Origin: Halobacteriales archaeon QS_5_70_17 | GTDB taxonomy: Archaea; Halobacteriota; Halobacteria; Halobacteriales; Haloarculaceae | Assembly: GCA_003021975.1 (NCBI GenBank) | Contig: PXRR01000073.1 | Location: 1 to 40,480 of the forward strand | Direction: 5' to 3' | DNA: 40,480 bases | In this document: piece after piece, positions 1 to 40,480 of the stretch | Layout of the letters: every line of letters begins with the position of its first letter | How positions within the stretch are numbered: position 1 is the first letter of the stretch | Made by a program: the position numbers and the translations under genes | Notes under the pieces: generated by a model | Seen by the model: the letters and a program-made list of their open reading frames with translations, nothing else | What the model was told of the DNA's origin: nothing | The model's database searches: none

Positions 1-828
1 AGCGGCGGCGTCGCGGCCACGAGCGCCGGCGCGTTCGCGGCACAGGGGCAGGGAGACGGAAAGGGACAGGGGGAGGACCCGATGGACGCCATGCCTGACG
101 GCATCGAGACTGCTCGGGTGCGGGTCGGCCACCTCATCTCCGACGCGCCGCCGGTCGACCTCCGGCTGACGCTGCCGGGGCTGGAGGACGTAGTCGACCT
201 GCCGGCGTACGAGGGGCTCCGTTACGGTCAGGTCGTACCCAATATCCCCGCGGACTACGCCGACTTCCCGGCGGGAGTCACGTTCGGCCTCCGGGTGACC
301 CCTGCAGGCGACCCGGACACGACGGTCGTCGAAATCCCCGAAATCGAGTTCGAGGCCGGTCGGAACTACACTCTGCTCGCTATCGGTGAACTCGACTCCG
401 AGAACGACGAACCGGGTCCGGACGCTCTGGCGCTGGTCGACAACCCCCACGAGGATCCGCCCTCCTACGGGCGCGACCAGCTCCCTTCCGAGGACGAAAC
501 CGACGTCCGGGTCGTCCACGCGCTGCCGGACTTCACCGACGACTTCAGGGTCGCGCAGGTCCGCGGTGGCGGCGGCCAGGTCGGTAACGTCAAGTACAGC
601 GAGGCGACCGACTACGCGACGATCGACCCCCACGGTGAGGTGTCACTCCACGCTGAGGGAGAGACGATCGCGACGGTCGGCGGCTTCCGCCCCGGGACGA
701 GAAACACCGTCTACGTCGTTTCCGACACCCCGGAGCCGGGCGGAAACAAGCCCGTCATCACGTCGACGATCGACGCGGTCGCGCGCCCGAACCTGAACGT
801 GTCCCTCGAGAACGCCTTCGAGGACTGA
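1..828 (+). CDS. Secreted DUF4397-domain protein, 5' end cut by the window
   Basis: The frame is open from base 1. The first codons read as the end of a Tat-type signal (Gly/Ala-rich stretch ending AGAFAAQGQ) followed by a short polar linker, so the true start lies upstream and the ATG at 82 is internal. The mature part holds two similar beta-rich units, one starting near VRVGHLISDAPPVDL and one near VRVVHALPDF, which is the pattern of DUF4397 proteins: extracytoplasmic, immunoglobulin-like, of unknown function and common in haloarchaea. Role at the cell surface is inferred; substrate unknown. It converges on pccA, with 73 bases between the two stop codons. Confidence 0.8.
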   Translation, partial: SGGVAATSAGAFAAQGQGDGKGQGEDPMDAMPDGIETARVRVGHLISDAPPVDLRLTLPGLEDVVDLPAYEGLRYGQVVPNIPADYADFPAGVTFGLRVTPAGDPDTTVVEIPEIEFEAGRNYTLLAIGELDSENDEPGPDALALVDNPHEDPPSYGRDQLPSEDETDVRVVHALPDFTDDFRVAQVRGGGGQVGNVKYSEATDYATIDPHGEVSLHAEGETIATVGGFRPGTRNTVYVVSDTPEPGGNKPVITSTIDAVARPNLNVSLENAFED

Positions 829-901
829 GAGTAGACCACCTCGCGCCGCGTCACCGTCGATATCGTTCTTTTTCCGTCTCGGCCGGAGGCGAGGGAGTGA
901 A

Positions 902-2776
902 CTAGTCGATCACGACCAGCAGGTCGCCCATGTCGACGCTCTGTCCTTCCTCGATGGCCACCTCGGTGACCGTGCCGCCGCGCTCGGCGACGATGTCGTT
1001 CTCCATCTTCATGGCCTCGAGCACGCAGATAATGTCCCCGTCGGCGACCTCGTCGCCCTCCTCGACCTCGACCGAGAGGATCGTCCCCTGCATCTCGGCG
1101 GTGACCTCCTCGCCCTCGGCGGTGCTCGCGGAGCCGCCTCCGCCTCCGCTTCCGCCGTCGCCGCCCCCGCCGCCCCTGTCGCCGGGCCGCCGGGCCTGCT
1201 GGCGACCGCCGCCTCCGCCCCCGCCGCTCACGGCCGGGATCGTCGGGCCGCCGCGCTCCTCGAGAGCGACCTCGAAGCGCTTGCCGTTGACCTCGACCGT
1301 GAACTCGCGTTCGGTCACCTCCTCGTTCCCTCCCTCGCTCTCCTCGGACGGTTCGGCGCTGCCCCACCGCTCCTGAGCCTCCCGGACGCGCTCCTGGTCG
1401 AGTTGCTCGTCGAGGTACTTCGTCGTGTGTGTGCCGGCGACGAACCGGTCGTCGGTCAGCATCAGCCGGTGGAACGGGACGACCGTGGGGATGCCCTCGA
1501 TCTCGTACTCGCCGAGCGCGCGCTGCGAGCGGGCGATGCACTCCTCGCGGTCGGAAGCGTGGACGATCAGCTTCGCGATCATCGAGTCGTAGTCGGTCAC
1601 CAGGTCGTCGCCCTGCCGGAGCGCGTCGTCCATTCGGACGCCGATGCCGCCCGGCGGATCGTAGGTCTTCAGGGCCCCCCCGCTCGCGGGCGCGAACTCC
1701 TCGGCGGCGTTCTCGGCGTTGATGCGGAATTCGATGGCGTGGCCCCGCAGGTCGACGTCGTCCTGCGCGAAGCCGATCTCGTCGCCCATCGCGACCCTGA
1801 GCTGCCACTTCACGATGTCGATGTCGGTGAGTTCCTCCGTGACGGTGTGCTCGACCTGGATGCGCGTGTTCACCTCGAGGAAGTAGAAGTTCGCGTCCTC
1901 GCCGAGCAGTTCGTCGGCGTCGCGGTCGGGGTCCTCCTCGACGAGGAACTCGAAAGTGCCGGCGTTCGTGTAGTCGGCCTCGCTGGCGCCCCGGCGGGCG
2001 GCCTCGCCGATCCGCTCGCGGAGGTCGTCGGTGAGCGCCGGCGAGGGGCCCTCCTCGATGACCTTCTGGTGGCGGCGCTGCAGCGAGCAGTCCCGCTCGC
2101 CGAGGTGGCGGACGTTGCCGTGCTCGTCGGCGAGGATCTGCACCTCGATGTGACGGGGGTTCTCGAGGTACCGCTCGAGGTAGACGTTGGGGTTGTCGAA
2201 GTAGGCCTCCCCCTCCCGCTGGGCGGACTCGAGTTGTTCGTCGGCCTCCTCGGGGCCACGGACGACCTTCATCCCGCGGCCGCCGCCCCCGCCCTCGGCC
2301 TTGATCGCGACCGGGTAGCCGTATTCCTCGCCGAACTCGGTGACCTCCTCGGGGTCCTCGACGGGGTCGGTGGTCCCCGGGACGATCGGCACGTCCGCCG
2401 ATCGCATGGTCTTGCGGGCGTGGGTCTTCTCGCCCATCTGTTCCATCGACCCGGAGGATGGCCCGACCCAGGTGATCCCCTCGGCGTCCTCCACGCGGGC
2501 CGCGAACCCGGCGTTCTCCGCGAGGAAGCCGTAGCCGGGGTGGATCGCGTCGGCGTCGGCGCGCCGGGCCGCGTCGACGATCGCTTCCTGGTCGAGATAC
2601 GAGTCCGCCGCTCGCGCCGGGCCGACGTTGTACGCCTCGTCGGCGTAGCGGACGTGGCCGGCGTCCTTGTCGGCCTCGCTGTACACGGCGACGGTTCCGA
2701 TTCCGAGTTCTTCGCACGCGCGCATCACTCGGACGGCGATCTCGCCGCGGTTGGCGACGAGCACCTTCTCGAACAT
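902..2776 (-). CDS. pccA: Acyl-CoA (propionyl/acetyl-CoA) carboxylase alpha subunit: biotin carboxylase plus biotin carrier
   Basis: 624 residues. Residues 1-450 are a biotin carboxylase: N-terminal [17 protein letters not shown], an ATP-grasp with the glycine-rich loop [10 protein letters not shown], and the [12 protein letters not shown] and [16 protein letters not shown] motifs. The C-terminal 75 residues are a biotinyl carrier domain with the EAMKMEN site (biotinylated Lys near 590). A very Gly-rich linker (about 520-555) joins them and probably acts as a swinging hinge. The protein carboxylates biotin with ATP and bicarbonate for transfer to propionyl-CoA (or acetyl-CoA) by PccB. A TATA-like box lies near 2798-2806, about 27 bases before the ATG, suggesting a leaderless mRNA. 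It is separated from pccB-pccX by an opposing gene, so it has its own promoter. Acyl-CoA preference cannot be read from sequence; propionyl-CoA is inferred from the PccX-type partner. Confidence 0.93.
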
Positions 2777-2797
2777 GGCCGTGTCTATCAGGAGTCA

Positions 2798-2806
2798 CCA
2801 AATAAA
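2798..2806 (-). promoter_or_regulatory. TATA-like box of pccA
   Basis: On the minus strand the AT-rich GATTTATTT lies about 25-30 bases before the pccA ATG at 2776, the spacing expected for a haloarchaeal TATA box driving a leaderless transcript. It sits in the 159-base gap shared with the divergent phosphodiesterase gene. The call rests on sequence and spacing only. Confidence 0.5.
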
Positions 2807-2935
2807 TCTACGTGCACGCCGTCGGCTTTCCGACCGATCCTCGGAGGTGTCTGCTCTCCCGGCCGTCGCCCTCTCCCCGACCGGGGGCCGCTCGTAATCC
2901 CGTGCCTACATGGGTTCGGCCCTCAATCCGGGCGT

Positions 2936-3616
2936 ATGCGCTGTATCGGGCACCGGGGGTGTGCGGCCCGCGCGCCGGAGAATACGGTCCGGGCCGTCGA
3001 ACTCGCGGCTCCCCACGTCGACATGGTCGAGGTGGACGTGCGCCGCTGTGGCTCGGGCGAACTCGTCGTCTCCCACGACGAGCGCCTGGGACGGCTGACC
3101 GACGGCGCGGGGCGGGTCGACGAGACGCCACACGCCCGACTCCGCGAACTCCGCGTCGAGAACAGCGACGAACGGATCCCCCTGCTCTCGGACCTGCTGG
3201 CCGCCGTCCCCGCCGAGGTCGGGATCAACGTCGAGTTGAAGCACGCTGGCATCGCCGGGGACCTGCTCGCGATCCTCGACGACGCCGACAACGACGTGGT
3301 CCTCTCCTCGTTCGACGAGGACGCGCTCGCGGAGGTCGGCGCGCGCGGCGAGTACCCCCTCGGCTACCTCTTCCACCGCTCGATCCGCCGGCTCGGGCGC
3401 AACTGGCGACACGCGCTCGAGGCGGCGCGCAATCTCGACTGCGCCTACCTCCACCCGGAATACCGGCTCTGTCTCGGGCGCCCGGAGCGCGTCGAGCGCG
3501 CCCACGCTGCGGGCTTCGAGGTGAATGCCTGGACGGTCAAGCGCGCCCGGACGGTCGAGCGCCTCCGGGCGGTTGGCGTCGACGGCGTCATCGTCGACGA
3601 CTGGGAGATCGTCTAG
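2936..3616 (+). CDS. Glycerophosphodiester phosphodiesterase family protein
   Basis: 226 residues from the ATG at 2936; longer in-frame extensions upstream run antisense through pccA and are not credible. The protein opens with MRCIGHRGCAARAPENTVRAV, the GHRG...PENT signature of the GDPD TIM barrel; it continues with the metal-binding VEVDVR, then VVSHD, and later NVELK and VNAWTV(K), all in family order. These enzymes hydrolyse glycerophosphodiesters to an alcohol and sn-glycerol 3-phosphate in a metal-dependent way; in haloarchaea lipid turnover is a plausible source of substrate. No signal peptide, so cytoplasmic. It is divergent from pccA and its stop codon overlaps the pccX stop tail to tail (shared CTAG), so it splits what is usually a pccB-pccX-pccA block. 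Confidence 0.88.
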   Translation: MRCIGHRGCAARAPENTVRAVELAAPHVDMVEVDVRRCGSGELVVSHDERLGRLTDGAGRVDETPHARLRELRVENSDERIPLLSDLLAAVPAEVGINVELKHAGIAGDLLAILDDADNDVVLSSFDEDALAEVGARGEYPLGYLFHRSIRRLGRNWRHALEAARNLDCAYLHPEYRLCLGRPERVERAHAAGFEVNAWTVKRARTVERLRAVGVDGVIVDDWEIV

Positions 3617-3863
3617 TAGCGATCGACCCGACCGGCGGCCGCTCCGGACCGCGGCGGCGCCGCCGGCGCCTGGTCGACCGGGCACCCGAGCCCCGCCAGT
3701 CGTCCGGCGAACGTCCACAGCCTCCCTCGCGGAATTCGCCGGACCGGTCGGACTCGGTCGCCGCCGCGAGCGCCACCGCCCGGAGGTCGGCCACGACCGC
3801 AGCGGCCTCGTCCGCGTCGGCGTCGGCGTCTCCGGGCAGTCGGATGGACAGGGGGCCGCCCAC
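3613..3863 (-). pseudogene. pccX: pccX, small subunit of propionyl-CoA carboxylase, interrupted by a one-base frameshift
   Basis: From a GTG at 3863 the frame gives MGGPLSIRLPGDADADADEAAAVVADL, an acidic helix typical of the small 'acc operon protein'/PccX of haloarchaea, down to EFREG. The family's C-terminal part then continues one frame away: RLWTFAGRLAGL ... AAAGRVDRY and a stop at 3613. Adding one G to the coding-strand GGG run at 3724-3726 restores an 83-residue protein of family length. PccX is the third, small subunit of haloarchaeal propionyl-CoA carboxylase (known from Haloferax mediterranei, where it is needed for activity). The gene follows pccB by 60 bases on the same strand, as expected for an operon. 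Because the two halves are otherwise well preserved, a sequencing or assembly slip is as likely as a real mutation. Confidence 0.72.
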
Positions 3864-3923
3864 ACTCGGTCCGCGTGAGCCGTTTCGGGCTGGGAACAGA
3901 GCGGGGCCGCGCTACGGCCGTTA

Positions 3924-5474
3924 CTACAGCGGGATGTTCCCGTGCTTGCGGGAGGGCTGGGACTTGCGCTTGGTCTCCAGCACCTCCAGGTCCGAGACCA
4001 GCCGTCGGCGGGTGTCGGTCGGTTCGATGACGTCGTCGACGAACCCGCGGTTGGCCGCGGTATAGGGGTTGGCGAACTCCTCGCGGTACTCCTCGATCAG
4101 TTCCTCGCGGCGCGCCTCGGTGTCCTCGGCGGCCTCGAGTTCGTCGTCGTAGAGGACGTTCACGGCTCCCTTGGGACCCATGACGGCGATCTCGGCGGTC
4201 GGCCACGCGTAGTTGACGTCCGCGCCGATGTGCTTGGACGCCATCACGTCGTAGGCGCCGCCGTAGGCCTTCCGAGTGATGACCGTCATGAGCGGGACGG
4301 TCGCCTCGCTGTAGGCGTACAGGAGCTTCGCACCGTGTTTGATGATGCCGTTGTGCTCCTGGTCGGTCCCGGGCATGAACCCCGGCACGTCGACGAACGT
4401 GAGGATCGGGATGTTGAACGCGTCGCAGAACCGGACGAACCGCGCGCCCTTCAGCGAGGCGTCGATGTCCAGCGTGCCCGCGTTCACGCGGGGCTGGTTG
4501 GCGACGACGCCGATCGAGTGCCCGTCCAGGCGGGCGAACCCGATCGCGATGTTTCGGGCGTACCCCTCCTGGACCTCGAAGAAGGAGCCCTCGTCGACGA
4601 CCCGGTCGATCACGTTCGTGATGTCGTAGGGCTTGCGGGGCTGGTCGGGGACGATCTCCGTCAGTTCCTCGTCGGCGCGCTCGGGGTCGTCCCACGGCTC
4701 GACCCGCGGCGGGTCCTCGATGTTGTTCTGGGGGACGTACGAGAGCAGTCGCCGGATGTCGTCGAGGGCGTCCTCCTCGCTCGCCTCCGCGAAGTGCGCG
4801 ACGCCCGACTCGCTGGCGTGGGTCGTCGCGCCGCCGAGTTCGTCGAAGCCGACCTCCTCGCCTGTGACCGTCTCGATGACGTCGGGACCGGTGATGAACA
4901 TGTGGCTCGTGTCCTCGACCATGAACACGAAGTCGGTGATCGCGGGGGAGTAGACGGCCCCGCCGGCGCAGGGGCCCATGATCGAGGAGATCTGCGGGAC
5001 GACGCCGCTGGCCTTCTGGTTGCGGTGGAAGACGTCGGCGTAGCCCGCCAGCGCGTCGATCCCCTCCTGGATGCGCGCGCCCGCGGAGTCGTTCAATCCG
5101 ATGATGGGCACGCCGACATCCAGGGCGCGGTCCATCACCTTGCAGACCTTCTCGGCGAACACCTCGCCCAGCGACCCGCCGAAGACGGTGAAGTCGTGGG
5201 CGAACACGACCACCTTCCGGCCGTCGACCTCGCCGTAGCCGGTCACGACGCCGTCACCGGGGATCTGCTTTTCCTCCATACCGAACTTGTGGCTCCGGTG
5301 GGTCCGCAACTGGTCGAACTCCTCGAAGCTCCCCTCGTCGAGGAAGTAGTCGATCCGCTCGCGCGCGGTCATCTTGCCCCTCTCGTGCTGGGACTCGATG
5401 CGCTCCTCGCCGCCCCCGAGTTCGGCCCGGGCCTTCCGCTCGCGCAACTCCTCGATGCGCTCGTCCATCGTCAT
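3924..5474 (-). CDS. pccB: Acyl-CoA (propionyl-CoA) carboxylase beta subunit (carboxyltransferase)
   Basis: 516 residues, full family length. It begins [22 protein letters not shown] and shows the crotonase-fold carboxyltransferase signatures in both halves: [40 protein letters not shown], then [38 protein letters not shown] and [21 protein letters not shown]. It moves the carboxyl group from biotin on PccA to propionyl-CoA, giving (S)-methylmalonyl-CoA. The G-A-Y/D region resembles propionyl-/methylmalonyl-type beta subunits rather than bacterial AccD, but acetyl-CoA activity cannot be excluded. The AT-rich patch at about 5502-5512 lies about 30 bases before the start and may be its TATA element. 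First gene of a pccB-pccX unit. Confidence 0.93.
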
Positions 5475-5604
5475 TGATTGGCGGTGGTTCAGCCGAACGG
5501 AGGAAAAACATACCGGGATGGGAGCCGCCGATCCGCGAGGATCGACCCCCCGGCTCGAGTCCGGAACCGCATCGCATTTTTACGCCGGATCGCCAACGTG
5601 GCCC

Positions 5605-6345
5605 GTGGAGAACGTCACTGACCGAACGAGCAACCCGTTCGGGATGGATCCGCCCTGCGAGGCGCGCGTCCCCGGATACGGCGACGCCAACGCCGACTTC
5701 CACGTGATCGGCGACCACCCCGGCGTCCACGGGGGAATCGACCCGGTCGGCACCGACGAGGACGGCCGACCGCTGCGGGTGCCGTTCACCAACGAGGCGG
5801 GCCTGCGCCTCCAGGAGGCGCTGGTCCCGGGGGGCCTGCTCGCCGAGGCCGGCCAGCGTCCGACGGTCGACCGAACCTTCCTGTCGTATCTCCACACGTG
5901 CGTCCCGCCCGGGACCGGACCCCGCGAGTCCGGCGCCGGGAGCGTCCCCTCGACTGCGGTCCGGGCCAACGGGGCCGGCGACGCCGACGCCGACGACCCG
6001 TCGGAGCCGACCGAGCGAGACTACGCCGAGATGGAGGCGTTCTTCGACGCCGAACTCCGGGCCATCGCCGCCCACGTCCTACTGCCGGTCGGCGGGCGGG
6101 CGATCCGGCACGTCCTCGCGGAGTACACCGCTCGCCCGACGGACGTCGATCCGGCGGCCATCCACGCCACGGAGATCCTCGGCAGCGGCTTCCTCGTCTA
6201 CCCGATCCGGGAGCCCGCGCAGTGGGACGACGGCGACCGCGACCGCCTGGTCGACGCGCTCCGGGACCTCCGGTCGACGGACTTCCGGCGCGAGGCCGAC
6301 CTCGGGCGGTTCGTCCCCGGGGCCGACCCCTACCACGTGCGGTGA
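5605..6345 (+). CDS. Uracil-DNA glycosylase superfamily protein
   Basis: 246 residues from a GTG at 5605. I chose this start because an AT-rich box (5576-5583) lies 22-29 bases upstream and because the in-frame sequence before it runs into pccB antisense. The protein starts MENVTDRTSNPFGMDPPCEA and has VIGDHPGVHGG, which resembles motif A (G-x-x-P-G) of family 4/5-type uracil-DNA glycosylases, then an internal low-complexity GAGDADADDPSEPT stretch and a C-terminal segment around ILGSGFLVYPIREPAQW. I see no Cys cluster for a 4Fe-4S site, so it may be a divergent, haloarchaea-specific branch. A DNA-repair role is inferred from the fold assignment only. The next gene follows in the same direction after 45 bases. 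Confidence 0.62.
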   Translation: MENVTDRTSNPFGMDPPCEARVPGYGDANADFHVIGDHPGVHGGIDPVGTDEDGRPLRVPFTNEAGLRLQEALVPGGLLAEAGQRPTVDRTFLSYLHTCVPPGTGPRESGAGSVPSTAVRANGAGDADADDPSEPTERDYAEMEAFFDAELRAIAAHVLLPVGGRAIRHVLAEYTARPTDVDPAAIHATEILGSGFLVYPIREPAQWDDGDRDRLVDALRDLRSTDFRREADLGRFVPGADPYHVR

Positions 6346-6390
6346 GTTCTCGGGACCAGGGATTTGTCCCTCCGGCGGAAAGGCGACCAC

Positions 6391-6783
6391 GTGAACGCGA
6401 CCGCGGAACTCACCGTCGAGACCGCCGACCGGGTCGACGTCGTCGATATCACCGACGGCGTCGCGGGCGCGCTGCCCGACGACCACGACGGCCTCGCGAC
6501 GGTCTTCGTCCGGCACACGACCGCCGGCGTCGCGATCAACGAGGCCGAACCCCGGTTGCTCGACGACGTCGAGCGGTTCGTCGCGACGCTGGCGCCCCGC
6601 GGGGAGTGGGACCACGACGAACTGGACGGGAACGCCGCCGCCCACCTCCGGTCGATGCTGCTCGGCCGGGACGCCACTCTGCCGGTCGCGGGCGGCGCGC
6701 CCGACCTCGGAACCTGGCAGTCGGTGTTACTCGTCGAGTGCGACGGCCCGCGCGAGCGGACGGTCGGCGTCTACCCCCACTGA
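6391..6783 (+). CDS. YjbQ/UPF0047 family protein
   Basis: 130 residues from the GTG at 6391, preceded by a purine-rich GGCGGAAAGG; a TTG at 6364 would add nine residues. Family hallmarks are VFVRHTTAGVAINEAEPRLLDDVERF, with the conserved HTTA and NE, the GEWDHDELDGNAAAHLRSMLLG stretch, and GTWQSVLLVECDGPRERTV near the C terminus. Length fits this small trimeric family. Members have been reported to have weak thiamine-phosphate synthase activity, but the real role is not settled. It trails the glycosylase-family gene by 45 bases and could be co-transcribed. Confidence 0.85.
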   Translation: MNATAELTVETADRVDVVDITDGVAGALPDDHDGLATVFVRHTTAGVAINEAEPRLLDDVERFVATLAPRGEWDHDELDGNAAAHLRSMLLGRDATLPVAGGAPDLGTWQSVLLVECDGPRERTVGVYPH

Positions 6784-6860
6784 ATTCTCTCCCACCGAAT
6801 CTCACCGCGACGGGTCGGAGTTCGGCGATCCGGAACCGGCGGCGCCCCCGACCGGAGCGC

Positions 6861-8237
6861 CTACCGCAGCGGCCCGGGGACGATGTAGTAGCCCGACTCG
6901 GGCGTGAGGAAGATGTCGTTGAGGTTCAACAGCAGGACGCCCACGATGGCCAGCAGGAGGACCGTCCGCACCCACCACAGCCAGGCGGTCGGTAGCGACC
7001 CGCCGCCACGGGTCCCCCGCCGGATCTCGTCGACGGCCTCCGGGCCGAGCACCCAGCCGACGAAGAACACGACCAGCACCACCGTGATCGGGAGCAGCAG
7101 GGAGACGGCGATGCCGTCGAACCAGCCGAGCCACTCGAGGCTCATCGCGGAGGGAATGCCGAGCAGGAAGATGACGACCCCGAGGCCGGCGGCGGTCGGG
7201 GCCCGGGCGACGCCGCGGTTGTCGACGAGGTAGGAGACGACGGCCTCCAGCAGGCTGATCGACGAGGACAGCGCCGCGATCAGGACGGTGCCGAAGAAGA
7301 TGACGCCGACGACCCGCGCGGCGGTCGGCGCCAGGTTCGCGAGCGCGGTCGTGACGCCGACGAAGACGGCGCCGGCGCCCCCGCCGGAGCCGACCAGGTC
7401 ACCGCCGGGCTGGATCCCCGCCGCGAACAGCAGCGGGAAGACGACCGCGCCGGCGAGGACGCCGATGAACGTGTTCGCGATGGCGATGGAGAGGCCGTCG
7501 GTGCCCAGGTTGTCGTCCCCGGAGAGGTACGAGGCGTAGGTGATCATCACGCTGAACCCGACCGACAGCGAGAACAGCGCCTGGCCGACCGCCGCCGGGA
7601 TGACCGACGGCGCGTCGGCGACGATGGCGCCCACGTCCGGCGAGAGGTAGTACTGGTACCCCTCCGCCGCGCCGGGGAGGGTGAACGCGTAGGCCGCCAG
7701 CCCGAGCAGCAAGACGACGATGGCGGGCACCATGAACTTCGTCGCGAGTTCGATCCCCTTCTCGACGCCGAGCGCGACGATGAGGATCGTGATCCCCATG
7801 AACACCGCGTGGAGCGCGACGGCGTCGACGCCGGTCGCGGCCACGTCGGTGAAATACGACGACGGCATCTCGAGGACGGCCCCGGAGGCGAACCCGTAGA
7901 CGAACCGGATCACCCAGCCCCCGACGACGCTGTAGTACGACAGCGTCCAGAAACTCGCCAGCACGCCGATCGCGCCGGCGAACGACCACCGCGAGTAGTT
8001 GATCCGCCGGAACGCCTCGATGGCGTTGATGTTCGCCCGGCGGCCGATGACGAACTCGGCGAGCAGCGCCGGGAGCCCGATCGCGATCACCGCGATCAGG
8101 TAGACGATCAGGAACGCCGCGCCGCCGTTGTCGGCGGTCTGGAAGGGGAACCGCCAGATGTTTCCGAGCCCCACGGCGCTGCCGATCGCCGCGAGGATGA
8201 ACCCGACTCTCGTCGCCCATGTCTCGCGTCGTACCAT
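6861..8237 (-). CDS. Sodium-dependent symporter of the SNF/NSS family
   Basis: 458 residues and very hydrophobic, with about 11-12 predicted membrane helices. The N terminus MVRRETWATRVGFILAAIGSAVGLGNIWRFPFQTADNGGAAFLIVY is the highly conserved helix 1-2 signature of neurotransmitter:sodium symporters, with the unwound GSAVGLGN segment that binds Na+ and substrate. Prokaryotic members import amino acids or related solutes using the sodium gradient, which is large in a haloarchaeon. Substrate is unknown. An AT-rich box near 8263-8270 lies about 28 bases before the ATG. Monocistronic; no neighbour suggests a substrate. Confidence 0.92.
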   Translation of the reverse strand: MVRRETWATRVGFILAAIGSAVGLGNIWRFPFQTADNGGAAFLIVYLIAVIAIGLPALLAEFVIGRRANINAIEAFRRINYSRWSFAGAIGVLASFWTLSYYSVVGGWVIRFVYGFASGAVLEMPSSYFTDVAATGVDAVALHAVFMGITILIVALGVEKGIELATKFMVPAIVVLLLGLAAYAFTLPGAAEGYQYYLSPDVGAIVADAPSVIPAAVGQALFSLSVGFSVMITYASYLSGDDNLGTDGLSIAIANTFIGVLAGAVVFPLLFAAGIQPGGDLVGSGGGAGAVFVGVTTALANLAPTAARVVGVIFFGTVLIAALSSSISLLEAVVSYLVDNRGVARAPTAAGLGVVIFLLGIPSAMSLEWLGWFDGIAVSLLLPITVVLVVFFVGWVLGPEAVDEIRRGTRGGGSLPTAWLWWVRTVLLLAIVGVLLLNLNDIFLTPESGYYIVPGPLR

Positions 8238-8375
8238 ATCGCCGGTTGACTCCCGGCGGGTTCAAAAACGGTGTGCATCACAACGACGGGTTCAGCGGGC
8301 GAGGCGGGTGCGAGCGCGACGTCTCGGCCGTCGTGGGGGCGGTCTTTTTACTGCCTCCCGGAGTGATAGCAGTCG

Positions 8376-9371
8376 ATGGACGCGAGCGACTTCGAGTCGG
8401 ACGCCTCCGAGACGGTTGGCCAGGAACCGGGTGGACCGATCGACGCGCTCCGACAGTGGCTGCTGATCGACGGGAACCGGGTCGCCATCGCCGTCGGCAT
8501 CTCGGCGGCGATCGGTGCCGTAGTCTACGGCCTCGTCGTCGCGAACTACCTCGCCGTCGGACCCGGGTCGTACCTCCCGACGCTGACGGGCAGCGGTCTC
8601 ACCTCGGGGCTGCTCACGCTGCTGACGGTCACCCTCTCGATCAACCAGCTCATCCTCTCGCGGGTGTTCGGCTCGACCGACAAGCTCTCGGACCGGCTCT
8701 CGGGGGTCGTCGACTTCCGAGACCGGGTCGAGACTATCGCGGACGTGGCGGCCACCCCGAGCAACCCCGCGGAGTTCCTCGCGCTCGTCGGGGAGACGAT
8801 GGTCGACCGCGTCGAACGAGTCCGGCGGACCGCGGACCCGGACCCCGACCTCCGGTCGTACCTCGACGCGATCGAGGGGTACGCGAGCGAACTGAGCGAC
8901 GTCCGCGAGCGAAGCGACAGCACGCGGGAACTGCTCTCGACGCTGCTCGGACCGGGCTACGCCAACAACCTCGTCGCGACCGAGCGGGTCCGCAACGAGT
9001 ACGAGGGGGACCTCCCCGAGGAGGCGAGCGACCACCTGGCGGCGATCCACGACCTGCTGAAGGCCGTGGCCGTCACCCGGCAGTTCTTCAAGACGCTCGC
9101 GATCCAGCAGGACCTCGCGCGGCTCTCCCGGATGCTCGTCTACTTCGGCGTCCCCGGACTGGTGACGCTGTTCGGGCTGACGCTAGCGTACACGCGCTCG
9201 ACGGTGAGCGTCCCGCCGGCCCTGCGGATCTGGGTCGCGTCGGTCGGGCTCGCCGTCGTCTCCCTGCCGATCTCGGTGCTCGTCGCTTACATGCTCCGGG
9301 TGGCGACGGTCTCGCTGTACAGCGTGAGCGTCGGTCCGTTCGTTCCCCCCGAAGAGCGGTCGACCGACTGA
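8376..9371 (+). CDS. Haloarchaeal membrane protein of unknown function
   Basis: 331 residues. Two hydrophobic segments near residues 30-95 (VAIAVGISAAIGAVVYGLVV and GLLTLLTVTLSINQLILSRVF) and two near 245-310 (LVYFGVPGLVTLFGLTLAY and LRIWVASVGLAVVSLPISVLVAYML) flank a charged region of about 150 residues rich in RE/DE, probably cytoplasmic and helical. A TATA-like TCTTTTTAC at about 8342-8350 precedes the ATG by about 28 bases. I do not recognise a named family. Its stop lies one base from the stop of the convergent SDR gene. Confidence 0.72.
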   Translation: MDASDFESDASETVGQEPGGPIDALRQWLLIDGNRVAIAVGISAAIGAVVYGLVVANYLAVGPGSYLPTLTGSGLTSGLLTLLTVTLSINQLILSRVFGSTDKLSDRLSGVVDFRDRVETIADVAATPSNPAEFLALVGETMVDRVERVRRTADPDPDLRSYLDAIEGYASELSDVRERSDSTRELLSTLLGPGYANNLVATERVRNEYEGDLPEEASDHLAAIHDLLKAVAVTRQFFKTLAIQQDLARLSRMLVYFGVPGLVTLFGLTLAYTRSTVSVPPALRIWVASVGLAVVSLPISVLVAYMLRVATVSLYSVSVGPFVPPEERSTD

Positions 9372-9372
9372 G

Positions 9373-10098
9373 CTACGCTTCGCCGTAGACCGGCACGGCG
9401 GCCCCGCTGGTGGGGCTGGCGGCCCCCGAGCAGAGAAAGAGGACGACCCCCGCGATGTCGGCCGGGTCCACCCACTCGTCGTGGTCGGCGTCGGGCATCA
9501 TCTCCCGGTTCATCGGCGTGTCGATGACGCTCGGCATGACGGCGTTCGCCCGCACCGCGCCCTCGTTCTCCTCGGCGATCGTTTCGGTCAGCAGGCGCAC
9601 GCCCGCCTTCGAGGCGCGGTAGACGCCGTCGCCCTCGCCGCCCTCCAGCGAGGACCGGGAGGACACCGAGACGATCGTCCCGCCGGTCTCGCGGAGGTGA
9701 GGCAGGGCGTGTTTCGAGGCGAGGAACATCGTCTTCAGGTTCACGTCGAACAGGAAGTCGAAGGTGTCGGCGTCCGTCTCGTCGATCGGTTCGCCGCCGC
9801 GCCACGTGCCCGCGATGTTACAGAGGGCGTCCAGCCGGCCGTGGTCCTCGCGGACCGCCTCGACGACTCCGGCGACGTCGTCCTCGTCGGTGAAGTCGCC
9901 GGCGTAGAAGCCGACGTTCGGCCGGTCGGCGTCCAGCAGCGCGTCCTCGTCGTCCGGTTCGACGACGTCGGCGGCGGCGACGGTCGCCCCCGCGTCGGCG
10001 AACGCCTCGGCGATGGCGCTTCCGAGCGCGCCGCTCGCGCCGGTCACTAGCGCTACCCGTCCCTCGAAGTCGAACTCGCAGTCGTGTGCGCGAGACAT
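9373..10098 (-). CDS. Short-chain dehydrogenase/reductase (SDR) family oxidoreductase
   Basis: 241 residues from the ATG at 10098; a GTG two codons earlier (10104) is also possible. Classical SDR features in order: the dinucleotide-binding TGASGALGSAIAEAF, acidic residues after the second strand (AADVVEPDD, suggesting NAD rather than NADP), NIAG, the catalytic Ser in SVSSRSSL, YRASK with the catalytic Tyr and Lys, and PSVIDTPMN. The substrate is not predictable. A TATA-like GATATAG region (10123-10129) lies about 25 bases before the start. It is head-to-tail with the oxidoreductase gene at 10168-11124, with a 69-base gap that holds this TATA box. Confidence 0.88.
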   Translation of the reverse strand: MSRAHDCEFDFEGRVALVTGASGALGSAIAEAFADAGATVAAADVVEPDDEDALLDADRPNVGFYAGDFTDEDDVAGVVEAVREDHGRLDALCNIAGTWRGGEPIDETDADTFDFLFDVNLKTMFLASKHALPHLRETGGTIVSVSSRSSLEGGEGDGVYRASKAGVRLLTETIAEENEGAVRANAVMPSVIDTPMNREMMPDADHDEWVDPADIAGVVLFLCSGAASPTSGAAVPVYGEA

Positions 10099-10167
10099 AC
10101 TCACACGGACGGCCGCCGAGGGGATATAGCTTCAGGGGCGGCCGCGCCGGGAGTCCTCTCCGGACGC

Positions 10168-11124
10168 CTACGGCGTCAACACGAGTTTGCCGAGGAAGCT
10201 ACCCTCCAGCACCGCGCGCTGGGCCTCCGCTGCCTCGTCGAGGTCGTAGGTGCGTGCGACCTCGGGGACGACCTGCCCCGTCTCGGCGAGGTACGCGAGC
10301 CGGGAGAGGGCCTCCCCGATGTCCGGCGTGTTGTACATCGTCATCATCTGGAAGCGGAGGTCCTTCGGCTTGCTCGCGCTCATCGGGACGGCCGCCTCGC
10401 TGTCGGTGTTACCGATGCCGACGATCCGGCCGCCGGTGGCCGCGATCCGGGCGTCCATCCCGAAGTACTCGTTGGTGATGGTCTCCAGGATCACGTCCGG
10501 CGCCGCGACGTCGGCGACGGCCTCCTCGAGGTCGTCCCGGCGGTAGTCGAAGACGGCGTCGGCGCCGAGGTCCCGGAGGTGGTCGTGGTGGGTCTCACTG
10601 GCGGTGGTGAGCACGCGCGCGCCCATGGCGTCGGCCAGTTGCACGGCGACGTGACCGACGCCGCCGCTCCCGCTCTGGACGAGGCACGCCTCGCCGGGTT
10701 CGAGGCCGGCGTGGTAGACGAACGCCTGCCAGGCGGTGACGCCGACGAGCGACATCGCCGCCCCCTCGCTGAACGAGACGGCCTCGGGGAGTTCGGCGAG
10801 CGCGTCGACCGGCGCGATCACCGCCTCGGCGTAGGTGCCCTGCCGGCCGAGGTTGCCCAGCCCGGTCGCGAAGACGCGGTCGCCGACGGCGAACTCCTCG
10901 ACGCCCTCGCCGACGGCGTCGACGACGCCCGCGACGTCCGAGCCCGAGATCATCGGCAGCGAGTCCACTGGGTACTCGCCGGTCCGGAAGTAGGTGTCCA
11001 CGGGGTTGACCCCCGCGGCCTCGACGTCGATCCGGACTTCCCCCTGTCCCGGGTCCTGGTCGTCGATCTCGTCGACCTGTAACACGTTCGGCCCGCCGTG
11101 CTCGTGGTATCGGACTGCTCGCAT
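10168..11124 (-). CDS. Zinc-independent NADPH:quinone reductase-type alcohol dehydrogenase (MDR superfamily)
   Basis: 318 residues from the ATG at 11124. It starts MRAVRYHEHGGPNVLQVDEI and has the quinone-reductase pattern GVNPVDTYFRTG, GSDVAGVVDAVGEGV and a Rossmann domain with QSGSGGVGHVAVQLADAMGARV. The Cys/His ligands of catalytic zinc seen in true alcohol dehydrogenases are absent, so a zeta-crystallin/QOR-type NAD(P)H oxidoreductase is the best call. A box on the minus strand near 11151-11160 (CCTATCCTTT) is about 27-30 bases from the start. It shares its upstream region with the divergent small membrane gene. Confidence 0.87.
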   Translation of the reverse strand: MRAVRYHEHGGPNVLQVDEIDDQDPGQGEVRIDVEAAGVNPVDTYFRTGEYPVDSLPMISGSDVAGVVDAVGEGVEEFAVGDRVFATGLGNLGRQGTYAEAVIAPVDALAELPEAVSFSEGAAMSLVGVTAWQAFVYHAGLEPGEACLVQSGSGGVGHVAVQLADAMGARVLTTASETHHDHLRDLGADAVFDYRRDDLEEAVADVAAPDVILETITNEYFGMDARIAATGGRIVGIGNTDSEAAVPMSASKPKDLRFQMMTMYNTPDIGEALSRLAYLAETGQVVPEVARTYDLDEAAEAQRAVLEGSFLGKLVLTP

Positions 11125-11218
11125 GTCCGTCGGTCGGGAGGGAGAGAGCAAAAGGATAGGTGATCCGCCGTCCCGGAGCCTCCGAAGACACTTGTCGGTG
11201 GCCGGCGACGGGGGGCGT

Positions 11219-11464
11219 ATGGGCCTCAAACGGGTCGGTGCGTCGCTGTTCGGCGTCGGACTGCTGGCGGCGACGCTCCTCGCCGTCGTCCCGGACGTCC
11301 CGGCGCTGGTCGACGAACCGCTGGTCGAGTGCTCGGCCGTGCCGTGGCTCCCGGGCTGTACCGGGAGCGTCGCGGCCGACCCGGCTCTGCTCGCCGCGGC
11401 GGTCGCGCTGGTCGGCCTGCTGATCGCGGCCCTCGGGGCCGGGATCGCCGCCCGGACGGCGTAG
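11219..11464 (+). CDS. Small two-helix membrane protein, unknown function
   Basis: 81 residues from the ATG at 11219. Two hydrophobic segments (ASLFGVGLLAATLLAVVP and AALLAAAVALVGLLIAALGAGIA, the latter approximate) flank a short loop with a pair of cysteines (ECSAVPWLPGC) that could form a disulphide outside the cell. Composition and codon use match real genes around it. I recognise no family; similar small DUF proteins are frequent in haloarchaea. Divergent from the oxidoreductase gene with 94 bases between starts. Confidence 0.6.
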   Translation: MGLKRVGASLFGVGLLAATLLAVVPDVPALVDEPLVECSAVPWLPGCTGSVAADPALLAAAVALVGLLIAALGAGIAARTA

Positions 11465-11494
11465 CCGGAGACGGCCACGCGAGCGCTCGGAACG

Positions 11495-11528
11495 GCGTCG
11501 ACCCCTCCCGGGAGCGCCGGGTCGACGC
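11495..11528. repeat. Perfect 10-bp inverted repeat with a nested palindrome, upstream of sucC
   Basis: GCGTCGACCC (11495-11504) is repeated in inverse at 11519-11528, and the 14-base loop itself opens with the self-complementary CTCCCGGGAG (11505-11514). A second shorter stem (GCTCCG/CGGAGC) follows at about 11527-11552. The position, just after the small membrane gene and 70-90 bases before the sucC TATA box, allows a transcript-end hairpin or a regulator site. No poly-T tract follows, so a terminator role is not proven. Confidence 0.5.
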
Positions 11529-11605
11529 TCCGCTCGCCGCCGGACTGCGGAGCGATCTCTCCTCGTGGGCGAGCCGACCGACGGTCTGTGGGGAACGAAC
11601 CGGCG

Positions 11606-11614
11606 GGATTTATG
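11606..11614 (+). promoter_or_regulatory. TATA-like box of sucCD
   Basis: GGATTTATG sits 26-34 bases before the sucC ATG at 11640 in otherwise GC-rich DNA, the expected spacing for a leaderless haloarchaeal transcript. Confidence 0.55.
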
Positions 11615-11639
11615 CGCGCGCCGCTCGCCACTCCGACCG

Positions 11640-12785
11640 ATGAAACTCCACGAGTACCAGGCGAAGGGCGTGTTCGCCGAGGCGGGGCTTCCGACGCCGG
11701 AGTCGGAACTCGCCGACAGCGCCGACGCGGCGGTCGAGGCCGCCGAGCGCATCGGCTACCCTGTCGCCATCAAAGCGCAGGTGCAGGTCGGCGGGCGCGG
11801 CAAGGCCGGCGGCATCGAACTCGCCGACGACGAGAGCGAGGCCCGGTCGGCGGCAGAGGACATCCTCGGAATGGACCTCAAGGGACTGCACGTCGACCGC
11901 GTGCTCGTCGAGGAGGCCGTCGACTTCACCGACGAACTCTACGTCGGCGTCACGATGGACCGCGGCGAGGGACGGCCGGTCGCCATGGTCTCGACGAGAG
12001 GCGGCGTCGACATCGAGGAGGTCGCCGCCGAGGACCCCGACGCCATCGCCCGCGGGCACGTCGACCCCTCCTTCGGGATGCACCCCTACCAGGCCCGGGA
12101 GGCGGTCTTCGAGGCCGGCGTCGACCGCGAGGTCGCCATGGACGTCGCGTCGGTGCTGACCACGCTGTACCGGCTGTGGGACGACCGCGACGCCACCGAG
12201 ATCGAGGTCAACCCGCTGATGGTCACGACCGACGGCGAGGTGGTCGCCGCCGACGCGGTCATGAACATCGACGACGACGCGCTGTTCCGCCAGGAGGACC
12301 TCGCGGAGATGGAAGAGGAGGCCGCCGGAGACGACCTCGAGGCCAAGGCCAACGAGTACGGCTTCGACTACGTCCGCCTGTCGGGGAACGTCGGCATCAT
12401 CGGCAACGGCGCCGGCCTGGTGATGACGACACTGGACCTCGTCGACTACTACGGCGGCGAGCCCGCCAACTTCCTGGACATCGGGGGCGGGGCGAAGGCC
12501 GAGCGCGTCTCGAACGCGCTTGACATGGTCTTCTCAGACGAGAACGTCGACAGCGTCGTCTTCAACATCTTCGGCGGGATCACCCGCGGGGACGAGGTCG
12601 CGCGGGGCATCAACGGGGCCCTCGAGGGCTTCGACGAACTCCCCAAGCCGGTCGTCGTCCGGCTCGCGGGGACGAACGCCGAGGAGGGCATGGAGATCCT
12701 GAACACCGAGGTCGTCGAGGTCGAGGAGACGCTGGAGGCGGCCGTCCAGCGTGCGGTCGAGCGGGCCGAGGAGGTGGACCAATGA
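11640..12785 (+). CDS. sucC: Succinate--CoA ligase subunit beta
   Basis: 381 residues, typical family length. It starts [20 protein letters not shown] and carries the ATP-grasp domain ([20 protein letters not shown]), the EINPL-type site ([11 protein letters not shown]) and the C-terminal CoA-ligase domain ([44 protein letters not shown]). With SucD it interconverts succinyl-CoA and succinate with nucleotide phosphorylation in the TCA cycle; ATP versus GTP use cannot be decided. The stop overlaps the sucD start (ATGA at 12782-12785), so the two subunits are translationally coupled. Confidence 0.96.
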
Positions 12786-13651
12786 GCGTACTCGTCGGCG
12801 ACGACACGCGCGTGGTGGTACAGGGCATCACCGGCGGGGAGGGCAAGTTCCACGCCGAGCAGATGATGGACTACGGGACGAACATCGTCGCCGGCGCGGT
12901 CCCGGGCCGGGGCGGCCAGGAGGTGGCCGGCGTCCCCGTCTACGACACCGTCTCCGGGGCCGCCCGCGAGGAGGACGCGGACGCCTCCGTCGTGTTCGTG
13001 CCGCCGGCGTTCGCCGCCGACGCGCTCCTCGAGGCGCTGGACGCCGACCTGGACCTGGTCGTCGCCATCACCGAGGGGATCCCCCAGCAGGACATGGCGA
13101 AGGTCTACAAGCGCCTCTCGGAGGTCGACACCCGCCTCGTCGGCCCCAACTGCCCGGGCGTCATCACGCCCGGCGAGGCGAAACTCGGCATTCTGCCGGG
13201 CAACATCTTCTCGGACGGGAACGTCGGCTTCGTCTCCAGGTCGGGGACGCTCACCTACCAGGTGGTCGACAACCTCACCCAGCGGGGCGTCGGACAGACG
13301 ACCGCCATCGGCATCGGCGGTGACCCGATCATCGGGACCGACTTCGTCGACGCGCTCGAACTGTTCGAGGGCGATACCGACACCGACGCGGTCGTGATGT
13401 GCGGCGAGATCGGCGGCGAGGACGAGGAGGAGGCCGCCCGCTACATCGGCGAGTACATGGACACGCCCGTGGTCGGCTTCATCGCCGGTCGGACCGCGCC
13501 CCCCGGAAAGCGGATGGGCCACGCCGGCGCCATCGTCTCGGGCAGCGGCACCGGCACCGCCGAGTCGAAGATCCAGGCCCTGGAGAACGCGGGCGTCCAG
13601 GTCGGCGACACCCCCGAGGAGGTCGCCGATCACGTCGAGGACATCGTCTGA
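12782..13651 (+). CDS. sucD: Succinate--CoA ligase subunit alpha
   Basis: 289 residues, full length. N-terminal CoA-binding domain ([59 protein letters not shown]), then the ligase domain ([33 protein letters not shown]) and the phosphorylated active-site His in [20 protein letters not shown]. It accepts CoA and carries the phospho-histidine intermediate. Co-transcribed with sucC through a 4-base overlap. The pyrimidine-rich sequence just after the stop (13655-13680) could end the transcript. Confidence 0.96.
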
Positions 13652-13712
13652 CGGCAGGCGTCCCCTCTCTCTTCGTCTGATCTCCGCTCGCCCGCTCCCC
13701 GATCTCCCGGCG

Positions 13713-14237
13713 CTACTCGACGGTGACGGTGATCTCCTCGTGGATCGGACACGCCTCGTGAGCGCCGTTGCCCGGCTGGAGGACGAGGGTGTGCTCCCCG
13801 AAGGCGAGGTCGAGTTCGGCGGTCGTCGCCCCGTCGCCGAAGTGGACGTGGCCGTCGTCGTTCGGGATCATCTCGCCGGCCGCGACGGGGTCCCGGTCGA
13901 CGAGCACGTGGAAGTGGCCGGCCCCTTCGTTGACTTCGCCGGCCTCCTCGACGGTGTACCCCTCGGCGTCCATCGCTACCTGGAAGGGGGCGTAGAGCTC
14001 CCCGCTCTCGGGGAGTTCGAACGAGACCGATCCCCCGGACTCGGCGGTGGCGCCCTCGCTTCCGTTCCCGTCGGTCCCCGCCGGCTCGGTCGTCCCCTCG
14101 CCGTCCGTCGCGGTCCCGGCGTCGGTTTCGGTGTCCTCCTCGCCCTGGCTGCGGCCGTCGTCGGCACAGCCCGCCAGCGCCGAGGCGAGCGCCGCTCCGG
14201 AGAGGGTCGTCACCGTCCGTCGAGTGTACTCTCGCAC
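13713..14237 (-). CDS. Tat-exported lipoprotein with DUF4399 domain
   Basis: 174 residues. The N terminus MREYTRRTVTTLSGAALASALAGCADD has twin arginines, a hydrophobic core and a lipobox ending in Cys, so it is probably Tat-exported and lipid-anchored outside the cell. A Thr/Glu/Gly-rich linker (about 28-68) leads to a C-terminal domain with GAGHFHVLVDRDPVA and NDDGHVHFGDGATTAELDLAFGEHTLVLQ, the His-rich pattern of DUF4399; several histidines could bind a metal, for example copper, but that is inference. Convergent with sucD and divergent from the P450 gene. Confidence 0.83.
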   Translation of the reverse strand: MREYTRRTVTTLSGAALASALAGCADDGRSQGEEDTETDAGTATDGEGTTEPAGTDGNGSEGATAESGGSVSFELPESGELYAPFQVAMDAEGYTVEEAGEVNEGAGHFHVLVDRDPVAAGEMIPNDDGHVHFGDGATTAELDLAFGEHTLVLQPGNGAHEACPIHEEITVTVE

Positions 14238-14381
14238 GCGCTATTCCGGACTTGCGTCCGCGAAATAAAGGTGCTATGTTCCGGTCGCCCGGAGCCGACG
14301 CCGGCCCCTGTCGCTCCCGAAACCACAGGACAGAACTCCGACCGAACGAACGCTTATTCCCGTTCGCCGGTAATACTAGCT

Positions 14382-15713
14382 ATGCGTACCGAACCGCCGG
14401 GACCGCCCGAACCCCCCGTCGTGGGCAGCACCCTCGAGTACACCCGCGACCCTCTCCGGTTCGTCACCGCGGTCAGCGACACGTACGGCGACGTCGCGTC
14501 GTTCCGGCTCGGTCCCCGGGAAACGTACCTCCTCTCGGGACCGGACGACATCGAGACGGTACTGACCAACGACGAGGGGCTGTTCCGGAAGGCGGACTTC
14601 CAGGACGACGCGCTGACCGGGCTCCTGGGCGACGGGCTGTTGCTCTCGACCGGCGAGCGGTGGCGCCGGCAGCGCGACCTGGCCCAGCCCGCCTTCAATG
14701 TCGGACGGATCGCGGGGCTGGTCGAGACCATCGCAGCGAAGGCCGCCGCGACCGCCGAGGACTGGCCGATCGGCGAGCCGACGGACGTCCAGCCGCCGAT
14801 CGCGCGGCTCACCGTCGACGTCATCGTCGACGCCATGTTCGGCGTCGACATCGACGAGGGGACGATCCGCGAGGTCCAGGACAGCCTCGAACCGCTCGGC
14901 GCGCGGTTCGAACCCGACGCCGCGCGCTTCCTGACGCCCGCGTGGGTTCCGACCCCCGACAACCGAGAGTACGCCGAAGCCCGCGAGACCCTCCACGGCG
15001 TCGTCGAGGAACTCGTCGACCGGCGCCGCGGGAGCGTAACGTCGGACGACCAGGACCTGCTCTCGATCCTCCTGCGCGCCCGCCAACGCGGCGACCAGAC
15101 CGACGAGGACCTGCGCGCGGAGATGACGACGATGCTGCTCGCCGGACACGACACGACGGCGCTGACGCTCACCTACGCGTTCCACCAGCTGGGCTGTCAC
15201 CCGGCCGTCGCCGAGCGCCTCTACGAGGAGATCGACGCGGTCGTCGGCGACGACCGCCCGACGATGGCCGACCTCCGCGACCTGGAGTACGCCGGGCGAG
15301 TGCTCAAGGAGACGATGCGGCTTCTCCCGCCGGTGTACACGCTGTTCCGCCAGCCCAACGCGGACGTGCGCCTCGGGGAGTACCGCGTCCCCGAGGACGC
15401 CCTCCTGATGCTCCCCCAGTGGGTGGTCCACCGCGACGGGGCTCACTACGACGACCCGCTGTCGTTCGACCCGGACCGCTGGCGCCCCGAGCGGGCCCGC
15501 GAGCGTCATCCATACGCCTACTTCCCGTTCGGCGCCGGGCCCCGGAGCTGTATCGGCCGGCAGTTCTCGCTGGTGGAGGCGAAGGTCATCCTCGCCGAGT
15601 TCCTCCGGCGCTACCGGGTCGACCTCGCGTCCTCCCGGGACCTGCGGCTGCGCCCCTCACTGACGATGCACCCCCACGATCCGGTCGAGGTCACCTTCGA
15701 GCGACGACCCTGA
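14382..15713 (+). CDS. Cytochrome P450
   Basis: 443 residues from the ATG at 14382, about 28 bases after the TATA-like CTTATTCCC (14352-14360). All P450 landmarks are present: helix-C WRRQR, helix I AGHDTTALTLTYAF with the acid-alcohol pair, LKETMRLLPP (ExxR), the PERF-like FDPDRWRPERA, and the haem loop FPFGAGPRSCIGRQFS with the ligand Cys near 391. A proline-rich N terminus (MRTEPPGPPEPP) replaces any membrane anchor, so it is soluble. Haloarchaeal P450s may oxidise carotenoids or lipids; the substrate is not predictable and no ferredoxin partner gene is adjacent. Confidence 0.95.
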   Translation: MRTEPPGPPEPPVVGSTLEYTRDPLRFVTAVSDTYGDVASFRLGPRETYLLSGPDDIETVLTNDEGLFRKADFQDDALTGLLGDGLLLSTGERWRRQRDLAQPAFNVGRIAGLVETIAAKAAATAEDWPIGEPTDVQPPIARLTVDVIVDAMFGVDIDEGTIREVQDSLEPLGARFEPDAARFLTPAWVPTPDNREYAEARETLHGVVEELVDRRRGSVTSDDQDLLSILLRARQRGDQTDEDLRAEMTTMLLAGHDTTALTLTYAFHQLGCHPAVAERLYEEIDAVVGDDRPTMADLRDLEYAGRVLKETMRLLPPVYTLFRQPNADVRLGEYRVPEDALLMLPQWVVHRDGAHYDDPLSFDPDRWRPERARERHPYAYFPFGAGPRSCIGRQFSLVEAKVILAEFLRRYRVDLASSRDLRLRPSLTMHPHDPVEVTFERRP

Positions 15714-15785
15714 CCGGGGTGACCGGTCAATATTTCCGGCAGTTCAGTGACTAAATAGCCCCCTCGTGAAACGTCCGACCTGCAA

Positions 15786-16265
15786 ATGACCGATTCCGAC
15801 CTGGCCGACGAACTGGACGTAGAGGACATCGAGACGGGGGGCGGGACGTTCAAGAACGCCCTCGTCGCCGTGGCCGTGTTCGCGGTCGCGATCGTCGTGC
15901 TGAAGGCGAAACGAGGGAGCTCCGGATCCGGCGAGAGCGAGGAGGAGGACACGCTCGACGAGGACGCCGACCTGGAGGCCGACCTCGAGGAGGACGAGAG
16001 CATCGACACCATCTCCACGGGCGCCCGCAGCGAGGACGTGGCCGACGAGACCGGCCCCGCGGACATCGAGACCGCGGACTCCGACGACGAGACCGACGAG
16101 TCCGAGAGCGAGGACAGCGAGGACTCGGGCATCGGCGTCGAGACGTCCGGGGACCGCTCGCTGACCAGCGACCGCTTCGAGGAACTCGACGTCGTCGACT
16201 ACCTGGCGATCTTCGCCGCGGCGCTGCAGGCCGCCCGCGACGAGTACCGCATCCGCACCGAGTGA
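15786..16265 (+). CDS. Highly acidic single-span membrane protein, unknown function
   Basis: 159 residues. One membrane segment (about 23-40, NALVAVAVFAVAIVVLKAK) is followed by a very acidic, Ser/Asp/Glu-rich disordered stretch (about 48-125) and a short helical C terminus (DVVDYLAIFAAALQAARDEYRIR). The TATA-like CTAAATAGC at about 15752-15760 lies about 30 bases before the ATG. Looks like a haloarchaea-specific surface or scaffold protein; I do not recognise the family. Confidence 0.72.
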   Translation: MTDSDLADELDVEDIETGGGTFKNALVAVAVFAVAIVVLKAKRGSSGSGESEEEDTLDEDADLEADLEEDESIDTISTGARSEDVADETGPADIETADSDDETDESESEDSEDSGIGVETSGDRSLTSDRFEELDVVDYLAIFAAALQAARDEYRIRTE

Positions 16266-16381
16266 CCACCCCCGTGGCCGACGCGCCGTTCCCACGGCGC
16301 GTCCGCCGACGGCCCGACGGCTGACGGACGCCTTCTCAGTCGGCCCGCACGGTCCTGCGGTCCGCGGCTTCCGGTCTTCTC

Positions 16382-16822
16382 TCAGAGGTCCTTCGCCATC
16401 GAGAGGTGCGGGATCCCGGCGTCGGTGAAGACCTCGTCGCTCGTCACTTCGTAGCCGAGGCGCTCGTAGAACGCCACCGCGTGGGTCTGGGCGTCGAGTT
16501 CGAGGCGGTCGTAGCCGGCCCCGCGGGCCGCGTCCTCGAGGGCCGCCATCAGTCGGTGGCCCCACCCGCGGCCGCGGTCGGGTTCGCGGACCGCCACGCG
16601 CTGGACCTTCCCGACGCCGTCTCCGGCGGGACACAGGCGGGCCGCGCCGACGGGGCGGCCCTCGTCGTAGGCGACGAAGTGGAGCGTCGAGGGCTGGTCG
16701 TCGCGGTCGTCGCGCTCTAGATCGACCGGGACGCCCTGCCCCTCGACGAACACCTCGTGGCGGACGTCGAACGCGTCCTCCAGCCGATCGTCGGCGCTCG
16801 CCCGCACCACGCCGTCGAGCAT
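16382..16822 (-). CDS. GNAT family N-acetyltransferase
   Basis: 146 residues. The order fits GNAT enzymes: DAFDVRHEVFVEGQGVPVDLERD (alpha 1 with the ElaA-like VRHEVFV), LHFVAYDEGRPVGAARL, the acetyl-CoA pyrophosphate loop RVAVREPDRGRGWGHRLMAAL, and LDAQTHAVAFYERLGYEVTSDEVFTDAGIPHLSM. The ElaA/YjcF-like subgroup is most similar. The amine acceptor is unknown. It stands alone, with 119 bases to the convergent acidic membrane gene and 129 to the broken gene upstream. Confidence 0.87.
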   Translation of the reverse strand: MLDGVVRASADDRLEDAFDVRHEVFVEGQGVPVDLERDDRDDQPSTLHFVAYDEGRPVGAARLCPAGDGVGKVQRVAVREPDRGRGWGHRLMAALEDAARGAGYDRLELDAQTHAVAFYERLGYEVTSDEVFTDAGIPHLSMAKDL

Positions 16823-16951
16823 ACCCCTCCCTGAGACGGCGGCGCAGGAAACTCACACGGTTCGTGACGACCGGCCGCCGGTCGCCCGCCCCTCGGAACA
16901 CGCCGGAGAGAGAAACGCGAGAGAAGAGCGACGAGACGGCGGGTGCGGTCG

Positions 16952-17683
16952 CTACCGGGACGACTGGACGTGCTCGTTGAGGTCGCTGCCGGAGATAACG
17001 TCGGTGCGGTCGTCGTTGGCGGCGACGTACTCGGCGATCTCGGCGAACTCCTTGCAGGTGCACCCGTCGTGGAACACGAGCACGCCCAGCGAGCGCTGTT
17101 CGGCGACCGTGTCGATCACGTTTTTCGTCTCCTCGATGCCCTCCTCGGCGTTGACGCTCTTGACTGTCAGCGGGTTCGAGAGATTGTAGTTGGTCCGGCG
17201 CGCCTCGTGCTGCTCGTCTGTGAGGCCGAACCGGCCCGCCGGTTTCTCGTCCATTCGCTCGATCTCTCGGATGTCGAAGGTCAGTCCGTGGTCGGCGCAG
17301 AATTCGCGGGTCTCCGAGGTGTCGTCGCGGGCGGGATACATCACCCGCAGCGCCCAGTTCCCGTCGGTGCCGTGGGCCTCGAGAACGGTCGCCCGCGCGT
17401 TAGTGATCATGTCGACTACCGGCTGCACCCGGTCGATCCAGTTCATCCGGTAGAGGTACTCGTCGCCGAACTCCGCGAGCAGCGAGACGTCCTCGACGGT
17501 GGAGTCGCGTCGAGAGCCGCCGACATCGTCTCGGGGGCGTCCGTCCGGATCCACGTCACCGGCATAACCACGTTCCCGCCGGATCCCCCGACGCGCTCGC
17601 ACTCGACCGACCGTCGGGAACCCGCGAGAGCGTCTCCTCGAGCGCGAACTCCGAGGCGCGATCCCGGTCACGATCGTCGCCAT
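16952..17683 (-). pseudogene. Chimeric broken gene: N-terminal part of a Bat-like HTH regulator joined to the end of a polysaccharide deacetylase
   Basis: The frame is open for 243 codons, but residues 9-65 are not protein-like (Arg-rich). Reading the other frames there gives ASEFALEETLSRVPDG, then VECERVGGSGGNVVMPV and TWIRTDAPETMSAALDA, which joins to STVEDVSLLAEFGDEYLYRM. This is the N-terminal domain of haloarchaeal bacterio-opsin-activator-like regulators. Three one-base gaps (one G each on the coding strand, near plus-strand 17656, 17607 and 17506) restore it and, being three, return to the starting frame. The regulator's normal C-terminal HTH is absent: after RFGLTDEQHEA the sequence turns into NYNLSNPLTVKSVNAEEG ... 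LGVLVFHD ... EFAEIAEYVA, which resembles the C-terminal end of polysaccharide deacetylases. So it is both frame-broken and a fusion of two unrelated gene ends; I judge it non-functional. Confidence 0.68.
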
Positions 17684-17769
17684 GCGCTAGGTCGCTCGAC
17701 TGACGGTCTAGAGTGTTCGTCCCCGGCATCGTCACCTCCGAGCGGACTAGCGCGCGGACCAGAGGAAAG

Positions 17770-17780
17770 GATATCTCTTT
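17770..17780 (+). promoter_or_regulatory. TATA-like box of the small HTH gene
   Basis: GATATCTCTTT starts 37 bases before the ATG at 17807 (34 before the GTG at 17804), following a purine-rich AGGAAAGG that could serve as the BRE. Spacing fits a short-leader transcript. Confidence 0.45.
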
Positions 17781-17806
17781 ACGTCGTACGCACCCAGTGT
17801 CCTGTG

Positions 17807-18118
17807 ATGGAGGCGGTCCTCTGGTACGTGCTGACCGGGACTCGGGGCGGACCTAACAGGGCTCGCCTTCTCCGCGCGATCGAGGAGCGTCCGCGCAACG
17901 CGAACAAGCTCGCGGACGCGCTCGACCTCGACTACAAGACGGTCCGCCACCACCTCGAGGTCCTCATGGACAACGACATCGTCGTCACGAGCGGCGACGA
18001 CTACGGTTCGATCTACATGCCTTCCGAGCAGGCCAGACACCACTGGGACGTTGTCGAGCAGATCATCGAGCAGGTCGACGAGGAGTCGACCGACGAATCC
18101 AGCGGGGAGACAGAATGA
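17807..18118 (+). CDS. Small winged-helix (ArsR-like) transcriptional regulator
   Basis: 103 residues from the ATG at 17807 (a GTG directly before it is an alternative). Residues 1-75 form a winged helix: GGPNRARLLRAIEERPRNANKLADALDLDYKTVRHHLEVLMDNDIVV, with the recognition helix around DYKTVRHHL and a wing at GDDYGSIYMPS. An acidic C-terminal tail (VDEESTDESSGETE) follows. It is probably a DNA-binding regulator of its own cluster: the stop overlaps a tiny open frame that in turn overlaps the start of the membrane protein gene at 18225. Similar HTH plus small membrane protein pairs occur in haloarchaea. Confidence 0.83.
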   Translation: MEAVLWYVLTGTRGGPNRARLLRAIEERPRNANKLADALDLDYKTVRHHLEVLMDNDIVVTSGDDYGSIYMPSEQARHHWDVVEQIIEQVDEESTDESSGETE

Positions 18119-18228
18119 AGGCCACGGCGACACCGACACCGAGTCACGCGACACCACACTGGAAACCGACATGGGAGAGAATTGGGAAACAGCCTATCAG
18201 TACGCGGTCGGTAGGGGCGAGTAGATGA
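18115..18228 (+). CDS. Possible 37-residue peptide coupled at both ends
   Basis: This frame starts with an ATG that overlaps the HTH stop (ATGA at 18115-18118) and ends with a TGA that overlaps the ATG of the next gene (ATGA at 18225-18228). The product would be basic and Thr/Pro/Arg-rich with no clear fold, unlike the acidic neighbours. The double overlap is striking but could be chance; I rate it as possible only. Confidence 0.25.
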   Translation: MKATATPTPSHATPHWKPTWERIGKQPISTRSVGASR

Positions 18229-18536
18229 GTCGATTGATCGACCTCATGCGGGTGCTTCTGGGCCTCAACCTCGTGTTGCTGGTGGGGCTCGGCTACGTCT
18301 GGGGTCGTAACTACGTCCGGTTCCGGTCGAAGCACACCCTCGGACTCGCGCTGTTCGTCGGGTTCCTGCTCGGGGAGCACGTTCTGGCGCTGTACCTGTT
18401 CGTGCTCCATCCGACCGTCAGCGCGTGGATCGCCAGCCCCGAGTTCGTCCCCCGGCCGGCCCAGCTGACGATGGTCTCGCTGCGCGCCCTCGAGTTCGTC
18501 GGCCTGCTCTTTCTCGCCTGGACGGTCTGGGACTGA
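18225..18536 (+). CDS. Three-helix membrane protein, unknown function
   Basis: 103 residues with three hydrophobic helices (LMRVLLGLNLVLLVGLGYVW, LGLALFVGFLLGEHVLALYLFV, LRALEFVGLLFLAWTVW). A His-containing GEHVLALYLFVLHP helix is the only notable polar feature. It follows the winged-helix regulator on the same strand and is probably co-transcribed; a regulator/membrane-sensor pair is a reasonable guess. I do not recognise a named family. Confidence 0.72.
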   Translation: MSRLIDLMRVLLGLNLVLLVGLGYVWGRNYVRFRSKHTLGLALFVGFLLGEHVLALYLFVLHPTVSAWIASPEFVPRPAQLTMVSLRALEFVGLLFLAWTVWD

Positions 18537-18751
18537 CCGCCTGACTGCGCCTCGATTCTCGGCCGTCTACGCGAAAGCTCACGCTGAGTCCGCCCGGAAC
18601 TAACGAAAGAAAGAACACTACGAGAAAAATAAAATAACGGGAAAGGATACTGTTCGACGTATCTACGAACGAATTTGGGTGAGAGTTCGGCAAATGTTAT
18701 TCAACAAAACTGTCGTCGGTGGTAGTGTGCACGGACGTGCACGGTAACCCA
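18537..18751. other. AT-rich intergenic region before the ferritin-like gene
   Basis: The 215 bases hold an AT-rich island (about 18598-18640, with GAAAAATAAAATAAC) in GC-rich DNA, which is a candidate promoter about 115-130 bases before the start codon, and a second weak AT-rich spot (AATGTTATTCAAC) at 18693-18705. No gene is visible. Confidence 0.4.
18727..18742. promoter_or_regulatory. Perfect 7-bp palindrome directly upstream of the ferritin-like gene
   Basis: GTGCACG and its exact inverse CGTGCAC are separated by GA, and the site ends 9 bases before the ATG at 18752. Its symmetry and position fit a dimeric repressor site, or a small hairpin in the leader. The binding factor is unknown. 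Confidence 0.45.
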
Positions 18752-19456
18752 ATGAGCGAGAACGACGACACCACGGGAATTGAAGGGATCTTGGACGGCG
18801 CAAGCGAGATGATGACCGATCGCCGGAAGTTCATGTCCGGCGCGGCGAAGCTCGGCGTGGGCGGCGCGCTGGCGTCATTCGCGACCGGCGGCGCGGCCGC
18901 CCAGGAAGGAGACGGGGAGGAGGTGGCGGACGTCGACATCCTCAACTTCGCGTTGACCCTAGAGGAACTCGAGGCGACCTACTACGAGGAGGCCCTCGAG
19001 GAGTTCGACGAACTGCGCGACTTCGAGCGCCCCGGGACCGTCGGCGGCGAGGCCTTCGAGGCGCCGCCGCTGCAGTACGGCACCTACGGCTACCTCGAGC
19101 GGATCCGCGACCACGAGCGGGCCCACGCTGACGCGCTGCGCAACACGATCAACGACCTCGGTGGCGAGCCCGTTGAGGGTCTCGAGTTCCAGTTCCCCTA
19201 CGAGACGCCCGAGGAGTTCGTGAAGGTCGGCGTCACCCTCGAGAACACCGGCGTCTCGGCGTACGCCGGTGCCGCGCCCCTGATCCAGAACACCGAAGTC
19301 GCGAAAGCGGCGCTGGCGATCCACAGCGTCGAGGCGCGCCACGCGGCGTACCTCGGCGTGCTCGACCAGCGGCTCCCGTACCCCAACGGCGCCTTCGACC
19401 CGGCGCGCACGATGGAGGAAGTCGTCTCCATCGCGAGCCAGTTCATCGTCGAGTAA
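18752..19456 (+). CDS. Tat-exported ferritin-like domain protein
   Basis: 234 residues from the ATG at 18752; an upstream GTG frame at 18719 crosses the palindrome and is less likely. Residues 25-55 carry a Tat signal with an unusually long n-region (TDRRKFMSGAAKLGVGGALASFATGGAAAQ). The mature part is a four-helix ferritin-like domain: NFALTLEELEATYYEEALEEF, YLERIRDHERAHADALRNTI with the Glu/His pair of a diiron site, and LAIHSVEARHAAYLGVLDQRLPYP with the second ExxH. Such secreted Ferritin_2/DUF4439-type proteins are common in haloarchaea; a role in metal or oxidant handling outside the membrane is inferred. Confidence 0.88.
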   Translation: MSENDDTTGIEGILDGASEMMTDRRKFMSGAAKLGVGGALASFATGGAAAQEGDGEEVADVDILNFALTLEELEATYYEEALEEFDELRDFERPGTVGGEAFEAPPLQYGTYGYLERIRDHERAHADALRNTINDLGGEPVEGLEFQFPYETPEEFVKVGVTLENTGVSAYAGAAPLIQNTEVAKAALAIHSVEARHAAYLGVLDQRLPYPNGAFDPARTMEEVVSIASQFIVE

Positions 19457-19492
19457 CCGGTCCGGCTCCGATCGGACGGTAGGGCGGCGGCG

Positions 19493-19720
19493 CTACGCGC
19501 GGCCGACGCCGCCGCGGCCGAACCGCGTGGCGGCCCGCTCGTAGGACTGGGCTGCGACCACCAGTCCGAGAGCGGCCGTCCAGAGGACTGCGGCGACGCG
19601 CGGTCCCCAGGTACCGGCGACCAGCCCTCCGAACCCGACGAGTTCGATGACGACCGCCGCGAACGCGAGCGCCGAGACGAGCGATTCCATTCCGTGCGGA
19701 CGCTCGACGTCCGCACGCAT
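19493..19720 (-). CDS. Small two-helix membrane protein, unknown function
   Basis: 75 residues from the ATG at 19720, or 65 from the ATG at 19690. Two hydrophobic helices (SLVSALAFAAVVIELVGFGGLV and RVAAVLWTAALGLVVAA) and a basic, Gly/Arg-rich tail. It converges on the ferritin-like gene with 36 bases between stops. No recognisable family. Confidence 0.55.
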   Translation of the reverse strand: MRADVERPHGMESLVSALAFAAVVIELVGFGGLVAGTWGPRVAAVLWTAALGLVVAAQSYERAATRFGRGGVGRA

Positions 19721-19792
19721 AGTTAGTAGCGAGCGAACCGACGGGGAACAGGCGCTAACGATCTGTTAACCGCGGCGAGAACTACGGTCGCC

Positions 19793-19958
19793 GGTAAGGA
19801 CGCAACCGACGGCCGGCCCGACAAGCCGGCCGTCCGGTGCGACCAGTCACAGGTGGGTTCTCCCGGCATTCGCCGGGGATGGCTCCCGATGCGTTGCTCC
19901 CTCGGAAGCCATCCGGATAAACGACCACGACCCTAATAGCTGTACCGTCCGTCGTTTT
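19793..19958 (+). ncRNA. Candidate structured RNA with three hairpins and a poly-T end
   Basis: In a gene-free stretch I see, in order on the plus strand: a TATA-like CTGTTAACC (19764-19772); a 10-bp perfect stem GACGGCCGGC/GCCGGCCGTC with a 7-base loop (about 19808-19834); a 6-bp stem CCCGGC-ATTC-GCCGGG (about 19862-19877); an 8-bp stem GGATGGCT/AGCCATCC (about 19877-19914) enclosing a further CCGA/TCGG; then TTTTT (19954-19958), a usual archaeal stop signal. No credible reading frame crosses it. It does not match RNase P, 5S or a tRNA as far as I can judge; the third hairpin faintly recalls SRP-like GGGAGCAACG on the minus strand. Ends are estimates. Confidence 0.4.
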
Positions 19959-20006
19959 TCGTGACCGACGCGAGTTCGTGACCGAGGTGGCACACGCAGG
20001 GTCGGT

Positions 20007-20195
20007 TCACCCCCCGTGTTCGGACCACTCCGATCGGCACCCGGGGCTACAGAAGTGAGTCGTCTCCACTGCGCCGTCCTCGATCCGGGTGATCACTCGG
20101 TGACCCGCTCCGTGCACTGGATCGTCACAGACGGCACACCGGGGGGCGTCCTCCTCGTCTACGTCCTCGTTGATGTCCGATGTCGGATCGACCAT
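20007..20195 (-). CDS. Small zinc-finger (TRASH-like) protein
   Basis: 62 residues from the ATG at 20195; the frame is open further up to 20282 but that extension is basic and unlike a haloarchaeal protein. After an acidic N terminus (TSDINEDVDEEDAPR) comes CAVCDDPV, then HFCSPGC about 30 residues later: a four-Cys (plus His) zinc site of the kind seen in haloarchaeal DUF7576-like and TRASH-type small proteins. A role in nucleic-acid or protein binding is likely, but the partner is unknown. Confidence 0.68.
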   Translation of the reverse strand: MVDPTSDINEDVDEEDAPRCAVCDDPVHGAGHRVITRIEDGAVETTHFCSPGCRSEWSEHGG

Positions 20196-20350
20196 CAGCG
20201 ACCAGTCAGTACGGAGGATCGGTTCGGCACGGCGACGCGTGTGAGCGTGACAGCCATCGCTCGGACATGGGAGCGGTATCACTTAGTCTCCGCGTCGGCG
20301 CGCGTTGTTGCCCGTTCTCGGTGGGATCGCCCGCCGCGAGGGACGGCACG

Positions 20351-21532
20351 CTACCGGTCGCGAGTCACCGACTCGCCGGGGTCCGTCGTCGCGCCCGGCG
20401 AGAGCACGACCCCCGGGGTCAGCGAGGTGTTGACGCCCGTCTTCGCGCCGTCGCCGGCGACGACGCCGTACTTCCGGCGATCCGTCGAGACCCGGTCGCC
20501 CTTCACGGTCTGTTTGACCGCCGCGTCGTCGTGGCGGAGGTTGGCCACCTGGGTTCCGGCCCCGAGGTTCACGCCCGGACCGAGGAGGCTGTCCCCGACG
20601 TAAGAGAGGTGCGGGGCGTTCGCGCCGTCCATGAGCACGCTGTTTTTCACCTCGACGCCGTGGCCGACGTGGCAGTCCTCGCCGATCAGCGTCGCGCCCC
20701 GGACGTAGGCGTTGGGTCCGATCTCGGCGCCCGCCCGGATCAGCGCCGGCCCCTCGACGACGACGCCGGGGCCGACTGTGGCGCCGTCCTCGACGACGAC
20801 CGTGCCGCGGAGTTCGGCGTCGCCGCGGACCTCGCCGTCGACGCGCCCCTCGAGATTCGAGAGCTTCCACTCGTTGGCCTCCAGGAGTTCCCAGGGGCGG
20901 CCGACCCCGAGCCAGCGGTCGACGGTCACGGTCCGGACCTCCCGCTCCTCGATCACTCGGGCGAGTACGTCCGTGATCTCGTGCTCGCCGCGCTCGGACA
21001 TCGGGACGTCGAGCCAGTCGCGGGCAGCCGCCGGGAAGACGTACGCGCCGGCGTTGACCAGATCGGAGTCGGGGTCGTCGGGCTTCTCGACGATGTCTAC
21101 GACGGCGCCGTCCTCGATGGCGAGCACGCCGTAGTTCGTCGGATCGTCGGCGCGGTAGGCAGCGACGGCGGGGTCGCCCGCGAACAGCGCCTCGATGGTC
21201 CCCTCGCCGTAGAGGTCGTCCCCGTTGAGGACCGCGAACGGACCGTCGAGGTGCTCGCGCGCACAGGCGACGGCGTGGGCGGTGCCGAGCTGTTCCTCCT
21301 GGACGGCGTAGTTCACGGGCACGCCCCCGTAGCTGTCCCCGAAGTACTCGCGGATGGCTTCGCCCTCGTAGCCGATGACGAAGACGAGTTCGTCGGCGCC
21401 CGCCTCGACGGCGGCGTCGGCGGTGTGTGCGACGATCGGTCGGTCGGCGACGGGCAGCATCGGTTTCGGCGTCGAGTGGGTGAGGGGCCGCATCCGGGTT
21501 CCCTCCCCCCCGGCGAGCACGACAGCTTGCAT
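20351..21532 (-). CDS. glmU: Bifunctional sugar-1-phosphate nucleotidylyltransferase/acetyltransferase (GlmU type)
   Basis: 393 residues. Residues 1-225 are a nucleotidyltransferase (MQAVVLAGGEGTRMRPLTHSTPKPMLPV, VLNGDDLYG, DIVEKPDDPDSDLVNAGAYVF, EHEITDVL). Residues 235-385 form a left-handed beta-helix with repeated hexapeptides (VVVEDGATVGPGVVVEGPALIRAGAEIGPNAYVRG ending in GLLGP/VNLGAGTQVANLRHDD). Archaeal enzymes of this build make UDP-GlcNAc, or dTDP-type sugars, for glycoprotein and exopolysaccharide synthesis. The archaeal order and length fit. A TATA-like box (plus-strand 21605-21612) leaves a leader of about 45-50 bases. Confidence 0.88.
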   Translation of the reverse strand: MQAVVLAGGEGTRMRPLTHSTPKPMLPVADRPIVAHTADAAVEAGADELVFVIGYEGEAIREYFGDSYGGVPVNYAVQEEQLGTAHAVACAREHLDGPFAVLNGDDLYGEGTIEALFAGDPAVAAYRADDPTNYGVLAIEDGAVVDIVEKPDDPDSDLVNAGAYVFPAAARDWLDVPMSERGEHEITDVLARVIEEREVRTVTVDRWLGVGRPWELLEANEWKLSNLEGRVDGEVRGDAELRGTVVVEDGATVGPGVVVEGPALIRAGAEIGPNAYVRGATLIGEDCHVGHGVEVKNSVLMDGANAPHLSYVGDSLLGPGVNLGAGTQVANLRHDDAAVKQTVKGDRVSTDRRKYGVVAGDGAKTGVNTSLTPGVVLSPGATTDPGESVTRDR

Positions 21533-21630
21533 ACGCGGACTGCACGTGCGGGGCGGATATGCCTACTGGCTCGTCACGGCCCGCTCCGCGACCGACCGAC
21601 GACAGATTTATCCGGCAGTGACGAGCCGAG

Positions 21631-21654
21631 CGGACGACCGGGGCCGGTCGTCCG
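21631..21654 (-). terminator. Strong hairpin after the tRNA-like element
   Basis: CGGACGACCG and CGGTCGTCCG form a perfect 10-bp stem around a 4-base loop, 16 bases beyond the 3' end of the tRNA-like element and before the glmU promoter. It could end the upstream RNA. No poly-T follows directly, so the terminator role is an inference. Confidence 0.4.
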
Positions 21655-21669
21655 GCAAGGACGTGGAGC

Positions 21670-21761
21670 GGAAGGGGCGGGAATCGAACCACGCGAAGCC
21701 CAGGGACCCGTCGGTTCACATATGACTACCGACGGACGACTTCTACCGCGCGGACCCTTCC
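21670..21761 (-). ncRNA. tRNA-like element of unclear identity (aberrant or decayed tRNA)
   Basis: The ends GGAAGGG and CCCTTCC form a perfect 7-bp acceptor stem over 92 bases with G as the next base. Near the 3' end, GTGG-TTCGATT-CCCGC resembles a T arm with a normal TTCGATT loop, but the 5' strand is one G short (GTGGG would pair with CCCGC). A central 8-bp stem CCGTCGGT/ACCGACGG encloses a 12-base loop with CATATG, too large for a standard anticodon loop, and the D arm is not clear. A TATA-like box lies about 30 bases upstream. It fits no haloarchaeal tRNA that I know. It may be a damaged tRNA, a tRNA-derived remnant, or another RNA. Confidence 0.35.
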
Positions 21762-21887
21762 GGAAATCCTGTTCACAGGCCGGCGACAAATAAACTAGTG
21801 AACGTTGCATGAGTTCCGCAGGCGAAACGGTTAACAGACAGATCAGTTACGTCAGGTTAGCCAGAACGGGACCGGCGACGCGTCCCG

Positions 21888-23750
21888 TCAGTAGCTACGG
21901 ACCTTGGGTTCGTAGGTCTTCTCCTCGCCTTCCAAGATGACCGGCTTGTAGTACAGCTCCGGACGGCCGCCGTTCCACTGGACTATGGTGTGTTTGATCC
22001 ACTCGTCGTCCTTGCGCTCCTGGTGTTCCTTGCGCCAGTGGGCGCCCCGGAACTCGGTGCGCGCGAGCGCACCCATCGTGAGCGCCTCGGCGAGGTCGAT
22101 GAGGTTGCGCGTCTCGATGGTCTGGATGATGTCGGTGTTGTAGGTGCGCGAGGGGTCGCTGACGGCGACGTCGCGGTAGCGCTCCCGGCACTCGTGGATG
22201 TCCTCCAGTGCCTGCTTGAGGCCCTCTTCCTGGCGGAAGACGTTGACGTGGTCCGTCATCGACTTCTGGAGGTCGCCCCGGATCTCGGCGTGGTTGACGC
22301 CCTCCCGCTCCATCAGCCGCTCGACGCGTGCGCGCTCGCGCTCGACGGCCCGCTCGACGACCTCGCCGGCGGGGGCGTCGAGCAGCGCGCCGCCGTCGGC
22401 CGCCCTCGACCCGCCGTCGGCGACGACGTCCTCGCCGGTCGCGCCGACCTCGCCCGGGGTGACCGGCGTGTCGATGGATCCGTCCTCGCTCTTGGCGGAG
22501 GGGCCCGTCTCGATCCGGGCCTCCGCGCGGTCGCGGCGGGCGGCGTGACGGCCGGCCCGCGCGCCGAAGACGATCAGCTCCGGGAGGGCGTTGCCGCCAA
22601 GCCGGTTGGCGCCGTGGACAGAGACGCAGGCGCACTCCCCGGCGGCGTAGAGGCCGTCGATGCAGGTTGCGCCGTTCTCGTCGGTCTCGATCCCGCCCAT
22701 CTCGTAGTGCTGGCCGGGCTTGACGCGCATCGGCTCCTCGAGGGGATCGACCCCTTCGAAGTCCTTCGAGAGGTGGATGATGTTCTCCAGCCGGTCGGTG
22801 ATGCGCTCCTCGCCGAGATGGCGCATGTCGAGCAGGACGTGGTCGTCCTCGAAGCCCCGCCCCTCGTTGATCTCAGTGAGTTCCGCGCGCGCGACCACGT
22901 CGCGGCTGGCGAGTTCGCCGACGTTGTTGGCGTACCCGCGCTCGAACATGAACCGCTCGCCCTCGGTGTTGTAGAGGATGCCGCCCTCGCCGCGGACTCC
23001 CTCGGTGATCAGCACGCCCGTCGAGGGGAGCGTCGTCGGGTGGAACTGGACGAACTCCATGTCCTCGAGGGGGGCCCCGGCGCGGTAGGCCATCGCCGCC
23101 CCGTCGCCCGTGTTGGCGACGGCGTTGGTCGTGTGGTCGTACATCTGGCCCGTCCCGCCGGTCGCGATGACGACGCCGTCGTTCGCGGTGAACCCGTTGA
23201 CGTCGCCGGTCTTGATGTCGTAGGCCACGCAGCCGTAACACTGCCGGTCCTCGGGGTCGTCGTGGTCGGTCACCGCGAGGTTCATCACGTAGTGCTCGTC
23301 GTACACCCGGATGCCCCGCTTGATGACCTGCTGGTACATCGTGTGCAGCAGGTGGTGGCCGGTTTCGGCGCCCGCGTAGGTCGTCCGCGGGAACGAGAGG
23401 CCGCCGAACGGCCGCTGGCTCACCCGGCCGTCGTCGTCCCGGGAGAACGCCATCCCCCAGTGTTCGAGCTGCATGGTCTCGCGGGGGCTGTCCTGACAGA
23501 GGGTCTCGATCGCGGGGGCGTCACCGAGGTAGTCCGACCCCTTCATCGTGTCGTAGGCGTGGTCCTCCCAGGAGTCGCCCTCCCGGAGCGCGGCGTTGAT
23601 GCCGCCCTCGGCCGCGCCCGTGTGCGAGCGGACCGGATGGAGCTTCGAGACCAGGGCGACGTCCGCCCCCTCTTCCTGTGCTGCGATCGCCGCACGGAGT
23701 CCTGCGCCCCCTGCGCCGACCACGATGACGTCGTGTTCGTGAATGGCCAT
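21888..23750 (-). CDS. sdhA: Succinate dehydrogenase flavoprotein subunit
   Basis: 620 residues. FAD-binding N terminus (MAIHEHDVIVVGAGGAGLRAAIAAQEEGADVALVSKLHPVRSHTGAAEGGINAAL; the His in RSHTGAAEGG is the usual covalent FAD site), ATGGTGQMYDHTTNA, QFHPTTLPSTGVLITEGVRGEGG, then GGIETDENGATCIDGLYAAGECACVSVHGANRLGGNALPEL and a C-terminal helical domain. It oxidises succinate to fumarate. An acidic insert (about 410-460, SEDGSIDTPVTPGEVGATGEDV) looks like a haloarchaeal addition. Last gene of the sdhCDBA operon, 42 bases after sdhB. Confidence 0.95.
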   Translation of the reverse strand: MAIHEHDVIVVGAGGAGLRAAIAAQEEGADVALVSKLHPVRSHTGAAEGGINAALREGDSWEDHAYDTMKGSDYLGDAPAIETLCQDSPRETMQLEHWGMAFSRDDDGRVSQRPFGGLSFPRTTYAGAETGHHLLHTMYQQVIKRGIRVYDEHYVMNLAVTDHDDPEDRQCYGCVAYDIKTGDVNGFTANDGVVIATGGTGQMYDHTTNAVANTGDGAAMAYRAGAPLEDMEFVQFHPTTLPSTGVLITEGVRGEGGILYNTEGERFMFERGYANNVGELASRDVVARAELTEINEGRGFEDDHVLLDMRHLGEERITDRLENIIHLSKDFEGVDPLEEPMRVKPGQHYEMGGIETDENGATCIDGLYAAGECACVSVHGANRLGGNALPELIVFGARAGRHAARRDRAEARIETGPSAKSEDGSIDTPVTPGEVGATGEDVVADGGSRAADGGALLDAPAGEVVERAVERERARVERLMEREGVNHAEIRGDLQKSMTDHVNVFRQEEGLKQALEDIHECRERYRDVAVSDPSRTYNTDIIQTIETRNLIDLAEALTMGALARTEFRGAHWRKEHQERKDDEWIKHTIVQWNGGRPELYYKPVILEGEEKTYEPKVRSY

Positions 23751-23792
23751 AGTTGGGTACTGTGAGTCGCGGTCGCTATTGAGTGGTTCGTG

Positions 23793-24689
23793 CTACCAGA
23801 ACTTGAGGTTGTTCTTCACCGCTTCCCGTTTGAGCTCCTGAATGTGCTCCGTCAGCGGGATGTCCTTCGGGCAGACCTCGGTACAGGAGAACTGCGTCTG
23901 GCACCGCCAGACGCCCTGCTCCTGTTCGAGGATCTCCAGGCGCTCCTGTTTCACGGCCTCGCCCTCGCGCTCGTCCATCGCGAACTGGTAGGCCTTGTTG
24001 ATCGCCGCCGGGCCGAGGTAGTCGTTGTTGCCCGCCGCGATGTTACACGAGGACATGCACGCGCCACACCAGATACAGCGCGTCGACATCTTGATCTTCT
24101 CCCGGTTCTCGCGCGACTGGCGCTGTTCTTCCAGTTCGCCGGGAACGTCGTCGCCCTGGAAGTACGGTTCGACGGCGTCCATCTGGTCGTAGAAGTGCTG
24201 CATGTCCACGACGAGGTCCTTCACGACCTCCTGGTGGGGGAGCGGTTCGACTCGAACCGGGTTCGAGAGGTCGCTCAACTGGGTCTTGCAGCCGAGTCGC
24301 TGGCTCCCGTTGATGAAGAAGGCGTCGGACCCGCAGATCGCCTGCCGGCAGGAGTGCCTGAACGTGAGACTGGAGTCGTAGTGATCGCGCGCGTAGATCA
24401 GCGCGTCGAGGACGGTCATCCCCTTCCGGTAGGGGACGGTGAACTCGTCGAAACGGGGCTCCTCCTTGCCCTCGACTTCGGGGTCGTAGCGGAAGACCTT
24501 CAGCGTCCGCGTGTCGCCCTCGATCCCGGCGCGCTCCCGTTCGCGCTCGGTCTCGCGGTCCGCGGCGCGCCGGCGCTTCTCGTCCATGCGCCGCTGCCGG
24601 GCGGGGGCCGTCTCGGCGCCCGCTTCGGTTTCGGTCTCGGGTTCGCTCTCGGTCGATTCCTCCTCTCGTTCGGTGATTTGCGTGCTCAT
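23793..24689 (-). CDS. sdhB: Succinate dehydrogenase iron-sulfur subunit
   Basis: 298 residues from the ATG at 24689. The first 55 residues are a Glu/Arg-rich, disordered extension absent from bacterial SdhB. The ferredoxin-like domain has CRQAICGSDAFFINGSQRLGC for [2Fe-2S], with Asp at the third ligand position as in E. coli SdhB, followed by CIWCGACMSSC for [4Fe-4S] and CQTQFSCTEVCPKD for [3Fe-4S]. It carries electrons from SdhA to quinone at the membrane anchor. It overlaps no neighbour but sits 2 bases after sdhD. Confidence 0.95.
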   Translation of the reverse strand: MSTQITEREEESTESEPETETEAGAETAPARQRRMDEKRRRAADRETERERERAGIEGDTRTLKVFRYDPEVEGKEEPRFDEFTVPYRKGMTVLDALIYARDHYDSSLTFRHSCRQAICGSDAFFINGSQRLGCKTQLSDLSNPVRVEPLPHQEVVKDLVVDMQHFYDQMDAVEPYFQGDDVPGELEEQRQSRENREKIKMSTRCIWCGACMSSCNIAAGNNDYLGPAAINKAYQFAMDEREGEAVKQERLEILEQEQGVWRCQTQFSCTEVCPKDIPLTEHIQELKREAVKNNLKFW

Positions 24690-24691
24690 TG

Positions 24692-25063
24692 TTACGCGAT
24701 AGTGACGCCGGCCATAGCCATCGCGACGCGGATCCCCTGGATCACGAGCGCGAGGCCGACGATGGCTAGGCCGTACTTGACGACTGTGCGTGCCGTCCCG
24801 TCGAGGCCCTGGTTGAGCAGGGCGTTGTAGACGCCGTTGACGCCGTGGAAGGTCCCGGTCGCGAGGAACAGCACCATGGTCGCGAAGTACCCGGGCTGTT
24901 GCATCCGGGCGGTGGTCCCCGCGAAGGTGATCTCGGCGGCGTGGTTGACGAAGTGCAACAGCATGAAGTGGAAGGCGAGGATCCCGATCAGGAACACCGC
25001 CGTCAGCCGCTGGAGTAGCCACAGCGAGCCGTTCCCGCGGAACGAGGAGTACCGCTCGGCCAT
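24692..25063 (-). CDS. sdhD: Succinate dehydrogenase membrane anchor subunit
   Basis: 123 residues with three hydrophobic helices (LLQRLTAVFLIGILAFHFMLLHFV, GYFATMVLFLATGTFHGVNGVY, VVKYGLAIVGLALVIQGIRVAM). His residues in LAFHFMLLHFVNHA and GTFHGVNG are candidates for haem b or quinone contacts. With SdhC it anchors SdhAB to the membrane and binds quinone. One base separates the sdhC stop from its ATG, so translation is coupled. Confidence 0.88.
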   Translation of the reverse strand: MAERYSSFRGNGSLWLLQRLTAVFLIGILAFHFMLLHFVNHAAEITFAGTTARMQQPGYFATMVLFLATGTFHGVNGVYNALLNQGLDGTARTVVKYGLAIVGLALVIQGIRVAMAMAGVTIA

Positions 25064-25064
25064 C

Positions 25065-25481
25065 TCAGATCGCCCCCGTGAGGAACGTCGGGATCGACGC
25101 CACCACGATCGCTCCGGTGAGGATCACCGAGGCGTAGAAGCTCTTGTCCTGCGAGTCCAGGCCCACCCCGAGGTCGACGAACAGCAAGCGCACGCCGTTG
25201 AGGATGTGGAAGACGGCGACCGCCAGCAGGCCGATCTCGAGGAAGCGCACGACCAGCAGCGACTCGAGGCCCTGGAGGGTCGTGGTGTAGATGTCGCCGC
25301 CGGCCGCCGCGCCCCCCTCCGCGGCCGGGATAGCGGTGCTCAGTACCGCGATGTGGGTGAACAGGTAGCCGACGAGGACCCAGCCGGTGAACTTGTGGAA
25401 CACCCAGGCCCACATGCCGGCGGAGAACTCTCGCCACCGGCCGAAGTCCTCGACTGCGCCCCTGTCGTACGATTGGCTCAT
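25065..25481 (-). CDS. sdhC: Succinate dehydrogenase cytochrome b556 subunit
   Basis: 138 residues with three membrane helices. [26 protein letters not shown] contains the conserved HKFTG (helix I) and a likely haem-ligand His, and [16 protein letters not shown] resembles the H-x-x-x-G-x-R signature of SdhC. First gene of sdhCDBA. An insert after helix I is Gly/Ala-rich ([11 protein letters not shown]). The minus-strand ACTATACC (25506-25513), 25-32 bases upstream, is a plausible TATA box for the whole operon. Confidence 0.9.
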
Positions 25482-25505
25482 GTAGGTGAATGACAGGCGA
25501 CGCCC

Positions 25506-25513
25506 CGGTATAG
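25506..25513 (-). promoter_or_regulatory. TATA-like box of sdhCDBA
   Basis: ACTATACC on the minus strand lies 25-32 bases before the sdhC ATG (25481), consistent with a leaderless operon transcript. Confidence 0.5.
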
Positions 25514-25599
25514 TAGTTGGTGAATTACTCCTGTTAATGCCGCGAACGGGGGCCGTCTGCCCGCCGCCGTGTCGGGATCGTCGGCCCGCGCCCGGCCCG

Positions 25600-26643
25600 T
25601 CAGGAGCGGTACGCGCCGCTCTGCTCCTGTTCGAGCGCCCGGAGCGTGGTCGCGCCGGGCGCGACGAGGTGGCAGAGCGGGTTCCCCGGGTACACGAGCG
25701 GGTTCTCGAGGACGCCGACGAGCAGTCCGGTGAACGGCGCCTCGACGGCCACGCGGTCGGCCCGGAACGGGTCGGCGATCGTACAGATCGTGTCGCCCTC
25801 GTAGACGAGCGCCCCGCGCTCGTAGTGCATCTCGACGAGGCCGCCGACGTCCGCCCGGAGCCAGGTCTTCTCCTCGGAGTCCTCGATGACGGTCCGCCAG
25901 CCCGGCCACTTGACCGTCCCTGTCTCGTGGAGTCCGAACTCCGCGAGGACGCTCGAGACGCCGTCCAGCGCCCGGTCGATCAGTTCGCGCTGGAAGCGGT
26001 GGGCCTCGCCCATCTCGATCGTGACCGTCGGCGTGCCCGCCAGCGTCGCCTCCCGCCGGAGCGTGCCGTCGGGGCCCTCGCTCGAGAGGATGACGTTCGA
26101 CGCGAAGGCGTTCGCCAGCCGCGTCACCCTGGAGTCGTCCATGTCCGCGCGGACGTGGAGCATGTTGGTCCGGCCCCGCGTCGACGTGTGGAAGTCGAGC
26201 CCGTAGTCGCAGGGCTCCACGAAGTTCCGGAAGATTCGGTGGGCCATCCGCTTGGCTCCGGTCGAGGAACTGCTGCCCGGGAACGACCGATTGAGGTCGC
26301 GGTCGTAGATCGGAAGGTACCGCTGCTGGGCGATGAACGCCGGGACGTTCAAGACGGGGAGACAGACCAGCGTCCCCGCGAGGTCGGTGTGGTCCCAGCC
26401 GTGTGCGACCTCCCGGACGACCTCGACGCCGTTGAGTTCGTCGCCGTGGGCGGCCGCGCTCAGGAACACCGTCGGCCCCGCCGCCTCCCCGTTGACGACC
26501 GTCACGGGAATGCGGACCGGGTCGCCGAGGTACGTCTCGCTGACGCTGTACCGGACGTTCTGGGTCCCCCCGGGTGGGACCGTCCCGCCGTTGTAGGTGA
26601 ACGCCTCGGGCTCCGCGCGCTCCGGGGGTTCCGCGTCCGCCAT
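25600..26643 (-). CDS. Succinylglutamate desuccinylase/aspartoacylase family hydrolase
   Basis: 347 residues from the ATG at 26643; a TATA-like GATTTACG (26665-26672) lies 22-29 bases upstream. The zinc-carboxypeptidase-like fold is shown by [18 protein letters not shown] (HxxE metal ligands), [12 protein letters not shown] (Asn-Arg substrate-binding motif) and [14 protein letters not shown] (third ligand His), with a C-terminal beta domain ([20 protein letters not shown]) that closes over the site. Relatives remove acyl groups from amino acids or hydrolyse amide bonds of acidic residues. It is divergent from the RimK-protease fusion gene (126 bases between starts), a pairing known for ATP-grasp peptide-ligase systems. 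Confidence 0.85.
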
Positions 26644-26769
26644 ACGGGTACCCGTCCCCCGACGTAAATCGCTCTTTCGACCGGCGCCGCAGGAGGCACG
26701 AGCGCTCTCGGGCGACGCCGCCTCCGGCCGACCGGCACGCCTTTCACAGCGCCCCGTGACCCCACGGAC

Positions 26770-28116
26770 ATGCCCGACGACGACGGACCCGTCCGGGTCG
26801 GGGTCCTCTCGCTTCACAACAGCAAGGAGACCAAGGCGATCCTCAACGCCATCGAGGACCTCGGCCACGAGACCGAGTGGCTCCGCCGGGAGAACACCGC
26901 CGTCGCCATCAAGAACGGCGAGGTGCGGATCGAACCCGAAGTCGACGTCATCGCCAACCGGCTGTTGCTCTCGAACACGGAGGAACCCGCGGAGGGCCTG
27001 GGCCTGGCGACGACGTTCAACCGACTCCGGCCCATGCTCAACCAGCCGGGGGCGGTGCTGACGGCCATCCACAAGTTCGCCACCGCGGTGACGCTGGCCG
27101 ACTGGAACATCAAGGTCCCCGACGCCCTGCTGGCGCTGTCGAACGGTCGACTCAACCAGGGTCGGGAGCGGTTCGGCGAGGAGGGCGTCTACAAGACCGC
27201 CATCGGAACCCACGGCGGCGGCACCTGGAAGGTCGATCTCACGACGCCCGTCAACCCGAAGGTCGGCAACCGGCAGGCGTTCCTCCAGTCGTTCGTCGAG
27301 CACGGCGAGGGGCCGCCCCGCGACCTCCGGGTGTACGTCGTCGACGAACAGGTGATCGGCGCGATGAACCGCTTCGCTCCGGAGGGGGAGTGGCGGACCA
27401 ACGTCGCGCTGGGCGGCGACATCGAGGACATGACCGGCGAACTCCCGACGGAGGCCCGCGAGACGGCCCTCTACGCCACGGAGGTCATCGGGCTCGACTA
27501 CGCCGGCGTCGACCTCATCGAGGGGAAGGACGGCTGGTACGTCCTCGAGGTGAACCCGACCGCCGGCTTCAAGGGGCTGTACCAGGCCACCGGCCACAGC
27601 CCCGCGCCCTACATCGCGCGGCTGGCCATCGAGCGGGCCGGCGGCACCGTCGACGACGACCGGGTGCGCGACCTCGCCGCGACGCTCGACGACTCGACGC
27701 CCAGCGCCAAGCCGCCCTCGGCGGCTACTCAGGCCGAGGACACGCCGCTGATCGGCTACATCGAGGAGGTCGTCGTCAGCGGGACCAGCGGCTCCCAGAC
27801 GACCCTCGCGAAGTCCGACACCGGCGCGACCCGGACCAGCATCGACACGTCGCTGGCCGCCGAGATCGGCGCCGGCCCGATCAAGAGCATGACCCGCGTC
27901 CGGTCTGGGAGTACGAAGGGGGGCAAGGCCCGCCCCGTGGTCGACCTCGTGATCGGCATCGGCGGCCGCCAGCACACCGTCACCGCGAGCGTCGAGGACC
28001 GCTCGCACATGGACTACCCGCTCTTGCTCGGCCGGGACATCCTCGAACACTACCAGGTGGACGTCCGCCGCCGGGCCGACAGCGACCGCCCGCGGAAGGA
28101 ACCGGACCTGGAGTAA
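26770..28116 (+). CDS. RimK-type ATP-grasp glutamate ligase fused to a retropepsin-like ATP-dependent zinc protease domain
   Basis: 448 residues. Residues 1-285 are a RimK-like ATP-grasp ligase: VGVLSLHNSKETKAILNAIEDLGHETEWL, the central AIGTHGGGTWKVDL loop, VYVVDEQVIGAMNR, and the metal-binding LEVNPTAGFKGLYQATGHSPAPYI. Residues 325-440 are a domain of the 'putative ATP-dependent zinc protease' (RimB-like) family with the aspartic-protease-type DTGA (Asp350-Thr-Gly) in KSDTGATRTSID and LLLGRDIL near the end. A Thr/Ser/Pro-rich linker (about 300-325) joins them. RimK adds glutamates to a protein such as S6; RimB-type enzymes trim such tails. One chain thus appears to hold writer and eraser. 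The target is unknown. Divergent from a deacylase-family gene. Confidence 0.83.
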   Translation: MPDDDGPVRVGVLSLHNSKETKAILNAIEDLGHETEWLRRENTAVAIKNGEVRIEPEVDVIANRLLLSNTEEPAEGLGLATTFNRLRPMLNQPGAVLTAIHKFATAVTLADWNIKVPDALLALSNGRLNQGRERFGEEGVYKTAIGTHGGGTWKVDLTTPVNPKVGNRQAFLQSFVEHGEGPPRDLRVYVVDEQVIGAMNRFAPEGEWRTNVALGGDIEDMTGELPTEARETALYATEVIGLDYAGVDLIEGKDGWYVLEVNPTAGFKGLYQATGHSPAPYIARLAIERAGGTVDDDRVRDLAATLDDSTPSAKPPSAATQAEDTPLIGYIEEVVVSGTSGSQTTLAKSDTGATRTSIDTSLAAEIGAGPIKSMTRVRSGSTKGGKARPVVDLVIGIGGRQHTVTASVEDRSHMDYPLLLGRDILEHYQVDVRRRADSDRPRKEPDLE

Positions 28117-28327
28117 CGCCGGCGGTCCTTCGGGCTATATATTCCGAAACGTAATCTATCGTAAAATACTTCTCGAGCCGACGTCAACTAACCGACGGCG
28201 GCGCGGTACCGGCATCAACCCCCACCCGTGTCGTCGTCCCCCCTGTCCGACGCCTCACGCGTCTCTCTCCCGTTTCGAGTCGTTCTCGGTCTACCGACCG
28301 GACCGTCGCCGCGACCGCCGGGGAACG
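28117..28327. other. Intergenic region between the fusion gene and the glycosylase gene
   Basis: Both flanking genes end here (convergent). Just after the fusion gene the AT-rich GCTATATATTCC (28134-28145) and a further AT-rich stretch to 28170 are candidate transcript ends; the rest is GC-rich and I see no gene or repeat. Confidence 0.4.
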
Positions 28328-28915
28328 TCAGTCCGACTCGTACTCCGCCCAGATGTACCGCGTCGCGGTACTCCGGTGGGGCCGCCACCGCTCGGCGATC
28401 TCGCGCATCTCGCTCCGGGAGAGCTCCGTCCCGTTCCCGTAGAGCTGCTGGATCGCCTTTCTGACCGCCAGGTCGCCGAGAGGGAGTATGTCATCTCTAC
28501 CCAGTACGAATAACAAATACATACGAGCAGTCCACTCGCCGATTCCCTTGATCTCAGTGAGGCGGTCGATTACTTCCTCGTCGGAGTGGTCGGCGAGTCC
28601 CTCCCGGGTGAGGTCGTGTTCGAGGAACGCTTCGGCGGCGTTTCTGACGTACTCGACCTTCGACCGGGAGAGCCCGGCGTCCCGGAGTTCCGACTCGTTC
28701 GCGGCCAACACTGCTTCCGGGGTCACCCCGTCGTCGAGGAGCGTGAACACCCGCTCGCGGACCGCCGCGGCCGACGCGGTCGACAGCTGCTGGTTGATGA
28801 TTGAGATGCACAGCCGCTCGAACTCGTTCCAGTCGGCCTCGGTGTAGGGGTCGTGCTCGTCGAGGAGGTCGGCCATCACGGGATCCTCCCGGAGGACGTC
28901 TTCGGCGTCGGTCAT
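28328..28915 (-). CDS. DNA-3-methyladenine glycosylase of the HhH-GPD (AlkA) family
   Basis: 195 residues. The helix-hairpin-helix and catalytic region are clear: LTEIKGIGEWTARMYLLFVLGRDDILPLGDLAVRKAIQQLYG, with the conserved Asp in LGDLAVRK. The N-terminal half (FERLCISIINQQLSTASAAAVRERVF) matches the alpha-helical domain of AlkA-like enzymes, and AGLSRSKVEYVRN is the usual AGLS-K motif. It excises alkylated bases in base excision repair. Shorter than E. coli AlkA because it lacks the N-terminal beta domain, as in other archaeal forms. Monocistronic. Confidence 0.87.
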   Translation of the reverse strand: MTDAEDVLREDPVMADLLDEHDPYTEADWNEFERLCISIINQQLSTASAAAVRERVFTLLDDGVTPEAVLAANESELRDAGLSRSKVEYVRNAAEAFLEHDLTREGLADHSDEEVIDRLTEIKGIGEWTARMYLLFVLGRDDILPLGDLAVRKAIQQLYGNGTELSRSEMREIAERWRPHRSTATRYIWAEYESD

Positions 28916-29070
28916 CGGTCGAAGTAGCGGCCGGGCGAGGATTTTCGTTACGGTCGCGGGCGTCTTCCGGGGCGGTCCGGAGCCCCGCGAGCGCCGCTCC
29001 CGGTCGACCGACGCCGGTCGCTGTTTCCGGCACTCCGGGACGTGGAACGGTACCGCATCTCGTCCCCTGG

Positions 29071-29077
29071 TTTTATC
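29071..29077 (+). promoter_or_regulatory. TATA-like box of the biotin operon
   Basis: TTTTATC begins 31 bases before the GTG at 29102 that I take as the bioB start. It supports that start over the in-frame ATG-like options at 29042 and implies a leaderless operon mRNA. No BirA-type operator is evident. Confidence 0.5.
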
Positions 29078-29101
29078 ACCCTGTCAACCGCGCGTGTTGC
29101 T

Positions 29102-30208
29102 GTGGTTCACGAGACAGGCAACCGGACGGTAGACGAGGCGGTCGCGCGGGTGCTCGACGGCGAGCGCCTCGACCGAACCGACGGGCTCGCGCTGCTGGCC
29201 CAACCGGTCGGGGAACTCGCCGCGGGCGCGGACCTGGTGCGCGCGCACTTCGGCGACGGGACCGTCGACGCCTGCAGCATCGTCAACGCGAAGGCGGGCG
29301 ACTGCGCCGAGGACTGCGGGTTCTGCGCCCAGTCGGTCCACTTCGACACCGGCATCGACACCTACGGCTTCCTCGACCCCGAGGAGATCCTCGCGGCGGC
29401 GAAGCGGGCCGAGCGCGACGGCGCCCAGCGGTTCGGCGTCGTCGTCGCCGAGAAGGGCGTCTCCAAGGAGCGCCGCCCCGAGGAGTGGGCCGAGGTGCTC
29501 CGCGCGATCCGGCTGGTCCGCGAGGAGACCGCGATCGAGGTCGACGCCAGCCTCGGCATCCTCACCGAGGAGGAGGCCCGGATCCTGGCCAGCGAGGGGA
29601 TCAACCACTACAACCACAACATCGAGACGTCGCCGCGGTACTTCCCGGAGATCGTCTCCACGCACTCCTTCGAGGACCGCGTCGAGACGCTCGAAGTCGC
29701 TAAGGAGGCGGGGATGGACCTCTGCGCCGGCGTCATCCTCGGGATGGGCGAGACGCCGACCGACCGGGTCGACGCCGCCGTGGCGCTCCAAGAGGTCGGC
29801 GTCTCCTCGCTGCCGGTAAACGTGCTCAACCCCGTCGCGGGAACCGCTCTCGGCGACCGCGAGTCGGCGGAGATCACCACCGAGGAGATCGTCAAGACCG
29901 TCGCCGTCTACCGGCTGCTCCACCCCCACGCGCGGGTCCGGCTGACGGGGGGCCGGGAGGTCAACCTCGATCCCGACGAGCAGCACCTCCCCTTCGAGGC
30001 CGGCGCCGACGGCATCCTCACGGGCGACTACCTCACGACGGAGGGGCAGTCGCCGGCCGACGACATCGAGATCGTCGAGCGCGCGGGCCTGCGGCCCAAC
30101 AGGGCGGTCAACGACTTCGACCGCGAGGAGGTGGGCGGCGAGGGGACCGGCGACCCTGCGGAGTCGACGGCCGTGGGCAGCGCGACCAGCAACGCGCGCG
30201 ACGACTGA
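29102..30208 (+). CDS. bioB: Biotin synthase
   Basis: 368 residues from the GTG at 29102, chosen because the TATA-like box at 29071 would be inside a longer gene and because MVHETGNRTVDEAVARVLDGERL fits the family N terminus. It has the radical-SAM motif DCAEDCGFCAQS (CxxxCxxC, Cys78 region), NHYNHNIETSPRYFPE, GVILGMGET and VRLTGGREVNL with the Arg that coordinates the second cluster. It inserts sulfur into dethiobiotin to make biotin. The C-terminal 30 residues are disordered and acidic. First gene of bioB-bioU-bioF-bioD. Confidence 0.95.
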   Translation: MVHETGNRTVDEAVARVLDGERLDRTDGLALLAQPVGELAAGADLVRAHFGDGTVDACSIVNAKAGDCAEDCGFCAQSVHFDTGIDTYGFLDPEEILAAAKRAERDGAQRFGVVVAEKGVSKERRPEEWAEVLRAIRLVREETAIEVDASLGILTEEEARILASEGINHYNHNIETSPRYFPEIVSTHSFEDRVETLEVAKEAGMDLCAGVILGMGETPTDRVDAAVALQEVGVSSLPVNVLNPVAGTALGDRESAEITTEEIVKTVAVYRLLHPHARVRLTGGREVNLDPDEQHLPFEAGADGILTGDYLTTEGQSPADDIEIVERAGLRPNRAVNDFDREEVGGEGTGDPAESTAVGSATSNARDD

Positions 30209-30228
30209 GATAGATAATATCACACACC

Positions 30229-31257
30229 ATGGACGACGTTCGATTCGCGGTACTGGGAACTGGGGGTATCGGCCGACGGACGCTCGAGGTCTCGACCGAG
30301 AAGGCGGGGGTGACCCCGGTGGCGGCCTGCGACCGCCACGGGATCGCCGTCGACCGCGATGGCCTCGACATCGAGGAACTGCTCGCGGCGACGGAGGGCA
30401 ACGTCGCCAGCGACGGTGGTGCGGGCGCCGTGAAACAGCACGGCGAGCTGAGCGGCGTCGCCGCCTCGGCGCAGGCCCGCCCGACGGAGACGCCCATCGA
30501 CGACGTCATCGCGGAGAGCGACGACCTCGACGCCGTGTTGATCGCGCTCCCGAACCTCGAACACGACTTCATCCCACGGGTCGCCGAGCGGTTCGCCGAC
30601 GCCGGCTACGAGGGCGTCCTAGTGGACGTGCTCAAGCGTTCGCGGGTCATCGGCATGCTCGACGACCGCGAGGCGACCCTCCGGGAAGCGGGGATCACTT
30701 TCGTCTGCGGCGCGGGGGCGACCCCCGGATTCCTGACCGGCGCGGCGGCGCTGGCCGCCCAGTCGTTCGTCGAGGTCGAGGCGGTCGAGATCTGGTGGGG
30801 GGTCGGCCTGAAGTCCGGGTACCGGGACAACCGCGGGACCGTCCGGGAGGACATCGCTCACCTCGACGGCTACGACATCGAGACGGCCCGCGAACTGACC
30901 GACGAGGAGATCGAGGAGATCGTCGACGCCCACGACGGCGTCTTGGAGTTCCACGACATGGAACACGCCGACGACGTCCTCCTCGAACGGGCGGGGATCT
31001 GTGACGCCGAGGACGTCACCGTCGGCGGCGTGCTCGACGTCCGCAGCGACGAGAAGCCGACGACGACGACCGTCCGGGTGACCGGGCGGACCTTCGACGG
31101 CGAGCGCGGGACGAACACGTTCGAACTCGACGACGACACCAGCATGGCAGCCAACGTCAACGGGCCGGCGCTGGGCTACCTGAAGGCCGCCGTTCGCCGC
31201 AACCGGACCGGCGACTACGGCGTCTACGGCCCGGCGGAACTGATGCCCGGGTTCTGA
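30229..31257 (+). CDS. bioU: BioU-type (S)-8-amino-7-oxononanoate synthase-coupled enzyme (KAPA to DAPA conversion)
   Basis: 342 residues. It has an N-terminal dinucleotide fold (RFAVLGTGGIGRRTLEV) and resembles saccharopine-dehydrogenase-like oxidoreductases; database names are often just that. It lies between bioB and bioF, no bioA is in the operon, and the size fits BioU. BioU was shown in cyanobacteria to replace BioA: a single-turnover suicide enzyme that gives up the amino group of its own active-site Lys to convert KAPA to DAPA. Lys136 in VLVDVLKRSRVIGML is my candidate for that Lys, in place and context like the reported one; this is inference. Its stop codon shares one base with the bioF start. 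Confidence 0.75.
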   Translation: MDDVRFAVLGTGGIGRRTLEVSTEKAGVTPVAACDRHGIAVDRDGLDIEELLAATEGNVASDGGAGAVKQHGELSGVAASAQARPTETPIDDVIAESDDLDAVLIALPNLEHDFIPRVAERFADAGYEGVLVDVLKRSRVIGMLDDREATLREAGITFVCGAGATPGFLTGAAALAAQSFVEVEAVEIWWGVGLKSGYRDNRGTVREDIAHLDGYDIETARELTDEEIEEIVDAHDGVLEFHDMEHADDVLLERAGICDAEDVTVGGVLDVRSDEKPTTTTVRVTGRTFDGERGTNTFELDDDTSMAANVNGPALGYLKAAVRRNRTGDYGVYGPAELMPGF

Positions 31258-32564
31258 TGGACGGGGAGTCCACCGGCGATCCGGGGGAGAGACCGTCCGG
31301 CGGCGACGCGCCTGACCGCGCTCCGGGCGCGGACGACGGCGACTCCCGGTCCGGCAATCGCCCGGAGCGCGGCTTCGATCCGGCCGCGCGGCTGGCCGAG
31401 CGCGAGCGCAGGGGACTGCGCCGGGATCTCCGGCCCGTCGAGCGGGTCGCCGCCCGGACGCGCCGGGCCGTAGATCCCGGGGGCGGCGTCCCCGCCTTCG
31501 GCGGCGAGGAGCGGATCGTCTTCGCCGCCAACGACTACCTCGGGCTGGCGGGCGACGAGCGGGTCAGCGAGGCGGCCGCGCGGGCCGCCCGCGAGGTCGG
31601 GACCGGCGCGGGCGCGAGCCGACTGGTCACCGGCGACACTGGCCTCCACCGCGAACTGGAGCGGGATCTCGCCGCCTACGAGGGAACCGATCGCGCGCTC
31701 GTCTTCTCCTCGGGGTACGCCGCAAACGTCGGGGCGATCGGCGCGCTCGCCCCGGACGCGATCTTCTCGGACGAACTCAACCACGCCAGCATCGTCGACG
31801 GCTGCCGGATCTCGGGGGCGGAAACCGTAGTCTACGACCACTGCGACGCCGACGCCCTCGCGGCCGCCATGGACCGGCGCGCCGCGAGCGGCGGGGACGA
31901 GCGGTGGTTGGTCGTCACCGACAGCGTGTTCAGCATGGACGGCGACGTCGCCCCACTCGCGCGGATCTGCGAGGTCGCGGAGCGCCACGGCGCGTGGGTC
32001 ATGGTCGACGAGGCCCACGCGACCGGGCTCTACGAGGGCGGCGGGATCGTCGGCCGCGAGAGTCTCGGCGACCGCGTCCACGTCCGGGTGGGAACGCTCT
32101 CGAAGGCGCTGGCCGCGCAGGGCGGGTTCGTCGCGGGCGGCGAGGCGCTGATCGAGTACCTGCTCAACGCCGCGCGGTCGTTCGTCTTCTCGACGGGACT
32201 GGCGCCGCCGGCCGTCGGCGCCGCCCGCGAGGCGTTGTCGATCGCCAGCGACGGCGACCGGCGCTCCCGTCTGTGGGAGAACGCCGCCCGACTGCGCGAG
32301 GGCCTCGAGTCGCAGGGCTATCGCGTCCCCGGCGAGACCCAGATCCTGCCGGTCGTCGTCGGCGACGGCGCGGACGCGCTGGCGCTGGCCGACCGACTCG
32401 AGGAACGGGGGATCGTCGCGCCCGCGATTCAGCCGCCGACGGTCCCCGAGGGGACCAGCAGGATCCGCGTCGCCCCGCAGGCGACCCACACCGACGGGGA
32501 GGTCGACCGCTGTCTGGCCGCGTTCGAAGCCGCCGGCCGGGAACTGGGGCTGATCGACCCGTGA
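31257..32564 (+). CDS. bioF: 8-amino-7-oxononanoate synthase
   Basis: 435 residues, about 45 longer than typical BioF because of a low-complexity Gly/Asp/Arg N-terminal stretch (1-40). The PLP-enzyme core is clear: NDYLGLAGD, GTGAGASRLVTGDTGLHRELERDLA, DELNHASIVDGCRISGA, DSVFSMDGDVAPL, MVDEAHATGLY, and the PLP-Lys in GTLSKALAAQGG. It condenses pimeloyl-CoA (or acyl carrier) with alanine to KAPA. An alternative shorter start cannot be excluded. One-base overlap with bioU and GTGA overlap with bioD imply coupled translation. Confidence 0.93.
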   Translation: MDGESTGDPGERPSGGDAPDRAPGADDGDSRSGNRPERGFDPAARLAERERRGLRRDLRPVERVAARTRRAVDPGGGVPAFGGEERIVFAANDYLGLAGDERVSEAAARAAREVGTGAGASRLVTGDTGLHRELERDLAAYEGTDRALVFSSGYAANVGAIGALAPDAIFSDELNHASIVDGCRISGAETVVYDHCDADALAAAMDRRAASGGDERWLVVTDSVFSMDGDVAPLARICEVAERHGAWVMVDEAHATGLYEGGGIVGRESLGDRVHVRVGTLSKALAAQGGFVAGGEALIEYLLNAARSFVFSTGLAPPAVGAAREALSIASDGDRRSRLWENAARLREGLESQGYRVPGETQILPVVVGDGADALALADRLEERGIVAPAIQPPTVPEGTSRIRVAPQATHTDGEVDRCLAAFEAAGRELGLIDP

Positions 32565-33865
32565 CCGGCGCTCTCCCGGAGGCGCCGCCCCCCGACCCGC
32601 CCGCCGATCCCGCGGCCCGCCGCCGGTGCGACGACCGCGGCGCGCTCGCGGTCGTCGGCACCGATACGGGGATCGGGAAGACCGTCGTCACCGCCGGCCT
32701 CGTCGGCGGCCTCCGAGAGCGCGGCGCCGACGCGGCCGCGGTCAAGCCCGTCCAGACCGGCTACCCGCCGGACGACGACGCGGGCTACGTCCGCGCGGCC
32801 TGCGGCGACGGGACCGCGACGTGTCTCGAACGGCTCGAACCGCCGCTGGCGCCCGCGGTCGCCGCCGCCCGCGAGGGGGTCGACCTCTCGTACGACGAGT
32901 TGCGAGAGGGCTGCGCGCGCGCGCTCGCCGACGCGGCACCGGGCGTCCTCGAGGGCATCGGCGGCCTCCGGGTGCCGCTGGCCGGCGACCGCGAGGTGAT
33001 CGACCTCGTGGCGGCGCTCGGCGTCCCGGCGGTGGTCGTCGCGCGCTCCGGACTCGGGACGCTCAACCACACGGCGCTGTCGGTCGAGGCGCTCGAACGA
33101 CGGGGCGTACCGGTGCTCGCGGTCGTGCTCAACGAATACGCCGGCGAGACGGTCGCCGAGCGGACGAACCCGGAGGTGATCGCGGGGATGGTCGACGCTC
33201 CCGTTCACGCCGTCCCGCCGCTGTCGCTGTCGGGGCCGGCGGACGCGCTCGCGGTCGCGGACCACCTCGACTCGCTGGTCGCGGCGCTGCTCGAGTGACC
33301 GACGGAGGTCGAACGCGCCCGCGTCGTCCGGGTCGGAAGCGCCCTCGGCGTCGCCGCCGTCGATCGGGCGGGCGGGCACGCCCGCGACGGTCGTTCCGGG
33401 GGGGACGTCTTCGGTGACGACGGCGCCGGCGCCGACGCTCGCGCCCTCGCCGACGGTGATGTCCCCGATGAGCGTGGCATTCGCCCCGACGCTCACGCCG
33501 TCCTCTAGCGTGGGGTGGCGCTTCTCGCGGCGCATCGAGTCGCCCCCGAGCGTGACGCCGTGGTACAGCAGGACGTCGTCGCCGATCTCGGCGGTCTCGC
33601 CGACGACGACTCCCATGCCGTGGTCGACGAACAACCGACGGCCGACGTCGGCGCCGGGGTGGATCTCGACGCCGGTCAGCAGCCGCGCGAGGTGCGAGAG
33701 GACGCGCGCGGCCAGCGCGTGGCCGGCGCCCTGGAGGCGGGCGGAGAGGCGGTAGAGCCAGACCGCGTGGACCCCCGGGTACGTGAGGACGACCTCCAGT
33801 GGACTGGTCGCGGCCGGGTCTCTGGCGAGGGCGGTGCGGACGTCTTCGCGGAATCGGTCGAACAT
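32429..33865 (-). CDS. cysE: Serine O-acetyltransferase with a stop-less, very long C-terminal read-through
   Basis: From the ATG at 33865, residues 1-170 are a complete CysE: MFDRFREDVRTALARDPAA, then VLTYPGVHAVWLYRLSARL, GVEIHPGADVGRRLFVDHGMGVVVGETAEIGDDVLLYHGVTLGGDS and left-handed beta-helix repeats (VGANATLIGDITVGEGASVGAGAVV). It makes O-acetylserine for cysteine synthesis. The conserved part ends near 33356. No in-frame stop occurs until 32429, so the frame runs antisense through all of bioD and into bioF, giving 478 codons and an Arg-rich tail with no recognised fold. A lost stop, or an error near 33300-33360, is more likely than a real 478-residue protein. Confidence 0.72.
   Translation of the reverse strand: MFDRFREDVRTALARDPAATSPLEVVLTYPGVHAVWLYRLSARLQGAGHALAARVLSHLARLLTGVEIHPGADVGRRLFVDHGMGVVVGETAEIGDDVLLYHGVTLGGDSMRREKRHPTLEDGVSVGANATLIGDITVGEGASVGAGAVVTEDVPPGTTVAGVPARPIDGGDAEGASDPDDAGAFDLRRSLEQRRDQRVEVVRDRERVRRPRQRQRRDGVNGSVDHPRDHLRVRPLGDRLAGVFVEHDREHRYAPSFERLDRQRRVVERPESGARDDHRRDAERRHEVDHLAVAGQRHPEAADALEDARCRVGERARAALSQLVVREVDPLAGGGDRGRQRRFEPFETRRGPVAAGRADVARVVVRRVAGLDGLDRGRVGAALSEAADEAGGDDGLPDPRIGADDRERAAVVAPAAGRGIGGRVGGRRLRESAGHGSISPSSRPAASNAARQRSTSPSVWVACGATRILLVPSGTVGG
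32561..33298 (+). CDS. bioD: Dethiobiotin synthetase
   Basis: 245 residues from a GTG at 32561 that overlaps the bioF stop. A P-loop (VVGTDTGIGKTVVTAGLV) followed by VKPVQTGYP matches BioD. Later motifs such as the family's E-G-A-G segment read GVLEGIGGLRVPL, and VVVARSGLGTLNHTALSVEAL is typical. It closes the ureido ring of DAPA with CO2 and ATP to make dethiobiotin, the BioB substrate. The first 20 residues are Pro/Arg-rich and may be untranslated linker if the true start is internal. Antisense to the read-through tail of cysE. Confidence 0.92.
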   Translation: MTGALPEAPPPDPPADPAARRRCDDRGALAVVGTDTGIGKTVVTAGLVGGLRERGADAAAVKPVQTGYPPDDDAGYVRAACGDGTATCLERLEPPLAPAVAAAREGVDLSYDELREGCARALADAAPGVLEGIGGLRVPLAGDREVIDLVAALGVPAVVVARSGLGTLNHTALSVEALERRGVPVLAVVLNEYAGETVAERTNPEVIAGMVDAPVHAVPPLSLSGPADALAVADHLDSLVAALLE

Positions 33866-34294
33866 GGTGGGGTGTGGTAGCTGGTAGGCGGGCGACGCGG
33901 CGCGCGGCGAACGGATCCGGTCGGCTACCGTGGTCGGGCGACGGCCGGGAGAAAAGCGACTCTCAACAGCGACAGCCGCGAACGGCGGAGACGACTCTCC
34001 GGCGGGCGAGGCGGCCGCGGGGTGCGCTCCCCGAGCGACTGTCGCGCATACTCGGAGTATTCGTCAGGCGATACAAAAGCATTACCGTGAGACCGCGACC
34101 GATCCCGGCCCGGTCCTCGCGGCGCGGTCTCCGGGGGCCGCCGGGTCGATCCGGTGTCGTTCGGTGCGGCCGACGATCCGCGCGACCGCTCCCGGACGCC
34201 GCGGGCGGCCCTCCGAGGCTGAACAACCCGGACGGGGTTTCTCGCGGTCCGATGAGAAACGTTGAACACAGCAGGGCCTGAGGAACCATCCGAA
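33866..34294. other. 429-base divergent promoter region between cysE and the beta-oxidation gene
   Basis: GC-rich with a short AT-rich spot GATACAAAAGCATTACC (34070-34086) and, just before it, the symmetric ATACTC-G-GAGTAT (34048-34060). Open frames crossing it look like chance. The region must hold the promoters of both divergent genes; the start-proximal promoter of the gene at 34295 is not obvious. Confidence 0.45.
34048..34060. promoter_or_regulatory. Symmetric 6-bp inverted repeat, possible operator
   Basis: ATACTC and GAGTAT flank a single G, so the site is a perfect inverted repeat, in otherwise GC-rich DNA and next to the AT-rich spot at 34070-34086. It lies 235 bases before the dehydrogenase start and 183 from cysE. 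A dimeric regulator could bind; which one is unknown. Confidence 0.35.
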
Positions 34295-36265
34295 ATGGAC
34301 TCCGACGACATCCAGACCGTCGCCGTCCTCGGCGCCGGCAACATGGGCCACGGCATCGCCGAGGTGGCGGCCATGGCCGGCTACGAGGTCGCTCTGCGGG
34401 ACATCGACGAGGAACTCGTCCAGGAGGGGTACGACCAGATCGAGTGGAGCCTCGAGAAGCTCGCGGAGAACGACCAGATCACCGAGGAGGAGGCCGAGGC
34501 CTCCCTCGCCCGGATCGACCCCGTCGTGGAGGTGGAGGCGGCCGTCGGAGACGCCGACGTGGTCATCGAGGCCGTCCCCGAGAAGATGGCCATCAAGAAG
34601 GACGTCTACGGCGAGGTCGAGGCCCACGCCCCCGACCGCGCCCTCATCGTGACCAACACCTCCTCGCTGTCGATCACCGAGCTCTCGGAGGTGACCGAGC
34701 GCCCCGAGCAGTTCTGCGGGATGCACTTCTTCAACCCACCGGTCCGGATGCAGCTCGTCGAGGTCATCTCCGGGGCCCACACCGCCGAGGAGACGCTCAC
34801 GACCGTCGAGGGCCTCGCCGAGGAGTTCGGCAAGACGCCGGTCCGGGTCCGCAAGGACAGCCCCGGGTTCATCGTCAACCGCGTGCTCGTCCCGCTGATG
34901 AACGAGGCCTGCTGGATCGTCGAGGACGGCGACGCGACCATGGAGGAGGTCGACTCGACCGTGAAATACGACGTCGGCCTCCCGATGGGCGCGTTCGAAC
35001 TCGGCGACCAGGTCGGCAACGACGTCACCTACCACGTGCTGGAGTACATGCACGAGACACTCGGCGAGGCGTACGCTCCCTGTCCCCTGCTCGAACGGGT
35101 CGTCGAGGAGGAACGCTACGGGAAGAAGAGCGGCGAGGGCTTCTACGACTACGAGGACGGCGAGGGCGCGCGCATCCCGTCGGACGCCGGCAGCGAGGCC
35201 GTCCGAGAGCGCCTGCTCGCGACGATGGCCAACGAGGTGGGCACCCTCGTCGGCGGCGACGTCGCGCCCGCGAGGGACGTCGATGAGGCGGTGATGCTCG
35301 GCGCCGGCTTCCCCGAGGGACCGGCGAAGATGGCCGACGACTACGGCCTCGACGCGCTCGTCGAGACCCTCGAGGCCCTCCGGGAGCGCAAGGACGCCGT
35401 CCGGTACGACGTCTCGGAGGGGCTCCGGGAGCACGCCGAGGTCGGCGGCTTCTACGGCCCGGACGACGACGAGGGGGGCGTCGAGTTCGAGAGCATCCGA
35501 CTGGAGTACCCCGCCGAGATGGTCGCGCACGTCGTCGTCGACCGGCCCCACCGGATGAACACGGTCACGATGGAACTGCTCGACGAACTGGAGGCGGCTG
35601 TCGACGCGTGCGAGCGCGACGACGGCGTGCGTGCGATCCTGCTCACTGGCGCCGGCGAGAAGGCCTTCTCGGGGGGTGTCGACGTCCAGTCGATGGCCGG
35701 CAGCGCGAACCACCTCGACGGGATGGCGGCCTCCCGGCGCGGCCAGGAGGTGTTCGCCCGCCTCGAGGAGAGCGACCTGCCGGTCGTCGCCGGCGTCGAC
35801 GGCTACTGCCTCGGCGGCGGGATGGAACTCGCCACGGCCGCCGACCTGCGGATCGCCAGCGAGCGCTCCGAGTTCGGCCAGCCCGAACTCGACCTGGGGC
35901 TCATCCCGGGGTGGGGCGGCACCCAGCGCCTCAGACACATCGTCGGCGAGGGCCGCGCCAAGGAGATCATCCTCACCGCCGAGCGCTTCGACCCCGAGAC
36001 GATGGCGGAGTACGGCTTCGTCAACGAGGTCGTCGACGCCGACGACCTGGAGGAGCGGGCGCTGGAACTGGCCGCCGACCTGGCGGCCGGCCCGCCCGTC
36101 GCGACCGGGTTCGTCAAGCGCGCCATGGTGCGCGGCCGCGACGACACCGACGCCGGCCTCGAGATCGAGGCCCAGGCGTTCGGCCACGCCGTCGGCACCG
36201 AGGACCTCACGGAGGGGATCACGGCGTTCATGAACGACGAGAACCCGGAGTTCGAGGGGAAGTGA
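34295..36265 (+). CDS. 3-hydroxyacyl-CoA dehydrogenase/enoyl-CoA hydratase fusion protein
   Basis: 656 residues from the ATG at 34295. Residues 1-290 are the dehydrogenase: VAVLGAGNMGHGIAEVAAMAGYEV (NAD binding), NTSSLSITEL, MHFFNPPVRMQLVEVI, and a C-terminal helical domain to about 395. Residues 405-656 are an enoyl-CoA hydratase: VVVDRPHRMNTVTMELL, AFSGGVDVQSM, GYCLGGGMELATAADLRIA and FGQPELDLGLIPGWGGTQRL with both catalytic Glu residues. The domain order is the reverse of bacterial FadB and matches archaeal bifunctional enzymes. It performs two steps of beta-oxidation or of crotonyl-CoA metabolism. Monocistronic. Confidence 0.93.
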   Translation: MDSDDIQTVAVLGAGNMGHGIAEVAAMAGYEVALRDIDEELVQEGYDQIEWSLEKLAENDQITEEEAEASLARIDPVVEVEAAVGDADVVIEAVPEKMAIKKDVYGEVEAHAPDRALIVTNTSSLSITELSEVTERPEQFCGMHFFNPPVRMQLVEVISGAHTAEETLTTVEGLAEEFGKTPVRVRKDSPGFIVNRVLVPLMNEACWIVEDGDATMEEVDSTVKYDVGLPMGAFELGDQVGNDVTYHVLEYMHETLGEAYAPCPLLERVVEEERYGKKSGEGFYDYEDGEGARIPSDAGSEAVRERLLATMANEVGTLVGGDVAPARDVDEAVMLGAGFPEGPAKMADDYGLDALVETLEALRERKDAVRYDVSEGLREHAEVGGFYGPDDDEGGVEFESIRLEYPAEMVAHVVVDRPHRMNTVTMELLDELEAAVDACERDDGVRAILLTGAGEKAFSGGVDVQSMAGSANHLDGMAASRRGQEVFARLEESDLPVVAGVDGYCLGGGMELATAADLRIASERSEFGQPELDLGLIPGWGGTQRLRHIVGEGRAKEIILTAERFDPETMAEYGFVNEVVDADDLEERALELAADLAAGPPVATGFVKRAMVRGRDDTDAGLEIEAQAFGHAVGTEDLTEGITAFMNDENPEFEGK

Positions 36266-36300
36266 GACGGTAACGCGGTCCGCGTCGGGGAGAAAGACAG

Positions 36301-36309
36301 CCTTTATTT
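36301..36309 (+). promoter_or_regulatory. TATA-like box of tRNA-Glu
   Basis: CCTTTATTT lies 27-35 bases before the first base of the tRNA gene, in the usual place for an archaeal tRNA promoter. Confidence 0.5.
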
Positions 36310-36335
36310 GCCGGAGGCGCGCAGTTTCACCCGCC

Positions 36336-36410
36336 GCTCGGTTGGTGTAGTCCGGCCAATCATTTCGGCCTTTCGAGCCGATGACCGGGGTTCAAATCCC
36401 CGACCGAGCA
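36336..36410 (+). tRNA. tRNA-Glu (anticodon TTC)
   Basis: 75 bases. Acceptor GCTCGGT/ACCGAGC with A as discriminator, anticodon arm TCGGC-CTTTCGA-GCCGA with TTC at 36372-36374, and T arm CGGGG-TTCAAAT-CCCCG. The CCA end is not encoded. No intron. The downstream TTTCTATT (36420-36427) may end the transcript. Confidence 0.93.
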
Positions 36411-36742
36411 CTTCTCGCGGTTTCTATTCCCGATATTCGTCCGTATCGGCAGTCGTGGAGAACGACGCCGTCAGGCCGATACGGAAACTCGGAAGCACTA
36501 TTCCAGCCCAGTCCTGCGATCGATTGATCAGGCCGAAAGACTGCTAGTTTTACAGAGAGACAGACGTTTGATGGCTAACACCGCACCGTCCGCGCTCTCC
36601 GACGGGATTCCGGTGCTCACTCGGCCGGCGATTGCGACCGGGTCGTACTGACAGCGGCGTTGCTCCGGTACGCCGGAGTAATTCAGCGAGAGACTGCAGA
36701 CGACCCACGCGAGACGACGACTGTCTCGCGGGCCGGGGCGGG
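36411..36742. other. 332-base gene-free region after tRNA-Glu with a long inverted repeat
   Basis: CCGTATCGGC (36441-36450) is inversely repeated at 36475-36484, enclosing a smaller stem GTCGT/ACGAC (36452-36466). The rest is moderately AT-rich with no open frame that looks real, and I find no second copy of the tRNA-Glu 3' end in the window. Confidence 0.45.
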
Positions 36743-37993
36743 CTACGGCCGATCGAGGAATAGCGTGAGGTGGCTGACGACCGTCCGACTCTCCGGCTCG
36801 CCTGCCAGCGCACCGGAGAGGACGCCGATGGTGCTGACGAACGCGCCTGTCCGAACGAGATCGACGAATCCCACCGCTGGATCTTCTAAGCTCGACCAGT
36901 TGGACATGAGATTCGGCGGGAAGACGACCAACTCGATGACGAGAATGATCATCCGCACGAGCACGAACGGGCCGAGCATCGCCAAAACGAGGACGAGAAA
37001 GGCCGTAACGTTGACTAGCGCTGTGTGCTCGGTGACGATCCGGTGGTGCTTTCGCGGGAACGAGAGGTTCTGAGCGAACAGGAGGTAGACGGCGGCAATG
37101 AGGACGCTCGTGGCCGCGAACAGCCCCGCAGTCGCGTTGTCCATGTGCACGCCGACGTCCCAGGACTCGGCACTAAAGACGATGACGAGTGTCGGTGCCA
37201 CCGCCGCCGTCGACAGTTTCGGTAAGGAGAGCGGCAGCAAGGGGGCCCGGCTGTCGACGAGCGCCTGCAGAATTCGCCCAGGGTTCCGGGCGGCACTTCT
37301 CGCGTGGAAAGCGAGCCGCGCTAGCGCTCCCCGCGGGCGGGTTTCGGCTGCGGGGATCTCTCCGGCGATTCGATGGAGGACTGTCTCGACGTTCGCGCCG
37401 ATCGGTGGGACGTCTCGCCGTTCCGGAACGAACTGAAACGGTTCCATGACGCCGCTGTCGGCGTCGCCGTGGCGAGCGCCAAGTACGTGTCCGACGAGGT
37501 GGAGTAGTAGCGTCGCCGCGTTCCAGCGGACGGCCTCGTGATCGAGCGAGCGTCGCGGCTCGTTGCGGGGGGCGCTCCGCAGGTTTCGTGTCGAGAGAAC
37601 AGCGACGCGCGCGAGCGGTGACGCCAGGCCGGGAACGAATCGCTCCCTGCTCGATACGAGGGGGACGTCCGTCACCACGACGACTAGATCGTACGGACCC
37701 TCGACCATCCGATGGGTGGCCCGGTCGAGGAACTCCGATGGCCGGCGCCGGTCGTGGTCAGGGAGCCGGGCAGGATCTTCGAAATAGAACCGCCAAGTAA
37801 TGTCCGTGGCCGATGCCAGCTCATCGATCGCGTCCTCGGCCGCCCGCGCAGCAAACGACTGGAGTCGATCCGGGTCCGTCCCCGGAGCGTGCGCGATGAA
37901 CACCCCGACGTCGACCTGCAGGTCACTCGCCCCCTCTGATTCGGCCGCCACCAGCGCGCGATCCTCCCGTCGGGCCGATCGGGGAGTGCTCAT
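36743..37993 (-). CDS. Metzincin-like membrane protein without the catalytic Glu, function unknown
   Basis: 416 residues from the ATG at 37993 (a GTG at 37996 would add one). The soluble N-terminal half (residues 25-220) contains LLLHLVGHVLGARHGDADSGVMEPF: the zinc-binding pattern H165-x3-H169-x2-G172-x2-H175 followed by a Met-turn-like GVMEP (Met183), as in metzincins and archaemetzincins, but the residue after the first His is Leu instead of the catalytic Glu. The C-terminal half has about four membrane helices (for example GLFAATSVLIAAVYLLFA and FLVLVLAMLGPFVLVRMIILVIELVVF). Zinc binding is likely, proteolysis is not. It stands alone in a lower-GC accessory-looking stretch next to tRNA-Glu. 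Confidence 0.66.
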   Translation of the reverse strand: MSTPRSARREDRALVAAESEGASDLQVDVGVFIAHAPGTDPDRLQSFAARAAEDAIDELASATDITWRFYFEDPARLPDHDRRRPSEFLDRATHRMVEGPYDLVVVVTDVPLVSSRERFVPGLASPLARVAVLSTRNLRSAPRNEPRRSLDHEAVRWNAATLLLHLVGHVLGARHGDADSGVMEPFQFVPERRDVPPIGANVETVLHRIAGEIPAAETRPRGALARLAFHARSAARNPGRILQALVDSRAPLLPLSLPKLSTAAVAPTLVIVFSAESWDVGVHMDNATAGLFAATSVLIAAVYLLFAQNLSFPRKHHRIVTEHTALVNVTAFLVLVLAMLGPFVLVRMIILVIELVVFPPNLMSNWSSLEDPAVGFVDLVRTGAFVSTIGVLSGALAGEPESRTVVSHLTLFLDRP

Positions 37994-38044
37994 CACGGTC
38001 GCAGTCCATCGCGAACGGCCTTAACGGCGGGGGAGACCGCACCC

Positions 38045-38093
38045 CGTACCAACGCCGGGTTCGTCCCGCGCCTCGTACCAACCCGGGTCCGTC
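38045..38093 (+). repeat. Two imperfect direct repeats
   Basis: CGTACCAACGCCGGGTTCGTC (about 38045-38065, one base longer) and CGTACCAACCCGGGTCCGTC (about 38074-38093) are near-copies about 29 bases apart, just upstream of the gene remnant at 38100-38290. Possible recombination scar or binding sites. Confidence 0.35.
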
Positions 38094-38109
38094 ACGACCT
38101 ACGTCCCGC

Positions 38110-38290
38110 TGTAGAGGCTACCAGGGGCTGCGGTTCTGTGTCGTCGACCTCGCCGACGACATCGCTCAACAGGCATTCGCGACCGTGCTCACGAAGATCC
38201 GGTCGACTGTCCAGAGCCGGATCGCCCGCCCCGAACATGACCGCGGGCGGTTCTACCTGTACTTCGACGGCCTCATCGGACCGAACTGAT
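38110..38290 (+). pseudogene. C-terminal remnant of an unidentified protein
   Basis: On the plus strand one frame reads YQGLRFCVVDLADDIAQQAF, then a helical stretch ATVLTKIRSTVQSRIA, and RGRFYLYFDGLIGPN before a stop at 38290. The alternation of hydrophobic strand and helix recalls the end of a P-loop ATPase of the VirB4/HerA type (DL ... FDE-like), but the match is weak and the DE/EA of a Walker B is not there. There is no start codon in good context and the frame is short upstream. I judge it a fragment; identity open. Boundaries are approximate. Confidence 0.3.
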
Positions 38291-38538
38291 ACAACCCTTA
38301 GGGACCGGTCGTACCGTACGGAGATGAACCACGTACGGCGGGGGGCGGGTGAGCCGTTGGTCCTGATCGGGAGAGGGTGAACGAACAGGAGACGCAGTCG
38401 AAGGGGGTTCTCACTGTCGATCCCCACCTGTGCCCGGAGCGACCGAGACCAGCAGGCGCCACGCTCTGGCGGTTGCCGGGCGCCGCCGGAGCCCCGAGAG
38501 GCTCTCCCGGAGCGTCCCGAACTCCGTCCGGAGGACGG

Positions 38539-39175
38539 ATGGAACGGATGGGCCCCGACGCCGTCGCCGCGCTGGAAGAGTACTGCGAGTTCGGGGAGGA
38601 GCGCGTCTACCTGCTCCTGGCCGTCGCCCAGGCCAAGGAGGACCTCCGGAAGGACGTCGTCCGGGAGGTCGTCGAGGACGCGGGGGACCTGCGCCGCGCG
38701 TACGACGACCTCCGGCGGTCGGCCGCGGCCGGTCGCACCGGCGCCGGCGACCGCTCGACCGTCCGCCTGTCCGTCACCGTCAACCCGCGAAACGTCTTGG
38801 ACGCGTACTTCGCGTTCCGCGAGCGAATGAACGGCCGGGTTCGGGACCGGCCGTGCGGCGACGGCGCCGCCCTGCGGAAGTTCAAGCGGGCGGACAGCTA
38901 CTGACGCTCCGAGCTACAGAGGCCGGGCGCGCGACGAGACGCTCCTGCTGTTCGACCTCGACGACGCCGGCGAAGACGCCTTCGAGACCCTCTACGCCGC
39001 GCTCTCCGAGCGGATCGCGATCCGGACGTGGACGGAGACGCCCGGCGGCTGTCACGTCGCCACCGCGCCGTTCGACTACACCGACTTCGCGGTCGACATC
39101 GAGTGCGAGGTGAAGACCGACGGGTCGCTGTTCGTCAAGTACCTCGACGCCGCGGCCAGGGGGAACGGTCGGTGA
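38539..39175 (+). pseudogene. Haloarchaeal conserved protein split by a frameshift
   Basis: From the ATG at 38539 the frame gives MERMGPDAVAALEEYCEFGEERVYLLLAVAQAKED ... VTVNPRNVLDAYFAFRERMN ... ALRKFKRADSY and a stop at 38902. One frame away the protein-like sequence goes on: RGRARDETLLLFDLDDAGEDAFETLYAAL ... ETPGGCHVATAPFDYTDFAVDIECEVKTDGSLFVKYLD, ending at 39175. Restoring two Gs after the TAC codon at 38899-38901 (TGAC to TGGGAC) would join the halves as one protein of about 212 residues. I do not recognise a named family; the DLDD/FDYTD acidic motifs and the helical N-terminal third are the visible features. The gene is either inactive or the victim of a homopolymer error. Confidence 0.6.
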
Positions 39176-39309
39176 CGCTGCAGTTCGGGGTCGCGACGAG
39201 CGCGGTCGTCGGGTCGGAGCCCGACGGCGACCTGACGGCTCCGATCTGGTTCGGCTACGCGCGCTCGCACCGTCGGCATCCTGCGGTCGGTTCCGGGAGT
39301 CGGCCCTGA
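39172..39309 (+). CDS. Possible 45-residue remnant frame overlapping the stop of the split gene
   Basis: A GTG that overlaps the preceding TGA (GTGA) opens a frame VTLQFGVATSAVVGSEPDGDLTAPIWFGYARSHRR ending at 39309. The first 30 residues look protein-like but no family is evident; the rest is Arg-rich. Chance or a remnant; weakly supported. Confidence 0.15.
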   Translation: MTLQFGVATSAVVGSEPDGDLTAPIWFGYARSHRRHPAVGSGSRP

Positions 39310-39461
39310 CGCCCTCCTCGCGCGTCCGGTCACCGGCCCCGGTGCGTGACCTCGATGCCCCGAACACTGATAATGAGCAGATTATAAGTAGTAAGTAAGA
39401 AATTAACGTTTTACAAACATTCAAGTATAGATAGTGGTATGATGGGGTGAGGCGAAGGGAC
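39310..39461. other. AT-rich upstream region of the HalOD1 gene
   Basis: A conspicuous AT-rich block (about 39366-39440, with GATTATAAGTAGTAAG and AAATTAACGTTTTACAAAC) stands out from the GC-rich surroundings. It can supply several TATA-like elements for the HalOD1 gene and hints at recent insertion or deletion nearby. Confidence 0.4.
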
Positions 39462-39791
39462 ATGAGCACGTACGACTCCGCCGGATCCGACGTTCGCCGG
39501 GAACAGATCTTGACCGAGGACGGGCCGGGCTTCCGGACCACCTACAACCGGTCCTCCGGGAGACCGCTGAGCATCGTCGTCGTCGACGCCGTCGAGGCAG
39601 CCCTCGACGGGGCTACCGAACTCGAACCGCTGTACGACATCGTGGACCCGGACGCCCTCGACCAGCTGTTCCAGCCCAAGTCCGACGGCACGCCCCGGCC
39701 GGGAGGCGAACTCACCTTCGCCTACAGCGGCTGTGAGGTCACCGTCCGGGCCGACGGCGACGTGATCGTCGTGCCGCCGGCGGAGAGCTGA
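39462..39791 (+). CDS. HalOD1 output-domain protein
   Basis: 109 residues from the ATG at 39462. After a short N terminus (MSTYDSAGSDVRREQILTEDGPGFRT) comes the haloarchaeal output domain 1 pattern: PLSIVVVDAVEAALDGATELEPLYDIVDPDALDQLFQP, then GELTFAYSGCEVTVRADGDVIV. Stand-alone HalOD1 proteins are extremely common in haloarchaea; the domain is thought to act as an output module in signalling, with no biochemical role shown. The AT-rich region upstream fits the promoter of a stand-alone gene. Confidence 0.82.
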   Translation: MSTYDSAGSDVRREQILTEDGPGFRTTYNRSSGRPLSIVVVDAVEAALDGATELEPLYDIVDPDALDQLFQPKSDGTPRPGGELTFAYSGCEVTVRADGDVIVVPPAES

Positions 39792-39887
39792 CCCCCCGCC
39801 TCCGTTCCGCCGCCCGCGCGACCGCCTGTTAGCAGCGATCGCGCAACCGTTAATACTTGAAATCACTTCAGAGAATACCGATAAGTT

Positions 39888-40307
39888 ATGTCAATTCGAC
39901 GAACGCCCTTCGAAGAGATGAACCGCATGTTCGACCTGATGCACCGCTCGATGTTCGACGACCGCCACTGGGAGGGCTCCCACGGGACCTCCTAGTCGGA
40001 CGCCAATCTCAACGTCGAGACCGACGACGACGGCTACGTCATCGTCGCCGACCTCCCGGGCGTCGAGCGGGAGGAACTCGACCTCCGGTTCGACGACGGT
40101 CTCCTGACGATCACCGGCGAACACGAGACCACCGAGCGCTCCGAGACCGCCGCGAGCACCCGGTCGCGCTGCGTCCACGAGCAGGTCCGCCTGCCCGGTG
40201 ACGTCGATGCCGACGGCATCGAGGCCACTTACCGCAACGGCGTCCTTGAGGTCCGCGTCCCCACCGACGAACCCGTCGACGAGGGCCGCTCGATCGATAT
40301 CGACTGA
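39888..40307 (+). pseudogene. hsp20-type small heat-shock protein gene with an internal stop
   Basis: The ATG at 39888 gives MSIRRTPFEEMNRMFDLMHRS and 35 codons, then TAG at 39993-39995. Without any shift the same frame continues SDANLNVETDDDGYVIVADLPGVEREELDLRFDDGLLTITGEHE, then VRLPGDVDADGIEATYRNGVLEVRVPT and a stop at 40305, that is a complete alpha-crystallin domain with the ADLPG and GVLEV signatures. The 139-codon total is normal for haloarchaeal Hsp20. A nonsense mutation (or base-call error) thus breaks it just before the alpha-crystallin domain; an internal restart would give a truncated chaperone. TAG readthrough as pyrrolysine is not expected in Halobacteria. Confidence 0.75.
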
Positions 40308-40480
40308 GGGCGAGTCTTCGCGGCCGTACCACCGACGCTCTTTCTACGTCTCCCCGCGGCGACGGCGATAGGGCCTCACCGGGGTGACCCACGGAGCGAT
40401 GGGGAGTCCGACCGTTGCGCAGGCGGGCAATAGAACTGCGGAACCGCGCGTGCGGTGAACAGTCGACCGCACGGCGAACG
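40308..40480. other. Window end, no gene seen
   Basis: 173 bases after the hsp20 frame contain only short chance frames. A 3'-ward gene may begin beyond the window. Confidence 0.4.

Follow-up and report, generated by a model that had tools for sequence, protein, structure and literature searches.

To our knowledge, RimK has been linked to C-terminal polyglutamylation mainly on bacterial ribosomes, and archaea are without the S6 target. LysX and ArgX are ligases of the RimK superfamily that act on the C-terminal glutamate of the carrier protein LysW. In Pseudomonas, RpsF is a target of RimK and RimB, the two enzymes also produce free poly-glutamate, RimB stimulates RimK, and RimB cleaves glutamate runs with a length of five or six or more (PMC11957791). 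RimK acceptors end in glutamate, as in the RpsF proteins of E. coli (...GDSEE) and P. fluorescens (...DNADE) (PMC11957791). A bacterial RimB-RimK hybrid from Desulfotalea psychrophila, with RimB placed first, was published in 2025; this hybrid cut polyglutamylated RpsF, the RpsF tested was not glutamylated by it, and the survey in that paper did not include archaea (PMC11957791).

In the window, the whole stretch of 40,480 nucleotides that was analysed, the first-pass annotation had described a RimK-type ligase fused to a RimB-like protease in one chain and facing a deacylase gene. This description was confirmed. The open reading frame is real, Pfam placed RimK N-terminally and a RimB/Rlo-type retropepsin C-terminally, and the facing gene, transcribed divergently at a distance of 126 bp, belongs to the AstE_AspA family (PF24827). 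The fusion is not a chance product because it was present in 349 of 392 Halobacteria genomes (E<1e-60) and its key residues were invariant in 40 members. No description of the haloarchaeal fusion protein was found in the literature searched. The features of the locus, by position in the window, are:

25065..25481, - strand: sdhC, which heads the sdhCDBA genes that lie downstream of AstE (neighbour by conserved synteny; probably outside the mechanism)
25600..26643, - strand: AstE/AspA-family hydrolase gene, 347 aa, divergent partner (PF24827; conserved motifs)
26644..26769, no strand: intergenic region of 126 bp between the divergent fusion and AstE genes, presumably with both promoters
26770..28116, + strand: fusion gene, RimK-type ATP-grasp ligase and RimB/Rlo-type retropepsin (448 aa ORF)
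26791..27636, + strand: ATP-grasp ligase region, residues 8-289, with Pfam RimK at 102-275 (Pfam, conservation, Foldseek)
27745..28065, + strand: retropepsin (RimB/RloA-like) domain, residues 326-432 (Pfam, alignment, AF2, Foldseek)
27811..27813, + strand: K348, counterpart of RloA K46, polyglutamate binding (9g58 alignment, conservation)
27817..27825, + strand: catalytic Asp350-Thr-Gly codons (invariant in 40 sequences)
27931..27933, + strand: R388, counterpart of RloA R114, polyglutamate binding (9g58 alignment, conservation)
28000..28002, + strand: R411, counterpart of RloA R137, polyglutamate binding (9g58 alignment, conservation)
28066..28113, + strand: variable acidic, probably disordered tail, residues 433-448, RRRADSDRPRKEPDLE (alignment; pLDDT <50 at 438-448)
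28111..28113, + strand: last sense codon, for Glu448, the proposed acceptor (conserved; 119 of 121 distinct proteins end in Glu)

The fusion resembles the D. psychrophila RimBK in that a RimK ATP-grasp ligase shares one chain with a RimB retropepsin, but RimB is N-terminal there and C-terminal in the haloarchaeal protein, which is further set apart by its linkage to AstE and by a conserved Glu or Glu-Glu at its end. The RimA-RimB-RimK system of Pseudomonas has a ligase and a retropepsin of the same superfamilies and an acceptor that ends in Glu; there, however, the genes are separate and the target is ribosomal, and the haloarchaeal ligase scored far under the RimK equivalog cut-off. Rlo of P. 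aeruginosa (the retropepsin RloA, RloB and the ATP-grasp protein RloC) offered the nearest solved structures and common polyglutamate-binding residues, whereas RloA is secreted and separate. A gene for RloB, which is membrane-bound and transglutaminase-like, adjoined none of the haloarchaeal loci examined. In Methanosarcinaceae, the three loci examined held an unfused rimB-rimK-astE operon, a distant relative in which the same three kinds of protein are encoded together, but its RimK is a true equivalog (479 bits, above the S6-ligase cut-off) and both RimK and RimB are without a terminal Glu. LysX/ArgX-LysW differs from the fusion in having a separate small carrier and no protease domain. The haloarchaeal fusion is new in its reversed domain order, archaeal host, linked AstE and conserved terminal Glu.

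The ligase and retropepsin domains

Both PF08443 and PF05618 scored above their gathering thresholds. In the window fusion, PF08443 (RimK) matched residues 102-275 (1.7e-23, 83.7 bits compared to 21 required), and Foldseek matched the fusion model to RimK, ArgX and LysX with E about 1e-19. In an alignment of 40 diverse fusion sequences, which included paralogs at 47-48% identity, the ligase residues K102, K142, D185, R187, R209, N211, D248, E260 and N262 were invariant, and K102, K142, D248, E260, N262, R187 and N211 were also unchanged compared to true RimK and LysX. The ligase reached 140.2 bits with TIGR00768 (RimK family alpha-L-glutamate ligase), just under the cut-off of 143.4, and failed PRK10446 (S6 ligase equivalog) with 57 bits compared to 331; thus the amino-acid substrate is not fixed by family. 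The polyglutamate contacts of RimK include S7, R8, R64, S68, R189 and N262 (PMC10092738). Placed by alignment and therefore approximate, S7, R64, S68, R189 and N262 appear to be matched in the fusion, and Arg8 is replaced by Leu.

The C-terminal domain matched PF05618 ("Zn_protease") at residues 371-435 (1.9e-9, 38 bits compared to a cut-off of 27) and Asp_protease_2 at residues 338-423. AF2 gave a pLDDT of 86 for this domain modelled alone and also 86 for the whole chain, which was modelled with 40 relatives. A Foldseek search with the domain model returned RloA2, Lpg0085 and RloA first, followed by the HIV-1 and Ddi1 proteases, and the closest solved structures were RloA2 (9g59) and RloA (9g58). 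The DTGA motif was found at Asp350 in KSDTGATRT, as had been annotated. Although the family name of PF05618 refers to a zinc protease, both the predicted fold and the motif identify the domain as an aspartic protease of the retropepsin type. K348, D350-T-G-A, R388, R411 and R422 were invariant in the 40 diverse members. The first-pass annotation thus withstood its own refutation test, which asked for an aspartic-protease fold by structure prediction and for conservation of the fusion and of DTGA. By their spacing in the 9g58 alignment, K348, R388 and R411 were assigned to K46, R114 and R137 of RloA, which contact polyglutamate (PMC12239564). NF052261 (RimB equivalog) gave no match at E<=0.001 for the fusion, and the best relative was RloA3, with 40.5 bits compared to a cut-off of 210.

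Because the curated RimK and RimB equivalog cut-offs failed, the fusion is filed by superfamily only, and its glutamate specificity is presumptive. With this reservation, the earlier idea that one chain adds and trims acidic tails gained support from the invariant ATP-grasp residues, the predicted retropepsin fold and the retention of three basic residues that would grip polyglutamate. The ligase part probably adds glutamate tails, and the retropepsin part probably cuts them off.

The AstE partner and the distribution of the gene pair

The facing gene matched PF24827 with 1.6e-49 (168.5 bits compared to 25), and its conserved residues are H66-x-x-E69, H152, N118-R119 and E210. The Asn-Arg pair in the AstE/AspA superfamily binds a terminal carboxylate. 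The gene failed the equivalog cut-offs for DoeB (98.9 compared to 402.7) and, with lower scores, for AstE and aspartoacylase. A second AstE/AspA-family paralog, about 31-35% identical, was present in all ten genomes checked.

AstE was found in 354 of the 392 Halobacteria genomes. When the presence tables were compared, 348 genomes had both genes, 37 had neither, 6 had AstE only and 1 had the fusion only (Fisher p 2e-44, phi 0.91, both inflated by relatedness). In the sole fusion-only genome the gene starts 133 bases from the contig end. At least eight genera hold both-gene genomes together with neither-gene genomes that are at least 95% complete. Three AstE-only genomes carried decayed remnants of the fusion beside an intact AstE, from which it follows that loss of the fusion need not entail loss of AstE:

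locus L114, 5276-5416: fusion remnant beside AstE
locus L165, 5819-6010: fusion remnant beside AstE
locus L166, 5991-6107: fusion remnant beside AstE

In other classes of the phylum, PF05618 matches were short stand-alone frames. A match across both domains on a Vibrio plasmid was rejected as a fusion, since it represented adjacent rimK and rimB read through a stop.

AstE lay divergently upstream of the fusion in 69 of 78 evaluable GTDB loci, with a gap of mostly 89-433 bp, and 38 loci also showed sdhC beyond AstE. In the window (21888-26643), sdhC-sdhD-sdhB-sdhA come after AstE in the same orientation, an arrangement kept in most haloarchaeal families examined. Three chromosomal second copies, and also plasmid copies in Halolamina and Halorarius, paired AstE with the fusion but had no sdh. 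The AstE-fusion pair is thus most likely the functional unit, with sdh as a conserved neighbour. Despite the wide sdhCDBA synteny, succinate dehydrogenase was rejected as a partner, as the second and plasmid copies are without sdh and the Sdh C-termini are not acidic. The neighbourhoods of second copies, taken as a clue to a target, held no recurrent gene besides AstE, and several other second fusion copies had no AstE nearby. The proposed tie between the fusion and the deacylase was strongly upheld: the two genes co-occur, lie divergently side by side and are also found together as a mobile pair.

Some loci departed from the common arrangement. In one family (L108, 5281-8602; L109, 7237-9792), a GNAT-like acetyltransferase gene and a polysaccharide-flippase-like gene, both named by eye, stood between the still-divergent AstE and fusion. 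In a Haladaptatus plasmid copy (L257, 9069-11520), AstE was co-directional and a gene of the glutamate-cysteine ligase family adjoined. A second fusion copy with 61% identity (L157, 6665-8002) contained an in-frame stop and is a probable pseudogene. On the other side of the window fusion, consecutive genes for a BioB-like protein of the radical SAM type, a protein resembling dehydrogenases and an aminotransferase of the class I/II family form a probable biotin locus (29042-32561).

The C-terminal glutamate and a proposed model of self-modification

The tail after the retropepsin domain is about 6-29 residues long, poorly conserved and predicted to be disordered; in the window fusion it ends in ...PDLE. 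Glu was the last residue in 119 of 121 distinct fusion proteins, a trait of RimK acceptors, and 96 of the 121 ended in Glu-Glu. Glu occupied 98% of the tails at position -1, 80% at -2 and 30% at -3, compared to 29% in the whole-tail composition. Among tails less than 50% alike, Glu was last in 53 of 54 (binomial 2e-27 on tail composition). The codons at -1 were GAG (123) and GAA (13), those at -2 were GAG (69) and GAA (45), and all three stop codons occurred after the terminal Glu; thus selection acts on the amino acid. The two exceptional fusions end in Gln, but their genes encode five or nine consecutive Glu directly before it. Only 12% of AstE proteins, 13% of HhH-GPD proteins and none of the Sdh subunits ended in Glu, and among the 14 neighbourhood families compared the highest value besides the fusion was 27%. 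On plasmids, 14 of 89 CDS ended in Glu and none of the 89 in Glu-Glu, while all seven plasmid fusions ended in Glu-Glu. Other RimK-family matches sampled, one of them a linked RimB, ended in Glu in 1 of 19 cases. The terminal Glu of the fusion is strongly conserved at the amino-acid level. The interpretation given in the first-pass annotation was partly supported; it had overlooked this Glu-Glu end, and the bacterial hybrid is a precedent for the fusion.

The conserved end points to the enzyme itself as a likely acceptor. As known RimK acceptors end in Glu and the fusion carries such an end, self-extension is the simplest explanation, and the fusion may well modify itself. With moderate confidence we propose a self-contained C-terminal glutamylation cycle in which the enzyme's own C-terminus is the first acceptor. 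At the expense of ATP, the ATP-grasp domain would attach glutamate, or perhaps a different acidic amino acid, to a glutamate at the C-terminus; as a dimer, the retropepsin domain would trim the chain once several glutamates stand in a row; and the AstE-type zinc hydrolase would take single C-terminal glutamates off the tail or the released oligoglutamate. The first acceptor would be the disordered Glu/Glu-Glu C-terminus of the fusion, either in cis or, within an oligomer, on the subunit next to it. We infer activity for both domains, glutamate as the amino acid added, modification of the tail and the role given here to AstE. Several points speak against the model: the ligase scores under the RimK cut-offs, Leu replaces the polyglutamate contact Arg8, and the bacterial hybrid did not glutamylate the RpsF tested. 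In some copies only about six residues extend beyond the retropepsin domain, too short for easy reach in cis, and conservation of the terminal Glu could have another cause. A more specific and tentative form of the model, which we think may apply but would not expect, is a self-priming synthase of polyglutamate, comparable to glycogenin but with glutamate as the building block: poly-alpha-glutamate would grow on the enzyme's own Glu-Glu, the retropepsin would release the chain, and AstE would turn it back into glutamate.

Following Pseudomonas, where RimK and RimB have RpsF as a target and free poly-glutamate as a product (PMC11957791), the fusion might instead write and erase tails on a separate haloarchaeal protein or on free poly-alpha-glutamate, with its own Glu-Glu tail as a regulatory pseudo-substrate competing for the site of the ligase or of the protease. 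Both active sites would accommodate a tail with a terminal Glu, and the core distribution fits a housekeeping target. Such a pseudo-substrate, however, could do without a free Glu at its end, yet conservation at position -1 far exceeds that at -3 to -12; no candidate target emerged, archaea are not known to have bS6, and we regard this explanation as unlikely. It is improbable that the retropepsin domain serves as a regulator that stimulates the ligase, as RimB does RimK in Pseudomonas (PMC11957791), with marginal protease activity; PF05618 does match well only the C-terminal half of the domain, but DTGA and all three polyglutamate-binding basic residues were invariant even in the 47-48% identity paralogs.

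The glutamate itself may have another meaning. If it carried an amino acid as LysW does for LysX/ArgX, AstE would release that amino acid and the product would be a metabolite, not a tail. The top Foldseek matches include ArgX-LysW and LysX beside RimK, LysW likewise ends in Glu, and AstE-type enzymes hydrolyse N-acyl amino acids; but the LysW scheme has no place for a polyglutamate-cutting protease domain, conserved biosynthetic neighbours were not seen, and second copies lie in unrelated contexts, which makes a carrier role quite improbable. Conservation unconnected with ligation, for example for solubility or to avoid C-terminal degradation, would agree with the acidic proteomes of haloarchaea and with a terminal Glu in about 12-16% of the neighbouring proteins. 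We give it very little weight, as other neighbourhood families stay at or below 27% and Glu-Glu ends were absent from the plasmid CDS.

In the self-acceptor cycle that we favour, a core haloarchaeal ligase-protease with a third hydrolase and an acceptor-like Glu-Glu end provides a concrete candidate substrate, namely the enzyme itself. This also suggests that AstE-type genes adjoining RimK genes share the same cycle. Haloferax is genetically tractable. The self-priming synthase, if true, would give haloarchaea a core cycle devoted to a polymer or to signalling.
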